Shown: piece after piece, positions 1 to 64,000 of the stretch
Layout: each line of letters opens with the position of its first letter
Position numbering within the stretch: the first letter of the stretch is position 1
The notes under the pieces: generated by a model
The model's input: the letters and a program-made list of their open reading frames with translations, nothing else
Database searches by the model: none
Told to the model about the DNA's origin: nothing
Program-made: the position numbers and the translations under genes
Source of the DNA: an uncultured Prevotellaceae bacterium
Lineage (GTDB): Bacteria > Bacteroidota > Bacteroidia > Bacteroidales > Bacteroidaceae
DNA length: 64,000 nucleotides
NCBI GenBank assembly: GCA_946188395.1
Contig: CAMHUU010000012.1
Coordinates: 1 to 64,000, forward strand
Direction: 5' to 3'

Positions 1-34
1 TTCTTATGATTTTCTTATTGTTGCTTATCTATTC

Positions 35-1963
35 TTACTTCACCTCCTCGAAGTCGGCGTCCTGGATGTTGTCATCCTTCGGGGGCTCCTGACCAGCCTG
101 CTGGTTGTAGAAGGGACCCTGCTGCTGGTCAGCGCCGGGCTGAGGACCAGCCTGTGCACCAGCACCCTGATACATCTGCTGCGAGGCAGTCTGCCAAGCG
201 GCGTTCAGGGCATTGATGGCAGAGTCGATAGCAGCAATGTCGCCAGCCTTGTGGGCGTCCTTCAACTGCTGCAGTGCCTGTTCGATAGCGGGCTTGTGCT
301 GGGCAGGAATCTTGTCGCCAATCTCCTGCAGCTGATTCTCCGTCTGGAAAATCATCGAGTCAGCCTGATTCATCTTGTCCACACGCTCACGCTCACGCTT
401 GTCGTTCTCGGCGTTCTGCTCTGCCTCGGCCTTCATGCGGTTGATCTCGTCCTGCGACAGACCTGACGAAGCCTCGATGCGGATGGCCTGCTCCTTACCG
501 GTAGCCTTATCCTTGGCCGATACCTTCAGAATACCGTTGGCGTCGATGTCGAAGGTCACCTCAATCTGAGGAATACCACGACGGGCAGGAGCAATACCTG
601 TCAGGTTAAACTGACCGATCGACTTGTTCTGAGCTGCCATCGGGCGCTCACCCTGCAGCACGTGGATAGTTACCTCTGTCTGATTGTCAGCAGCAGTCGA
701 GAACACCTCGCTCTTCTTGCAAGGAATGGTCGTGTTGGCCTCGATGAGCTTGGTCATCACACCGCCCATAGTCTCGATACCCAGTGTCAACGGAGTCACG
801 TCGAGCAGCACGATGTCGCCTACTCCACCCTCCTTGTTCAGAATGGCACCCTGGATAGAAGCACCTACGGCCACCACCTCGTCAGGGTTCACACCCTTTG
901 AAGGCTCTTTGCCAAAGTAGTTCTTCACCAGCGTCTGCACGGCGGGGATACGGCTCGAACCACCTACGAGGATAACCTCGTCGATATCGGCAGTATTCAG
1001 CTTGGCGTCAGCCATAGCCTTCTGACAAGGTGCCAGACAAGCCTGAATCAGATCATGAGCCAACTGCTCGAACTTCGCACGTGTCAGTGTCTTCACCAAG
1101 TGCTTGGGAACACCGCCAACGGGCATGATGTACGGCAGGTTGATCTCCGTCGATGTGCTTGACGACAGCTCAATCTTTGCCTTCTCGGCAGCCTCCTTCA
1201 GACGCTGCATAGCCATCGGGTCGTCCTTCAGGTTGGCACCCTCGTCGTTCTTGAACTCCTGAACGAGCCAGTCGATGATGACCTGGTCGAAGTCGTCACC
1301 GCCAAGGTGTGTGTCACCATTGGTCGAGAGCACTTCGAACACACCGCCACCGAACTCCAGGATCGAGATATCGAACGTACCGCCACCCAGGTCGAACACG
1401 GCAATCTTCATGTCCTTGTTGGCCTTGTCAACACCGTATGCCAAAGCGGCAGCTGTGGGCTCGTTCACAATACGCTTCACGTTCAGACCGGCAATCTGGC
1501 CTGCCTCCTTCGTAGCCTGACGCTGAGAGTCCGAGAAGTAGGCAGGAACAGTGATAACGGCGTCCGTCACCTCCTGGCCCAGATAGTCCTCAGCGGTCTT
1601 CTTCATCTTCTGCAGCACCATAGCCGAAATCTCCTGCGGAGTATACTTACGGCCGTCGATGTCAACACGGGGATAACCACCCTCATTTACTACAGTATAA
1701 GGTACGCGCGAGATTTCCTTCTCGGTCTGCTGCCAGTTCTCACCCATGAAGCGCTTAATCGAATAAACGGTCTTCTTCGGGTTCGTAATAGCCTGACGCT
1801 TGGCGGGATCGCCAATCTTGCGCTCACCATTTTCCACAAAACCAACGACAGAAGGCGTCGTACGCTTGCCCTCGCTGTTGGCAATCACAACGGGCTCGTT
1901 GCCTTCGAATACGGCAACACAGCTGTTAGTTGTTCCTAAGTCAATTCCAATAATTTTTCCCAT
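35..1963 (-). CDS. dnaK: Molecular chaperone DnaK (Hsp70)
   Basis: [21 protein letters not shown] start, Hsp70 motifs ([28 protein letters not shown]), EEVK C-terminus. Confidence 0.98.
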
Positions 1964-2141
1964 AGTTGTATATTTTTTATATGTTAATAATCACATGAAT
2001 TCTCACATTTTGACACTGACAAGATAGCAAAGTGCGTGCCAAAATAAAAAAAAATGAAGAATATAATGACATTTTGGCACAAGTTAGAAAAATTATTTGT
2101 AACTTTGTCGGCAGAATATCGATATTAGACAAAAAAACATC

Positions 2142-3563
2142 ATGATGAAAAGAATGATTTTGTTGGCAGGAATGGCTGTTGCCATGACCGCTGCTATGGC
2201 TCAAGACACGGATTACATCGTGAAGACGAAGAATGTAAAGAAGACAGCTGTCGCCGCAGCAGTCACCGCAGACGACGTCGTTGCCGAGGATGCCGAGCCA
2301 AAGGACTTTATGGGTAAGAACTTCCGTTTCTACAGCATGTGCGACTGGAAGGAGGGTATGCGATTCATGGTGATTCCCGAGAAGTACGACCTGTTGGTTA
2401 ACACCTTCCGCGACATGGCCACCAACAAGGAGGCCAGCAGCGGACGCCTGCGCCACCACATCATGGTCTACAAGGGTCACGAGGATATGCCAAACGGGCG
2501 CGTCCACATCAATTTCTATTGCGAGACCGACAAGAAGAGCTACTACTACGAGCTGCCCAACGGCACGTTCGATGACTACTGCTACGGCAAGCTGGGTGTC
2601 CCCACCCTGGCCTATCTGGGCGATGTCGACAAGGCCCGCGAGTTGCTCATGGACCAGCCGCTCATCACGCGTACCCAGTTCTTCCGCATTGATACCGAAT
2701 ACGACGGCGACGGATTCCAGGAGGTGAAATACCCGAAGAACAAGCTGGTCACCGTCAAGGCTATCGGCGTAGGCACCCGTGCGTTCCCCGTCAAGATTAT
2801 CGTCGAGGACGAGAATGGCGAACAGTTCTATCAGAATGTGGCCATGTCGAAGACTAACTGCGGCATGCGCGACGACGAGTTCGACGTCGACAACGCTAAA
2901 TTCCTCTTCGAGGGCTCGTTCGAGTTCACCGGTGCCGAGATGGAGGTGTCGAAGGACTACAAGACCTACCTGAACCAGACCGTCCACAATAAGTTCGCTA
3001 CAGCCATGAGCAGTAAGGGTGCCGGTAAGGAGCGCGACGTGAAGGTGCCACGCTTCACAGGTTTCATCATCGACGAAATCAACCGTAACAAGAATCAGGA
3101 AGGCTACTACACGCTGACACTGCGCGAAGTGGAGACCCGCCGTATCTACTATAAGGACATCACCTTCAACGAGGACAACCGCGGACCCCGCGAGGACTAC
3201 TTCGGCTATCTCTTCGGCATGGGTGAAGGTACATCGCGCAACACCACCCTCGAGACGCGTACCGCCATCCGCGAAGGCCGTGTCATTCCCGGTATGACTA
3301 TGGAGGAGGTTGAGATGGCTGTGGGCGAAAGCACCAACAAGCTGACCACCAGCGACGGCGTGACCGAGTGGTGGTATCCGCGTTCCAACAGTGTGCTGGT
3401 CGTCCAGTTCACCAAGGACGGCATCGTCAAGAAGGCTGGAGCCCGTGCCGCAGGAAACGGCGCAACTACCAAGAAACGCCGCATGGCCGAGCAGAGTGCC
3501 GGCAGCACGCGCCTGACGGGAAGCGGTTTCTCAAGCAAAGGCAACGCCACTCCTATACAATAA
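2142..3563 (+). CDS. Secreted hypothetical protein with a BamE/SmpA-like C-terminal segment
   Basis: Signal peptide MKRMILLAGMAVAMTAAMAQ; IREGRVIPGMTMEEVEMAVGESTNKLTTSDGVTEWWYP...VVQFTKDGIV resembles the SmpA/OmlA fold pattern. Confidence 0.75.
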   Translation: MMKRMILLAGMAVAMTAAMAQDTDYIVKTKNVKKTAVAAAVTADDVVAEDAEPKDFMGKNFRFYSMCDWKEGMRFMVIPEKYDLLVNTFRDMATNKEASSGRLRHHIMVYKGHEDMPNGRVHINFYCETDKKSYYYELPNGTFDDYCYGKLGVPTLAYLGDVDKARELLMDQPLITRTQFFRIDTEYDGDGFQEVKYPKNKLVTVKAIGVGTRAFPVKIIVEDENGEQFYQNVAMSKTNCGMRDDEFDVDNAKFLFEGSFEFTGAEMEVSKDYKTYLNQTVHNKFATAMSSKGAGKERDVKVPRFTGFIIDEINRNKNQEGYYTLTLREVETRRIYYKDITFNEDNRGPREDYFGYLFGMGEGTSRNTTLETRTAIREGRVIPGMTMEEVEMAVGESTNKLTTSDGVTEWWYPRSNSVLVVQFTKDGIVKKAGARAAGNGATTKKRRMAEQSAGSTRLTGSGFSSKGNATPIQ

Positions 3564-3600
3564 TAAGTAAGGGCCGCAAGTTTGCGGCCCTTACTTATTA
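3561..3600. terminator. Bidirectional terminator-like palindrome between convergent genes
   Basis: taataagtaagggccgcaa-gt-ttgcggcccttacttatta: 19-bp perfect arms. Confidence 0.85.
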
Positions 3601-4635
3601 TTGATTATTCTCTGCAATCTTCGCCATGATCTTGGCTTCAATCTCGTCACACAGCTCGGGATTGTCCTTCAGCAACTCCTTCACCGCAGCATCACCCTGC
3701 CCCAGCTTGGTGTCACCATACGAGAACCACGAACCGCTCTTCTTGATGATGTTGTATTCAACACCCAGGCTCACGATTTCGCCAACCTTCGAGATACCCT
3801 CGCCATACATGATTTCGAACTCGGCTTTACGGAAGGGAGGAGCCACCTTGTTCTTCACTACCTTCACCTTCACCTGACTACCAATGGCGGTCTCGCCGTC
3901 CTTGATGGGCGCATTCGACTTGCGGACGTCGATACGCACTGAGGCATAGAACTTCAGCGCATTACCACCCGTCGTGGTCTCGGGACTGCCAAACATGACA
4001 CCAATCTTCTCGCGCAGCTGGTTGATGAAGATACAGGTCGTCTTGGTCTTCGAAATGGTACCGGTCAGCTTACGCAGGGCCTGGCTCATCAGACGGGCAT
4101 GCAGACCAACCTTGTTCTCACCCATGTCACCCTCGATCTCAGCCTTGGGAGTCAGCGCAGCCACCGAGTCGACAACCAGGATGTCGACAGCCGACGAACG
4201 AATCAGCTGGTCGGCAATCTCCAGCGCCTGCTCACCATTGTCGGGCTGCGAGATATACAGATTGGCGATATCCACACCCAGCTTCTCGGCATAGAAGCGG
4301 TCGAAGGCGTGCTCAGCGTCGATGAAGGCAGCAACGCCGCCGGCCTTCTGACACTCGGCAATGGCATGGATGGCCAGCGTGGTCTTACCCGACGACTCCG
4401 GACCGTAAATCTCGATGATGCGGCCCTTGGGGTAACCGCCCACACCCAGTGCGGCATTCAGACCTATCGAGCCCGTGGGAATCACCTCGATGTTCTCAAT
4501 CTTTTCTTCACCCATCTTCATGATGCTGCCCTTGCCGAAGCTCTTCTCAATCTGAGCCAACGCATTCTGCAAGGCTTTCATCTTTTGCTCTTGCGGGGTC
4601 AAATTCTCTTTCTCTTCTTTTTCTTTCTTTGCCAT
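3598..4635 (-). CDS. recA: Recombinase RecA
   Basis: [20 protein letters not shown] Walker A; RecA-family sequence throughout. Confidence 0.98.
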
Positions 4636-4655
4636 AATATAATATGTTTAGTTTA

Positions 4656-7010
4656 TTATAGTTTACATGTTACTGTCTGACCTTCATACGTCACCGACTG
4701 TCGACTGCCGTCGGGGGTGATAACGATAAAGGTGCGCTTTCCGATCATGCCGGGATAGCTGCCCTGGCGACTGCCAATGGTCAGCGTCCGCGTGCGGTTG
4801 TCCCACTGCATCGGAATCACGCTGTAGACGCCCTGCTCGTAACGATAGCTGTCGCCCTCGTCCTCATACAGGGAGAACCGTCCGTCAGCACCGGGATAGA
4901 CGCGCAGCTCCAGCTCGTCCCACGACTTCTCGCCGACGTACTGCATCACCGGACCCATAGGCACGATGCTGCCTGCACGGACAAACATCGGCACACGGTT
5001 CAGCTGCGTTTCCAGCGTCACCGTCTGGCCGCCCTTATATCGCTTACCCGTCCAGAAGTCGTACCATTCGGCACCCTCCGGCAGGTATTTCACAGCGCTC
5101 TTCTTCGCCGCCCAATCAATTCTTAATTCTTCATTCCTAATTCTTAATTCATTCCGGTCCCATCCCGTCATAGCGTCCGTGCGGATAATTTTCTCCTCCG
5201 TATACTGCGGGTCTACAATGGGACAAGCCAGGATGCTGCGACCGAACATAAACTCGTCGGTCATGTTCCACACGCGCTTGTCGCTGGCGAAGTCGGAAAA
5301 CAGCGGACGCATATAGCTGTCGTTGTTCGACGTCACCTGCCAGGCGGTACTATATAAATAAGGTATAAGCTGGTAGCGCAGACCGATGGCCTCCTCAATG
5401 GCGTCGTACACGGGATCTCCCTTCTTGCCGAACTGCCAGATCTCGCGGGGCGCATCGGCACCATGACTGCGGAACACCGGACAGAACAGTCCGTACTGCA
5501 TCCAGCGTACGTACAGCTCCTGGAACTGCGGATTCTTGGGAGCCGACGCCGGACCCATTGTGTTATAGGCATTACAAAAGAAACCGCCGATGTCGGTATT
5601 GAAGTTGGGGTTGCCCGTCAGCGTGAAGCTCAGTCCGGCAGGCACCTGCTTGCGCAGCATATCCCACGACGAGTTCACGTCGCCGCTCCACATGTTCGAA
5701 CCGTAGTGCTGCTGTCCGGCAAACGACGAGCGTGTCATGATGAACACGCGCTTCGGGCTGTCGGCATAATCCCTGCGCTGCGACTGATAGATGCCACGAA
5801 CTGTCTCCAGCGGGAAGGCGTTACGCTGCGAGCGCCACGTGCCGCCATACACCTTGTGGTTGTAGTCGGCCTCCGTCGGATAGAAACAGTCCGGATCCGT
5901 CGAGTCCATCCACCAGGCGTCCGTGCCATAGTCGTACAGCTTTCTCAGGTATTTCCAATAGATGTCGCGGGCCACGGGACTGAAGGCGTCATACACCTTT
6001 ACGCCCGACGGATAGTCCTCCTTCATTGGCGGCCACACATGCGAGATACCGCTCTGCGGCCACGTCTCGAAAGGCATCAGCAGGCCCTTTTCGTTCAACT
6101 CACGGAACTGCTTGGTCTGCGGTCCGAAACTGGCCCATATCGAAATCATGAAGTGGGCGTGCTTCCGGTGCACGTTCTCTATCAGCTGCTTGCCGGTGGC
6201 AAAGTCCTCCGACAGGAAGTCCATTGCGTTCCACAGGTAGTTCGAACCCCAGTACTGCCAGTCCTGGATGATACCGTCCAGCGGCACCTGCAACTCGCGG
6301 TACTTGTCGACGATGCTCTCCGTCTCCCGTGCGGTCTTATAGCGTTCCTTCGACTGCCAGAAGCCATAGGTCCACAACGGAAACATCGGCACGTCGCCCG
6401 TCAGCCAGCGCATCTGGGCTATCACGCCGTCGGCACTGCCGCCATACATGAAGTAATAGTCCACGCCCTGACCGGCCTCCGAGGTGAATGTCATACCATC
6501 CTGTCCGTCGGCAAAGTCCGTGGGCGAATAGTTCTCCCAGTACAGGCCCCAGCCCTTAATCGACTGCAGCACGTTCTGGAAGTCCTCCAGGTTCGACTGC
6601 TCCATGCGCTTCTGCGTGCCGCGGCGGTTCATCTTGCCGTCCTGGATGGTACCCAGGCCGTAGATGGCCTCGTCCTTGTCCAGCAGAAAGGTCTGACTCA
6701 CCTGCCACTCGTCGATGGTCTTCCGAATCAGGCTCCAACCACCCTCGCGCAGCAGCACCTTGCCCTTCGCCGTCAGGAACGTCAGGCGCCCCTGGGCGTC
6801 CTGCCTGACCGTCAGTTCACTGCTCTTCCACGTGTTGCCGCTCTTCGCGACGGCCACCTCGCCGGGCTTGGCTGTCACCACCAGACTCTTCGTCGGCGTG
6901 CCCTTCACCACATGCACCATGTTCGGGGCCATGAACTCTATCTTCACATCCTGAGCCCAGCCCACCACGGTGGTCAGCACCACGGTCAATGCTATCAGTA
7001 TTCGCTTCAT
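4656..7010 (-). CDS. GH31 family glycosidase (alpha-xylosidase/alpha-glucosidase-like); in frame with the upstream gene
   Basis: Internal Met with signal peptide MKRILIALTVVLTTVVGWAQ; GH31 motifs GIIQDWQYWG, DAWWMDSTDPD. C-terminal 784 aa of the 1205-aa ORF. Confidence 0.85.
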   Translation of the reverse strand: MKRILIALTVVLTTVVGWAQDVKIEFMAPNMVHVVKGTPTKSLVVTAKPGEVAVAKSGNTWKSSELTVRQDAQGRLTFLTAKGKVLLREGGWSLIRKTIDEWQVSQTFLLDKDEAIYGLGTIQDGKMNRRGTQKRMEQSNLEDFQNVLQSIKGWGLYWENYSPTDFADGQDGMTFTSEAGQGVDYYFMYGGSADGVIAQMRWLTGDVPMFPLWTYGFWQSKERYKTARETESIVDKYRELQVPLDGIIQDWQYWGSNYLWNAMDFLSEDFATGKQLIENVHRKHAHFMISIWASFGPQTKQFRELNEKGLLMPFETWPQSGISHVWPPMKEDYPSGVKVYDAFSPVARDIYWKYLRKLYDYGTDAWWMDSTDPDCFYPTEADYNHKVYGGTWRSQRNAFPLETVRGIYQSQRRDYADSPKRVFIMTRSSFAGQQHYGSNMWSGDVNSSWDMLRKQVPAGLSFTLTGNPNFNTDIGGFFCNAYNTMGPASAPKNPQFQELYVRWMQYGLFCPVFRSHGADAPREIWQFGKKGDPVYDAIEEAIGLRYQLIPYLYSTAWQVTSNNDSYMRPLFSDFASDKRVWNMTDEFMFGRSILACPIVDPQYTEEKIIRTDAMTGWDRNELRIRNEELRIDWAAKKSAVKYLPEGAEWYDFWTGKRYKGGQTVTLETQLNRVPMFVRAGSIVPMGPVMQYVGEKSWDELELRVYPGADGRFSLYEDEGDSYRYEQGVYSVIPMQWDNRTRTLTIGSRQGSYPGMIGKRTFIVITPDGSRQSVTYEGQTVTCKL
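5114..5148. repeat. 7-bp tandem array inside the GH31 coding region
   Basis: AATCAAT TCTTAAT TCTTCAT TCCTAAT TCTTAAT. Confidence 0.9.
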
Positions 7011-8273
7011 CGTCTGTCGTCGTTGGACTGTTGTTTCTAATTCCAAGTCTCCGTCGTGAATCTCGTGCCAAGGCAGACCCTGCTTGTTCAGTTGCTCCAT
7101 AAACGGATCGGGGTCAAACTCCTCCACATTGTGCACGCCGGGCTTCTTCCACAGACCCTTGCAGAACATCATCGCACCAATCATCGCCGGCACGCCCGTA
7201 GTATACGACACGCCCTGCATGCCCGTCTCTTCGTAGGCCGCACGGTGCGAACAGTTGTTATACACATAGTAGGTATGCTCCCGTCCGTCGTTGCCGATAC
7301 CGCGAATCCTACAGCCGATGCTCGTCTCGCCTTCGTAGTTCTCGCCCAGATCCTGCGGATTGGGCAGCACGGCCTTCAGGAACTGCAGGGGCACAATTTT
7401 TACTTTGGCTACGCCACTGCCGTCGGCCAGTGGAGCCTCGTACTCGACCTCGTCGATGCGACTCATGCCGATGTTCTGAATCACCTCCAGGTGCTTCAGA
7501 TACTGCTGTCCGAAGGTCATCCAGAATCGGGCACGCTTAATCGTCGGATAGTTAATCACCAGCGACTCGATTTCCTCGTGGTGCAACAGGTAGCTGTCGC
7601 GCGGACCGATGTTCGGATACGTCAGGTCCTTGTGAATCTCCAGCGGCTCCGTCTCCACCCACTGGCCGTTCTCCCAGTAGAGGCCCTTCTGCGTAATTTC
7701 GCGGATGTTAATCTCGGGATTGAAGTTGGTGGCAAAAGCCTTATGGTGGTCGCCGGCATTACAGTCGACGATGTCCAGATACTGAATCTCCTTAAAGTGG
7801 TGCTTGGCGGCGTAGGCCGTATAGATGCTCGTCACACCCGGGTCGAAACCGCAGCCCAGAATAGCTGTCAGTCCGGCCTGCTCGAAGCGCTCGCGGTAGG
7901 CCCACTGCCACGAGTACTCGAAGTGAGCCTCGTCCTTCGGCTCGTAGTTCGCTGTGTCCAGGTAGCTGCATCCGCAAGCAAGACAGGCGTCCATAATCGT
8001 CAGGTCCTGATAGGGCAACGCCAGGTTTATCACCAGCTCGGGCTTGTAGTCATCGAACAGCGCCTTCAGCTGCTCCACGTCGTCAGCGTCCACCTGTGCC
8101 GTCTTGATGTCCAGCGTGTAGCCTGCCTTATGGATGTCCTCCACGATCTTGTCGCACTTCGCCTTCCTGCGACTGGCAATCATAAACTCCGTAAACACGT
8201 CAGCATTCTGAGCAATCTTGAATGCTGCCACTGTTGCGACGCCCCCGGCGCCAATCATTAATACTCTAGCCAT
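7011..8273 (-). CDS. Saccharopine dehydrogenase family / carboxynorspermidine dehydrogenase-like; N-terminal 421 aa of the 1205-aa ORF, no stop before the GH31 part
   Basis: MARVLMIGAGGVATVAAFKIAQN Rossmann start, GCGFDPGVTSIYTAYAAKHHF; continuous frame 4656..8273. Confidence 0.85.
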
Positions 8274-8304
8274 AGTTTTATTTAGTTTTTTCGTTATTAC
8301 GTTA

Positions 8305-8991
8305 TTACGACATTTTATTTATCTCTTCCGAACGAATTCCCAGCGCTGCCATCAGCGAATAGCCCAGAATCTCCTGTCGGAAGTTCCCGCCCTCCATGGG
8401 CTGCATGGCCAGCACCGTCACGTGCTTGTCGGGGTCGGCGTGGCGCAATCCTTCGCGCACCTTCTGGAATATCTCCTCGGCATTCGGCACCACAATCATC
8501 CGCTTCACCTCCTCGGCATTCGCAATAATCTGCATCGAGTCCACAAACAGGTCGTCCATCGTCGTCAGCTCCTCCACGGGAACGCAGCTCATCAGAAACT
8601 CCCCCAGCCTACCCGTAAACGCCTTACCGTCCAGTTCGGCGAAGCTGCCCGGCGCGAAGTTATCCATTTTCAGGCCCTTGTGCAACAGCACCACCTGGAC
8701 ACTTCGCTGGATCACTTGGGGACGGTTCTGATGATCACAGTCGACTTTCGACGACGGATCAGCAGAACCGTCCCCATGATCCGCTGGCCGCAGTCCGCCG
8801 TCCAGCGCCACGCACTCCAGCCACTGCGCCATATCGGCCTGCGGAATCCGCCGACCTATCATGCGTTCGAAATTCACTATCAAGTCAAATGCCACCTTGT
8901 CCACGTAGTCTGCGTCGACCAGAATGACATTCTCACACCATTTCGTTTCTTTCATGCCTGCAAAGATAGTGAAAATCGAACGAAAAACCAA
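8305..8991 (-). CDS. Conserved Bacteroidales hypothetical protein with an internal REP-like insertion
   Basis: ORF 228 aa; first Met uncertain (MKETKWCENVILVDADYVDK also plausible). Confidence 0.7.
   Translation of the reverse strand: MVFRSIFTIFAGMKETKWCENVILVDADYVDKVAFDLIVNFERMIGRRIPQADMAQWLECVALDGGLRPADHGDGSADPSSKVDCDHQNRPQVIQRSVQVVLLHKGLKMDNFAPGSFAELDGKAFTGRLGEFLMSCVPVEELTTMDDLFVDSMQIIANAEEVKRMIVVPNAEEIFQKVREGLRHADPDKHVTVLAMQPMEGGNFRQEILGYSLMAALGIRSEEINKMS
8711..8785. repeat. REP-like imperfect palindrome (GGGGACGGTTCTG...CAGAACCGTCCCC) inside a CDS
   Basis: 13-bp perfect inverted repeat 8718-8730/8763-8775, extended by GGATCA on both sides, with an inner hairpin gtcga-ctt-tcgac (8740-8752). 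Confidence 0.85.
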
Positions 8992-9045
8992 ATAATTTTG
9001 AGTTTTTCTGAGATGCAGCCTATCTTCGACGAAGTCAAGGGTAAT

Positions 9046-9084
9046 AAAAAAAATCGGACTGACCTCACATCAGCCCGATTTTTT
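9046..9084. terminator. Terminator-like hairpin of a family repeated at 34785-34820
   Basis: aaaaatcggactgacctcacatcagcccgattttttt. Confidence 0.7.
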
Positions 9085-9570
9085 TAGTTTGAAAAATTTT
9101 CTTTTAGATTTTGTTTAATTTTGAGGCCTTCAGGCCGCCCCCCATCAAGGTCCTCAAATATGTATCTTCCAGCAAAATGGCATGATTTTTTTCACGAAAA
9201 TACAAATCCGGTTGCTTTTCCGTGTAAAAAATGGGAGAGACATGGGCGAGACCCTAGCGAGCAATGGGAGCAATGCTAGCCATGACCACTTTAGATGCCA
9301 AATGAAGGCTTCCACTTTATACAAAGAACTTCCCAACGGAAACGCCTCACGCCTTATGCTATTCTAACCAACGGGGTTTTAGTTAAAGCAAGTGAACTTC
9401 TGTTAAGTCCATTAACATATTTCGCGCTTTTTGCCGATTTAACGATTTTAACAGAATTCCCTTAAAACGTTAAGGGGAAAAATCGCCATCTTCAGCCTCA
9501 TTGGGCTAAAGGACCTTGCTTGATAATTCCATTCCCTAAATAGTTTTATTTATGCGCGCGAATCGCAGAT

Positions 9571-9614
9571 GAATTCAGCCTCCGAACGCTTCGAATTCAG
9601 CCTCCAAACCCGCG
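9571..9614. repeat. 22-bp direct repeat x2
   Basis: gaattcagcctccgaacgcttc / gaattcagcctccaaacccgcg. Confidence 0.7.
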
Positions 9615-9615
9615 T

Positions 9616-9726
9616 AGCGATGTCATTGGCGAACATGTTGGCAAACTGCTAAAAGATGATGGCAAACCTTTAGACGCCTATTCAGAAATTCCTTGGCAAG
9701 CCATTTATGGTCTTAGGAACATAAAA
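9616..9726 (+). pseudogene. Possible HepT-like (DUF86/HEPN toxin) C-terminal remnant
   Basis: Frame reads SDVIGEHVGKLLKDDGKPLDAYSEIPWQAIYGLRNIK, resembling the HepT IGEA...YPEIPW..I.GLRN block; no N-terminus and no following RxxxxH. Confidence 0.5.
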
Positions 9727-9740
9727 GGTAATTGTCGATT

Positions 9741-10008
9741 CATTCCGATAGTCTCTACGACTCATTCGAATAGTCTCTATGGGGGTATAGGGACTATTCG
9801 AATGACTTGTTCGGATAATCTGAACGACACAAAGAAACTATCCGGACGAGGAATAGGTCACTTCCTTCTGTTAGATAAAAGGCTCTTATTGCACAATAAG
9901 TGGCTGTTATTGGAAAATAAGTACCGCTTATTTGGAAATACTCCCAGAGTATTCGGAAATACTCCCAGAGTATTCGGAATTACTCTCGGAGTTTTGAAAA
10001 CGGCGGTG
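9741..10008. repeat. Block of degenerate 21/22-bp periodic palindromic repeats
   Basis: 22-bp units at 9741, 9763, 9785, 9807; 21-bp units at 9883, 9904, 9925, 9946, 9967; ggaaatactcccagagtattc repeated at 9934 and 9955; 18-bp inverted repeat 9763-9780/9787-9804. Confidence 0.75.
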
Positions 10009-10315
10009 GGAGATTATTTCCATCTACCACTAATCTTCCACCACTATCATTCCTTTAAATAAAGGCATTCCAAAAGGCTGGTGGCAGTATGGCAGTAAAA
10101 ATGTGAAAATTTGCATAAATACGTACTCACGTGAAGAAACTTCTGGCACTGACCGCATTGGGCACGCCCAGCTGCTTAAATTTTGGCTTTTTTGTTTTTA
10201 CAACAAAGTGTATCACCCCCGCGATACATGGGTTTTTGAGGCGGGAGGGGACTTCATGCAAAAATATTTTGTAGTTCAAGAATTAAACCGTAACTTTGCA
10301 ACGTAAATGCAACAA

Positions 10316-11389
10316 TCCAAAACAACGATGATGAAAGAAATGATACGATTGCTGGTGATGATGGCGGTGATGCTGGCGGGAACTGCGACAGCAGAGGCGC
10401 AGGAGGCGAAGGCACAAGCGAAGGCACAGGAGGCGGTGGTGAACAAGCAGGAGGCGGTGGTGAACAAGCAGGAGGTGGTGGTGAACAAGCAGCGGCACTT
10501 TCGGAAGACGGTGCCTGCGGGGAACTACAGCGGCATCTGCTGGATGGGGGGCGAGCGCTATGCCGTCGTGGACGACAAGTCGCCGACGGCGGGGTTCCGG
10601 CCGATGACTATCGTGGTGGACTCGCTGACGGGTGACATTTTGTCAGTACGGGCTGACAGCCTGGTGACGAGCCACCAGCCGAACCGCGACGAGGAGGGCA
10701 TCTGCTATGTGGCGCAGACGAACACGGTATTCGTCAGTGGCGAGAAGGACGGACAGATCATTGAATACGCACTGGACGGACAGCCCACAGGGCGACGGCT
10801 GCACACGCCCGAGGTGTTTGCCAACACATACGACAACCGCGGATTCGAAGCGCTGACGTATAATGCCGTCACCCGCAGGTTTTGGACGACTACCGAGAAC
10901 ACGCTGCGCAGCGACGGCCAGCGCCCCAAGGCGGGGCGCAACATTGCCAACAGGCTGCGGCTGCAGAGCTTTGGTGACGACCTGGAGCCTCGCGAGCAGT
11001 ATTGGTACATCACAGACACGCTGTCGAGAGGCGGCGCCAAGAGCAAATGTACGCTGGGGGTGAGCGGAATTGCGGCGCTGGACGACGGACGGATTGTGGT
11101 GCTGGAGCGACAGGCGCTACGCACCGGCAACGGCATCGGATCGAGCACACGCATACGGCTCTATATGGTGAACCCGCAAGGACACGAGCCCGGCGACACG
11201 CTGGAGAAACAGCTGATGACGGAATTCAGCACGCGCATGAACCTGACGCGACGGAACTTTGCCAACTACGAAGGAATCTGCGTGGGTCCGCAGCTGGTGG
11301 ACGGACGGCAGGTGCTGCTGCTGGTGGCTGACTCGCAGAACCAGCACAAAGGGATGCTGCGCGACTGGTTCAGGTCGGTGGTATTTTAG
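10316..11389 (+). CDS. Secreted esterase-like-activity-of-phytase family protein
   Basis: Signal peptide MMKEMIRLLVMMAVMLAGTATAEAQ; GICWMGGERYAVVDD, NRGFEALTYN, NYEGICVGP. Exact start within the ORF from 10307 uncertain. Confidence 0.75.
   Translation, partial: SKTTMMKEMIRLLVMMAVMLAGTATAEAQEAKAQAKAQEAVVNKQEAVVNKQEVVVNKQRHFRKTVPAGNYSGICWMGGERYAVVDDKSPTAGFRPMTIVVDSLTGDILSVRADSLVTSHQPNRDEEGICYVAQTNTVFVSGEKDGQIIEYALDGQPTGRRLHTPEVFANTYDNRGFEALTYNAVTRRFWTTTENTLRSDGQRPKAGRNIANRLRLQSFGDDLEPREQYWYITDTLSRGGAKSKCTLGVSGIAALDDGRIVVLERQALRTGNGIGSSTRIRLYMVNPQGHEPGDTLEKQLMTEFSTRMNLTRRNFANYEGICVGPQLVDGRQVLLLVADSQNQHKGMLRDWFRSVVF
10430..10492 (+). repeat. 21-bp coding minisatellite x3 (EAVVNKQ)
   Basis: gaggcggtggtgaacaagcag at 10430, 10451; third copy at 10472 has one change. 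Confidence 0.95.
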
Positions 11390-11407
11390 TGGTGAGTGGT
11401 GAGAAAA

Positions 11408-11440
11408 AACAAAGGCGAATCGGAATGATTCGCCTTTATT
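11408..11440. terminator. Intrinsic terminator-like hairpin
   Basis: aaaggcgaatcggaatgattcgccttt. Confidence 0.8.
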
Positions 11441-11474
11441 CTTTGTTACCCGAAGTACGATTACTTCTGAATGA

Positions 11475-11622
11475 CTTGACCTTCGGTCGAGCTTGTTCAC
11501 GTTCGATAAAGCTAGAACGAGTTCTGCTTTATTCTCACTTAATCACAACTTGACCTTCGGTCGAGCTTGTTCACGTTCGATAAAGCCAGAACGAGTTCTG
11601 CTTTATTCTCACTTAATCACAA
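11475..11622. repeat. 74-bp tandem duplication containing a terminator hairpin and the last codons of the adjacent gene
   Basis: Copies 11475-11548 and 11549-11622 with one clear mismatch (aaagcTaga/aaagcCaga). Confidence 0.93.
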
Positions 11623-12229
11623 CCTTTTTACCGTCCTTAATGACTACACCCTTGTAGTTCTCAGAAACCTGCTGACCAGCGAGGTTGAAAGCGGCAGCGT
11701 TAGCCTTCTCGGCCTTAACGCCCTGGATGCCAGCGGTGCCGGTCTTGAACTCGAAGCCATAGAAGCCGAGCTTAGAACCTGCGCAGTAAACCTTGTAGGT
11801 CTTGTTGGCCTTGACGTTGAAAGTGTAAGTGCCATAGTACTTCTCGTCGACCTTGATACCGTTGAAATCCTCGAGAGCGGTGCCGTCTTCCTCAATATAG
11901 AAAGCCTTGTCGGCGTTCAGCACAACAGCAACAGTGATGTTACCATCGATAGAAGGAGTGAGCAGGTAGAAAGTACCATTCTCCTTGTTACCATTGGTGC
12001 CGTTACCGGGAGTGTAAGCAGCATAACCCTCAACCTGAGTGTCGGCCTGAGCTGCCTTGAAATCGTCGCCACCTTCACCGAAGACCAGCTTGCAGTTCTC
12101 TACACGCTTAGCCTTTGCCTGCTGTGTACCAGCAGCGATGGTCTCGCCCTCTTCCATGGCATACTTGCCCTGAGCGTTAACTGTCAAAGCCATTGCGGCT
12201 ACTGCAATAAGAGTAAAAATTTTCTTCAT
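11609..12229 (-). CDS. Small secreted protein with a T9SS-like C-terminus, possibly carbohydrate-binding
   Basis: MKKIFTLIAVAAMALTVNAQ start (12229); C-terminus FNLAGQQVSENYKGVVIKDGKKVVIK. Confidence 0.75.
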   Translation of the reverse strand: MKKIFTLIAVAAMALTVNAQGKYAMEEGETIAAGTQQAKAKRVENCKLVFGEGGDDFKAAQADTQVEGYAAYTPGNGTNGNKENGTFYLLTPSIDGNITVAVVLNADKAFYIEEDGTALEDFNGIKVDEKYYGTYTFNVKANKTYKVYCAGSKLGFYGFEFKTGTAGIQGVKAEKANAAAFNLAGQQVSENYKGVVIKDGKKVVIK

Positions 12230-12453
12230 ACGCGTTGTTTTGTTTGTTAAATTGTTAGTAAAATTAATATCTTCGTATTCGTTTTGTGCATAATAACACG
12301 GTGCAAAGTTACGCTTTTTGCAGAAAACAGCCAAATATTTAACGTTTTTATCACAAAAAAAGCACGCAAAGGTTTACGAAACAGGCAGAAAAAGGAAGGG
12401 CGGGCACCTGATGCGGTGCCCACCCCCACTCTATTGTGGATTCACAAAGGGAA

Positions 12454-12930
12454 TCAGTTCAGCACTTCTGATGCATTCCAAACCTTGGTGGCCAGCACGG
12501 TACGCATGCTGTCCTTCGACAGCGTCATGGTGACGGCGAAGTCGCGCTTGGGGTTCTTGGCATCGTCGAAGAGCGACGTGGGCAGCATGACCTTCTGCAC
12601 GATGTCGTTCTCGGCATTGGGCAGAGCAGCAACGCTGTTGAAGCTCTTCATGGCGTAGTCTAACTCGACATACATGGGATGCTCGATAATCTTGATGAGC
12701 TTCTCGCCATAGATGGTGGTGTCGCGCAACTCGACGAAACGAGCCTGTGCTGCCTCGGAGAGACTGCCGGGATTGGAGAGCGTGAAGTCAATCCAATAGT
12801 CCTGCTTGTCGCCCTGGGTGTGATTGGCCATAGGATCGCCCGTGATGTCGTTGTCCCTATTGCAGCTGAAGAACGTAGCCGACATGGCCAGAACAGCCAC
12901 CAGTACAGTTACAAATTTATAAATCTTCAT
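12454..12930 (-). CDS. Putative PUL lipoprotein
   Basis: MKIYKFVTVLVAVLAMSATFFSC lipobox; encoded after the SusCD genes on the same strand. Confidence 0.7.
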   Translation of the reverse strand: MKIYKFVTVLVAVLAMSATFFSCNRDNDITGDPMANHTQGDKQDYWIDFTLSNPGSLSEAAQARFVELRDTTIYGEKLIKIIEHPMYVELDYAMKSFNSVAALPNAENDIVQKVMLPTSLFDDAKNPKRDFAVTMTLSKDSMRTVLATKVWNASEVLN

Positions 12931-12978
12931 AGTCTTACTTATTATTATTTATTATTTTTTATTTAGGGCGCAGCCCGC

Positions 12979-15354
12979 TTACTTTCCCTTCAGCAGACGC
13001 TGGCAACCAGCACCACTCTTGTAGATGGCTGAGTTGAAGACGATGTCGTTCTGCTTGTAGTAGAGGCCGTCGATACCCTTGTCGGTATGATAGTCCTTAC
13101 CGGTAGGCGTCTCGCCGATGAAGTACTTCGGATTGGGATCCAGCATCAGGTCGGTAGCACGCAAGGTCTGATCGCAATGAACTTCCAGCTCGGCTTCACC
13201 TGCGGGATAGATACCCTCGCCACCCTTGATGAACTTACCAGGAGCATTCGACGTAGCATTGAATGCGTTGGCCGAGAAGGGCTGACCGTTGGTCAGATAC
13301 TCTTCATCGTTGGTGGTCCAGTTGTTGTAGATGTTGAAGGTGACCTGTCCGCTGCCGTCGCCACCCTGGATGTTACGGGTGTCCCAACCAGCACCGTTCA
13401 TGAGACGGTTCTTGTCGTTAGCATCCTTGGTGAGGATGATGACGTTGTCGTGGAACTCGAGCAGTGAACCACCAGGATTGTAGCGGGTGTTCAGAATCGG
13501 GTTGTTGGCCACGGTACAGAAGTTGACGAAGGTGTTGTGGTGCAGGCTGATGTGCCAGCGTACACTCTCGTCCCAAACCAGATTGCGGTTGTTGTCGGTA
13601 ACGACTGAGCGCTTCGGGTTGTTGTAGAATACGCAGTCGCTGATTTCGACATCCTGCAAGATGTTGGACTTGGTCTTTCCGTTGTGGTCGCCGAAGATGT
13701 AGGCGTAGTCACCACCGGTCTGTGCATAGTATCCGCAGTTGTAGAAGTCGCAGCCTACGAGGCGGATGTGCTGGATGTAGAAGTCGTTAGAACCCTGAAT
13801 ACGGAAGAATCCGCGGATGAGACCCTGGAACGAGCAGTTGCGCCACTCGAGCGTGGTGACGTTGATACCCATACCGTTGGAGTACATGTTCATAAAGTAG
13901 TTACCGACGGCACCGCCGATACCCTCCTGAGCATGTCCGTAGTTGGTGGCCTGCGGCACGTTGACGTCGAGGTCCATGAAGCGGACGGAGTCGATGTCGA
14001 GCGTGATAGAGGCATTCTCACCGGCAACGGGCTGACGACCCAGCATGAAGTTACAGGTGCGGACACTTGAACCAGACTTGTACATACCGGCCAGATAGAA
14101 CTTGGCGCGACCCTTACCAGCTGCCAGGTCGGCAGGATTGGTACGGATGGTGAGACCCTTGTAGATCTGAACGTTCGAGCTGACGAAGTAGGTCTTGCCG
14201 CCTTCCAGATAGAACTGCTGGTTCTCGGCAGATGTGCTGCTGGCGCAATAGTCGTCCAGAATCTGGTCGAGCTTGCAAGCCTGATACTGCGAGATGTCGT
14301 AGATGTTCCAGGTAGCAGGATCGGTACCAACGGTATCGTTAGCCCATACGACGTGGTTGACGAGGATGGGAGGAGCGGGAGTACCCTTGGTGCGCTTCAT
14401 CGTGGTGTTGAAGCAAGCGTCGATGGCCAGCGGAATCTCCTTGTCCCAAACGTTGATGTTGTAGCAAGAGTTCTCGGAGAGTCCCTCGACAACGATCTCG
14501 GCAATGCCTGCCTCGTTCCATGCCGACTCGGGAATGTCGTACTTGACGAACTTGGCAGGAACGACAGCGTTGGGCGTACCGGCGTTGGGCTCGAAGGTCA
14601 GGTAGTCGACAGCAAGCATGTTCTGCTCGGCATCCTTGAAGTGCCAGTACTGACGGAACTTGTCCTTCTCGGCATCCTTATAGGTAGCAATGTTGCGGTT
14701 GAGGGTTACCTTCATCGAGGTCTTGGTGATGTCGGACACCTGGATGACAAAGGGCACCCAGTCGCGGGCACTGGTCTCGAGGGCTACGTAGTCGGCCCAC
14801 TCACGGAGGTTACCCATGCCGTGCCACAGCGAGTTCTTCGGATCGTTCTTCCAGTCGGCGTCGGGGGTGTTGAGCACATCGTAGACACCCGACTCGCCAT
14901 TCCACAGCTGATAGCCGGCAGGATTGAACGAGTGGAGGGCACGGATGGCAAAACGATAGACGGACTGATAGTTCAGATTCTCGATGATGAGGTTGTAGCG
15001 GTTCTTGTCGGCAATGACGACATGGCCAACGAGCGACTTGCCTTCCTCGTTATTGAGCGACTGGTTCCAGCCATTCTCACCTTCAGCGACATAGGCCACG
15101 GGGGTGGTCCACATGATTTCATAACCTACGGCGTCGTCGACTACATACCAATACAGGTTGGCGGTGTTGTAGTCGGTAATGACGGTATTGTAGGGGTCGT
15201 TCGAACCCTTGTTCGTACTGTTGTCGTTACGGAACATGGGGCGGAACAAGCGACCATCGGCACCTTCGGGCACGCTGTTGTTGTCATCGTCCTTACAAGA
15301 GTAGAAGGACAATGTCGTCAGAAGGGCCAGTGATAACAATAATATCTTTTTCAT
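12979..15354 (-). CDS. DUF4957/DUF5123-type pectate-lyase-like surface lipoprotein
   Basis: MKKILLLSLALLTTLSFYSC lipobox; FnIII-like N-terminal half; beta-helix-like C-terminal half. Confidence 0.75.
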   Translation of the reverse strand: MKKILLLSLALLTTLSFYSCKDDDNNSVPEGADGRLFRPMFRNDNSTNKGSNDPYNTVITDYNTANLYWYVVDDAVGYEIMWTTPVAYVAEGENGWNQSLNNEEGKSLVGHVVIADKNRYNLIIENLNYQSVYRFAIRALHSFNPAGYQLWNGESGVYDVLNTPDADWKNDPKNSLWHGMGNLREWADYVALETSARDWVPFVIQVSDITKTSMKVTLNRNIATYKDAEKDKFRQYWHFKDAEQNMLAVDYLTFEPNAGTPNAVVPAKFVKYDIPESAWNEAGIAEIVVEGLSENSCYNINVWDKEIPLAIDACFNTTMKRTKGTPAPPILVNHVVWANDTVGTDPATWNIYDISQYQACKLDQILDDYCASSTSAENQQFYLEGGKTYFVSSNVQIYKGLTIRTNPADLAAGKGRAKFYLAGMYKSGSSVRTCNFMLGRQPVAGENASITLDIDSVRFMDLDVNVPQATNYGHAQEGIGGAVGNYFMNMYSNGMGINVTTLEWRNCSFQGLIRGFFRIQGSNDFYIQHIRLVGCDFYNCGYYAQTGGDYAYIFGDHNGKTKSNILQDVEISDCVFYNNPKRSVVTDNNRNLVWDESVRWHISLHHNTFVNFCTVANNPILNTRYNPGGSLLEFHDNVIILTKDANDKNRLMNGAGWDTRNIQGGDGSGQVTFNIYNNWTTNDEEYLTNGQPFSANAFNATSNAPGKFIKGGEGIYPAGEAELEVHCDQTLRATDLMLDPNPKYFIGETPTGKDYHTDKGIDGLYYKQNDIVFNSAIYKSGAGCQRLLKGK

Positions 15355-15382
15355 ATCAATTATCAATTTTCAATTATCCATT
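15355..15382. repeat. 7-bp tandem array at the SusD/DUF5123 junction
   Basis: ATCAATT ATCAATT TTCAATT ATCCATT; overlaps the susD stop at 15381-15383. Confidence 0.9.
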
Positions 15383-17525
15383 AATAACCATAGTAGTTCT
15401 TATAGACACCACCCGAGCGGGCAATAGCTTCGTCAGGAATAGGCAGCAGATAGCGCACAGCAGGCAGACGGCTGATGTTGGCCTGGGCATCGTTAGGATT
15501 GATGCTGAAGGGCTGTGCAGAGCCATTGTTGACGACAACGATGTTGCCGGCCTGATTGATGCGGATATAACCATAGAGCGAGTAGACAACCTGGTTCTTG
15601 GGCGTACCGTCGTCGTTCGACCAAGCCAGCGTAGTGGTGGTCCAGGCAACGGTATTGGATGCTGTCGACAGACCGGTGATAGTCTTCGGCGACACAGCCT
15701 CGAAGTCCATCTCGTTGTCCTCGAAATACTTGGCAGGAGCGGTACCTGTGGGGTTCTGCATAGCACCATTGTAAGGATTAGCCACGTAGAACATGTAGAC
15801 GCCACGGTTGGGGAAGTTCGGATCGACATAGTTGCGGACGAGGATAGAGTACATGCTCTGTACGAATACCTCGCTGTAGGGCACCTTGTCGTACTCCTCG
15901 ACCATGTCGATGTAAGACGACGTACCGGCCATAGCCTCGGTGACTGCATAGTAGTCGAGGAAGGTAAAGAACACCTTCTCGGCATACATGTTGTTGCGGA
16001 CGAGGTCCTTCCAACGCATGTTCTCGCCGGCAAACTCCCACTTGCGCTCGTCGAGCACCAGCTTCAGGAAGTCGGCCTTAGAAGTAGCGGCAGCGACATA
16101 CTGGTCGACCTTCTCGGCCTGAGCCTCAGAGTCGAAGGCACGACGGCGAACGGTCTTCAGTGCCTCCTGAGCGGCAGCGGTAGGACCAGAGAGTTCGTTC
16201 TCGGCCTCGGCAAACATCAGCAGCACGTCGGCATAGCGGATGTAGGCGAAGTTGATACCAGTAGCACCCGTGGTGGTCTTACCCAGACCATTCGAGTTCC
16301 ACAGCTTCGACCACTTGTTGTTGTGCATAGCATAGTCGAGGCGCATGGTGGGCAGGCCCTGGTTAGAATAGTACCACAGACCGCAGATGTAGTCGCGGCG
16401 CACGTCGAGGCTGTCGAATGAGTAGCCGTAGAAAGCAGTAGTGCGTACGCCACCGCTGGTAGCACCCCAGGCAGAGTTCGTATAGTCGGTCTCCACACCG
16501 GTGTCGACACCGTTCGTCGGACCCTGGGCATAACCCCAGTTACCGTTGGTCTCCTTGGCAAAAGGAATCTCGAAGATGGGGTCGTCGCCAGTAGAAGCCA
16601 CGAAGTTACACTCGTCGATGAACACGTCGCGGAAGCTCTTGTTCAGACGGTGACCACCAGCGTCGATGATGCGCTTGGTGTAGTCGCGGGCAATGATGTA
16701 ATACTCCTGATAGTTGGAGGGACGTGTCATCTGATAGTTGGTGGCGTCGTTGGCATCGTGGTTCAGCGAGTAACCGCCAGCCTGCAGGGCCAGACGGGCT
16801 ATCATGGCGTAGGCAGCCTCCTTGGTGATACGCTCGGGGGCAGCCACCTTACCATCCTGGTCGGAGTACATATACTCGGCAGCGTGGCGCAGGTCGGCGA
16901 TGAGCGCGTCGCTCACCTGCTGACGCGGCGTGATGGCGGGATTCAAGTCGTCAGTCTCGTAAGTAGACTTCAGCGTGAAGGGGATGTCGCCCCAGTAGCT
17001 CAACAGCTCGTGATAGAACATGGCGCGCATCACCTTGGCCTCACCCATCATCTGGGTCAGACTGGTAACCTTGGGCACCTGAACGGTGCTGATGGTACCG
17101 TCGGCAGCCTCAGAGGCAGCGTCCTCGGTCTCTTCCTTATAGATGCTGCTGTTCTGCAGGTTGAAGATGAACTCGTTGGCTGTCTCGACAGCTGAATAGA
17201 GGTTGTTCCAAAGTGTTTCCACGTTGTTGGCGTCGGAACGCACGTCGAAACGACGGGGCTGATTGCCAGCTGCGGCTTCGTTCGAGTTGGCATAGAAGTC
17301 AACGTCGCTGTTCAGCTGGAAATCGTTATACAGCTTGCCACCGAACAGGTTGTCGGAGCAAACCTTTGCATAGACGCCATACAGGGCGGTACGTGTCTCA
17401 CCCTCGGAGCCGAACACCAATTCCGTACTTGCTACGTTGGTGGCCGGATCTGTTTCCAAATAGTCGTTGCACGAAGTCAACGCCAGCATGGCCAGTCCAC
17501 TGATAAATATCTTATTAAGTTTCAT
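15381..17525 (-). CDS. RagB/SusD family nutrient uptake lipoprotein
   Basis: MKLNKIFISGLAMLALTSCNDYLETDPATN; YADVLLMFAEAENELSG. Confidence 0.93.
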   Translation of the reverse strand: MKLNKIFISGLAMLALTSCNDYLETDPATNVASTELVFGSEGETRTALYGVYAKVCSDNLFGGKLYNDFQLNSDVDFYANSNEAAAGNQPRRFDVRSDANNVETLWNNLYSAVETANEFIFNLQNSSIYKEETEDAASEAADGTISTVQVPKVTSLTQMMGEAKVMRAMFYHELLSYWGDIPFTLKSTYETDDLNPAITPRQQVSDALIADLRHAAEYMYSDQDGKVAAPERITKEAAYAMIARLALQAGGYSLNHDANDATNYQMTRPSNYQEYYIIARDYTKRIIDAGGHRLNKSFRDVFIDECNFVASTGDDPIFEIPFAKETNGNWGYAQGPTNGVDTGVETDYTNSAWGATSGGVRTTAFYGYSFDSLDVRRDYICGLWYYSNQGLPTMRLDYAMHNNKWSKLWNSNGLGKTTTGATGINFAYIRYADVLLMFAEAENELSGPTAAAQEALKTVRRRAFDSEAQAEKVDQYVAAATSKADFLKLVLDERKWEFAGENMRWKDLVRNNMYAEKVFFTFLDYYAVTEAMAGTSSYIDMVEEYDKVPYSEVFVQSMYSILVRNYVDPNFPNRGVYMFYVANPYNGAMQNPTGTAPAKYFEDNEMDFEAVSPKTITGLSTASNTVAWTTTTLAWSNDDGTPKNQVVYSLYGYIRINQAGNIVVVNNGSAQPFSINPNDAQANISRLPAVRYLLPIPDEAIARSGGVYKNYYGY

Positions 17526-17529
17526 ATCG

Positions 17530-17564
17530 TTTTCAATTTTCAATTACTAATTATCAATTAGAAC
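17530..17564. repeat. 7-bp tandem array at the SusC/SusD junction
   Basis: TTTTCAA TTTTCAA TTACTAA TTATCAA TTAGAAC; susC stop at 17558-17560. Confidence 0.9.
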
Positions 17565-20500
17565 GTAACGTTGACACCACAAGAGAATGTACGTGCACGC
17601 GGATAGCGGTTGTAGTCCATAGAAGGAGTGAGACCCGACTGTACGTCCACCTCAGGATCGTAACCAGAATACTTGGTCAGGATGAAGAGGTTGGAAACAG
17701 ACACATACGCGCGAACCTTATTTAAATAGATCTTCTTGATAACACTCTTCGGCAAGGTGTAGCCGAGGGTAATGTCAGAGCAACGGATGAACGAGCCGTC
17801 CTCGACGAAGGAGTCGAGCATGATATTAGTAACCAGGTCGGCGGGATTCCACTTGTTGACGTTGGCATTCATGTCCTTATAGAGACCGGGCATACCGTCG
17901 AGGTTACCATTCTTATAGAGAGACTCACCGGTGATGTCGTGTCCGCTCAGGTCGGTATAACCGTCGGGAGCACTGTAACGCCAGCGGCCGTCAGCAAACT
18001 TAGCATAAACGTTGGTGAAGTTGTTCTGGCTGCTCGACATGCTTGACAATGCATAAGCAGTAGCATTGTAGACGTCGAAGTCGAGCATGTAGGTGAAGTT
18101 GGCTACGAAGTCGAAGTCCTTCCACTGACCAGAGATACCAAAACCACCCTGCCACTTCGGCGTGGTGCGACCAATGACGGTCTTGTCGTTCTGGTCGATC
18201 TGTCCGTCGCCGTTCAAGTCCTTGATGCGGATCTTGCCAGGCATGGTAGAATAGCCTGAGTGTGAACCACCCAGCACACCGTTACCCGAGTTGCCCTCGT
18301 AACCGTCGGTGATGGTACCGCCAACGAGAATGCCATTGACAACACCCTTACCCTTCGGGTTGGCAGCATAGGTCGATGTGGTAGGATACAGGAACTCGTC
18401 CCAAGTGTAGAGTCCGTCGTAGACGTAGCCGTACATCAGACCGAGCTCGCCGCCCACCTCGAGGAGGTAGTCGTTCTGGTCGCTGGACTTCCAGGCACCT
18501 GCGTAGTTGTAGATGCGGGTGTCGGTAGCGTTCAACTCCTTGATGGTCATCTTGTTGTGACCCAGCGTGAAGTTGGCACTCAACACGTAGTCCTTACCGC
18601 GAAGGATGTCGCCATTGATGGTTAACTCCCAACCGTTGTTGTTCACCTTACCGATGTTCTGCATCTGACGGCTGTAACCTGACACACTGGGGATGGGCGA
18701 CTGATAAAGCAGGTCGCGAGTGGTGTTCCAGTAGATTTCCGGCGTAATGGTGATGCGTCCGCCGAACAGCGAGATGTCGGCTGCCAAGTTGCGGGTGATG
18801 GTGGTCTCCCACTTGATGTCCTTGTTAGGATAGCTGCCGGGAGCGCTGTAGTAGAGCTCACCATTGGCGGCAGTGGTAGAAGCGAACTCAGGACCACCCG
18901 AGTTGCTTGACGTATAGAGGAAGCGCCACAGGTCGTCGCTGATGTTGTTGTTACCGGCGAGACCGAAGGCGGCGCGAATCTTCAACTGGTCGATCCACTT
19001 CACGTCCTTCAGGAACTTCTCGCGATTGACAACCCAAGCACCACTGACTGAGGGGAAGTAACCCCACTGGTTGCCGGGAGCGAACTTCGAGCTACCGTCG
19101 GCACGGAACGTAGCCGAGAGCAGATACTTGTGATCGTAGTTGTAAGAAACCTGTCCGAAGAACGATGCGGTGCGGTTTGCCGTAGAGCGCAGCGTGTAGG
19201 TGTCGGCAGCATAAGGCTGACCCAGGGCCATGTTGTTGATAGCAGTCTCGGCGTCGATACCACGATCGAACAGGTGAGCGGTCTGCTTGTTCTCCTTATA
19301 CTGGGTGTTGTAGATTTCCTGACCGAGCAGGAACGACAGGTTGTGCATGTCCTTGATACTCATGTCGTAGCTGGCGGTATTGGTCCAGGTGTACGACTCG
19401 GTGGTGCGCTTGGTGAGTGCAGCAACCGGCATCTGCTGGTGGACGGTGCTCTGACCGGTAGAGGTCAGCCAACCCCAGTAGCGCTGGGTATCGCGGAAAG
19501 AGATGTTATAGTTACCCTCGGAACGGAGCACGAGGCCCTTGATGGGCGTCCACTTCAGCGAGAACTGCTGAGAGATGGCGTAGCTGTGCTTCTTCTGGGT
19601 ATTGGTGTTGATATCGCTCACAGGGTTCGTCAGGTTGAAGCGCTCTGCGTCAGCAGCATCCTCCATGATTGAATAGTTACCCCAACCGCGCAGACCACTG
19701 GTAGGCTGATAGCGCAGCACACGGTCGACCAGACCACCCGAACCTACGTTGGCACCACCGGCACCCTCGTCGCGACGATAGGTCAGCTTGGGGTTGTAGG
19801 TGAACTCGAGGTTCTTGGTAATCTTGGTGTTAAGCTTGAAGTTCACATTGGTACGGCGAACACCAGAACCGAGGATGATACCTACGTCCTCCGACTGGGT
19901 CAGCGAGAGGTTGAAACGAGTAGACTCGTTACCACCGCCTACAGTGACGTTGGCCGAATAGCTCATCGGGTGGTTGCCCAATACCTCGTCCTGCCAGTCG
20001 TTGGTGGGCTGGTTGTAATAAAGAACGTTATCCTTGGGGTTACCGAAGTCACCGCGGAAGGCCTTCTGCCAGCTGTCGCGGGCACCGCCACCGTTACTCG
20101 AGGCGCGGTCGTACATCAGGTCGACAAACTGACCGGTATTCATCAGCTTCATCGAGCGAGTCAGCGACGATACGCTCAGACGACCGTTGAACGACACCTG
20201 AACCTTACCGGCCTGGGCGCTCTTGGTGGTGACGATAACAACACCATTACCACCCTTCGCACCGTAGATGGCGGTCAGAGAGGCATCCTTCAGAACGTCG
20301 ATAGAAGCAATATCCGAGGGAGGGATATCGTTGATGTTAGCCACCTGGAAACCGTCGACGATGAACAACGGGTCGTTCGACTGGGTTACTGACGTAGCAC
20401 CACGAACGCGGATGTTGATGTCGGCACCAGGCTGACCGTCGGTAGTCGTTACCTGCACACCGGCAATCTTACCCGTCAGGGCCTCAGCGGCTGACGATAC

Positions 20501-20911
20501 AGGAACCACAGCCAGTTTGGCACCCGAGACAGAACCCACGGAACCCGTCAGGTCCTTACGAGCCTTGCTGGTGTAACCAACGACAACGACTTCTTCCAGA
20601 GAAGCATTGTCGTCCTGCAAGGTAATCTTCAAATCGCCTCCTGTAGCATTGACCTCCTGGGTGACCATACCGATGTATGATACCACGATGGTCTTCGACT
20701 TCTGGAGCTTCAAGGTGAAGTTTCCGTCGAAGTCGGTGACTGCTGCATTCTTGGCATTACCCTTCTCTACTACGGTTGCGCCAATAACGGGTTCTCCCGT
20801 CGCGTCCGTAACCGTACCCTTAGCGGTAGTCTGAGCCATAGCCTGGCCACACACTAAGAGCAGACACCATAATAGTGTCAGTCGGAAAATACTCTTAATC
20901 TTAACAGACAT
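17558..20911 (-). CDS. SusC/RagA family TonB-linked outer membrane protein
   Basis: Carboxypeptidase-D-like N-terminus, plug LEEVVVVGYTSKARKDLTGSVGSV, IYGAKGGNGVVIVTTK. Confidence 0.96.
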   Translation of the reverse strand: MSVKIKSIFRLTLLWCLLLVCGQAMAQTTAKGTVTDATGEPVIGATVVEKGNAKNAAVTDFDGNFTLKLQKSKTIVVSYIGMVTQEVNATGGDLKITLQDDNASLEEVVVVGYTSKARKDLTGSVGSVSGAKLAVVPVSSAAEALTGKIAGVQVTTTDGQPGADINIRVRGATSVTQSNDPLFIVDGFQVANINDIPPSDIASIDVLKDASLTAIYGAKGGNGVVIVTTKSAQAGKVQVSFNGRLSVSSLTRSMKLMNTGQFVDLMYDRASSNGGGARDSWQKAFRGDFGNPKDNVLYYNQPTNDWQDEVLGNHPMSYSANVTVGGGNESTRFNLSLTQSEDVGIILGSGVRRTNVNFKLNTKITKNLEFTYNPKLTYRRDEGAGGANVGSGGLVDRVLRYQPTSGLRGWGNYSIMEDAADAERFNLTNPVSDINTNTQKKHSYAISQQFSLKWTPIKGLVLRSEGNYNISFRDTQRYWGWLTSTGQSTVHQQMPVAALTKRTTESYTWTNTASYDMSIKDMHNLSFLLGQEIYNTQYKENKQTAHLFDRGIDAETAINNMALGQPYAADTYTLRSTANRTASFFGQVSYNYDHKYLLSATFRADGSSKFAPGNQWGYFPSVSGAWVVNREKFLKDVKWIDQLKIRAAFGLAGNNNISDDLWRFLYTSSNSGGPEFASTTAANGELYYSAPGSYPNKDIKWETTITRNLAADISLFGGRITITPEIYWNTTRDLLYQSPIPSVSGYSRQMQNIGKVNNNGWELTINGDILRGKDYVLSANFTLGHNKMTIKELNATDTRIYNYAGAWKSSDQNDYLLEVGGELGLMYGYVYDGLYTWDEFLYPTTSTYAANPKGKGVVNGILVGGTITDGYEGNSGNGVLGGSHSGYSTMPGKIRIKDLNGDGQIDQNDKTVIGRTTPKWQGGFGISGQWKDFDFVANFTYMLDFDVYNATAYALSSMSSSQNNFTNVYAKFADGRWRYSAPDGYTDLSGHDITGESLYKNGNLDGMPGLYKDMNANVNKWNPADLVTNIMLDSFVEDGSFIRCSDITLGYTLPKSVIKKIYLNKVRAYVSVSNLFILTKYSGYDPEVDVQSGLTPSMDYNRYPRARTFSCGVNVTF

Positions 20912-20959
20912 AAATTAGTAGTTTTAAAAAATTAATAAATAAATAGAATATTCTGGTTG

Positions 20960-20967
20960 CAAAGGTA
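20960..20967 (-). promoter_or_regulatory. Bacteroidales -7 box for susC-1
   Basis: TACCTTTG on the minus strand. Confidence 0.65.
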
Positions 20968-21009
20968 CAAAGATTTATTAAGATTTCCAAAAGTTAACAA
21001 ATCTTTCTT

Positions 21010-21025
21010 TCGTAAACGTTTACGA
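21010..21025. promoter_or_regulatory. Candidate operator upstream of susC-1
   Basis: Perfect palindrome TCGTAAACGTTTACGA (TTTCGTAAACGTTTACGAAA when extended). Confidence 0.65.
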
Positions 21026-21052
21026 AAAAACATACAAGAAAAATGCAAAAAG

Positions 21053-21084
21053 AAAAGCGGAAAGCAAAAGTGCTCTCCGCTCTT
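21053..21084. terminator. Terminator-like hairpin downstream of susD-2
   Basis: agcggaaagcaaaagtgctctccgct. Confidence 0.75.
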
Positions 21085-21122
21085 CTTAATTTCTTAACTT
21101 CTTAACTCCTTAACTTCAAGTA

Positions 21123-23225
21123 TTATTCCTGCTTGAAACCATAGCCGTTGGTGAAGTGGCCGTTAGCCATCACGTTCGGGGTGAAAGGCCACAGATAGAT
21201 AGGAGCCTTCACGTAGTCGTAGTCGAGGAACAGGTACTTGTTGTATTCGTCTTCAGCCTTCACCAGGTCGACAGCCCAGTTGGTCTTCTTGTAGCCGTCA
21301 GCCTCCAGCGCAGCAATCTCGTCGGCGGTGAGCGCCTTGAACAGACCCTTGATGGCCAAGTTGGGAGCATAGTTGTCGGGAATAGCCAGACCAAAAGCAC
21401 TCCAGTCGTTGTTCACACCACGCCAGCCGGGGAACTGAGCAGGATCGTTCTCGTCGGGACACTGGTTGACAAGGCGCTTGCCCTTACCCAGGTCGACATA
21501 CTTCGTCCAGATGTACTCAGAAATGGTGTTGCCGTTGTCGAAGGTGAACGAACCGTTAGCCTTCAGACCAGCGAACATCTTGGCAGTCAGCTCCTTGATC
21601 TCACGAATCTTCGGACCGATGAGACCTGTGCGGATCAGTGTCCAGCGACGGTCACCCTCACCGGCGAACTCGAAGCCACGCTCCTGAATGACAGCATTCA
21701 GCACGGAACCCTCCTTGGCGATGAAGGCATCAGTCTTAGCAGCTGCAGCACCACCGAAGGCACGGTTGCGGATGATGTCCAGATACTGACGGGCAGTATT
21801 GTTGTCGCCCAAAGCGGCACAAGCCTCTGCGTAGCCGAGGTAAATCTCAGAGATACGCATGTACGGGCCATTGATACCCGACTTACGCTGGTTGGCAACC
21901 CAAGGCTTGTCCTGACGATTCTCGTCCCACTTGTTGCAGGCGATACCACCACCCTTACCCTGTGAACCAGGAGTGAAGGGGAGAATGATCTCGGTACCGT
22001 CGGCACCCTTCGTAGCTGTTACGGTGCAGCTGACGTCACGACGCATGTCGGCAGGATCGAACACACCATAGTAGAAGGCAGGATTGATACGGCCCTGACC
22101 ATAGTTCTTACAAGGATAGTTGTTCTTCGAACCACCAGTGGTAGGACGACCGAAAGAGTAAGGACGTGCATCGTTGCCGCCACCCTGTGTGATGGCATAC
22201 TCGTAGATGCTCTCGTCGGCATAGGTCTCGTCCTCAGCGTGCATCTGCTGGAAGAATACCTGGTAGGGGTTCGCCGGAGTACGTGAGTCGGTAGTGATGA
22301 ACTTAGCAGAACCGGGGTTGTCGATGACTGCCTTGAAGTAGGTCTGAGCCATACGGTAGTAGTTCTGCCAGTCACTACGACGACCGTAGGTGGCACCATT
22401 GTTTTCGGTACCCATAGTCTCAAAAGTCAGCGCGTTGCCCTTACCGTCGACACGGGCAATATCACCGCGACGAGTCTGATAGCCACCAGCCTCGAGGGCG
22501 ATACGGCCGATAAGACCTTCCACGTAAGTGCGAGAGAAGTAGTTTTTACCAGAGATGCCGGGGATAGAACCCACGCGATACATGACGGGAGCAGCCTGCT
22601 GCAACTCAGCCAGGATGACGTCGTAGATAGAGTCGCGGCCTACGAGACCATCGTGGTCGGTAGCATTACCGCTGATATAGGGAACATCACCAAAGTACTT
22701 GATGAGCTCGCGATAGGCAGTAGCCTTCAGGGCAACAGCCTCACCGTAGAGCTGACCCATGGTGCACTCCACACCAGCGGCAATCATCTCCTGGAATCCA
22801 GTAGACTCAGAGATGGCCTTCACAACGATACAAGCCTTGTTGATGACAGCATAGAGCGAAGCATAGGTGTCGTTCTCCTTCTGATAGCTCAGCAGCGTGT
22901 ACTCGCTGGCATAAGCACCATTCTGGTAGAAGCACTCCGGATAGTGACGTCCGGGCTGGTTGCTGAAGTTCTCGGGGTGACGCTCAATGTCAGAGCCTGC
23001 CACGTCGGCAGCATAGAACAAACCGTCGCCGAAAACCTTATTCTGAGCAGCATCGGTCCATGAAGAGTAGGCACCTTCCAGAGCGGCACGAGCCGTCTCG
23101 TTGGTCGAGAATACGAAGCCTGCATCGGCCTTTGACAGCGTGTCAGTCTCCAAATAGTCGCTACATGATACACCCAGCATGAGGGTGGCTGCTGCGAAAA
23201 GCGTTGAATATAATATCTTTTTCAT
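21123..23225 (-). CDS. RagB/SusD family nutrient uptake lipoprotein
   Basis: MKKILYSTLFAAATLMLGVSCSDYLETDTLSKAD; ISEIYLGYAEACAALGD. Confidence 0.93.
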   Translation of the reverse strand: MKKILYSTLFAAATLMLGVSCSDYLETDTLSKADAGFVFSTNETARAALEGAYSSWTDAAQNKVFGDGLFYAADVAGSDIERHPENFSNQPGRHYPECFYQNGAYASEYTLLSYQKENDTYASLYAVINKACIVVKAISESTGFQEMIAAGVECTMGQLYGEAVALKATAYRELIKYFGDVPYISGNATDHDGLVGRDSIYDVILAELQQAAPVMYRVGSIPGISGKNYFSRTYVEGLIGRIALEAGGYQTRRGDIARVDGKGNALTFETMGTENNGATYGRRSDWQNYYRMAQTYFKAVIDNPGSAKFITTDSRTPANPYQVFFQQMHAEDETYADESIYEYAITQGGGNDARPYSFGRPTTGGSKNNYPCKNYGQGRINPAFYYGVFDPADMRRDVSCTVTATKGADGTEIILPFTPGSQGKGGGIACNKWDENRQDKPWVANQRKSGINGPYMRISEIYLGYAEACAALGDNNTARQYLDIIRNRAFGGAAAAKTDAFIAKEGSVLNAVIQERGFEFAGEGDRRWTLIRTGLIGPKIREIKELTAKMFAGLKANGSFTFDNGNTISEYIWTKYVDLGKGKRLVNQCPDENDPAQFPGWRGVNNDWSAFGLAIPDNYAPNLAIKGLFKALTADEIAALEADGYKKTNWAVDLVKAEDEYNKYLFLDYDYVKAPIYLWPFTPNVMANGHFTNGYGFKQE

Positions 23226-23247
23226 ATCTTTAATACCTCCTTATGAT

Positions 23248-26200
23248 TTAGAATGCAACGTTAAGACCGAATGTGTAAGTTCTGGCACGCGGATATGAGT
23301 TCCAGTCGTAGTTCGGAGTAGGGAATCCGTTGTTGCCACCGGGACGGGTGTTCACGTCGGGGTCACTGCCGTCATAACCGGTCAGACAGAACAGGTTACC
23401 ACCGGTGAAGTAGACACGCAGATTGCTGATACCAATCTTCTTGGTGAGCTGCTTCGGAATGGTGTAACCGAGGGTCAGCGTGTTCAGACGCAGATAAGAA
23501 GCATCTTCGATGAATTCAGAGTTGACAAGACCATACTCGTAGTAAGGCAGAGCGTACTTGACACCGCTGTTGAGCTTAGCCAAGGCAGCAGGATCGGTTA
23601 CAGCAACCAGATCGCCGCTGGCGTCTACGTCGTACATTTTCCAAGTATCAGAAGCGACAGCCAGACGGTTCCAACCGAAGCTGGTATCCTTATTACCCAT
23701 CATAGAGTGCATGGCGTTGGCATTGTAGACGTCGCCACCAATCTGATAGGTGAAGCCTGCCGAGAAGTCGAAGCCCTTGTAGTTGGCATTCAGGTTGATA
23801 CCACCGGTGTGCTGAGGCATGGTGTGACCCACTACCTGGCAGTCGTCCTCCGTGATGGTACCGTCACCGTCGGTGTCCCGGAACTTCACCATACCGGGAC
23901 GAGCCACCTGACCCTCGGGAACAGGATATGCATTCAGGTAACCGGTAGAATAGTTGGTTACGTTCGAACCCATGTCGGGCACACCGGCCTTCAGAGTCCA
24001 TACGCCATCAGCTACGTTGAAGTCGTCAACGGTATAGTAACCAGCCGACTTGTAGCCGTAGATAGTACCTACAGGCTCACCCTCGCGGATGATGTAGTCG
24101 TTGTACGGACGCTTCATCGAAGAACCCCAGTTGGTATTGGTGTCGGCATTCACGCCCTCGACAACCTTCTCAACCTTATTCTTATTGTAGTTGTAAGTAG
24201 CGTTGACGCTCAGGTTGAAGTCCTTAGAACGGATAATCTCGTAGAATACCGAGAATTCAATACCCTTGTTCGAAGTCTCACCGACGTTCTGGTACTGATA
24301 GCTATGACCTGTCGACTCAGCAACGGGCACGCGCATCAGAATGTCCTTCGTGGTGTTCCAGTAGAACTCGATGCTACCACGCAGCTTACCATTCCAGAAA
24401 CCATAGTCGATACCGAGGTTACGCGAGATGGTGGTCTCCCACTTCAGGTCGGGGTTAGCCAGTACGGCACCCGGCGAGAAGGTCACCTTGCGGACACCAT
24501 TGGTCCAGACAACCTTCGGCTCCCAGTACTCCTTCCAGAGGCTGGCGTCGATATTGTCGTTACCAGAGGTACCATACGACAGACGCAACTTCAAGTTGTC
24601 CAGCCAGTCCTTGGTGTTGGCCATGAACGGCTCGTCGTTGATGCGCCATGCGAAGGCAGCAGCGGGGAAATAACCCCAGTGCTTGTTGGGAGCGAAGTTC
24701 GAGCTACCATCGGCACGGAACGTAGCGGTGAACAGGTAGCGGCCCAGATAGTCGTAGTTGACACGACCGAACCACGACAGGGTGTGCTTAGGCTCACCAA
24801 TGGTGTTGCTGAAGTCAGAAGCCTGCTGAGTCTGGTTCAAATAAGCGTCAACCATGTTATACATGCTGAAGAAACCGAAAGCACGCTCACGGCTGAACTC
24901 GGCGGGGAAGCCGGCACCAGTCATGGTGTTGCTGTTCGACTTGCTGGCCAGCACCTCGTTACCAGCGAGGAACGACAGGTTGTGATCCTCACCCAAGCCC
25001 TGAACCTGATAGTTCAGTGTGGTGGCCCAACGGATGCCGTAGCCGTCGCCATTGGTCAGCGTAGCCTTGTTGTAGGGGTTCGACGACTTGCCGCCGTCCC
25101 ATTCCTGCGTCTTGCTCCAGTTGCGGCTCAGCGACAGCTCAGTCTTAGCGGTCAGACCCTTCAGGACGTTCCAAGTCAGCGTACCCATACCACGAACGCG
25201 CTGACGGGTTGTCACGCTGCTGTAGTTGTCGATAATCGACAGGGGATTGCTGATATCTTCCACACTGGCGCTACCCATACCGAGATCAGAGGGCTCGCCG
25301 CTTCCAAGAGGATTGTCGATGGGACGGAAGCCGTAAACGGCGTTACCGGCAGCATACTCAAACTGTGTACCCTCGCGCTTCATCTCGCTGTAACGCAGGT
25401 CAGCGTCGAAAGTCAGGTCCTTGTTGATCTTCTGAGAGATCTTGAAGCTGGCATTCCAACGCTTGAAACCGGTGTTGATACGGTTACCCTCATCGGTCAC
25501 GTAGTTCACAGAAGCATAGTACTTGGTGTTCTGGTTACCGCCCGACAGCGACAGGTCGTGGTTCCAAGAGTGAGCGGTCTGCATCACGTCGTCCACATAG
25601 TTGTGTACACCTACGTTTCTGTAGTCGTTCAGATGGTTGCCATGAGCGCTGCCCAGTCCGAAGTACGAAGCAACACCCTCACCGTAAGCCTCGCCGTATG
25701 ACTTGGCATAGCTCCAGTTGTGGAGCACGTAGTCGTAGGCGTTCTGCACGTCGGGAGTGTACGTCGACTTCTTGATCTGGTAGTACATGTTGTACTTCAC
25801 CTTGGCCTTGCCGTCACCCTTCGAACCCTTCGTGGTAATCAGGATAACACCGTTAGCACCGCGGGCACCGTAGATGGCTGTCGAAGCAGCATCCTTCAGC
25901 ACGTCAATGCTCTCAATGTTGTCGGCAGGAATATCGTTGATGTCGCTTACCTGCACACCATCCACGATATACAGCGGGTCGTTCGACTGGGTGATAGAAC
26001 CACCACCACGAACGCGAATCTGAGTGGTACCGCCAGGACGACCGTCCTGTGAGATGACGCTCACACCAGGAAGCTGACCCTGCAGGGCCTGAGCCACGTT
26101 CGACACGGGGTTCTTGGCCAGTGTCTCACCCGTTACCGATGCCACAGCACCAGTCAGGTCGCGACGCTTCATCGTGCCATAACCGATAACAACCACATCC

Positions 26201-26493
26201 TCGAGGGTTGTATTGTCTTCCTCGAGGGTGACGTTCATGTTGGCACCGCCCTTCACCGATTGGGGCTTGTAGCCAACATACGAGAACTTGATAGTTGAGC
26301 CAGCGGGGGCGTTGACACTGAAGTTACCGTCAATGTCGGTCACCGTACCCTGGCCGTTACCATAAGTAACGCTTACTCCAATCAGAGGCTCACCGCTCTT
26401 GTCCTTCACGGTACCTTTGATTGCATTCTGGGCGAAGCCCGTTAGCCACAGCGCACACAGCAACAGGGCTAAGAGTAGTCTTCTTCTTTGCAT
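23248..26493 (-). CDS. SusC/RagA family TonB-linked outer membrane protein
   Basis: DVVVIGYGTMKRRDLTGAVASV, IYGARGANGVILITTKG. Confidence 0.96.
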   Translation of the reverse strand: MQRRRLLLALLLCALWLTGFAQNAIKGTVKDKSGEPLIGVSVTYGNGQGTVTDIDGNFSVNAPAGSTIKFSYVGYKPQSVKGGANMNVTLEEDNTTLEDVVVIGYGTMKRRDLTGAVASVTGETLAKNPVSNVAQALQGQLPGVSVISQDGRPGGTTQIRVRGGGSITQSNDPLYIVDGVQVSDINDIPADNIESIDVLKDAASTAIYGARGANGVILITTKGSKGDGKAKVKYNMYYQIKKSTYTPDVQNAYDYVLHNWSYAKSYGEAYGEGVASYFGLGSAHGNHLNDYRNVGVHNYVDDVMQTAHSWNHDLSLSGGNQNTKYYASVNYVTDEGNRINTGFKRWNASFKISQKINKDLTFDADLRYSEMKREGTQFEYAAGNAVYGFRPIDNPLGSGEPSDLGMGSASVEDISNPLSIIDNYSSVTTRQRVRGMGTLTWNVLKGLTAKTELSLSRNWSKTQEWDGGKSSNPYNKATLTNGDGYGIRWATTLNYQVQGLGEDHNLSFLAGNEVLASKSNSNTMTGAGFPAEFSRERAFGFFSMYNMVDAYLNQTQQASDFSNTIGEPKHTLSWFGRVNYDYLGRYLFTATFRADGSSNFAPNKHWGYFPAAAFAWRINDEPFMANTKDWLDNLKLRLSYGTSGNDNIDASLWKEYWEPKVVWTNGVRKVTFSPGAVLANPDLKWETTISRNLGIDYGFWNGKLRGSIEFYWNTTKDILMRVPVAESTGHSYQYQNVGETSNKGIEFSVFYEIIRSKDFNLSVNATYNYNKNKVEKVVEGVNADTNTNWGSSMKRPYNDYIIREGEPVGTIYGYKSAGYYTVDDFNVADGVWTLKAGVPDMGSNVTNYSTGYLNAYPVPEGQVARPGMVKFRDTDGDGTITEDDCQVVGHTMPQHTGGINLNANYKGFDFSAGFTYQIGGDVYNANAMHSMMGNKDTSFGWNRLAVASDTWKMYDVDASGDLVAVTDPAALAKLNSGVKYALPYYEYGLVNSEFIEDASYLRLNTLTLGYTIPKQLTKKIGISNLRVYFTGGNLFCLTGYDGSDPDVNTRPGGNNGFPTPNYDWNSYPRARTYTFGLNVAF

Positions 26494-26543
26494 GTTAGTA
26501 ATTGTTTGTTTGTTTTATATAAAAGTAGTTTCTTAAATTGCTG

Positions 26544-26551
26544 CAAAAGTA
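26544..26551 (-). promoter_or_regulatory. Bacteroidales -7 box for susC-2
   Basis: TACTTTTG on the minus strand. Confidence 0.65.
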
Positions 26552-26593
26552 CGAAGAAAAAATAACACAACCAAATATTCTTTATCCTTTTTT

Positions 26594-26609
26594 TCGTAAA
26601 CGATTACGA
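26594..26609. promoter_or_regulatory. Candidate operator upstream of susC-2
   Basis: TCGTAAACGATTACGA; one base different from 21010-21025, same distance to the -7 box. Confidence 0.65.
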
Positions 26610-26624
26610 TATTTATGCAAAAAA

Positions 26625-26655
26625 AGAACGGGAAACACTCGTTTTCCCGCTCTAT
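26625..26655 (-). terminator. Terminator-like hairpin downstream of the pectinesterase
   Basis: Minus strand gagcgggaaaacgagtgtttcccgttcttttttt. Confidence 0.75.
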
Positions 26656-26686
26656 TTTATCTAATTTTATTCAAGTTTGTAATCAC

Positions 26687-26723
26687 TCCCCCTCGCCCCT
26701 TGGAGAGGGGTCGGGGGTGAGGC
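26687..26723. repeat. REP-like C/G-rich palindrome
   Basis: ccccctcgccccttggagaggggtcgggggtgaggc; related copy inside a CDS at 37978-38014. Confidence 0.7.
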
Positions 26724-26724
26724 T

Positions 26725-29700
26725 TTACTTAATCACAACCTTACGGCCGTTGACAATATACAGACCCTTGGTGGGGTTGGTCACCTGACGGCCCTGCAGG
26801 TCGTAGATTATTGAACTTTCAACATTGAGCTTTGAACTTTCAACTGTCTTGATGCCAGTCGTGCCAGCTTCCGAAGGTTCGCTCAGACCACCCATCTCGT
26901 TGGCTGCACGCACAGTATAAGTAGCCGTTGCGTCGTCGACGGTATAAGTAGGCTCCGTGGTGAAGCCGACGATGCTACCATTTTTGCAGACAGCCCACAA
27001 CAGAGCGTAGTTGCTATTCTCCCAAGTCAACGTGGTTCCGGAAATCTTCACGTTCTGTGGGACAGGAGCCTGTTCGGTGAGCAAAGTGGGATCCCACTCA
27101 CCAAACATGTTGTGCAAGTTACCAGCCTCGGCAGCCTCCTCAGCAGTCAGAACAGGATTGTTGGCATGGCCGTCGCCGAAGGTCTTCTTACGACCGCTCA
27201 GGTCAATCTGCGAGCCAGTCGATGTCATCGAGTTGTACTCAGCGAAGCGCTTGGGCCAGCCTGTACCCATCTCGTTCCAGCCAATAGCCGAAGGAACAAC
27301 GTTCATCTTCGTGTCAATAAAGAGGGCTACTGGAGTACCACTACCCCAAGGACGACCGAGGGTGTAGTTGCCGTCGACATTATTGCCTTCACCGTTGATG
27401 GTACAGTCTTTGTAGACGTAACCGTACTTTATACTCTTCGATGGTACGGCAGCGTAGCCACCGGCAATCTGGCGCAGTTCAACACCATTGAAGAAGGCGT
27501 CGCCCTTACCGCACATATAGTCAGTACGTCCACGAACATAACCACCCTCGAAGTAGTAGTAACCGTTGTCATTGTTCGAAGTCCAGGTATCCTGATAACC
27601 GCGCAGGCCAGTATTCTTATAAATGGTACGCGTAGCCTTGTCTTGAATGGCGAGGTCACGACCCGTAGCGTCTTCCATACCACTCTCGATGGTCAAATCC
27701 TGGAAGTAATAGTCGCTACCGCTTATCTGGAACACGTCGCTGTTACCAATACCATCGTACTTGCTGGTAGTGCCGTAAGTACCTGCGAAGGTAGCATTCT
27801 TGTCGATACCGTTGGTGATTATAACGCCGTCGCGGCTTTCACCGATGAATGATACGTTCTTGGTATTGATGAATGTGATACATTCGGGAACCTCATAACC
27901 GTTGACGGTCTTCATTGTTGAATAGAGAGGAATGGTGTAGTTACCGTTCTTGATAAAGATACGGTAGCGCACGTTCTTGTCGCTGCGTTTCTGGGCAGCA
28001 TCGATGGCAGCTAGCAGTTGTTCAGCATTTTCGACAATCTGGTCGTAAGCCTTCTTCTCAATAGTAGGACGAGACATGATGGTAAAGTCAATCGTGATGT
28101 CCTTGTCTAGATAGTTGTCTGTCAGATCGCTGATAGTGTTGGCAGGCATACTGAATTTATATGCAGTAGCATACTCCAGTCCCTTATATTCGAAGGTGAT
28201 GGTCTTACCGCTGACTGTGGGTTCTACCAGCCAAGCACCGCTCGCGCCGTTGTTGACGGCCATCATACCCGTAGCACCGTCCTTCACCTTCACGCGCTCG
28301 TCGAAGGCGAGCACAATCTTACCGCTAGCAGAAGCGCCGGTGGCGCCGTCGGCAGGAACTGTCGAAACAAGCACAGGAGCCTTGCCGTCGTCAACCAACT
28401 TCGGAGTACCGGTGATGAAGAACATAGCCAGCGTGTTACCGTCGTTAGCCGATGCAGCACCATCGACCTGCGAGGTCTTGTCGGCTTTCATGCGGATGAT
28501 GAGTTCCTTCTGGTTGTTGGCAGCTGCGGGCAATTTTTCGCTGAACGTAGCCACAGCCTTCGCACCCGTCATGGTCACGCTGCCGAACTTTGTCCAGTTC
28601 TCACCGTCTAGCGAGTATTCAGCATCGTAGGTCTGATAGGCGTTGTAGTTATACAGCATCTGGAACTGTACGTTGATGTCGGTAAATGCCTCGGCATTGA
28701 TCTTCGTCTGCCAATGCCAGTTACCCACGTCGCCGTTTTGCTTGCCCTGGCGCCAGTTGACGGCAGCACCTGCAAAGCTCTCGTAACCACCGCCACCAAC
28801 AGTCGACTTGTCGAGCCAGCCACTGGTCTCGCCAGTCTCGGTATTCACTAGATTCAGGGCATCGCCGTCGTTGTCCTGTGCGGCGAAGTCAGCCTTACGG
28901 CCATTGCTTCCAGCCTTATAGAAATCCCAACCGGCAATGATGTCTGCCTGAGAATAGGAAGCAACAATATTCTTATCGCCGTCCATCGTTACAGTCAGAT
29001 CGCTGTTCGTCGTACCATCATTCCAGTTGGTGAAGGTCACCAGACCCTCATACTGGCTAGCCGTCAGGGCCACCGTTGCACCTGCTTCATACATCCACTT
29101 GCCGTCAATCGTCTCAGGAATAGGACTAACCTTAACCATATAGTCGTTCGTACCTTCAATGGTCAACTTCAACTCGTAAGTCTCCACCTTCTTGAAGTTA
29201 GCCTTCAGCTCGCTGTTGGCATTGACAACATATTTGAACTTAGCCTCGGTAGAAACTACCTGACCGGTGGCATCAGTCCAATTCTCAAAGTCGTAGCCGA
29301 AGTTCTCAGTGGCGGTCAGCGTCACCTCGCTGCCAGCCTCATAGCTGTCAGACTTCGGATAGACACTCACGCTACCGGCTTCCTCGGGATTGGCAACAGC
29401 AGAGAGGGTGTACATCTCGACAGCGGCCTTGGTACCATTCACCTTACCATAGATGCGCACGTCAGCAAAACCGCCAGCCTTATTGTTGGCCAAACCGGTT
29501 GTAGCATACAGGTCGAAGCCTTCGCCTGATGTCAGAGCCTTTTGCTGATCCTCAGTCAGATTAATAACAATCTCGTTAACCAGATTGCTCAGGTTCTCGC
29601 CCCACTGGCCTTCCTCCTGGCTGTCATCCCAGTTAGCACGTCGTGCCGTAAAGGTTCCAAGGGTAGTCGATTCGCCTTCCCCCACCTTGGCAGAAACGAC

Positions 29701-31215
29701 AACACCGTCCTTCTTATTGGTACCGAAACGCTGAACATACATTTTAATCTGAGTCGGGGTAAAGGTGAGGCCCGATGCAGGCTTCACATTCCAGTGCAGC
29801 TGGACGTTGTCACCTGTAAAGGTCACAAACTTTAAACCATTATCAGGATCTTTGCTACGCGAACCTGTGGCAACCGTAGCATCAGCAGGACTGTATTCGA
29901 AGGAAGCTACTGAAATAGCTGACTCGGGATTAACGGTCTTGCTTCCCAAATCTATATTACCATCCACCAGCATCGGCCACTCGACAGAGGCATCGACATT
30001 GTCAAACTTCTCGCCACCGGCACTTGCCACAACGGGCAAAACAACCTGGATGTAGCGGTAGTATGAGCCGTCGTCGCCAATGACCACGTCAATGGTCTCG
30101 GCAGAACCGGCAATCTCGTAGCTGATAGTCTTGCCGTTAGTATAGTCACTCTGTCCGTCGATAGTAGTGGCTGTCTTACCAGCAGCACCTAATTCGCTGT
30201 AAGCCTCAATAGAAACGGTGGCACCCTTGCATGAAGGAATGGTCCACTTGGTACCTTTGTTCAGCTGAGCCCAGTCATTCCAGTTGCCGTTGGCAAACTT
30301 ACCGCCATTGTTGGTGTCAAAGTCGGCCTTCACATCGATGGTCTTGCCATTGACTATAGCCTGAGCCACCCAGATGCCAGTAGCATTCTGATAGCCTACA
30401 GTAGGGGCACCGGCATCGCGACGGAAGTTGAACTTCACAGTCACAGACTCAATGCGGTCGCCAAGGCTCACCTCGTTATCAGTGAACTTGGCAGTCAGAG
30501 TGACGTCCGAAGCGGGGACGGTATACTCAGAACCAGGAGCATAGTCGTTGGTGCCGTCAGTCCAAGCCGTCAGGGTCTTGCCCTCCACGTAGAGGGTGAA
30601 GTTCGTTGGCAGAGCAAAGGTGCTGCCCACTTCTTTCTTGACGGCGGCAGGAGCCAAGCCAGCAGCATCACCACTGGCAAAAGTCACAGTAGCGTCGTTG
30701 GGCAACTGAGAAGGGTCAACAGCCTCTACGGCAAAGTACGGAGTATAGCTGCCGCCGCTGATGGTCAGCGTCGTGGCTTCACCTTTGTAGTACGTTGAGG
30801 CAATGTTTTTTACCTTTTCGTTGTGGTAGCAAGCACCCGTATTTGTGTTGAACGTGCCTACAGTAGCACCCGTGGCATCCTTAATCGTCACGTCACCACC
30901 CCAGGCGCAGGTTCCCATGGAAACCTTCACGGGACCGTCCACTTTGACAGTGGCTGAAAAATTACTGATACCATGGTCGTTCGAGTGGAACTTACCAGTA
31001 ATCACCGCGTTAGCATCTGCAGCATCTGCCGCCACACGCGTAAACGTGCCGTCAGCATTCATCTTCAAGCCGGCAGTTGTCACGTTGGTCTCCTCAGCAG
31101 TGAAGAACGACCCGTTGGTAAAATCTGCCTTGATGTCAGTAAACGCTGCTGCCCGTGTCATGCCCAAGATGAACAGCAGACAGAGCGTGCTCCATCTAAG
31201 TAATTGTTTCTTCAT
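26725..31215 (-). CDS. Multidomain pectin methylesterase (CE8) with InlB-type repeats and T9SS-like C-terminus
   Basis: LGRPWGSGTP, YQDTWTSNNDNGYYYFEGGYVRGRTDYMCGKGDAFF; ENFGYDFENWTD and VTFTNWNDGTTNSD repeats; DLQGRQV...GRKVVIK end. Confidence 0.88.
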   Translation of the reverse strand: MKKQLLRWSTLCLLFILGMTRAAAFTDIKADFTNGSFFTAEETNVTTAGLKMNADGTFTRVAADAADANAVITGKFHSNDHGISNFSATVKVDGPVKVSMGTCAWGGDVTIKDATGATVGTFNTNTGACYHNEKVKNIASTYYKGEATTLTISGGSYTPYFAVEAVDPSQLPNDATVTFASGDAAGLAPAAVKKEVGSTFALPTNFTLYVEGKTLTAWTDGTNDYAPGSEYTVPASDVTLTAKFTDNEVSLGDRIESVTVKFNFRRDAGAPTVGYQNATGIWVAQAIVNGKTIDVKADFDTNNGGKFANGNWNDWAQLNKGTKWTIPSCKGATVSIEAYSELGAAGKTATTIDGQSDYTNGKTISYEIAGSAETIDVVIGDDGSYYRYIQVVLPVVASAGGEKFDNVDASVEWPMLVDGNIDLGSKTVNPESAISVASFEYSPADATVATGSRSKDPDNGLKFVTFTGDNVQLHWNVKPASGLTFTPTQIKMYVQRFGTNKKDGVVVSAKVGEGESTTLGTFTARRANWDDSQEEGQWGENLSNLVNEIVINLTEDQQKALTSGEGFDLYATTGLANNKAGGFADVRIYGKVNGTKAAVEMYTLSAVANPEEAGSVSVYPKSDSYEAGSEVTLTATENFGYDFENWTDATGQVVSTEAKFKYVVNANSELKANFKKVETYELKLTIEGTNDYMVKVSPIPETIDGKWMYEAGATVALTASQYEGLVTFTNWNDGTTNSDLTVTMDGDKNIVASYSQADIIAGWDFYKAGSNGRKADFAAQDNDGDALNLVNTETGETSGWLDKSTVGGGGYESFAGAAVNWRQGKQNGDVGNWHWQTKINAEAFTDINVQFQMLYNYNAYQTYDAEYSLDGENWTKFGSVTMTGAKAVATFSEKLPAAANNQKELIIRMKADKTSQVDGAASANDGNTLAMFFITGTPKLVDDGKAPVLVSTVPADGATGASASGKIVLAFDERVKVKDGATGMMAVNNGASGAWLVEPTVSGKTITFEYKGLEYATAYKFSMPANTISDLTDNYLDKDITIDFTIMSRPTIEKKAYDQIVENAEQLLAAIDAAQKRSDKNVRYRIFIKNGNYTIPLYSTMKTVNGYEVPECITFINTKNVSFIGESRDGVIITNGIDKNATFAGTYGTTSKYDGIGNSDVFQISGSDYYFQDLTIESGMEDATGRDLAIQDKATRTIYKNTGLRGYQDTWTSNNDNGYYYFEGGYVRGRTDYMCGKGDAFFNGVELRQIAGGYAAVPSKSIKYGYVYKDCTINGEGNNVDGNYTLGRPWGSGTPVALFIDTKMNVVPSAIGWNEMGTGWPKRFAEYNSMTSTGSQIDLSGRKKTFGDGHANNPVLTAEEAAEAGNLHNMFGEWDPTLLTEQAPVPQNVKISGTTLTWENSNYALLWAVCKNGSIVGFTTEPTYTVDDATATYTVRAANEMGGLSEPSEAGTTGIKTVESSKLNVESSIIYDLQGRQVTNPTKGLYIVNGRKVVIK
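26811..26845. repeat. 7-bp tandem array inside the pectinesterase coding region
   Basis: TTGAACT TTCAACA TTGAGCT TTGAACT TTCAACT. Confidence 0.9.
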
Positions 31216-31317
31216 AAAATCAATTTTTAATCGTTAATAGTATTAATAATAATTGTTCGCGCGTATATACAGTAGTAGTTTGTCTTGCAACCTCATCTTG
31301 AGGCCGTTTTGCTCTTG

Positions 31318-31325
31318 CAAAGATA
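31318..31325 (-). promoter_or_regulatory. Bacteroidales -7 box for the pectinesterase gene
   Basis: TATCTTTG on the minus strand. Confidence 0.5.
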
Positions 31326-31360
31326 CGAAGAAAATCACGGGCCGCCGATTTTCTTCGTAT
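31323..31360. terminator. 14-bp perfect inverted repeat overlapping the pectinesterase -7 box; likely terminator of the PL9-like gene
   Basis: atacgaagaaaatc-acgggccgcc-gattttcttcgtat. Confidence 0.75.
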
Positions 31361-31369
31361 AAAATTCTG

Positions 31370-33811
31370 TTAATTTCCACGAAATCGTTTACGTATTTGT
31401 CCTTGTGCGTTATACTGTACTTGGTTCTTTTGAATGACAAGACGCCCTTTGTGCATGAACTTGAGAGGTTTCTCAGCCTCATCGCTGCCAAGAGATCTGA
31501 TTCCTGTTGCACCGTCATCTGGCACTCGGATATACATGTCGTACATGCGCACCTCACCACTGGAATTGTTGTTCAGCAACTCTATGCTACGCAGCGTTGT
31601 GCCATCGATGATGCCGGCATTCTCAAGTACGTTCCAGCCGCAGTAGGTTCCCTTACTCTGTTTGGCAACATTGACGGTGTTGGTAGTACCGTCGGCCAGT
31701 GTGTAGTTGATGCGGAAGGTGCGTCCGCCGGTAAAGTGCAGGTTGACAAACAGTTGAATGACACCGCTTTTGAAGTTCCAGCGGATGCCGCCGTTGTTGC
31801 GCCCCATGACGAAAGCTCCTATGGTGCAACCACCGGGGATGACACCGTCATTCTCCGTGTAGGTAGGACTGATGTACGACGGACGGCCAGTGTCTGTACC
31901 CTGTACTATCTCTACGACCTCCTTCAGGTCGGCGGGCAGTGCATCGGCTTCGTCCTGGAAGTGGTACCAGTCGCCAGTCAGTACACGGAAGGGGATGACG
32001 AGGGTGATAGTGCCTGTCGTGCTGACGGGTTTCACTCCCTTTTCTGCATCACCAGAGACGGTAATCTTGAAGGTGCCGCCAGTGGCGGGTGTGCCGCTGA
32101 TGGTCAGAGTGCGCCCGCTGGCGGTGTAGCTCAGACCATCGGGCAGACCATCGACGCTGGCATTGGTGCCTGCCTCATTCCACTCATAGACGATGTCCTC
32201 AATAGGCTGTCCTTGGACAATTTCCTGCATGGAGTTGGCCGTCGTGCAGGTCAGTTCTATCTTCTCCGGAATGGTGAAGTCTGCCGGTACGCCGTCCAGC
32301 TCGAAGGCGCCAAACTCGGGTGCTGCATCGTTGTAGGGAATGTAGAGGTCATCGGCGGTGATATACTCCAACCCTGCGGCGGCACATTCGGCCTCGGTCA
32401 TCTTTCGTACTGGCGTAAAGCCGATGATGGGCGTGCCCTGGTCCTTCATGACGCTGCCAGGCTTCAGACGGGCAAAGTCGTTGCTGGGCAGCGAACCGTC
32501 GACCTCACGTGGTGCCATGAAGTCCTCGACGGACAGCGACAGAAACTCGCCGGAGTAGTCCTTGGTAAGGGGCTTGCTGCCGTCGGCCACTTTCTGGCCT
32601 TCCTTGTATGGATTACAGCCGTCCAGCGTAGTCCATGAGTTGAACTCGGTGTCGGGCAGCTGCGAGCCGTCCTTGTCTGCCGACAGGAACTCGTGGTTCT
32701 GCTTTTCGGCTCCCCACCCTACGCTGTTGCGGATGGTCATGCCGCCATACTTGAACATGGTGGGGAAACGGTAGTTATACTCATTGCCCCAAGCGGTGCA
32801 GTTAATGATGTACATGCCCTCGTAGGCATTGTTCTGGTCGAAACCCTTGTGCAGGTTCCCGAAGGCCACGCTGTTGGTGACGACATGAGCTCCCACCGAC
32901 TGGTCGAAGGCAGCACCGCCCGACGACCCTCCACCGCCCAGCTTGAAGCCGTTGCCGTTGCCCACGACCTCGCCTTCGGGTGAATAGCCGGCATGCCAGG
33001 CCCAGCAATGGTCGATGACCACGGGGTGATAGACCATGTAGAGGTCCCAGTTGTCGTCGCTGTTGGTCCATGCGCGACAACCGTGGAACTCCGTGCCGGG
33101 ACCAGGAAACAGCTTGCAGGCAAATCCGTCGGCATCGCCTCCGTCGTCGGTGCCGTTATAGGTGCGGCTGTCGTAGTTCTCGTAGGCGTCGCAATTGATG
33201 ACCTTGTTGTATCGGCAATAGGTGTAGCCGGGGTTGAACTGCGGCGTACCGCTGACGGGCAGGCTTTTCGTCTCTTCGATGCTGAAATCCTTGTACATGC
33301 CTATCTGCAGGCCTGTATCGTTGTTCCAGCGGAACACGCAACGCTCGATGATGTTGTACGATCCTTCCACCTTCATACCGTTATCCTCGGCATGCTGCAG
33401 CACGAGTCCGTAGAACGTCCAGTAGTTGGCCTCGTGGTTCACATAGATGCAGCGTCCCATCTTGAAGTCGTTCATCGTCTTGTGGTTCATAGCCGAGCCG
33501 TCGATGATAACCTTGCCCACGGCCTCTTCGGGCCAGGCACGCATCTCACAGCGTCGCTCGGCACTCGTAGGTAGTGCGGGAATCTTAATGCGTTCGCTGA
33601 TGGTGTAGGTACCCTCATGAATGAGAATGCGGTCGCCAGCCTGCACCAGTTCTACGGCTTTGTGAATGGTCAGCAGGGGCGCTTCCTCAGTACCCGGATT
33701 GTCATCATTACCCGTAGTAGCCACATGGATGTCCCGAGCCGAGAGGCCAACAACAGCAAGGATCAATGAAAGGCACATAGCCAGTAGTCTTCTGTTTGGT
33801 ATATATTTCAT
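31370..33811 (-). CDS. Secreted PL9-like pectate lyase (right-handed beta-helix) with a C-terminal binding domain
   Basis: DIHVATTGNDDNPGTEEAPLLTIHKAVELVQAGDRILIHEGTY; DGGDADGFACKL, GNGFKLGG; start MKYIPNRRLLAMCLSLILAVVGLSA. Confidence 0.85.
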   Translation of the reverse strand: MKYIPNRRLLAMCLSLILAVVGLSARDIHVATTGNDDNPGTEEAPLLTIHKAVELVQAGDRILIHEGTYTISERIKIPALPTSAERRCEMRAWPEEAVGKVIIDGSAMNHKTMNDFKMGRCIYVNHEANYWTFYGLVLQHAEDNGMKVEGSYNIIERCVFRWNNDTGLQIGMYKDFSIEETKSLPVSGTPQFNPGYTYCRYNKVINCDAYENYDSRTYNGTDDGGDADGFACKLFPGPGTEFHGCRAWTNSDDNWDLYMVYHPVVIDHCWAWHAGYSPEGEVVGNGNGFKLGGGGSSGGAAFDQSVGAHVVTNSVAFGNLHKGFDQNNAYEGMYIINCTAWGNEYNYRFPTMFKYGGMTIRNSVGWGAEKQNHEFLSADKDGSQLPDTEFNSWTTLDGCNPYKEGQKVADGSKPLTKDYSGEFLSLSVEDFMAPREVDGSLPSNDFARLKPGSVMKDQGTPIIGFTPVRKMTEAECAAAGLEYITADDLYIPYNDAAPEFGAFELDGVPADFTIPEKIELTCTTANSMQEIVQGQPIEDIVYEWNEAGTNASVDGLPDGLSYTASGRTLTISGTPATGGTFKITVSGDAEKGVKPVSTTGTITLVIPFRVLTGDWYHFQDEADALPADLKEVVEIVQGTDTGRPSYISPTYTENDGVIPGGCTIGAFVMGRNNGGIRWNFKSGVIQLFVNLHFTGGRTFRINYTLADGTTNTVNVAKQSKGTYCGWNVLENAGIIDGTTLRSIELLNNNSSGEVRMYDMYIRVPDDGATGIRSLGSDEAEKPLKFMHKGRLVIQKNQVQYNAQGQIRKRFRGN

Positions 33812-34152
33812 ATATAGTAGTTTGTTAGTTTTGAACCAGCTGCAAAAGTACAAACTTTATTTGTAAACAAGGTCTCTAAAGCAAAAAATCTTCGAAAAAC
33901 CCGCAAAATTCAGAAAATCAGCCCTTGGCAATACGCGTATCGGCGTGTGAACCACACTATTTCCGTACCCGAATGTAAAGCCATGAACTGCGTCGTCCAG
34001 GCCATTTGCCGCACCAAGGATTCCTGGTGGAAGGTAAGCAAATTTTACTTAATACTAATAACACCAAAATGATTATGAAAGAATAATTCAATAAGTTCTA
34101 CTAAAAAACAAAGTATCTATCTGAAATATAGCATTTTACGTAAAAGTCTACC

Positions 34153-34218
34153 TCTACTTAAGTTCTACTTATCCTCTACTTTAGTTCTACCTAAGTTCTA
34201 CTAACCCTCTACATAACC
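34153..34218 (+). repeat. 11-bp iteron array (6 TCTAC units)
   Basis: TCTAC at 34153, 34164, 34175, 34186, 34197, 34208: exact 11-bp spacing. Confidence 0.93.
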
Positions 34219-34293
34219 TTTGTCATTCCTCTGTCGCCATCTGTGTGTGTTTAAGAGGAAGGTGATGACTACTGAGGCGGAGGCTGGCTTGAT

Positions 34294-34381
34294 GTTCCCA
34301 CCTTGGGACTAAATTGTTCCCACCTTGGGACTAAAACATTCCCAGCCTGGGACTAAAACGTTCCCAACGTGGGACTGTTTA
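34294..34381. repeat. 22-bp tandem palindromic repeat x4
   Basis: GTTCCCACCTTGGGACTAAAAC-type units at 34294, 34316, 34338, 34360; each has TCCCA...TGGGA dyad. Confidence 0.95.
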
Positions 34382-34459
34382 ATAAGCTACGAGTAAATCC
34401 AGTTAAAAGGCCTTGCCTGAAAACCTGCAGGGGAGTATCGGAGATAAAAAACGAATCAT

Positions 34460-34525
34460 CGTTTGGTAGAGTTAAGGTAGAACATAGGTAGAGGATAGGT
34501 AGGACTAAAGTAGAACTTAAATAGA
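34460..34525 (-). repeat. 11-bp iteron array, inverted relative to 34153-34218
   Basis: GTAGA-type motifs at 34466, 34477, 34488, 34499 (GTAGG), 34510, 34521 (ATAGA): exact 11-bp spacing. Confidence 0.93.
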
Positions 34526-34606
34526 GGTAAAAAGTTGGCGAATAATTTGCATAAGTCCCATAAAATCAGCATCTTTGCAAGCAAAATAACTAAAATTTAG
34601 TAGAAC

Positions 34607-34754
34607 ATGAAGATAAGTTTACTAAAATAATCGCGTAAGAAGGAGGTCATCAACCGTCTGGAGTTGTCGGAGCTTGCTGGACACTAATAGTAACACCAGC
34701 GGTAACTCCGGAGGCGGCGGCAACGACGACGACGACTTCGGAACGGGAGCGTAA
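34607..34754 (+). pseudogene. Decayed small Gly/Asp-rich peptide gene
   Basis: MKISLLK*SRKKEVINRLELSELAG then, after a frameshift, NSNTSGNSGGGGNDDDDFGTGA*. Confidence 0.5.
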
Positions 34755-34784
34755 AAAGGTTAGCGCCTTTTAAATTAAAAATGT

Positions 34785-34820
34785 AAAAAGTCGGGCTGAT
34801 AGTTGGTCAGTCCGATTTTA
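34785..34820. terminator. Terminator-like hairpin, same family as 9046-9084
   Basis: aaaaagtcgggctgatagttggtcagtccgatttt. Confidence 0.7.
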
Positions 34821-34861
34821 TTTTGTAATTTTGCAGGCTAGAAAATAAGCAACAAAGAAAA

Positions 34862-36928
34862 ATGATAGAGAAAAAGTTTAAGAGAACAACGGTGACTTCT
34901 GCCCTGCCCTATGCCAATGGCGGTGTGCATATCGGTCACCTGGCTGGCGTGTATGTGCCGGCAGATATCTATGTGCGTTACCTGCGTCTGAAGAAGGAGG
35001 ACGTGATGTTTATCGGCGGTTCGGACGAGCACGGCGTGCCCATCACGGTGCGTGCCCGCAAGGAGGGCATCACCCCGCAGGACGTGGTGGACCGCTACCA
35101 CAAGATGATCAAGGACTCGTTCGAGGAGTTCGGCATCTCGTTCGACATCTATAGCCGTACGACGTCGGAGACGCACCACAAGTTTGCCGCCGAGTGGTTC
35201 CGCAAGCTGTACGACGAGGGCAAGCTGGTGGAGGAAACCACCGAGCAGCTGTACGACGAGGAGGCCAAGCAATTCCTGGCCGACCGCTACGTGACGGGCG
35301 AATGTCCCCACTGCCACAACGAGGGCGCCTATGGCGACCAGTGTGAGAAGTGCGGTCGCGACCTGAGTCCGACGGAGCTCATCAACCCCAAGTCGACCAT
35401 CAGCGGTTCGACGCCGGTGCTGAAGGAGACCAAGAACTGGTATCTGCCCCTGAACGAGTATCAAGAGTGGCTGAAGGTGTGGATTCTGGAAGGTCACAAG
35501 GAGTGGCGCCCGAACGTGTACGGCCAGTGTAAGTCGTGGCTGGAGATGGACCTGCAGCCGCGTGCCATGACGCGCGACCTGAACTGGGGTATCCCCGTGC
35601 CCATCGAGGGTGCAGAGGGAAAAGTGCTGTATGTGTGGTTCGACGCGCCCATCGGTTATGTCAGCAACACCAAGGAGCTCTGCGAGAAGGAGCCCGAGAA
35701 GTGGGGTTCGTGGGAAAAATGGTGGCAGGACGAGGACACCCGACTGGTGCACTTCATCGGTAAGGACAACATCGTGTTCCACTGCATCATCTTCCCCGTC
35801 ATGATGAAGGCCCACGGCAAGTATATCATGCCCGACAACGTGCCGTCGAACGAATTCCTGAACCTGGAGAACGACAAGATCTCGACATCGAGAAACTGGG
35901 CGGTGTGGCTGCACGAATACCTGGTGGACATGCCCGGCAAGCAGGACGTGCTGCGCTATGTGCTGACAGCCAATGCCCCCGAGACGAAGGACAACAACTT
36001 CACCTGGAAGGATTTCCAGGACCGCAATAACAACGAGCTGGTGGCTGTGTACGGCAACTTCGTGAACCGTGCCCTGCAGCTGACCAAGAAGTACTGGAAC
36101 GGCGTGGTGCCTGCCTGCGGCGAGCTGCTTGACGTTGACCGTCAAGCCCTGGAAGAATTCAAGGACGTGAAGCAGAAGGTGGAGGCGCTGCTGGATCAGT
36201 TTAAGTTCCGCGACGCCCAGTTCGAGGCCATGAATCTGGCCCGCATCGGCAACCGATACATCACCGAGTGTGAGCCGTGGAAGGTTTGGAAGACCGACCC
36301 GAAGCGTTGCGAGACCATTCTGAACATCTGCCTGCAGCTGACGGCCAATCTGGCCATTGCCTTCGAGCCGTTCCTGCCGTTCTCGAGCAAGAAACTGCGC
36401 GAGATGCTGGCTATGGACAGCTTCGAGTGGGATCAGTTGGGAAACACCGATCTGCTGAAGGCTGGTCACAAGCTGGGTGAAGCCACCCTGCTGTTCGAGA
36501 AGATTGAGGACGACGTCATCCAGAAGCAGTTGGATAAGCTGGAAGCCACGAAGAAGGCCAATGCCGCTGCCCAGCAGCAGGCCGCCCCCGTGAAGGATAC
36601 CGTCGACTTCGAGACCTTCGAGAAGCTGGACATCCGCGTGGGTCTGGTGAAGGACTGCCAGCGCGTGCCGAAGAGCAAGAAGCTGCTGCAGTTCACCATC
36701 GACGACGGCAACGGCAAGGACCGCACCATCTGCTCGGGTATTGCCGCCTTCTACGAGAATCCCGAAGAGCTGATCGGCAAGCGCATCCTGTTTGTGGCCA
36801 ACTTCGCCCCACGCAAGATGATGGGCATTGAGAGTCAGGGCATGATTCTGTCGGCCGTCGACGCCGACGAGAGCCTCAGCGTGGTCACTACCACCAAGGA
36901 CGTGAAACCCGGAAGCCAGGTCGGTTAA
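34862..36928 (+). CDS. metG: Methionine--tRNA ligase with C-terminal tRNA-binding domain
   Basis: [53 protein letters not shown]. Confidence 0.98.
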
Positions 36929-36957
36929 GGGTTAATGGTTAAAGGTTAAGGGTTATG
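36923..36957. repeat. 7-bp tandem array x5 filling the metG-downstream gene gap
   Basis: GGTTAAG GGTTAAT GGTTAAA GGTTAAG GGTTATG; metG TAA in the first unit, next ATG ends the fifth. Confidence 0.95.
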
Positions 36958-38823
36958 CAGGCGATTATATTAGCAGCGGGCATGGGGCGCCGACTGGGCG
37001 ACTACACGAAGGACAACACGAAGTGTATGGTCCCCGTGAATGGCGTGCGACTGATTGACAGGCTGCTGGGGCAACTGGCCAAGCAGCAGCTGAGCCGCGT
37101 CATCATCGTAGTAGGCTATAAGGGCAAGGAATTGCGCGAGTACATCGAGACGACATATCTCTCACCTCTTACCTCTCACCCCTCACCTCTAAAAATAGAA
37201 TTCGCCGAAAACCCCGTCTACGACAAGACCAACAACATCTACTCGCTGGCGCTGGTGAAGGACAAGCTGCAAGAGGACGACACGCTGCTGATTGAAAGCG
37301 ACCTGATATTCAGCGACCGGATGATTCCGATGATTGTCGACAACCCCTGCCCCAACTTGGCCCTCGTAGCGAAATACGAGACGTGGATGGACGGTACGAT
37401 GGTGCGGCTGGACGACGAGCAGAACATCGTGAACTTCATATCGAAGGATGCCTTCGACTATAACGACGTCGACTCGTACTACAAGACGGTAAACATCTAT
37501 AAGCTGAGCCGCCAGTTCTCGCAACAGAAATACGTGCCTTTCCTGGATGCCTACACCAAGGCCGTGGGCAACAACGAATACTACGAGAACGTGCTGCGCA
37601 TCATATCGCTGCTGAACAACCACGACATGAAGGCACTGCCCATCGGTGGGGAGAAATGGTACGAGATAGACGACAAGCAGGACCTGGACATTGCCGAGGC
37701 GCTGTTTGCCGACGAGAAGGACGTGCTGCGCAAATACTATGGCCGCTACGGCGGTTTCTGGCGGTTCCCGCAGATGCTGGACTTCTGCTACCTGGTTAAC
37801 CCCTACTTCCCCAGTCGCAGGATGAAGGACGAGCTGCGTGCCAATTTCGACACACTGCTGACGGAATACCCCTCGGGCATGAAGGTGAACACGCTCATTG
37901 CCAGCAAATGCTTCGGCGTGAGCGAGGAGTATATCGTACCCGGCAACGGTGCCGCAGAGCTGATCAAGGTGCTGATGAGCCTCACCCCAACCCTCTCCAA
38001 TAGAGAGGGAGCCAAGACGGGGTTCATTCGTCCGACGTTCGAGGAATATCCCAACCGTTACGACAAGGACCAGCAGGTGACCTTCGTGCCACAGAACGAG
38101 GACTACCGCTACACGGCGGACGACCTGATGGCATTCTTCGGCGACAAGGACATCCGCCAGCTGATGGTAATTAATCCCGACAACCCCTCGGGCAACTTCA
38201 TTCCCAAGGCCGACGTGCTGCGCCTGGCGCAATGGTGTGAGGAAAGAAATATCCGCCTGGTAGTCGACGAATCGTTCGTTGACTTCAGCCGCGACTACGC
38301 CACCAACTCGCTGTTGAGCGACGAGACGCTGGAGCAGTATCCGCACATGGCGGTGATGAAGAGCATCTCGAAAAGTTATGGTGTTCCGGGACTCCGTCTG
38401 GGCATATTGGCATCTGCAGACAAGGCACTTATTGCACGCATCAAGAAAGAGGTAAGTATCTGGAACCTAAACTCTTTCGCAGAATTCTTCATGCAAATCT
38501 ACAACAAGCACGAGAAGGACTACCAACGGACCTGTGCCAAGTTTGTAGCCGAGCGCGACAGCTTCGAACAGCAGTTGCGCGAGGTACCTTTCCTGCGCGT
38601 AATGCCCACCGAGGCCAACTATTTTCTCTGCGAAGTGCTGCCCCCATACAAGGCCAGCGAAATCGTGATTCGCATGCTGAAGCAGCACAACATTCTGACG
38701 CGCGACTGCAGCCTGAAGCCGGGCCTCGACCCCAACAAGCAGTACATGCGCATTGCCGTCCGCAATCACGAGGACAACACACGACTGGCAGAAGGACTGA
38801 AGGGAATGATAAGTGATAAGTGA
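36955..38823 (+). CDS. Bifunctional LicC-like cytidylyltransferase / CobD-like class I-II PLP enzyme
   Basis: MQAIILAAGMGRRLGDYTKDNTKCMVPVNG and NNIYSLAL..LLIESDLIF; RYGGFWRFPQMLDFCYLVNPYFPS, GNGAAELI, NPDNPSGNF, SISKSYGVPGLRLGIL. Confidence 0.85.
   Translation: MQAIILAAGMGRRLGDYTKDNTKCMVPVNGVRLIDRLLGQLAKQQLSRVIIVVGYKGKELREYIETTYLSPLTSHPSPLKIEFAENPVYDKTNNIYSLALVKDKLQEDDTLLIESDLIFSDRMIPMIVDNPCPNLALVAKYETWMDGTMVRLDDEQNIVNFISKDAFDYNDVDSYYKTVNIYKLSRQFSQQKYVPFLDAYTKAVGNNEYYENVLRIISLLNNHDMKALPIGGEKWYEIDDKQDLDIAEALFADEKDVLRKYYGRYGGFWRFPQMLDFCYLVNPYFPSRRMKDELRANFDTLLTEYPSGMKVNTLIASKCFGVSEEYIVPGNGAAELIKVLMSLTPTLSNREGAKTGFIRPTFEEYPNRYDKDQQVTFVPQNEDYRYTADDLMAFFGDKDIRQLMVINPDNPSGNFIPKADVLRLAQWCEERNIRLVVDESFVDFSRDYATNSLLSDETLEQYPHMAVMKSISKSYGVPGLRLGILASADKALIARIKKEVSIWNLNSFAEFFMQIYNKHEKDYQRTCAKFVAERDSFEQQLREVPFLRVMPTEANYFLCEVLPPYKASEIVIRMLKQHNILTRDCSLKPGLDPNKQYMRIAVRNHEDNTRLAEGLKGMISDK
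37157..37191. repeat. 7-bp tandem array inside a CDS
   Basis: ATCTCTC ACCTCTT ACCTCTC ACCCCTC ACCTCTA. Confidence 0.9.
37978..38014. repeat. REP-like palindrome inside a CDS
   Basis: agcctcaccccaaccctctccaatagagagggagcc; encodes SLTPTLSNREGA. Confidence 0.75.
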
Positions 38824-38834
38824 TCTGTGGAAGG

Positions 38835-39845
38835 ATGGCGAAAATTTGTATCTGCGGAGGGGGCAACCTGGGACATGTCGTGGCGGGCTTTGTGGCAGCA
38901 CAAGGGAAACACGAGGTATGCCTGTTGACGCGACACCCAGAGCGATGGAGTCAGGAACTGGCCATAGAAACACCCACAGGAACTACCCTAACAGGACATC
39001 TCAGCGGTCTGTATAGCGACGCCCAAGAGGCTGTCGGTGATGCAGATATAGTCTTGCTGTGTCTGCCGGGCTATGCCATCCGCGAAACGCTACAGCAGAT
39101 TAAACCCCATCTGAAGGCTGACGCCGTCGTAGGCAGCGTGGTGAGCAGTACGGGATTTTTCTTCGAGGCAATGGAACTGTTGTCCACGTCTCAACCGCTG
39201 TTCGGATTCCAGCGCGTACCATTCATATCGCGTATTGTGGAATACGGCCACAGAGCGCGGCTCATGGGGTACAAAGAAAGTCTCCACCTAGCCATCGAAC
39301 GTGCCCAGCATCCAGAGCAGCTGCGCAACACGCTGGCCGATATGTTGCAGACCCCCATCCACCTGTTAGGCAGCTATTACGAGGTCAGCCTATCGAACAG
39401 CAATCCGCTGTTGCACCCCTCACGGCTCTATTCACTTTGGAAAGACTGGCACGAGGGTATGACCTACGACCGCATTCCCCTATTCTACGAGGAATGGACA
39501 GAAGAGGCCGCTCGACTCTATATCGAGATGGACAACGAGTTGCAGGCCCTGCTGGAGCAGTTGCCCGTGTGCAAAGGCAGCATTGCCACCGTGCTCGACT
39601 ATTATGAGAGTTGTGACGCTGCGTCGCTGGCCAGAAAGCTTCGCAGCATTGAGGCCTTCAAGGGCATTCTGGCGCCCATGAAGGAAATGGTTGGAGGCTA
39701 TGTGCCCGACTTCCAAAGCCGCTATTTCACCGAGGATTTCCCCTATGGACTGGCCATCGTACACCGGTTGACACACGAAAAAGGCATCCCCTCGCCTACT
39801 ATTGACAGAATCTACGAATGGGGCATGAAGTGGGTTAAGGGTTAA
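38835..39845 (+). CDS. NAD/NADP octopine/nopaline (opine) dehydrogenase family protein
   Basis: MAKICICGGGNLGHVVAGFVAAQGKHEVCLLTR; VLLCLPGYAIRETLQQI; SNSNPLLHPSRLYSL. Confidence 0.82.
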   Translation: MAKICICGGGNLGHVVAGFVAAQGKHEVCLLTRHPERWSQELAIETPTGTTLTGHLSGLYSDAQEAVGDADIVLLCLPGYAIRETLQQIKPHLKADAVVGSVVSSTGFFFEAMELLSTSQPLFGFQRVPFISRIVEYGHRARLMGYKESLHLAIERAQHPEQLRNTLADMLQTPIHLLGSYYEVSLSNSNPLLHPSRLYSLWKDWHEGMTYDRIPLFYEEWTEEAARLYIEMDNELQALLEQLPVCKGSIATVLDYYESCDAASLARKLRSIEAFKGILAPMKEMVGGYVPDFQSRYFTEDFPYGLAIVHRLTHEKGIPSPTIDRIYEWGMKWVKG

Positions 39846-39851
39846 CGGTTA

Positions 39852-40637
39852 TTAGTCGCGCCAGTAGGCTTCAAAATGGTGGGTGACGCGCTGTTCGACC
39901 GGGGGTAGCGTCATATAGTCGCCATAGGTTCGCTCCAGATAATCCTTGTAGCCCACCATCGTCTTATACAGCTTTCCTTCGAACTCGATATCGACCGACG
40001 AGGCTATGTCCTCGGCAGGGAAACAGCCTTTCATCTTAGGGCCGGCCTCCGTCATGTTGCAGACAGTTTGGGTGGGTGTTTCGAGGATGATGAGCCGCCG
40101 GATGCGACGGTTCAGCTGCTTCAGCGTGTAGGGCAGACATTTGTAGCAGAGATAAGCCAGTCGAGAGTGCAGCGGATTGCTGTTCGAGATCTTGCAACGG
40201 CGAATCTTGTAGAACAGCTTCTTCTGCCGGAAAACCCGTTTGCGCAGCCGTAAATCATCGGTCACATAGTCCACTGGGAAGATATCCATGAAGACGCCAA
40301 TCTCGTAACCTTCGGTCTCGTCCTCGACCATCAGCGTGCGCTGGTCAATCACTTTAGCAAAGGTATAATAATAATGTGGCTCCGTTGCAGGATTAATGGC
40401 GCGATAAACACCCTTTGCATCAGCATAGGTCTGCAGGAACTGCTCATAGTCCTTGCGAGGCATATAGATGTCAATATCGTCGTCCCAGGGGATATAACCC
40501 TTGTGGCGCACCGCTCCGATGAGCGTACCACTCGACAGGAAATAGCGCAGACCGTGAGCCTCGCAGAAGCTATGAACGCTGTCGAGAATGCCCATCTGAA
40601 TCTGTCGCAACTCGTGAATATCTTCTATCTTTCTCAA
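39852..40637 (-). CDS. LicD family phosphotransferase
   Basis: LSSGTLIGAVRHKGYIPWDDDIDIYMPRKDYE; no upstream ATG, so a TTG start at 40637 or 40670 is inferred. Confidence 0.88.
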   Translation of the reverse strand: MRKIEDIHELRQIQMGILDSVHSFCEAHGLRYFLSSGTLIGAVRHKGYIPWDDDIDIYMPRKDYEQFLQTYADAKGVYRAINPATEPHYYYTFAKVIDQRTLMVEDETEGYEIGVFMDIFPVDYVTDDLRLRKRVFRQKKLFYKIRRCKISNSNPLHSRLAYLCYKCLPYTLKQLNRRIRRLIILETPTQTVCNMTEAGPKMKGCFPAEDIASSVDIEFEGKLYKTMVGYKDYLERTYGDYMTLPPVEQRVTHHFEAYWRD

Positions 40638-40656
40638 AACGCTCAACTCTAAACTT

Positions 40657-41748
40657 TCAACTCCTACCAAACAGCCACTTCTTGAAGAACGGGCTGATGC
40701 GGAGAATGTTGGAAGTGATGATACTAAAGCCGATAACGACCAGTCCCAACAATACGGAAAGGACGATATCGACTACGAAATTATGGGGATAGCTCTTGAA
40801 GAACTCACCAACGTGCGGCAGGTCGGGCATGAACAGGAAATGGATGAGATAGATGTCGAGTGTCCGACGGCCGATGTACTGCAGCGACGCACCCATGAAG
40901 GTCATTCGGGTGAAATACTGATGGTAGTGGCGGAAATACATGAACGTGATGGTGAGCAGTCCGAAACGTGAGATGGTAAGGGGAATGACAGCCCACGTCA
41001 TACGCATCGTGTGCCACTTCAGGGCGTCGAGCGTGGCCAGTATGACGATAACGATTACGGCCGGGAAGAACCACTTCGAGTCCATCACCTTCTGGGCATT
41101 CGTCCAATAGCGGTGCACGATATTGCCGTATAGGAAGAAGGGGAAATAGAGGAGCACCTGCACGAAGGAGGTGTCCTGAAGGAAATAGAACAAATCGGTC
41201 TTCTTGCCATGGAAACCGGCAGCCCACGAGAAATATTGGGGCTGATAGTTCGTTTCATAGAACACCAACGACACGAGGAACAACAGGGTGATGGGAATCC
41301 ACGATTTCCACTTCAGTTTGCTCTCGAGATAGGAGAACACATAGTAGATGATAAACATGTAGAGCAGGGCGATGGTAAACCAATAGCCGCCCTTCATGGG
41401 AAGATGGATGGCATTCTCGACAGCCGGCCAGAAATGGCGGTTCAGGATGGCCATTGCCAGGAAGAAGAACACCACCGTAGGAATGGTCTGAACCTTGATT
41501 TTCTTCCATACCAACGAACCGAAATTCTGCAGGTTCCACACCTGCGACGCCTTATAGGCCAGGAAACCGCTGACGAAGAAGAACAAGGGCATGCGGAACA
41601 AGATGAGGAAGGGGATGGCCGACGAATGTTTCCATTCCTCACCAAAGCCCATGCCAGCCACATGGTTGGCAACAACCAGTATCATGGTAAATCCGCGGAG
41701 GGCGTCGAGCCACTCCAAACGAGGTTTTTTAGCTACTTTGTTCTCCAT
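40657..41748 (-). CDS. Acyltransferase 3 family membrane protein
   Basis: RLEWLDALRGFTMILVVANHV, FLILFRMPLFFFVSGFLAYK. Confidence 0.85.
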   Translation of the reverse strand: MENKVAKKPRLEWLDALRGFTMILVVANHVAGMGFGEEWKHSSAIPFLILFRMPLFFFVSGFLAYKASQVWNLQNFGSLVWKKIKVQTIPTVVFFFLAMAILNRHFWPAVENAIHLPMKGGYWFTIALLYMFIIYYVFSYLESKLKWKSWIPITLLFLVSLVFYETNYQPQYFSWAAGFHGKKTDLFYFLQDTSFVQVLLYFPFFLYGNIVHRYWTNAQKVMDSKWFFPAVIVIVILATLDALKWHTMRMTWAVIPLTISRFGLLTITFMYFRHYHQYFTRMTFMGASLQYIGRRTLDIYLIHFLFMPDLPHVGEFFKSYPHNFVVDIVLSVLLGLVVIGFSIITSNILRISPFFKKWLFGRS

Positions 41749-41824
41749 ATTCGCTGCAAAAATACAAAAAAAAAGTGAAAAGTGAAGAGTGAAGTCACTT
41801 TTTTTCGTACTTTTGCACTACGAT

Positions 41825-43273
41825 ATGGACAATTTGAAGGAGAAAACAGCAAAAGGCATAGCCTGGGGAGCCGTCAACAACGGGGCTACTCAGGTGTTGA
41901 ACTTGGTGTTTGGTATCTTCCTGGGACGACTGCTCTCGACGGAAGACTATGGTATTCTGGCCCTGATTACCATCTTCACGCTGTTGGCAGGATGTATCCA
42001 GGCGGCAGGATTCTCGCAGGCGCTGGCCAATCTGAAGCCGCCCACGCAGCGCGACTACAACGCTGTGGCGTGGTTCAACATCATTGCCGGATTCACGCTG
42101 TATGCCATTCTGTTTCTCTGTGCACCGCTGATTGCGCAGTTCTTCGACCAGCCCGTGCTGACGGACGTGTCGCGACTGGCATTCCTCACCATTCCCATAT
42201 CGGCTGTCGGCATTGTGCCGAACGCCAAGCTTTGGATAGAGCTGCGCAATCGCGAACAGGCCATTGCCAGCATCACCGCCCTGATGACGTCGGGCTGTTG
42301 TGGCGTATGGCTGGCGTGGAACGGATACGGATACTGGAGTCTGGCGTGGCAACAGGTGATATACATCAGCGTGGCCAACATCCTGAAATACTACTTCACA
42401 GGCTGGATACCCACCCTACCGGTCGACTTCAGTCCCATTCGCAGGATGTTTAACTTCTCGTCGAAAATGCTGTTGACAAACATGCTGACGGTCATCAGCC
42501 AGAGCGTGCTGACGTTTATCTTCGGAAAACTTTCAGCCCAAAATCTGCTGTCCATCTCAGAAGTGGGACTGTTCAATCAGGCCAACAAATGGAACACCAT
42601 GGGCAGTTCGCTGGTTTCAAACACGATGGCACAGGTGGCACAGCCCGTCCTGGCGAACGTCAGCAACGAGGAGGAGCGTCAGGAGCGCATCTTCCGCAAG
42701 ATGCTGCGCTTCACATCGTTCCTGACCTTCCCGCTGATGTTCGGACTGGCACTGACTGCCCACGAATTCATTCTGCTGACGGTGGGCCCCACGTGGGAAC
42801 GCTGTGTGCCCCTGCTTCAGATACTGTGTATGGGAGGCGCCTTCCTGCCGTTGCAGGGCCTCTACCAGAATCTGATCATCAGTCGTGGACGTTCGGACAT
42901 CTACCTACGGCTCGTAGCGCTCCAGATTGCGCTGCAGATAGGCATCACGCTGAGTCTGTCGACACAGGGCATTACGGTGATGGTGGCTGCATTCTCGGCT
43001 TTGAACGTGTTATACACCCTTTGCTGGCATCTGGCCTTACAGCGCATACACCCGTTGGCATTATGGGATGTCTTGAAAGACGTCGTGCCCTTTGCCGTGA
43101 TTGCCGCTACGGTGATGCTGGCAACACACTACATCACGCTTAGCATCCCTACGCTCTGGGTATTGATGTTGGTTCGTGTCGTTGTCGCCGCCCTACTCTA
43201 TTTCTGCATCATGAGGCTGCTCAACGTGGCCATTCTGAAAGAATGCCTGCAATTTATCAGAAAGAAGCCATAA
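41825..43273 (+). CDS. Oligosaccharide flippase family (Wzx-like) protein
   Basis: TAKGIAWGAVNNGATQVLNLVFGIFLGRLLSTEDYGILAL. Confidence 0.88.
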   Translation: MDNLKEKTAKGIAWGAVNNGATQVLNLVFGIFLGRLLSTEDYGILALITIFTLLAGCIQAAGFSQALANLKPPTQRDYNAVAWFNIIAGFTLYAILFLCAPLIAQFFDQPVLTDVSRLAFLTIPISAVGIVPNAKLWIELRNREQAIASITALMTSGCCGVWLAWNGYGYWSLAWQQVIYISVANILKYYFTGWIPTLPVDFSPIRRMFNFSSKMLLTNMLTVISQSVLTFIFGKLSAQNLLSISEVGLFNQANKWNTMGSSLVSNTMAQVAQPVLANVSNEEERQERIFRKMLRFTSFLTFPLMFGLALTAHEFILLTVGPTWERCVPLLQILCMGGAFLPLQGLYQNLIISRGRSDIYLRLVALQIALQIGITLSLSTQGITVMVAAFSALNVLYTLCWHLALQRIHPLALWDVLKDVVPFAVIAATVMLATHYITLSIPTLWVLMLVRVVVAALLYFCIMRLLNVAILKECLQFIRKKP

Positions 43274-44228
43274 GACGTTTCTTATAGCACCATTTCACTG
43301 TCAGATAGCCCAGTCGGAGCAAGGAGATGGTCTGACGGTGAGCAAATAGCCCTTGTAAGCATCGGAAAAGTCCTGTTTGCGGCCTATAGGAAAGGAGTTC
43401 TGCCAGTTGTTGTTTATCCATTCCCACAGCCAACGCCTGATAATAGACATTGAGCATGCCTGTTTCGAGGGCAAACAGGAAATCGCCGTTCTTGTCGTTC
43501 TGCCGGAAATACTGCCAAAGTGTTTCGTTGGCTTTGACATACGACAGCACATGTTTCATAGACAAGTGGTTGGCAAATGTACTGGCAGAAGAGTCGTCGC
43601 GGTAGAAATAGACGGAATCCTCGACGTAGGCCACCTGTTGGGCTGCATGAATGAGTCGCGGTGTCAGCGCCATATCCTCTGCCATATTGATGCCTTCGAC
43701 AGAGTCAATGCCGTATTCCGTATAGACCGTCTTACGAATCAGGCGTGCCCAGATATGAGGAAGCAAGGTGTGTTGTATCAGCATCAATTTCAAACAGACA
43801 TCCCTGTCGCCATGCCACTCATGATGAGCGACGATGGTTCCGTTTTCGAAATCCGAGCTGTAGTTGCCCGAAACAATATCGGCCCCCGTCTGTTGTTGGC
43901 GGGCTACCAGCTTTTCAATAGCATCCAACGGCAAATGGTCGTCGCTATCGACATTCAACACGAAATCGCCAGTCGCAGCTGCTAAGGCGGTTTTTCGTGC
44001 TGCACCCAACCCGCGGTTACGGTCGTGGCGGATGATGTGCATCTGGGGCTCGCGATAAGGATATTCCGAAAGTACCTGCTGGATAATGGAAATGCTGTTG
44101 TCCGGCGTGCAGTCGTCGACAAAGACGTATTCTATGTCATTGTACGTCTGTCCGAAAAGCGTTTTCGCACACTGGTCAACGTATTTCTCTACGCCATAAA
44201 CGGGTACCAATACAGAAACTTTCATCAT
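43257..44228 (-). CDS. Glycosyltransferase family 2 protein
   Basis: MKVSVLVPVYGVEKYVDQCAKTLFGQTYNDIEYVFVDDCTPDNS, LNVDSDDHLP. Confidence 0.92.
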   Translation of the reverse strand: MMKVSVLVPVYGVEKYVDQCAKTLFGQTYNDIEYVFVDDCTPDNSISIIQQVLSEYPYREPQMHIIRHDRNRGLGAARKTALAAATGDFVLNVDSDDHLPLDAIEKLVARQQQTGADIVSGNYSSDFENGTIVAHHEWHGDRDVCLKLMLIQHTLLPHIWARLIRKTVYTEYGIDSVEGINMAEDMALTPRLIHAAQQVAYVEDSVYFYRDDSSASTFANHLSMKHVLSYVKANETLWQYFRQNDKNGDFLFALETGMLNVYYQALAVGMDKQQLAELLSYRPQTGLFRCLQGLFAHRQTISLLRLGYLTVKWCYKKRLMASF

Positions 44229-45038
44229 CTACTCGATAGGAATATGCTTAAACTTGCTGTTCAGGAACGACATCACTTTTGAAAGCCACTTGATGAGCGG
44301 GAAAAGGCTTTGGAAATGAGACAACACCGTAAAGTCGTGCAACATGCTGTTGTTGACACGCGAGAAGCGCAGATAGTCGGCCCGATAAAACGGATCGACC
44401 AACTCGTCAATCATCCGGCGGTTCTCCGTCAATGTATCTCTCCAACGCTGTTTGCTAAGGCCTCCGCCTTCACAGATGGCCAGCACTTCCGGCACTACGG
44501 TAACTGTCGCCCGATCCTTCACCACGGGTTCTACTACCGATTTCAGGTCGGCAATCAGTTTATACGACTCATCGAAACCATATTTCTGCAGCACCTCTTT
44601 GCGGTAATAGACTGCCTGATGGCAGATGCCGATAGAAAGCAGGTCGTAGAGCGTCATAGTCGCTTTCGGCATTCGTTGTTGCCCTCCGTAGAGATCGCCG
44701 CCCAATATGATGTCACCCTCGTAACGGCTCACAAGCGACAGGATGTCGGCATTGGCAAACACGTCGCCAGCATTCATAAACACCACGTAGTCGCCGTGCA
44801 CCAGTTTGATGCCTTTGTTCATGGCATTGTAGATGCCGTTGTCGCGCTCTGAGACAGAAGTGCTGATGATATCCTGGTTGTCGGCAATGACGTCGAGCGA
44901 ACGGTCCTGACTGCCTCCGTCGATTACGATGACTTCGCGCTGAGCATAGTCCAGCTGGCGAATGCTCTTCAGCGTCCGCAGCAGGCCGTCAGCGTTGTTG
45001 TAGGTGACAACAATGATAGAATATTGTCGTTTATCCAT
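44229..45038 (-). CDS. Glycosyltransferase family 2 protein
   Basis: YSIIVVTYNNADGLLRTLKSIRQLDYAQREVIVIDGGSQDRS, YVVFMNAGDVFAN. Confidence 0.92.
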   Translation of the reverse strand: MDKRQYSIIVVTYNNADGLLRTLKSIRQLDYAQREVIVIDGGSQDRSLDVIADNQDIISTSVSERDNGIYNAMNKGIKLVHGDYVVFMNAGDVFANADILSLVSRYEGDIILGGDLYGGQQRMPKATMTLYDLLSIGICHQAVYYRKEVLQKYGFDESYKLIADLKSVVEPVVKDRATVTVVPEVLAICEGGGLSKQRWRDTLTENRRMIDELVDPFYRADYLRFSRVNNSMLHDFTVLSHFQSLFPLIKWLSKVMSFLNSKFKHIPIE

Positions 45039-45044
45039 GACTGC

Positions 45045-45581
45045 TTACCGGTAATATTGTTCTACTAAGGCCTCTATGCGTTCTGACACCAGCCCTCGGA
45101 TACACTCCCCCGCCCTAACCTTCCGACGAATCTCCGTGCTGGAAACGTCAAGCAAGGGAACGTCGATGGTTCCGGTATATTCGTCGCGGGGATAGACCAC
45201 AACATCATAGTGGCGAAGAATGTCCTTCCAATGGTACCAACGGGTGAAATGAGCCCAATTATCGCCACCTATCAACAAGAAGAAGCGATGGTCAGGGTAA
45301 TCCGCCGACAGATGTTGCAGCGTGTTCCATGTATAGGAGGGTTTGGGCAAGCGAAACTCATAATCGCAGGCCACCACTCCATCAACGTTCTCCAAAGCCT
45401 GTTGTGCCAACGAAAAACGCAGACCGTCGTCCAGCAAATCGGACTCCTGTTTCAGTGGGTTCTGCGGCGATACCATCAGCCACACCTCATCCAAGCGACA
45501 TTGTGTCAATGCCGCACGGGCTATGGCCACATGTCCACAATGAATGGGGTTGAACGATCCACCGAAGATGCCGATATTCAT
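45045..45581 (-). CDS. nadD: Nicotinate-nucleotide adenylyltransferase
   Basis: MNIGIFGGSFNPIHCGHVAIARAAL; VSSTEIRRKVRAG. Confidence 0.93.
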   Translation of the reverse strand: MNIGIFGGSFNPIHCGHVAIARAALTQCRLDEVWLMVSPQNPLKQESDLLDDGLRFSLAQQALENVDGVVACDYEFRLPKPSYTWNTLQHLSADYPDHRFFLLIGGDNWAHFTRWYHWKDILRHYDVVVYPRDEYTGTIDVPLLDVSSTEIRRKVRAGECIRGLVSERIEALVEQYYR

Positions 45582-45596
45582 GGAGCCGATAACTGG

Positions 45597-46169
45597 TTAG
45601 AGTCCCAAGAAGTCGTTCACCACTTGCAGGGTTTCCTGCTTGGCCACATCCAAATTGTCATTCACAATGACGTGGTCAAACTGAGGGGCGAATGTCATCT
45701 CATACTCCGCTTTGGCCAGACGCTCGGCAATGGCTTCAGGAGTATCGGTACCACGACCTTCCAGACGACGGCGCAACTCATCAACAGAAGGCGGCTGGAT
45801 GAAAAGGCTCAGGGCCTCGTCACCATAGTATTTCTTGATATTGATGCCACCCTTGACATCAACGTCGAACACCACATTCTGTCCAGCTTCGCGCTGGTTC
45901 TCAACCTGTTGTTTCAAAGTGCCGTAGAATCGGTTCTCATATACTTCTTCATACTCCAGAAACTCGTCGTTCTGTATTTTCTCCTTGAATTCCTCGGGAG
46001 TCAGGAAGAAATACTCCACTCCGTTCTGCTCCGTGCCGCGAGGGGCTCGTGAGGTACAAGAAATGGAGAAATACAACTTCAATTCCGGATGCTCGCGCAT
46101 CAGCCAGTTCACAATAGTACTCTTTCCGCTGCCACTTGGGGCAGAAACGATTAACATCTTTCCTTTCAT
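45597..46169 (-). CDS. gmk: Guanylate kinase
   Basis: MKGKMLIVSAPSGSGKSTIVNWLMREHPELKLYFSISCTSRAPRGTEQNGVEYFF. Confidence 0.96.
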   Translation of the reverse strand: MKGKMLIVSAPSGSGKSTIVNWLMREHPELKLYFSISCTSRAPRGTEQNGVEYFFLTPEEFKEKIQNDEFLEYEEVYENRFYGTLKQQVENQREAGQNVVFDVDVKGGINIKKYYGDEALSLFIQPPSVDELRRRLEGRGTDTPEAIAERLAKAEYEMTFAPQFDHVIVNDNLDVAKQETLQVVNDFLGL

Positions 46170-46203
46170 ATCCGTATCATCCGTTAAATCTGTGGTCAAA
46201 AAA

Positions 46204-47076
46204 CTATAGCGCGTTCAGCACTTGTTCCTTGATCTGTTCAAGTTCGTCCTTCATCATCACCACAATGTTCTGCATCTCGGCCTGGTTCGACTTCGAGCCT
46301 GTGGTATTGATTTCGCGGCCCATCTCCTGGGCGATGAATCCCAACTTCTTGCCCTGTCCGGCAGCATCGGCCATCGTTTCGCGGAAATACTTAAGATGGT
46401 TGGTCAGACGCTGTTTTTCCTCGCTGATATCCAACTTCTCGATATAATAAATCAGTTCCTGTTCCAGACGATTCTTGTCGTACTCAGCCTCAGGAATCTG
46501 CTTTAGTCCGTCGACAATACGCGAACGGATCTTTTCCACACGGGCCTTTTCGTAGGGCTCTATGGACAACAACAGACGCTCGATATTGTCAATTTTTTCT
46601 GCAAACTTCTTCTCCAAAGCGGCACCCTCCTGCGTACGGAAGTCCACCAAATGCTGAATGGCCTCGCCGACACCCTGACGGGCAGCTTTCCACTCTTCCT
46701 CATCGAGCACTTCGACTTCCGTCTTTGTCAGTACATCAGGCATACGCACCAAAATCTGCATCCAGTCAGTATTTTGCATGTTATGACCTGCAGCAAAAGC
46801 CTGCAATTGCGAGAGGTAGTTTTCCATCAGCGCCGTATTCACAGGAGCAGCTTCTGTGGCAGCATCTTTTTCTATCCAAATGGCAAACTCCACCTTACCA
46901 CGTTGCAACTGCTCAGCAATCAGCTGACGAATCTCCATTTCCTTTTCACGATAAAGAGGGGCAATACGGGTGGTCAGGTCAAGCTGCTTCGAATTGAGCG
47001 ACTTGATTTCAACGTTAATTTTTTTTTCTTTGTAGAGCACGACAGTCTTGCCGTAGCCCGTCATTGATTGTATCAT
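46204..47076 (-). CDS. YicC family protein (endoribonuclease)
   Basis: MIQSMTGYGKTVVLYKEKKINVEIKSLNSKQLDLTTR; EMGREINTTGSKSNQAEMQNIVVMMKDELEQIKEQVLN. Confidence 0.93.
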   Translation of the reverse strand: MIQSMTGYGKTVVLYKEKKINVEIKSLNSKQLDLTTRIAPLYREKEMEIRQLIAEQLQRGKVEFAIWIEKDAATEAAPVNTALMENYLSQLQAFAAGHNMQNTDWMQILVRMPDVLTKTEVEVLDEEEWKAARQGVGEAIQHLVDFRTQEGAALEKKFAEKIDNIERLLLSIEPYEKARVEKIRSRIVDGLKQIPEAEYDKNRLEQELIYYIEKLDISEEKQRLTNHLKYFRETMADAAGQGKKLGFIAQEMGREINTTGSKSNQAEMQNIVVMMKDELEQIKEQVLNAL

Positions 47077-47100
47077 AACTCGGTTTTTTCTTAAATATGG

Positions 47101-47164
47101 TTGCAAAGGTACAAAAATTTTATGAAACATGCGAGTATTGATGGAAAAATTCGTACCTTTGCAA
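47101..47164. promoter_or_regulatory. Divergent promoter region with mirror-image -7 boxes
   Basis: ttgcaaaggta (47101-47111) and tacctttgcaa (47154-47164). Confidence 0.65.
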
Positions 47165-47179
47165 ATTAAAAAGAGATAT

Positions 47180-47875
47180 ATGGCTTGTATTCTACATATA
47201 GAAACCAGTACAGATGTCTGTTCGGTAGCTGTTTCGGAGGACGGACAATGCATCTTCGAACAACAGAAACGCGGTGAACGGGGTGCTGGTGCTGAACATT
47301 TGGGAACAATGATTGACGAAGCGATGTCGTTTACCGACAATCACGCCATACCGTTTGATGCGGTCGCTGTCAGTTGCGGTCCAGGCTCCTATACTGGGCT
47401 GCGCATTGGCGTTTCAATGGCCAAAGGCATCTGCTATGGCCGCGACTTGAAACTGCTGGCAGTCCCCACTTTGGAACTGCTGTGCGTCCCCGTGCTGCTC
47501 AGAAATCCGGAAATGGAAGAGAACGCATTACTCTGTCCCATGCTCGATGCTCGCAGGATGGAGGTCTATGCAGCTCTTTACGACCGCAGTCTGAAGGCGG
47601 TTCGTCCCGTCAGCGCTGACATAGTAGAAGCCGACACTTACAAGCAGTGGCTTGACGAACGTCCCATCTATTTCTTCGGTAATGGAGCACAAAAGTGTAT
47701 GGATACGATCAATCACGCAAATGCTCACTATATAGAGAACATTGCCCCATTGGCAAAATGGATGCAGCCACTGGCTGAGAAACGTTTCCTGAATGAGCAG
47801 TTCGAAAACGTGGCCTACTTCGTACCTTTCTATCTAAAGGACTTCGTGGCCATCAAACCCAAGAAATTATTATGA
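47180..47875 (+). CDS. tsaB: tRNA threonylcarbamoyladenosine biosynthesis protein TsaB
   Basis: MACILHIETSTDVCSVAVSEDGQ; AVSCGPGSYTGLRIGVSMAKGICYG. Confidence 0.95.
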   Translation: MACILHIETSTDVCSVAVSEDGQCIFEQQKRGERGAGAEHLGTMIDEAMSFTDNHAIPFDAVAVSCGPGSYTGLRIGVSMAKGICYGRDLKLLAVPTLELLCVPVLLRNPEMEENALLCPMLDARRMEVYAALYDRSLKAVRPVSADIVEADTYKQWLDERPIYFFGNGAQKCMDTINHANAHYIENIAPLAKWMQPLAEKRFLNEQFENVAYFVPFYLKDFVAIKPKKLL

Positions 47876-48486
47876 CTATGGATATAAAAGGATTAGACTA
47901 TAACACCCAGCGCGAGAAGCTGGTGATGCCTGAATATGGGCGCGAAATACAAAAGATGGTGGAATTGGCTGTCAGCCTGCCCACCAAAGAAGAACGCAAC
48001 ATTTGTGCACAGTCTATCATACGACAGATGGAAAGCAAGAATTCACAGATTCGGACCAATCCGGACTATGAACAGACCCTTTGGGACCATCTCTATCTGA
48101 TGAGCCACAAGCAACTTGACATTGACTGGCCCTTCGATGTGGACGAGGCTGAGAAGATTCACACCAAGCCCCAGCCGCTGCCTCTGCCAGGAAAAGACGG
48201 AGTACCCTATCAACGCCACTACGGGCGTCTGATGGCCAAGGTCTTTGAAGAACTGAAGACCATGCCTGAGGGGCCTGAACGTGACGAACTGGTGCGCCAG
48301 ACGGCAAACCAGATGAAACGCGACCTGACAACGTGGGGACATGGTTCGATGGACGACGAACGTGTCGCTGACGATTTAGCCCGCTTCACGGATGGCGTCA
48401 TCCAGCTCGACCTTTCTGACTTCGAGTTCGAGCACATGGCATCTGCCAAGTCTGGCGACGGCAAACGCAACAAGAAAAAGAAATAA
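47872..48486 (+). CDS. DUF4290 domain-containing protein
   Basis: LDYNTQREKLVMPEYGREIQKMVELAVSLPTKEERN; overlaps the tsaB end by 4 nt. Confidence 0.88.
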   Translation: MTMDIKGLDYNTQREKLVMPEYGREIQKMVELAVSLPTKEERNICAQSIIRQMESKNSQIRTNPDYEQTLWDHLYLMSHKQLDIDWPFDVDEAEKIHTKPQPLPLPGKDGVPYQRHYGRLMAKVFEELKTMPEGPERDELVRQTANQMKRDLTTWGHGSMDDERVADDLARFTDGVIQLDLSDFEFEHMASAKSGDGKRNKKKK

Positions 48487-48487
48487 A

Positions 48488-49792
48488 ATGGCAACATTCA
48501 AGATTGAAGGCGGAACCCTGCTCAGCGGCGAGATTACTCCGCAAGGCGCAAAAAACGAAGCCTTGCAGGTCATTTGTGCTACCTTGCTGACAGGCGAGCC
48601 TGTTACCATCAGCAACATTCCCAACATCCGTGACGTTAACAACCTGATTCAGTTGTTGAAAGATGTCGGAGTGAAGGTTCTTCCAGGAAAACCAGGAGTC
48701 TTTACCTTCCAAGCCGACCAGTTGAATTTGGAATTTCTGGAGAGCGACAAGTTTGTTGAGAGATGCGCCCAATTGCGTGGATCTGTGTTGATGATTGGTC
48801 CATTATTGGCCCGCATGGGCAAAGCCATTATTGCCAAACCCGGTGGCGATAAAATCGGGCGCCGGCGTCTGGACACCCATTTCTTAGGATTCCAAAAGTT
48901 AGGGGCAAAATTCCACCAGTTGGACGACCGCGAGGTTTACGAAATCGGAGCAAAGCGTCTGAAAGGTTCGTACATGCTGCTTGACGAGGCTTCTGTAACC
49001 GGTACGGGCAATATCATTATGGCTGCCGTACTTGCCGAAGGTACCACTACTATTTACAATGCAGCCTGCGAACCTTATATACAGCAACTCTGTCACATGC
49101 TTAACCGCATGGGAGCCGACATCAGCGGTATCAGCAGTAATCTGCTGACCATCAAAGGTGTTAAACAACTTCACGGCACTGACCACAGGTTGTTGCCCGA
49201 CATGATTGAAGTAGGTTCCTTTATCGGAATGGCAGCTATGTGCGGTGCTGGAGTGCGCATCAAGGATTGTTCGCTCAGCAATTTGGGTATTATCCCTGAA
49301 GCCTTCCGTCGTCTGGGCGTAAAGATTGAAGTCAATGGCGACGACCTGTTTGTTCCACAACAGAAACACTATGTGGTCGACTCGTTTATCGACGGAACCA
49401 TTATGACGCTGGCTGATGCACCTTGGCCCGGACTGACGCCCGACCTGCTCAGCGTGCTCATCGTAGTAGCCACACAGGCTCGCGGCAGTGTATTGTTCCA
49501 TCAGAAAATGTTCGAGAGCCGTTTGTTCTTCGTCGACCGACTCATCGACATGGGAGCACAGATTATCCTCTGCGACCCACATCGTGCCGTTGTTGTTGGT
49601 CACGACCGCAAATTGAAGCTCCGTGCCAGCCGCATGTCCAGTCCTGATATCCGTGCTGGTATTGCCCTGCTGATTGCGGCCATGAGCGCCAACGGCACTA
49701 GCATCATCAGCAACATCGAGCAGATTGACCGCGGCTATGAAAACATCGAAGCCCGTCTGAATGCGCTGGGGGCTAAAATTGAGAGAATATAG
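48488..49792 (+). CDS. murA: UDP-N-acetylglucosamine 1-carboxyvinyltransferase
   Basis: FKIEGGTLLSGEITPQGAKNEALQVICATLLT; TPDLLSVLIVVATQARGSVLFHQKMFESRLFFVDRL. Confidence 0.96.
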   Translation: MATFKIEGGTLLSGEITPQGAKNEALQVICATLLTGEPVTISNIPNIRDVNNLIQLLKDVGVKVLPGKPGVFTFQADQLNLEFLESDKFVERCAQLRGSVLMIGPLLARMGKAIIAKPGGDKIGRRRLDTHFLGFQKLGAKFHQLDDREVYEIGAKRLKGSYMLLDEASVTGTGNIIMAAVLAEGTTTIYNAACEPYIQQLCHMLNRMGADISGISSNLLTIKGVKQLHGTDHRLLPDMIEVGSFIGMAAMCGAGVRIKDCSLSNLGIIPEAFRRLGVKIEVNGDDLFVPQQKHYVVDSFIDGTIMTLADAPWPGLTPDLLSVLIVVATQARGSVLFHQKMFESRLFFVDRLIDMGAQIILCDPHRAVVVGHDRKLKLRASRMSSPDIRAGIALLIAAMSANGTSIISNIEQIDRGYENIEARLNALGAKIERI

Positions 49793-49822
49793 CTGTTGGC
49801 AATCAGCTGTTAACAATTAGCA

Positions 49823-50332
49823 ATGATAAAAAAAGAAGACGTTTACAAGATAGGCCGATTAGGCAAGGCGCACGGTGTCAAAGGCGAGGTGTCGTTCCAA
49901 TTTACTGACGACATCTTCGACAGCGTAGATGCCGACTATCTGGTTCTCGACGTTGATGGCATTCTGGTACCATTCTTCTTGGAAGAGTACCGCTTCCGCA
50001 ACGACAGTGTCTGCTTGGTCAAGTTCTGCGACGTCGACACACAGCAACGTGCCCAGGAACTGACAGGATGCGACGTCTACTTTCCACGAGCCTTGGCCGA
50101 AGAAGCCGAAGAAACACTTTCATTGGCGAGCCTCGTAGGTTTCGAAATAGTCAATGTGTCCGATGGTTCGGCCATCGGGACTATTGTCTCCATCGACGAC
50201 ACCACCCAGAACATTCTGTTCGAATTGGAAGACGGCACACTGATTCCTGCCAGCGACGAGCTGATAGAAAATATCGACACAGCACAACAACAAATCATCA
50301 TGAATATACCAGAAGGTTTACTTGAGATATGA
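49823..50332 (+). CDS. rimM: Ribosome maturation factor RimM
   Basis: YKIGRLGKAHGVKGEVSFQFTDD. Confidence 0.95.
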   Translation: MIKKEDVYKIGRLGKAHGVKGEVSFQFTDDIFDSVDADYLVLDVDGILVPFFLEEYRFRNDSVCLVKFCDVDTQQRAQELTGCDVYFPRALAEEAEETLSLASLVGFEIVNVSDGSAIGTIVSIDDTTQNILFELEDGTLIPASDELIENIDTAQQQIIMNIPEGLLEI

Positions 50333-51489
50333 GAAAGAAACAAATAGCTATATTAGGCTCTACAGGGTCGATAGGCACACAGGCTCTTGAGGTCATCGAG
50401 GAGCATAGTGATCTATACGAAGTATATTGCATCACAGCCAACAACAAAGTGGAGTTGTTAGCCCAGCAAGCCCACAAATTCAAGCCTGCCGCCGTAGTCA
50501 TTGCCAACGAGCAGCGACTGGACGAGTTGAAGCAGCTGATGAGCGACCTGCCCGACGTCAAAGTGTATGCAGGTGCAAAAGCCCTCGACGAAATCGTAGA
50601 GGCCGGTCCCATCGACATGGTATTGACGGCTATGGTGGGATTTGCCGGACTGTCGCCAACCATCCATGCCATCAAAGCCCGCAAAGCTATCGCACTGGCC
50701 AATAAGGAGACACTGGTCGTTGCCGGGGAACTCATCCTGCAGTTGGCACAGCAGTACCACACTCCCATCCTACCTGTCGACAGCGAGCACTCTGCCATTT
50801 TCCAAAGTCTGGTGGGCGAGGACGACAACCCCATAGAAAAGATTCTCCTGACAGCATCAGGCGGTCCGTTCCGTCTGAAGAGTATCGACGAACTGGGCAC
50901 CGTCACCAAAGCCGATGCCCTGCGCCACCCCACATGGGATATGGGTGCAAAGATTACCATAGATTCTGCCACTATGATGAACAAAGGTTTCGAGGTGATT
51001 GAAGCCAAGTGGCTGTTTGGCGTTGATGCCCGTCAAATTCAGGTATTGGTGCATCCGCAGAGCATTGTCCACAGCGCCGTCCAGTTCCATGACGGTGCCG
51101 TCAAGGCCCAATTGGGTGTGCCCGATATGCGTCTGCCCATCCAGTATGCATTCTCGTTCCCACAGCGTTTGTCGCTCAGCGGCGACCGTCTGGACCTCTT
51201 CACCTCGCAGAAGCTTGAGTTCTTTGAGCCCGACCTGAAGAAGTTCCGTTGTCTGGCACTGGCCTTCGAGGCCATCAACCAGGGAGGTAACATGCCCTGC
51301 ATTGTGAATGCAGCCAACGAGATTGTCAATCGTGGATTCCTCGACGACAAGTGCGGATTCCTCCAAATGGCAGACATCATTGCCGAGACTATGCACCGCG
51401 CCACATTCGACAAGAACCCCAGTTACGACACCTATATTGCTTCCGATGCTGAGGCTCGTCGTATCGCCACAGAATTAATGAACAAATAA
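50329..51489 (+). CDS. dxr: 1-deoxy-D-xylulose-5-phosphate reductoisomerase
   Basis: KQIAILGSTGSIGTQALEVIEEH; DSEHSAIFQSL; HPTWDMGAKITIDSATMMNKGFEVIEAKWLF. Confidence 0.97.
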   Translation: MRKKQIAILGSTGSIGTQALEVIEEHSDLYEVYCITANNKVELLAQQAHKFKPAAVVIANEQRLDELKQLMSDLPDVKVYAGAKALDEIVEAGPIDMVLTAMVGFAGLSPTIHAIKARKAIALANKETLVVAGELILQLAQQYHTPILPVDSEHSAIFQSLVGEDDNPIEKILLTASGGPFRLKSIDELGTVTKADALRHPTWDMGAKITIDSATMMNKGFEVIEAKWLFGVDARQIQVLVHPQSIVHSAVQFHDGAVKAQLGVPDMRLPIQYAFSFPQRLSLSGDRLDLFTSQKLEFFEPDLKKFRCLALAFEAINQGGNMPCIVNAANEIVNRGFLDDKCGFLQMADIIAETMHRATFDKNPSYDTYIASDAEARRIATELMNK

Positions 51490-51504
51490 GAATATAGTAT
51501 AATA

Positions 51505-52875
51505 ATGGAAGTTTTTTTAATCAGAGTATTACAATTCATGCTGGCCATTTCCCTGCTGGTATTGCTCCACGAGGGTGGTCACTTCTTCTTCTCAAAACTC
51601 TTCGGCGTTCGTGTCGAGAAGTTTTATCTTTTCTTCGACTGGAAATTCAGTCTTTTCAAGTTTAAACCCAAGAACAGCGACACAGAATATGGTGTGGGCT
51701 GGATTCCCCTGGGCGGTTATTGTAAGATAGCCGGTATGATTGACGAAAGTTTCGATACCGAACAAATGAAACAACCCGCACAACCTTGGGAATTCCGTAC
51801 CAAACCCGCCTGGCAACGTCTGCTCATTATGATTGGCGGTGTACTGGTTAATTTCCTGCTCGCCCTCTTTATCTATTCCCAGATTCTTTTCTGGTGGGGC
51901 GACACTTACATTCCCGTCAAGGATATGACGCTGGGTATGAAGTTCAACCAAGAAGCCAAGTCGTACGGTTTCCAAGACGGCGACATCCTTGTTGGCACCG
52001 ATACCAAAACCTTCAAGGATTTCTCGGCCGACCTCTATCGTGACATCTCAGAGGCCCATCGTGTGGACATTATCCGCAACGGCCAGCCTATGAGCATCAC
52101 TCTTCCTGGCGATCTTAATCTGCTGGGCATGATTAAGGCTGACCCTTCGTTTGTACGTCCTCTACTTCCTGCACAGGTTGACAGTATTCTGCCAGGCTCG
52201 CCAGCAGCAGGAATCAGCATGCAAAAGGGCGACCGCATTCTTGCACTCAACGATGCCCCCATCGATTCATACAATGAGTTTATCGACCAGCTGGGCCGTC
52301 GTCGCGACATGTTGCTCACTGCTCAGACGCAGGCTGACTCGCTGAAAGCACGTACTGTGGTTATTGCTTTTGGCAACGACACCCGCACGGATACGGCCTC
52401 TGTCACACTCACTCCTGAACTCAAGCTTGGCTTTGTCGTCAAGAGCATTGCCGACATCTACAAGCCCATTACTACCGAATACGGATTCTTCGAGAGCATT
52501 CCTGCAGGCATCAAGTATGGTTGGCACGTGCTGGCATCTTATGTCGACGACATGAAGTATGTCTTCTCTGCGGAAGGTGCCAAGTCGCTGGGTGGTTTCG
52601 GAGCCATCGGCAGCTTGTTCCCGCCCATGTGGGACTGGTATATGTTCTGGAAGATGACTGCATTCCTTAGCATCATCCTTGCCTTCATGAACATCCTGCC
52701 CATTCCCGCCCTCGACGGTGGACATGTATTGTTCCTTCTCTACGAGATGATCACCCGCCGCAAACCCTCTGAGAACTTTATGATTAAGGCAGAATACGTT
52801 GGCTTTGGCATTCTCATTCTCCTAATGGTCTTCGCCAATCTCAACGACATTCTACGCTGGCTCGGATATATGTAA
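51505..52875 (+). CDS. rseP: RIP metalloprotease RseP
   Basis: LLVLLHEGGHFFFSKLFGVRVEKF zinc site; FMNILPIPALDGGHVLFLLYEMI. Confidence 0.95.
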   Translation: MEVFLIRVLQFMLAISLLVLLHEGGHFFFSKLFGVRVEKFYLFFDWKFSLFKFKPKNSDTEYGVGWIPLGGYCKIAGMIDESFDTEQMKQPAQPWEFRTKPAWQRLLIMIGGVLVNFLLALFIYSQILFWWGDTYIPVKDMTLGMKFNQEAKSYGFQDGDILVGTDTKTFKDFSADLYRDISEAHRVDIIRNGQPMSITLPGDLNLLGMIKADPSFVRPLLPAQVDSILPGSPAAGISMQKGDRILALNDAPIDSYNEFIDQLGRRRDMLLTAQTQADSLKARTVVIAFGNDTRTDTASVTLTPELKLGFVVKSIADIYKPITTEYGFFESIPAGIKYGWHVLASYVDDMKYVFSAEGAKSLGGFGAIGSLFPPMWDWYMFWKMTAFLSIILAFMNILPIPALDGGHVLFLLYEMITRRKPSENFMIKAEYVGFGILILLMVFANLNDILRWLGYM

Positions 52876-52876
52876 T

Positions 52877-55723
52877 ATGATTGGACGTCGATTAGCAATC
52901 GCTGTGCTGCTGGCTACCGTTTCCTATATTGCAAAGGGACGGGACTACAACATCATGGACTATGGTGCAAAGGCAGATACAACGGTGCTTTCGACGACTG
53001 CATTGCAACGAGCTATCGACGACTGCTCTGCGGCAGGAGGCGGCAGGGTAATCGTTCCAACCGGAAACTTCAAAACAGGCAGCATCAGGCTGAAGTCGAA
53101 TGTGCATCTCTTTCTGGAGCATGGAGCAACGCTCTATGGTAGTACAAATCTGAAGGACTACACTCCCATGAAATCGGACTATGTGTCGCTACGCACCCAG
53201 ACTACGACCATACAATTGATCTATGCCGATGGTGTAAAGAATGTGGTAATAGACGGCTACGGTACTATCGACGGACGCGGGCGGGCATTCAAGAAACTCT
53301 CGTGGAACGACGAGGGAATCACACGTCCCCACCTCATCCGATTCATCCAGAGCGAGGACATCACCATTAAGAATGTTACACTGAAGAATTCTGGTTGTTG
53401 GATGCAACACTATCTAGCCTGCGACAGGCTAAAAATAGAAGGTATCAAAGTTGTGAACCGCAACAACTATAATAATGATGCACTGGATCTTGACGGCTGT
53501 CATGATGTGGTCGTACAAGGCATCATAGCAGACTCTGACGACGACGGCATCACGCTGAAATCTACATCGCCCAGACTTTGCGAAAACATCCGCATCACCG
53601 ATTGTGTGGTATCAAGTCATTGCAACGCCGTAAAACTGGGCACAGAGACAAATGGTGGATTCCGCAACATCAACATCTCGGGCATTGTAGTAAAGCCTAG
53701 CAGCGACCAACAAGAGAAATTCTTCGGACAATGGATCGGAACATCGGCTATCTCGCTTGAAATCGTTGATGGCGGTACGATGGAAAATGTCAACGTGTCT
53801 GACTTTACAATTGAGGGTACTGAGTCGCCTATCTTCATCCGATTAGGTAATCGCGGACGGGGCTACAAGCTTAGAAGCGAGCAAAAAGCACTAAGTGGAA
53901 ATGGTAATGACGACACGATAGCCGAATTAATCCCCATTGACCACGTGGGACAGATTGAAAGCATTCGCATAAACAACATTCAAGTACACAACGCAGGGGC
54001 TATAGGCTGTTCGATAACTGGTCTGCCTGGCCATCCTATTCGTAACGTGTGGCTATCGAACATATCGATTCACCACAAGGGTGGCGTTAAAACGGAGGAC
54101 CTCAAAATCATCAACGACACCATTAACGACGAGAAAGAGAAGGAGTATCCCGAAGCTACCATGTGGGGCAACCTGCCAGCCAAAGGTTTTTTCGTTCGTC
54201 ACGCGCGCAATATCAAATTCAACAACGTCAACATCAGGACAGAGAAGCCTGATGTACGACCTGACTTTGTAAATATCGATACAGAGGGCTGGGGAGACCA
54301 AGGTGACGGAACGTACATTAATCCCGTTATCAATGCCGATTTCTCTGACCCAGACGTCATCCGAGTAGGACGAAAATACTATATGGTAGCGTCAGACTTC
54401 CATTTTATGGGCATGCAGGTTATGGAGTCGGAAGATATGGTCAACTGGCGCTATATCAGTCAGATATATAACAAAATTGACGAACCCGGATGGGACCAGA
54501 ACCAACACTATGCCGGAGGGTCGTGGGCACCTGCTATCCGATACCACAACGGATTTTTCTATGTCTATTTCTGTACCCCCGATGAAGGATTGTATATGAG
54601 TACTGCCCAAGATCCACATGGGCCCTGGGCACCACTACATCTGGTGAAACGCGTGAAGAAATGGGAAGACCCCTGTCCTTTCTGGGACGATAACGGAGAG
54701 GCCTATCTGGGTCGCAGCCGTCATGGGGCAGGTCCCATCATTGTGCACAAGATGTCGCCCGACGGCAAGCAACTGCTCGACGAGGGAGTTACCGTCTATG
54801 AAGGTCCCATTGCCGAAGGAACGAAATTCATGAAACGCAACGGCTGGTACTATCTGATTATCCCTGAGGGAGGCGTAGGCACGGGATGGCAGACGGTGCT
54901 GCGAGCCAAGAACATCTACGGTCCCTACGAACGGAAAATCGTGTTGGAAAAAGGCTCCACGAAGGTGAACGGTCCTCATCAGGGTGCTTTGATTGATGCA
55001 CCTGACGGCAGTTGGTGGTTCTATCATTTCCAAGAGACGCCCGTACTGGGACGTGTCGTACACCTGCAACCCGTCCGATGGCAGGACGACTGGCCACTGA
55101 TGGGAGTAGACTACGACGGCAACGGTATCGGAGAACCCGTCCACACGTGGCAGAAGCCCATCGTGCAAGCATCCGACGACTACCTGTTGCAGACTGACGA
55201 TGACTTCGCAGGGCCAGCTTTAGGACTACAATGGCAGTGGAACCACAACCCCAAAGACAGCCATTGGACGCTGAATGAACGAAAAGATTGGCTGACCCTG
55301 AAAGCACAGCCTGCCGATAGTCTGAAAGCAAGCAGGAACATGCTTACGCAGAAAGTGATTGGCTATCAGAGCGAGAGCACTACCCTATTGACCGCCCAAG
55401 GCGACTGTTATGCAGGACTTTTCTGTTCTGGAAAAGCGTTTTACGGCATTGGACTCTGCAAGGAAGGAATCTTCATGGAATCACACGGTAAACGCAAGAT
55501 AGTGGCTAAAGGGAAATACAACCGTCTTTGGTTACGCGTCAGCAACGACTGCACTACAAACAAACATCAATTTTCCTATAGTACTGACGGTCAGCACTTT
55601 GTCAACGCAGCAGACACCTTCCCCATGCGTTCAGGCTATTGGAAAGGCATCCGTGTGGGACTATTCTGTTATGGAAACAACGGTAAGGCTCAGTTCGACT
55701 GGTTTACACAGAAACATCAATGA
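52877..55723 (+). CDS. Secreted bifunctional GH28-GH43 glycosidase
   Basis: GH28: NNDALDLDGCHDVVVQGIIADSDDDGITLKSTSPRLCENI. GH43: GTYINPVINADFSDPDVIRVGRKYYMVAS, KWEDPCPFWDDNGEAYLG. Confidence 0.9.
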   Translation: MIGRRLAIAVLLATVSYIAKGRDYNIMDYGAKADTTVLSTTALQRAIDDCSAAGGGRVIVPTGNFKTGSIRLKSNVHLFLEHGATLYGSTNLKDYTPMKSDYVSLRTQTTTIQLIYADGVKNVVIDGYGTIDGRGRAFKKLSWNDEGITRPHLIRFIQSEDITIKNVTLKNSGCWMQHYLACDRLKIEGIKVVNRNNYNNDALDLDGCHDVVVQGIIADSDDDGITLKSTSPRLCENIRITDCVVSSHCNAVKLGTETNGGFRNINISGIVVKPSSDQQEKFFGQWIGTSAISLEIVDGGTMENVNVSDFTIEGTESPIFIRLGNRGRGYKLRSEQKALSGNGNDDTIAELIPIDHVGQIESIRINNIQVHNAGAIGCSITGLPGHPIRNVWLSNISIHHKGGVKTEDLKIINDTINDEKEKEYPEATMWGNLPAKGFFVRHARNIKFNNVNIRTEKPDVRPDFVNIDTEGWGDQGDGTYINPVINADFSDPDVIRVGRKYYMVASDFHFMGMQVMESEDMVNWRYISQIYNKIDEPGWDQNQHYAGGSWAPAIRYHNGFFYVYFCTPDEGLYMSTAQDPHGPWAPLHLVKRVKKWEDPCPFWDDNGEAYLGRSRHGAGPIIVHKMSPDGKQLLDEGVTVYEGPIAEGTKFMKRNGWYYLIIPEGGVGTGWQTVLRAKNIYGPYERKIVLEKGSTKVNGPHQGALIDAPDGSWWFYHFQETPVLGRVVHLQPVRWQDDWPLMGVDYDGNGIGEPVHTWQKPIVQASDDYLLQTDDDFAGPALGLQWQWNHNPKDSHWTLNERKDWLTLKAQPADSLKASRNMLTQKVIGYQSESTTLLTAQGDCYAGLFCSGKAFYGIGLCKEGIFMESHGKRKIVAKGKYNRLWLRVSNDCTTNKHQFSYSTDGQHFVNAADTFPMRSGYWKGIRVGLFCYGNNGKAQFDWFTQKHQ

Positions 55724-56517
55724 GAAGTCAGTTGCCAAGCAACGCCAATCATGACATTAAAATAATTCTTAATATGCCTGAGACTGATATCTGAGGCTAT
55801 TCCCAACTCTACACGAGGATGGACTTGGTAGGAAATAGTCCACGACGCCCACGGCTGCAATTTCTCATCTTCATCTGGACCATAGTAATAATTATCCTCC
55901 TCCAATGTCAAGACAAGTTTGTCAGACAATTTAAAGTCAAGATAGGCTCCCCAAAAGGTTGTCGGGCGAGGTGTGTCATCCCAAATAATCGCACCCATAT
56001 ATCCCAGGTCACACCACAATGTGAGCTGGTTGCGGAAGATGAGATCTAACTGAAAACCGAAATTATCGGGCAGATACGAAAAGTTCTCACCGCCAGGGAA
56101 GTAGAGTAAGCCTCGCATGGCTATGGAGGGCACTGCTTTCCAACCGTCAAAAAGCTTGGTCTTAAAACCGACAGCCAAGTCAGCAAAACCCGTATAGTTA
56201 TTGCCTTCGTCAGTAGTATGAAGCCAAGCTCCTTGCAACATGAGTTCCGTATCCTTGCGAATGCCATAGCGCAGGACAGAGACGTTGGGCGACCAAGTAT
56301 CGGCCTCGATGCCAAACATCGTGGTATGCTCGTAGAATGCATAGGTTTCCCATTGCAAACGCCCTTTGGGAAGAATGTCTGTTCCTGTGATGCCACCGAA
56401 AAGGTCGGAGGTAAATTCCTCCGTTTCAGTTTCCTGTGCCAACAGACATGCAGGCATCAGGGCAATCATCAAGAACAATTGTCGCACTCTGCGCATTAAA
56501 AAATTATATATTAGCAA
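55717..56517 (-). CDS. Outer-membrane beta-barrel protein (phenol_MetA_deg/transporter-like)
   Basis: Signal peptide; ILPKGRLQWETYAFYEHTTMFG...SVLRYGIRKDTELMLQGAW. Confidence 0.65.
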   Translation of the reverse strand: MLIYNFLMRRVRQLFLMIALMPACLLAQETETEEFTSDLFGGITGTDILPKGRLQWETYAFYEHTTMFGIEADTWSPNVSVLRYGIRKDTELMLQGAWLHTTDEGNNYTGFADLAVGFKTKLFDGWKAVPSIAMRGLLYFPGGENFSYLPDNFGFQLDLIFRNQLTLWCDLGYMGAIIWDDTPRPTTFWGAYLDFKLSDKLVLTLEEDNYYYGPDEDEKLQPWASWTISYQVHPRVELGIASDISLRHIKNYFNVMIGVAWQLTSH

Positions 56518-57266
56518 AAAATGACTTTGCTACGCGAACATTCTGTACCATCAGAGCGAACGATACGCACACAGTATTCATTGTCACCCGTCTGTTCCCG
56601 ATAAAAGCTAAGCTGATCACCGCCATGAGCCTCGGCAACGTAGGCAATTTCGAAGCGACGAATATTGTGGTCACGATACCAATCGAGTGGCCATAGGTCA
56701 AGCACATGCTCAATATACTTGACGCTATTGATATGGCCATTGATATCGACATCATTATAATATGTATTAATGGTGCGAATGAGCTGGGCTTCTTCGGACA
56801 TCTTCACACGTCCACCTTTATCGATGGGACAATCCTTGTCCTTCACAATCCAATTGTTGATGGCACCGTTATCAATGGCAAAGATATCTGTAGGCTGACG
56901 ACTCTCTGTGTCAATCATCGCCCAGATGCTGCGCCCGTAGCCATAAGTGTATCCATCATTCCCAACAACAGCAAAGTTACGTGAAGTAAAATAGCGCATA
57001 GCCGACTCAACCCAAGTCTCAACATTAAACTTGGTGTACTGCTGGGGCATTTCGTTCATCTCAATAGCCAAACGCGAAAGTACCCATGAACGTTTTATCG
57101 TCATCAGATACTTCATGCCAAAACCACGGGCAGAAGAATGGAAATCAGCCGCGTTAAGCATGTGATTACCGAGATGGCCCATAAAAAGCCGTCCGCTAAA
57201 GTCACAATGGAACGGCTCTGCCATAAATTCGTAACATCCTATCTTGTCCATTTTCTCCATTACCAT
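56511..57266 (-). CDS. Acyl-ACP thioesterase
   Basis: Two hotdog halves; INTYYNDVDINGHINSVKYIEHVLDLWPLDWYRDHNIRRFEIAYVAEAHGGDQL. Confidence 0.88.
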   Translation of the reverse strand: MVMEKMDKIGCYEFMAEPFHCDFSGRLFMGHLGNHMLNAADFHSSARGFGMKYLMTIKRSWVLSRLAIEMNEMPQQYTKFNVETWVESAMRYFTSRNFAVVGNDGYTYGYGRSIWAMIDTESRQPTDIFAIDNGAINNWIVKDKDCPIDKGGRVKMSEEAQLIRTINTYYNDVDINGHINSVKYIEHVLDLWPLDWYRDHNIRRFEIAYVAEAHGGDQLSFYREQTGDNEYCVRIVRSDGTECSRSKVIFC

Positions 57267-57287
57267 TAACTATAAGCTGTAACTGCA

Positions 57288-57830
57288 TTAATGATGCTGT
57301 TCACGTTCCTCTAAGAATTCGCTGACCTGTTCCTGCTTAGCACGCGTCACAGCAATACGACCTGAACGAGTGTATTGTAATACGCAGTCGAACTCGTTGA
57401 GCGCATAAAAGAGATTCAGAATGTCCTCCGTCTTTCCATTCTTCATTACCACTGTATAAGTGGGATTAACCTCCATAATGGAAGCTTCATGACGACGAAT
57501 AGTACGTGAAATCTCAGGACACTGTAAGACCTTTTCTGTTGATAGCTTATAGAGTCCTGACTCACGGATAAACAACTGATCATCAGTAAAATAGTTAGCC
57601 TTGACCACATCTATCTTTTTCTCAATCTGACGAGTGATCTTTTCTATTTGGTCAGCATCGCTCCATGCTGTGATAGTGTATTTATGCACTCCCTCAATAC
57701 TGGATGCAGAAACGTTCAGGCTTTCAATGTTCACCTGTCGACGTGTAAATACAGCAGTAATCTGATTCAGAATACCAGCAATGTTCTCTGAATAAACCAG
57801 CAGCGTATATAGTTTCTTGTTCTCTTCCAT
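57288..57830 (-). CDS. ilvN: Acetolactate synthase small subunit
   Basis: ACT domain LYTLLVYSENIAGILNQITAVFTRRQVNIESLNVS; adjacent to ilvB. Confidence 0.94.
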   Translation of the reverse strand: MEENKKLYTLLVYSENIAGILNQITAVFTRRQVNIESLNVSASSIEGVHKYTITAWSDADQIEKITRQIEKKIDVVKANYFTDDQLFIRESGLYKLSTEKVLQCPEISRTIRRHEASIMEVNPTYTVVMKNGKTEDILNLFYALNEFDCVLQYTRSGRIAVTRAKQEQVSEFLEEREQHH

Positions 57831-57865
57831 ATTATTATGCATTATGCATTATTAATTATGCATTA
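57831..57865. repeat. 7-bp tandem array x5 filling the ilvB-ilvN gap
   Basis: ATTATTA TGCATTA TGCATTA TTAATTA TGCATTA; ilvB stop (57863-57865) is the end of the last unit. Confidence 0.95.
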
Positions 57866-59566
57866 AATTTCGAGCATCATATCATTGACATTCATACCCG
57901 GAGGAGTCATAGGCAACACATTGTCCTCTTCAAGAATTGCACACTCTAAGATGAAGGGACCTTTCGTGGTAATCATCTTTTCCACAGCCTGACGCAAATC
58001 ATTACGGTCTGTTACTGCCATATAGGGAATGCCATAACCTTGCGCAATCAGTTCATAGTTGGGGTTCATCATCTTAGTAAAAGACTTACGACGCATCCAG
58101 AACATATCCTGCCACTGGCGTACATTACCCAAGTAGTGGTTATTCAACAGAATCATCTTGACGGGAGCTTGCTGTTCCATGATAGTACCTAACTCCTCGA
58201 TACACATCTGGAAACCACCATCACCCATAAAACAGCATACCGTACGGTCTGTTGCAAACGTAGCACCAATAGCTGCAGGCATACCGTAACCCATCGTTCC
58301 CAAGCCTCCACTGGTGCAGATGCTGCGTTTCTCAGGATATTTGAAATAGCGAGTAGCAAACAGCTGGTTCTGTCCCACATCGGTCACAAGAACAGTACCA
58401 CGGGGAGCCTGCTCAGCAACGGCATTCACCACCTCACCCATCAGCAACGGGCCTTCCTTCGGATGGATGGCCGGCTCTATCACTTTCTCACGCTCCTTCT
58501 GGTCGAGTTCCTTGAACGACTCACGCCATTCGCTGTGCTTCGTCTCATTCACCAAAGCAGTAAGCGCAGGAAGCGACACCTTACAGTCGGCTATTAAAGC
58601 TACATTAGTCTTGACATTCTTGTCAATCTCGCTTCGATCGATATCTAAATGAATAATCTTTGCCTGCTTGGCATAGGTCTGCAGATTACCCGTCACACGG
58701 TCACTGAAACGCATACCAATGGCAATCAACACGTCGCACTCCTGTTCTTTCAAGTTGACGGCATAGTTGCCGTGCATACCCAACATTCCAACATTCAACG
58801 GATGGTCGGATGGCAGAGCCGAGAGTCCCAGCATGGTGCGTCCAGCAGGAATATCGGCCTTCTCCAAGAAGGTCTTCAGTTCTTCTTGGGCATTACCCAG
58901 TTCTACGCCCTGACCAACAAGAGCCAGAGGTTTCTTAGCGTTGTTAATCAGTTCAGCTGCTTGACGGACAGCCTCAGCGTCGAGCTTCGGATAGGGAACA
59001 TAAGAGCGCACAAAATCAACCTTCTTGGGTTCCCAATCAATTTCTTCGACCTGTGCATTGCGAGGGAAGTCAAGCACCACAGGGCCAGGACGACCACTGC
59101 GGGCAATATAGAATGCACGGCTCACAGCCCATGCCACATCCTCGGCATGGCGTATCTGGTACGACCACTTCGAGATAGGCTGCGCCACACCCACAAGGTC
59201 GACCTCCTGGAAGGCATCGGTTCCTAAGGCGCCGATAGCCACCTGACCGGCAATTACCACCATCGGTGTAGAGTCCATCATGGCATCAGCCACACCGGTC
59301 AACGTATTCGTAGCGCCAGGGCCACTGGTCACTAAGGCTACGCCTACCTCACCACTCACACGGGCATAGCCCTCTGCAGCATGGGTCGCTCCTTGCTCAT
59401 GACGCACAAGAATATGGTCGAAACACTTTTTCTCTCCTCGGGTATAGTCAAACAGCGCATCATAGACGGGCATAATGGCTCCACCGGGATAACCGAAAAT
59501 AGTTTTTACCCCTTCAGCCTGCAAGGCTCGCATCAGCGCTTTTGCACCTGTTATTCTGTCTCTCAT
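57863..59566 (-). CDS. ilvB: Acetolactate synthase large subunit
   Basis: FGYPGGAIMPVYDALF, GVALVTSGPGATNTLTGVADAMMDSTPMVVIAGQV, MGDGGFQMCIEELGT. Confidence 0.97.
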   Translation of the reverse strand: MRDRITGAKALMRALQAEGVKTIFGYPGGAIMPVYDALFDYTRGEKKCFDHILVRHEQGATHAAEGYARVSGEVGVALVTSGPGATNTLTGVADAMMDSTPMVVIAGQVAIGALGTDAFQEVDLVGVAQPISKWSYQIRHAEDVAWAVSRAFYIARSGRPGPVVLDFPRNAQVEEIDWEPKKVDFVRSYVPYPKLDAEAVRQAAELINNAKKPLALVGQGVELGNAQEELKTFLEKADIPAGRTMLGLSALPSDHPLNVGMLGMHGNYAVNLKEQECDVLIAIGMRFSDRVTGNLQTYAKQAKIIHLDIDRSEIDKNVKTNVALIADCKVSLPALTALVNETKHSEWRESFKELDQKEREKVIEPAIHPKEGPLLMGEVVNAVAEQAPRGTVLVTDVGQNQLFATRYFKYPEKRSICTSGGLGTMGYGMPAAIGATFATDRTVCCFMGDGGFQMCIEELGTIMEQQAPVKMILLNNHYLGNVRQWQDMFWMRRKSFTKMMNPNYELIAQGYGIPYMAVTDRNDLRQAVEKMITTKGPFILECAILEEDNVLPMTPPGMNVNDMMLEI

Positions 59567-59605
59567 CTTTTCTTATTTCTAGTATTTCTAGATTATCAAG
59601 TATTT

Positions 59606-61468
59606 CTAGTCAATAATCCTAATTCCTCCCTTATCGGCCGAGCTCACACTCTGTGCATAAGCTCTCAGCGCCTTGCTAACCACGCGGTTGCGCTTCAGCG
59701 GCTGCTGGGGACGTGCCGCAAGCTCTTCATCGCTCAGCTTGACATTAATCGAGCGACTCGGAATATCAATCACGATGATGTCACCATCCTTAATCTTACC
59801 GATATTGCCACCATTCGCTGCCTCGGGCGAGATATGTCCGATACTCAGTCCACTGGTTCCTCCCGAGAAACGTCCATCCGTAATCAGCGCACACTCCTTA
59901 CCCATGTGCATCGACTTGATATAACTCGTGGGATAAAGCATCTCCTGCATACCAGGACCGCCCTTCGGACCCTCGTGGGTAATCACCACACAGTCGCCTT
60001 TCTTCACCTTGCCTCCCAGGATACCCTCACAAGCATCTTCCTGTGAGTCAAAGACCACGGCCGGTCCCTCGAAATGCCACAAAGCCTCATCGACACCTGC
60101 GGTCTTCACCACACAACCGTCCTGGGCAATATTACCAAAGAGTACAGCCAGTCCACCGTCCTTCGTATAGGCATGTTCCAAATCACGGATACATCCCTCA
60201 GCACGGTCGGTATCCAGACTCTCCCACTCTTCCGACTGGGAACCCATCTTCGTCGAGAAACGGTTACCAGGAGCACTGTAATAAATTTTTATTTTATCCG
60301 TCTCTTCTTCCTTGCCTCTTCCTACTGTCTTGCTACCCTCTTCCTTCTGTCTTGCTACGATTTCCGCAGTAATGTCATAACTTTTTATCGCTTCGGCCAA
60401 AGTCATGCCATCTACACGGATCGCAGAGCCGTCAATCAGACCGCCCTTCGAGAGTTCATTCAAGATACCCAAAATACCACCTGCACGTCCGCACTCCTGT
60501 ACACTGTATTTCTGTGTGTTAGGTGCAAGTTTGCAAAGACAAGGCACCTTACGGCTCAAGGCATCGATATCCTTCATCGTAAAGTCTGCACCTGCCTCCT
60601 GAGCCACAGCCAACAGATGGAGCACGGTATTCGTACTTCCGCCCATCGCAATATCCAGCGCCATGGCATTCATAAAGGCCTTGCGAGTAGCAATGTTGCG
60701 AGGCAATACGCTCTCATCACCGTCCTCGTAATAGGCAAAGGCATTCTTCACCACCTGGCGTGCAGCAGCCTTAAACAACTCAACACGATTGGTATGGGTA
60801 GCCAAAATGGTACCATTACCTGGCAACGACAGGCCAATGGCCTCCGTCAGTGAGTTCATTGAATTGGCGGTAAACATACCAGAGCAGGAACCACATCCGG
60901 GACAAGCACAGGCCTCGAGTTCCTTCATCTCTTCATCACTCACCGTAGGATCAGCGCCCTTGACCATCGCCGTAATCAGGTCGGCATTCTCACCGCGCCA
61001 CTTACCAGCCTCCATCGGACCGCCGGAACAGAAGACCGTCGGGATGTTCAGTCGCATCGACGCCATCAGCATACCCGGCGTCACCTTATCACAGTTAGAG
61101 ATACAAATCATCGCATCGGCCTTATGGGCATTCACCATATACTCTACCGAGTCAGCGATAATATCACGCGAAGGTAATGAATACAACATACCGTCATGAC
61201 CCATGGCGATACCATCATCAATGGCGATGGTATTAAACTCAGCGGCATAACAGCCCATCTTCTCAATCTCTTCACGCACAATCTGTCCAATCTCATGCAG
61301 ATGGGTATGTCCTGGTACAAACTGGGTGAAAGAGTTCACAATGGCAATAATCGGTTTACCAAACTGCTCATGTTTCATACCCGTTGCTACCCAAAGGGCA
61401 CGGGCTCCAGCCATACGTCTGCCTTCTGTGCATACCGCACTACGCAGTGGATGTTTGTATTCTTTCAT
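59606..61468 (-). CDS. ilvD: Dihydroxy-acid dehydratase with an internal low-complexity insertion
   Basis: [70 protein letters not shown]. Confidence 0.97.
60318..60358. repeat. 22-bp direct repeat inside ilvD
   Basis: cttcctactgtcttgctac (60318) and cttccttctgtcttgctac (60340). Confidence 0.88.
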
Positions 61469-61603
61469 ATTTGTTTAGTCTTACTATACGTTTTAGCTTG
61501 CAAAATTACGCTTTTTCTGCCTAATTGCCAAATTTTGAAGCCGATAATCACCATTTTGCCCGTTTTTCTTGCCATCCAGTATACAAAGAGCTGTTTCTCA
61601 GAA

Positions 61604-63040
61604 CTAAAGGTTGGGCAGATGGAACTGATAGTTATGTTCAAATACTTCCTTCACCGAATTGATTTCCAAAAACTTCGTAGCGCCACCGGCTCCGATGTTG
61701 CCACTCAGATAGGCAATCTTGTCGTCGAGTTCCACATAGCCTTTCTGGCGCAGCATGCGCACCGCTGCCAAGAACAGTTTTTCGCTTCCGATATGTTCCT
61801 TCTGATAGACGGGAATAACGCCATACGAAAGATTCAGCAGACGCTGCAACTTATCATTATAGCAGATGGCCAAAACAGGATGAGGACCCCGGAAAGCAGC
61901 CAGCGAACGAGCAGTAGTACCCGTTGTAGAGTCGGTGATAATACCCTTTACCCCAAGACGCTCTGTAGCTTCGATGGCAGAATGAGCCATAAACTCGCGG
62001 ATATCACAATTTTCAGAGAGTTTGATGTCGATATGACTCTTGGCTCTATCGCGTTCAGCCTGTTCGGCTATAGCAGCCATCGTTTGTACAGCCTCCACAG
62101 GATACTTGCCGCTGGCCGTCTCGCCAGAGAGCATCAAGGCGTCCGTACTCGAATAGATAGCATTGGCAATGTCAGTCACCTCTGCACGTGTAGGACGCGG
62201 ATTATTGATCATTGTATGCAACATTTGCGTTGCCACGATGACCGGTTTCTTTTTCTCTACACATTTACGGATAATCTGACGCTGAATACCAGGAATACGT
62301 TCAATGGGAACCTCAATACCTAAATCACCGCGGGCAATCATGATACCATATGATGCATCAATAATCTCATCAATATTATCGACGCCCTCCTGATTCTCAA
62401 TCTTCGAAATAATCTTGATATCGCTATTGAAAGCGTCAAGAATAGCCTGTACGGCACGAACATCAGCTGCCGAGCGCACAAAACTATGGGCAATGAAGTC
62501 AATGTCCTGATTGATGGCCAACATGATGTTCTTTCGGTCACGTTCTGTTAGTGTGGGTAATGCGATGTGAACACCAGGCACATTGACACTCTTGTGAGAA
62601 CCCAACACGCCATCGTTCATTACTTGTGCGATAACAGCAGGTCCGTTGATACCAATCACCTTCATATCGAGCGCTCCATCGTCGAACAGCACATGGTCAC
62701 CTTCGTGAATATCTGCCGCAAAGTTGTTATACGACAGATTGATGATGTCATGAGTGGTATCCATTTCCGGACGACCGAAAATCTTCACCACGTCACCTAT
62801 CTTATACTCGATAGGGGATTCGCACCCTGTAGTACGTACCTCAGGGCCTTTTGTATCAATCAGAATACCAATATGCCGGCTTACTTCTCGCACATTCTTG
62901 ATGATGGTCTTGATGCCGTCCTCTGAAGCATGGGCTGTGTTCATACGCACCACATTCATTCCCGCATTAAACAAAGAACGGATGAAATCCGCATCACATC
63001 GGCGATCACTAATAGAAGCTACTATTTTTGTTTGTTTCAT
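61604..63040 (-). CDS. pyk: Pyruvate kinase
   Basis: KIVASISDRRCDADFIRSLFNAGMNVVRMNTAHA; MIARGDLGIEVPIERIPGIQRQIIRKC; LSGETASGKYPVEAVQTM. Confidence 0.97.
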   Translation of the reverse strand: MKQTKIVASISDRRCDADFIRSLFNAGMNVVRMNTAHASEDGIKTIIKNVREVSRHIGILIDTKGPEVRTTGCESPIEYKIGDVVKIFGRPEMDTTHDIINLSYNNFAADIHEGDHVLFDDGALDMKVIGINGPAVIAQVMNDGVLGSHKSVNVPGVHIALPTLTERDRKNIMLAINQDIDFIAHSFVRSAADVRAVQAILDAFNSDIKIISKIENQEGVDNIDEIIDASYGIMIARGDLGIEVPIERIPGIQRQIIRKCVEKKKPVIVATQMLHTMINNPRPTRAEVTDIANAIYSSTDALMLSGETASGKYPVEAVQTMAAIAEQAERDRAKSHIDIKLSENCDIREFMAHSAIEATERLGVKGIITDSTTGTTARSLAAFRGPHPVLAICYNDKLQRLLNLSYGVIPVYQKEHIGSEKLFLAAVRMLRQKGYVELDDKIAYLSGNIGAGGATKFLEINSVKEVFEHNYQFHLPNL

Positions 63041-63070
63041 AAAAAAAACCTATATGCTATAAATACGATA

Positions 63071-63991
63071 TTATCTTGTTATAGTTTGCTGTGCTGCCTC
63101 CGTAAAGGCGTCCATGATGATGGTGGGTTTGTTGTCTTGGAAAGCTCCCAGTTTGTAGAAACGATCCGTCTCGGGGGCCCAATAGAACACACCTTGACAA
63201 TGGCCACCCACCTGATGTTTGGCCATATCGATAATGGCTGCAATAATTTGTTTACCCTCGACGGGCTTGCTGGCTTCAGTACCGGTTTCGACTACCAGCA
63301 TGGGCTTATGGTATTTCGTCCATAGACGATTGATGTTGGCAGTGGCCTTCTCCACGGTTTCTTGCCACGACTGGATATGATGATCCTTCATGTCCCAATA
63401 GGGATAGACGCTCAGACCTATCATATCGTAACGGGCCTTGTATTTCTCCAGTCCGTCAAAGATGAAATCATAACGCTTGGGGTCGAAAGCACCATCCAGA
63501 TGAACGATAACCTCTGCTTGCGGAAACACCTCTTTGACAGCCGCATAGCCGGCATCCGTCAAACCGGCATACTGGTCCATGTGTTCCTGTGCACGTCCCA
63601 TGGGCCATAGGAATCCGTTAGTGGTCTCATTGCCTACTTGTACCCATCGCACGTCTACCCCAGCCTGCTTAATAGATTGCAGCACATCGCGCGTATGGTC
63701 AGCTAAAGCTTGCTTCATCTGCTGATAATTCATTTCCTTCCACGCAGCAGGGATATTCTGCTGTCCAGGATCGGCCCACCAGTCGCTATAGTGAAAGTCA
63801 ATCATCAACGCCATATTCCACTGCTTAGCTCGCAGGGCCATCTTCACAACATCATCTTTGTTGCATAGTCCACCCTTGGGATTTACCCACACACGCAGGC
63901 GGACGGCATTGAGTCCCAGTTCGTGCATCAGTTCCGTACACTCACGAGGCTCACCTTTTGTATTGCGCAACTGCACACCACGGGTCTCCAA
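63071..63991 (-). CDS. GH53 arabinogalactan endo-beta-1,4-galactanase, 5' end cut by the window
   Basis: GLNAVRLRVWVNPKGGLCNKDDVVKMALRAK, MIDFHYSDWWADPGQQNIPAAW, VQVGNETTNGFLWP. Confidence 0.92.
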   Translation of the reverse strand: METRGVQLRNTKGEPRECTELMHELGLNAVRLRVWVNPKGGLCNKDDVVKMALRAKQWNMALMIDFHYSDWWADPGQQNIPAAWKEMNYQQMKQALADHTRDVLQSIKQAGVDVRWVQVGNETTNGFLWPMGRAQEHMDQYAGLTDAGYAAVKEVFPQAEVIVHLDGAFDPKRYDFIFDGLEKYKARYDMIGLSVYPYWDMKDHHIQSWQETVEKATANINRLWTKYHKPMLVVETGTEASKPVEGKQIIAAIIDMAKHQVGGHCQGVFYWAPETDRFYKLGAFQDNKPTIIMDAFTEAAQQTITR

Positions 63992-64000
63992 GTCAGTGGT

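Follow-up and report, generated by a model that had tools for sequence, protein, structure and literature searches.

The window, i.e. the whole stretch of 64,000 nucleotides analysed here, carries two arrays of short repeats that face each other around a block of palindromes (Table 1). In the left array TCTAC starts at 34153, 34164, 34175, 34186, 34197 and 34208, with all six units exact and a constant step of 11 bp. The right array consists of the inverted units GTAGA (34466, 34477 and 34488), GTAGG (34499), GTAGA (34510) and ATAGA (34521), the fourth and the sixth departing by one base each. An earlier note on this DNA had described these twelve facing units, six per side, together with four central palindromes, and its coordinates are exact to the base. 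It had passed over the single TCTAC and GTAGA sites outside the arrays, a TCTAC out of phase at 34147, a promoter-like stretch and a degenerate gene beginning at 34607. That the arrangement lies far beyond chance is borne out by a search with a three-unit pattern allowing at most two mismatches, which gave eight matches where 0.11 are expected and never more than two in 100 dinucleotide shuffles. The stretch TTG ... TAnnTTTG is called promoter-like here by its resemblance to the Bacteroidetes promoter consensus. Elsewhere in the window (11474-11623), a 74-bp unit is duplicated in tandem with 98% identity.

Table 1. Features of the putative control region and the adjoining gene remnant, in positions of the window.
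Feature	Position	Strand	Remark
Solitary outer TCTAC, left	34097..34101	+	56 nt to array
AT-rich gap, left outer site to array	34102..34146	.	78% AT
TCTAC, out of phase with left array	34147		sequence reading
Left iteron array, six TCTAC units at 11 bp	34153..34212	+	pattern and shuffle test
Central block, four palindromes TTCCCANNNTGGGAC, 22 bp apart	34294..34376	.	22-bp-spaced repeats upstream of distant relatives too
Right iteron array, six units at 11 bp, two with one mismatch	34466..34525	-	
Promoter-like TTG ... TAnnTTTG, toward gene remnant	~34535..34579	+	same position in intact copies
Solitary outer GTAGA, right	34600..34604	-	79 nt past last unit
BT4734/BF3469 primase-helicase gene remnant	34607..34687	+	codons 1-24 recognisable, stop at codon 8, rest lost

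The ATG at the start of the remnant opens a degenerate frame that reads MKISLLK, a stop, SRKKEVINRLELSELAGH and a second stop, and is 83% identical to codons 1-24 of a primase-helicase. Since the gene survives only as this nonsense-containing remnant of 24 codons, the window copy is a relic; in all likelihood it has no function, or serves at most as a passive binding site. The source genome (111 contigs totalling 2.95 Mb; completeness 83%) holds two more full-length copies of the region, at C42:7756-8168 (73%) and C14:29161-29524 (76%), and has kept one intact primase-helicase gene (C27:1708-3822), which is accompanied by TCCAC iterons and a divergent HU-like ORF. Between the window and C42 copies the iteron cores are no better kept than the spacers (82% and 81%), which is consistent with decay.

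The window region is one member of a dispersed repeat family, present in many sequence-diversified versions in rumen Prevotella chromosomes. Among 150 congeneric genomes, 23 were positive with a query of four exact units, while the reversed pattern, used as its control, was nearly silent; in many of the positive genomes both facing arrays are present, and wherever both were recognised in relatives they point inward. In intact relatives the array pair lies directly upstream of a primase-helicase gene and in many cases has a divergent HU-like gene beyond its other end; the order is array, promoter-like stretch, GTAGA site and start of a protein of ~705-735 aa. Ten of the 28 TCTAC-type pairs adjoin such a gene start at a distance of 93-162 bp, and two further pairs, one of them that of the window, retain a gene remnant. 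That no ORF explains the arrays, as the earlier note stated, holds for the window only in so far as its gene has shrunk to a remnant. The remaining 16 of the 28 pairs have no such gene within 3 kb or up to the contig end, so that a gene-independent role is possible. In pairwise comparison, the homology between full-length copies sets in ~550 nt upstream of the gene and runs through to the stop codon; the flanks differ outside this stretch. Phage and plasmid records yielded no relative at 60% identity or more, only more distant ones.

The periodicity analysis covered 77 loci of named genomes, most of them belonging to Prevotella and Xylanibacter of the rumen; one locus (L274) is a run of N and was discounted, leaving 76 readable loci. 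The score at lag 11 exceeds the 99.9% shuffle level in 65 of the 77 loci (64 of 76 without the masked one); it reaches at least 25 of 33 in 54 loci, and does so in only 1-2 at lags 9, 10, 12 and 13. An inverted partner exceeding the shuffles accompanies the array in 63 of the readable loci. Unphased or single-sided arrays in relatives, or a spacing within chance, which the earlier note had named as grounds for dropping its reading, are thus not what was found. The iteron sequence itself differs widely between loci, and in TCTAC-type units about 9.7 bits reside in the five-base core and little in the spacer. Outer single sites occur on 50 of 56 sides among the TCTAC-type relatives, at 54-58, 65-68, 77-79 or 89-90 nt from the array. 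Their placement is helically phased relative to the arrays (R=0.91 at 11.35 bp, compared with a maximum of 0.50 in 2000 random sets), a statistic drawn from related and hence not fully independent copies. Together with the fixed 11-bp phase, this fits the earlier suggestion that a cooperatively binding protein would find every unit on the same side of the helix. The stretch from outer site to array is 72% AT, compared with 55% farther out; it lies outside each array, and the centre between the arrays is only mildly AT-rich (58%).

Repeats spaced at 22 bp are likewise found upstream of the Bacteroides finegoldii and Parabacteroides genes and in relatives that lack 11-bp arrays, although counts at lag 22 are inflated by a harmonic in loci having 11-bp arrays, and clear palindromes are present in only part of the 22-bp-spaced blocks of relatives. 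Stand-alone clusters of the palindrome TTCCCANNNTGGGA, spaced at 22 bp and without iteron arrays, were seen in genome G000 at C2:5940, C2:27163, C3:102931 and C14:62502.

The linked protein matches PF08800 and PF05272 in Pfam, i.e. a BT4734-like_N and a VapE-like helicase domain, and bears the name BT4734/BF3469 family protein in public records. Genes of this family are widespread among Bacteroidales of the gut and rumen, with no known function. The BT4734-like AEP family is attributed to Iyer et al. 2005 (as cited in PMC5862659), and in the literature that could be searched no iterons or control region are described for BT4734/BF3469 proteins. The top solved relative is the SaPI-type PriRep1/VapE (7pds, PriRep1 on dsDNA), with a profile E=1e-15 and a fold E=2e-16. 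Walker A and B, the Asn of motif C and both Arg residues are invariant in nearly all of 49 sequences. Motif I of the AEP primase, by contrast, reads E-x-N and not D-x-D/E in most of these members (residues 90-97 of the L118 protein in alignment A1), and primase activity is therefore doubtful.

Iteron distance rises with protein distance (Mantel rho 0.60, p=0.001). When the remainder of the protein is controlled for, it is the N-terminal 60 (r=0.50) and the C-terminal 55 residues (r=0.52) that show the strongest association with the iteron (p=0.0005). In the model of the protein (mean pLDDT 84 over its whole length) the C-terminal domain has the element order H-E-H-H-E-E, as in winged helices, and it is the third helix that co-varies; Foldseek with this domain alone placed winged-helix proteins near the top, none of them significant. 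Helices of the types M/I-N/S-N/S pair with (T/C)CTAC or TCCAC iterons, those of the types LN(D/N) with TACA(T/C), and those of the types LS(D/N)Q with GACAT. The iteron class expected from the helix class is observed in 72 of 77 loci, with five no-calls and no contradiction (shuffled mean 29.8, maximum 44), but these are not 77 independent events, because the helix classes correspond to clades and were drawn up with the data in view. We regard the co-variation of third helix and iteron as a strong lead, not as proof of recognition. The match holds at the level of classes only. In a set of 25 loci a code of single residues had seemed to fit (TCCAC with MNNH, CCTAC with NSY), but it breaks down in the larger set.

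The probable explanation of the region is that it represents an orphaned, bipartite iteron control region (origin/operator) of a BT4734/BF3469-type primase-helicase module, to which the module's own protein would have bound; this control region is probably replication-origin-like. In intact copies, the C-terminal winged helix of the primase-helicase would bind the 11-bp units, one subunit per unit and on a single face of the DNA, on both facing arrays, and the HU-like partner may bend the DNA. An SF3-type helicase ring could then load beside the arrays on AT-rich DNA and open it, as SaPI/PICI initiators do at double-iteron origins. With the outer single sites near two outward promoters, the protein may also repress its own gene and that of the HU-like protein. 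The replication site that the earlier note had offered among its options fits this picture, in that an initiator-type helicase adjoins and its putative recognition helix tracks the repeat.

Alternatively, the arrays could be a transcriptional operator and nothing more, through which the primase-helicase, or else the HU-like protein, controls two divergent promoters by repression or activation, without any origin function. Autoregulation would be natural between divergent genes, the outer single sites are near the gene start, and the promoter-like sequence on the gene side has a mirrored outer site opposite. Nevertheless, a simple operator would not be expected to have as many as nine phased sites per arm, the linked helicase is of the initiator type and has origin-binding relatives, and the 22-bp central repeats are retained across the family; we consider a pure operator unlikely.

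An origin-like control region finds its closest parallel in the SaPI/PICI origins with Pri-Rep, which likewise combine two sets of short iterons with an initiator primase-helicase of the same helicase family, each element having its own iteron. PICI origins always comprise two iteron sets, flanking AT-rich DNA (PMC6092414), and SaPI Rep binds iterons through its C-terminal domain (PMC7581432), a mode of recognition that is demonstrated for SaPI and that we infer for the Prevotella module. The origin of PICIs is located directly downstream of rep (PMC6092414; PMC7581432), whereas the Prevotella array pair is upstream of the gene. Moreover, the Prevotella units are strictly 11 bp long, their sets face each other around 22-bp-spaced repeats, the primase motif is altered, and the module is a chromosomal two-gene unit without int, xis, repressor or packaging genes. 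To our knowledge, no comparable paired arrays are known for phage NrS-1. Its primase-polymerase-helicase (6k9c) is similar in the fold of the helicase part but is a phage protein. SCCmec Cch2 (PMC7581432) is also a self-loading helicase of a chromosomal element, with a C-terminal domain that binds direct repeats beside the gene; it differs in belonging to another helicase subfamily, in having three repeats only, and in that its origin candidate is part of a recombinase-bearing cassette. The gene beside intact copies belongs to the BT4734/BF3469 family by both Pfam and public annotation, and this chromosomal family now stands beside the phage-satellite initiators. The strict iteron architecture and the readable match between helix and iteron offer a cheap and concrete handle on its function.

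The HU-like gene, found in 32 of the 77 loci, is the only strongly recurrent neighbour, and no integrase, transposase, repressor, packaging gene or defence partner recurs beside these loci. For the integration site proposed in the earlier note there is accordingly no support. Dispersed gene-less copies share ends ~80-100 nt outside the arrays. In genomes G120 and G095 the cores of such copies are 98-99% identical, compared with 82% for the spacers, which suggests constraint, with the reservation that the search for copies relied on these same cores. At two separate loci of G095 (L105 and L106), gene-less copies have the same junction immediately past the opening codons of the missing gene, as if spread had come after gene loss. 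It is possible, if doubtful, that rumen Prevotella chromosomes harbour a large family of integrase-free two-gene replicons (HU-like plus primase-helicase) that fire as small chromosomal origins, each version with a private iteron that is read through a simple recognition-helix code, and that gene-less origins shed by them persist and spread alone. At metG, which was matched in 26 other genomes, the element is absent from the 12 upstream regions examined, and no exact empty-site junction is readable because the left neighbour is not syntenic.

The common ends of the gene-less copies could also be taken to mean that a transposon or MITE has the two arrays as its terminal inverted repeats, with the units as transposase sites. 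Indeed, gene-less copies in G120 are located inside MITE-like units of ~590 bp with the terminal repeat CCCCAGTTCGGGATAAG next to TA (C24:38101-38685, i.e. L115 9102-9686, and further units on C25 and C18); some of these bear the array pair and one is only ~108 bp long. Such a reading fails, however, because the gene sits outside the array pair, and it also lacks a recurrent transposase alongside. Some G120 units with CCCCAGTTCGGGATAAG have no arrays, and with up to two mismatches this repeat is absent from the fetched loci of other genomes and from the full-length copy of G120 itself. We therefore hold a transposon origin of the arrays to be improbable, and the array pairs in the G120 units look like capture by an unrelated MITE.

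It is similarly improbable that the module is an anti-phage or anti-plasmid device recognising iteron-like origins of invaders, for which the array would act as control element or decoy. An arms race could explain why a genome holds several divergent copies and why specificity changes, and PADLOC finds the linked protein similar to CRISPR-associated PrimPol and, weakly, to an RT-associated VirE protein; yet defence partners do not recur beside the module, and viral contigs carry TCTAC arrays as scattered single matches only (31 stretches, nearly all consisting of one search window). Finally, it is extremely improbable that the two arms pair into a structured RNA, as the earlier note also suggested, or into a long hairpin: the arms are complementary at 72% over 69 nt and one A-form RNA turn is 11 bp, but the repeated core accounts for the complementarity, unit order between the arms is no better than shuffled (0.672 vs 0.667, sd 0.011), Rfam has no match for the region, and the iteron tracks a putative DNA-binding helix.

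Two features of the genomic surroundings may be added to the origin-like control region favoured here. Four copies with different iterons (L268, L273, L293 and L308) are located just downstream of dnaK and convergent with it, either as an old shared position or through a site preference. In several loci (L100, L089, L090 and L169), Parabacteroides included, a DUF6078 gene lies upstream of the primase-helicase gene.
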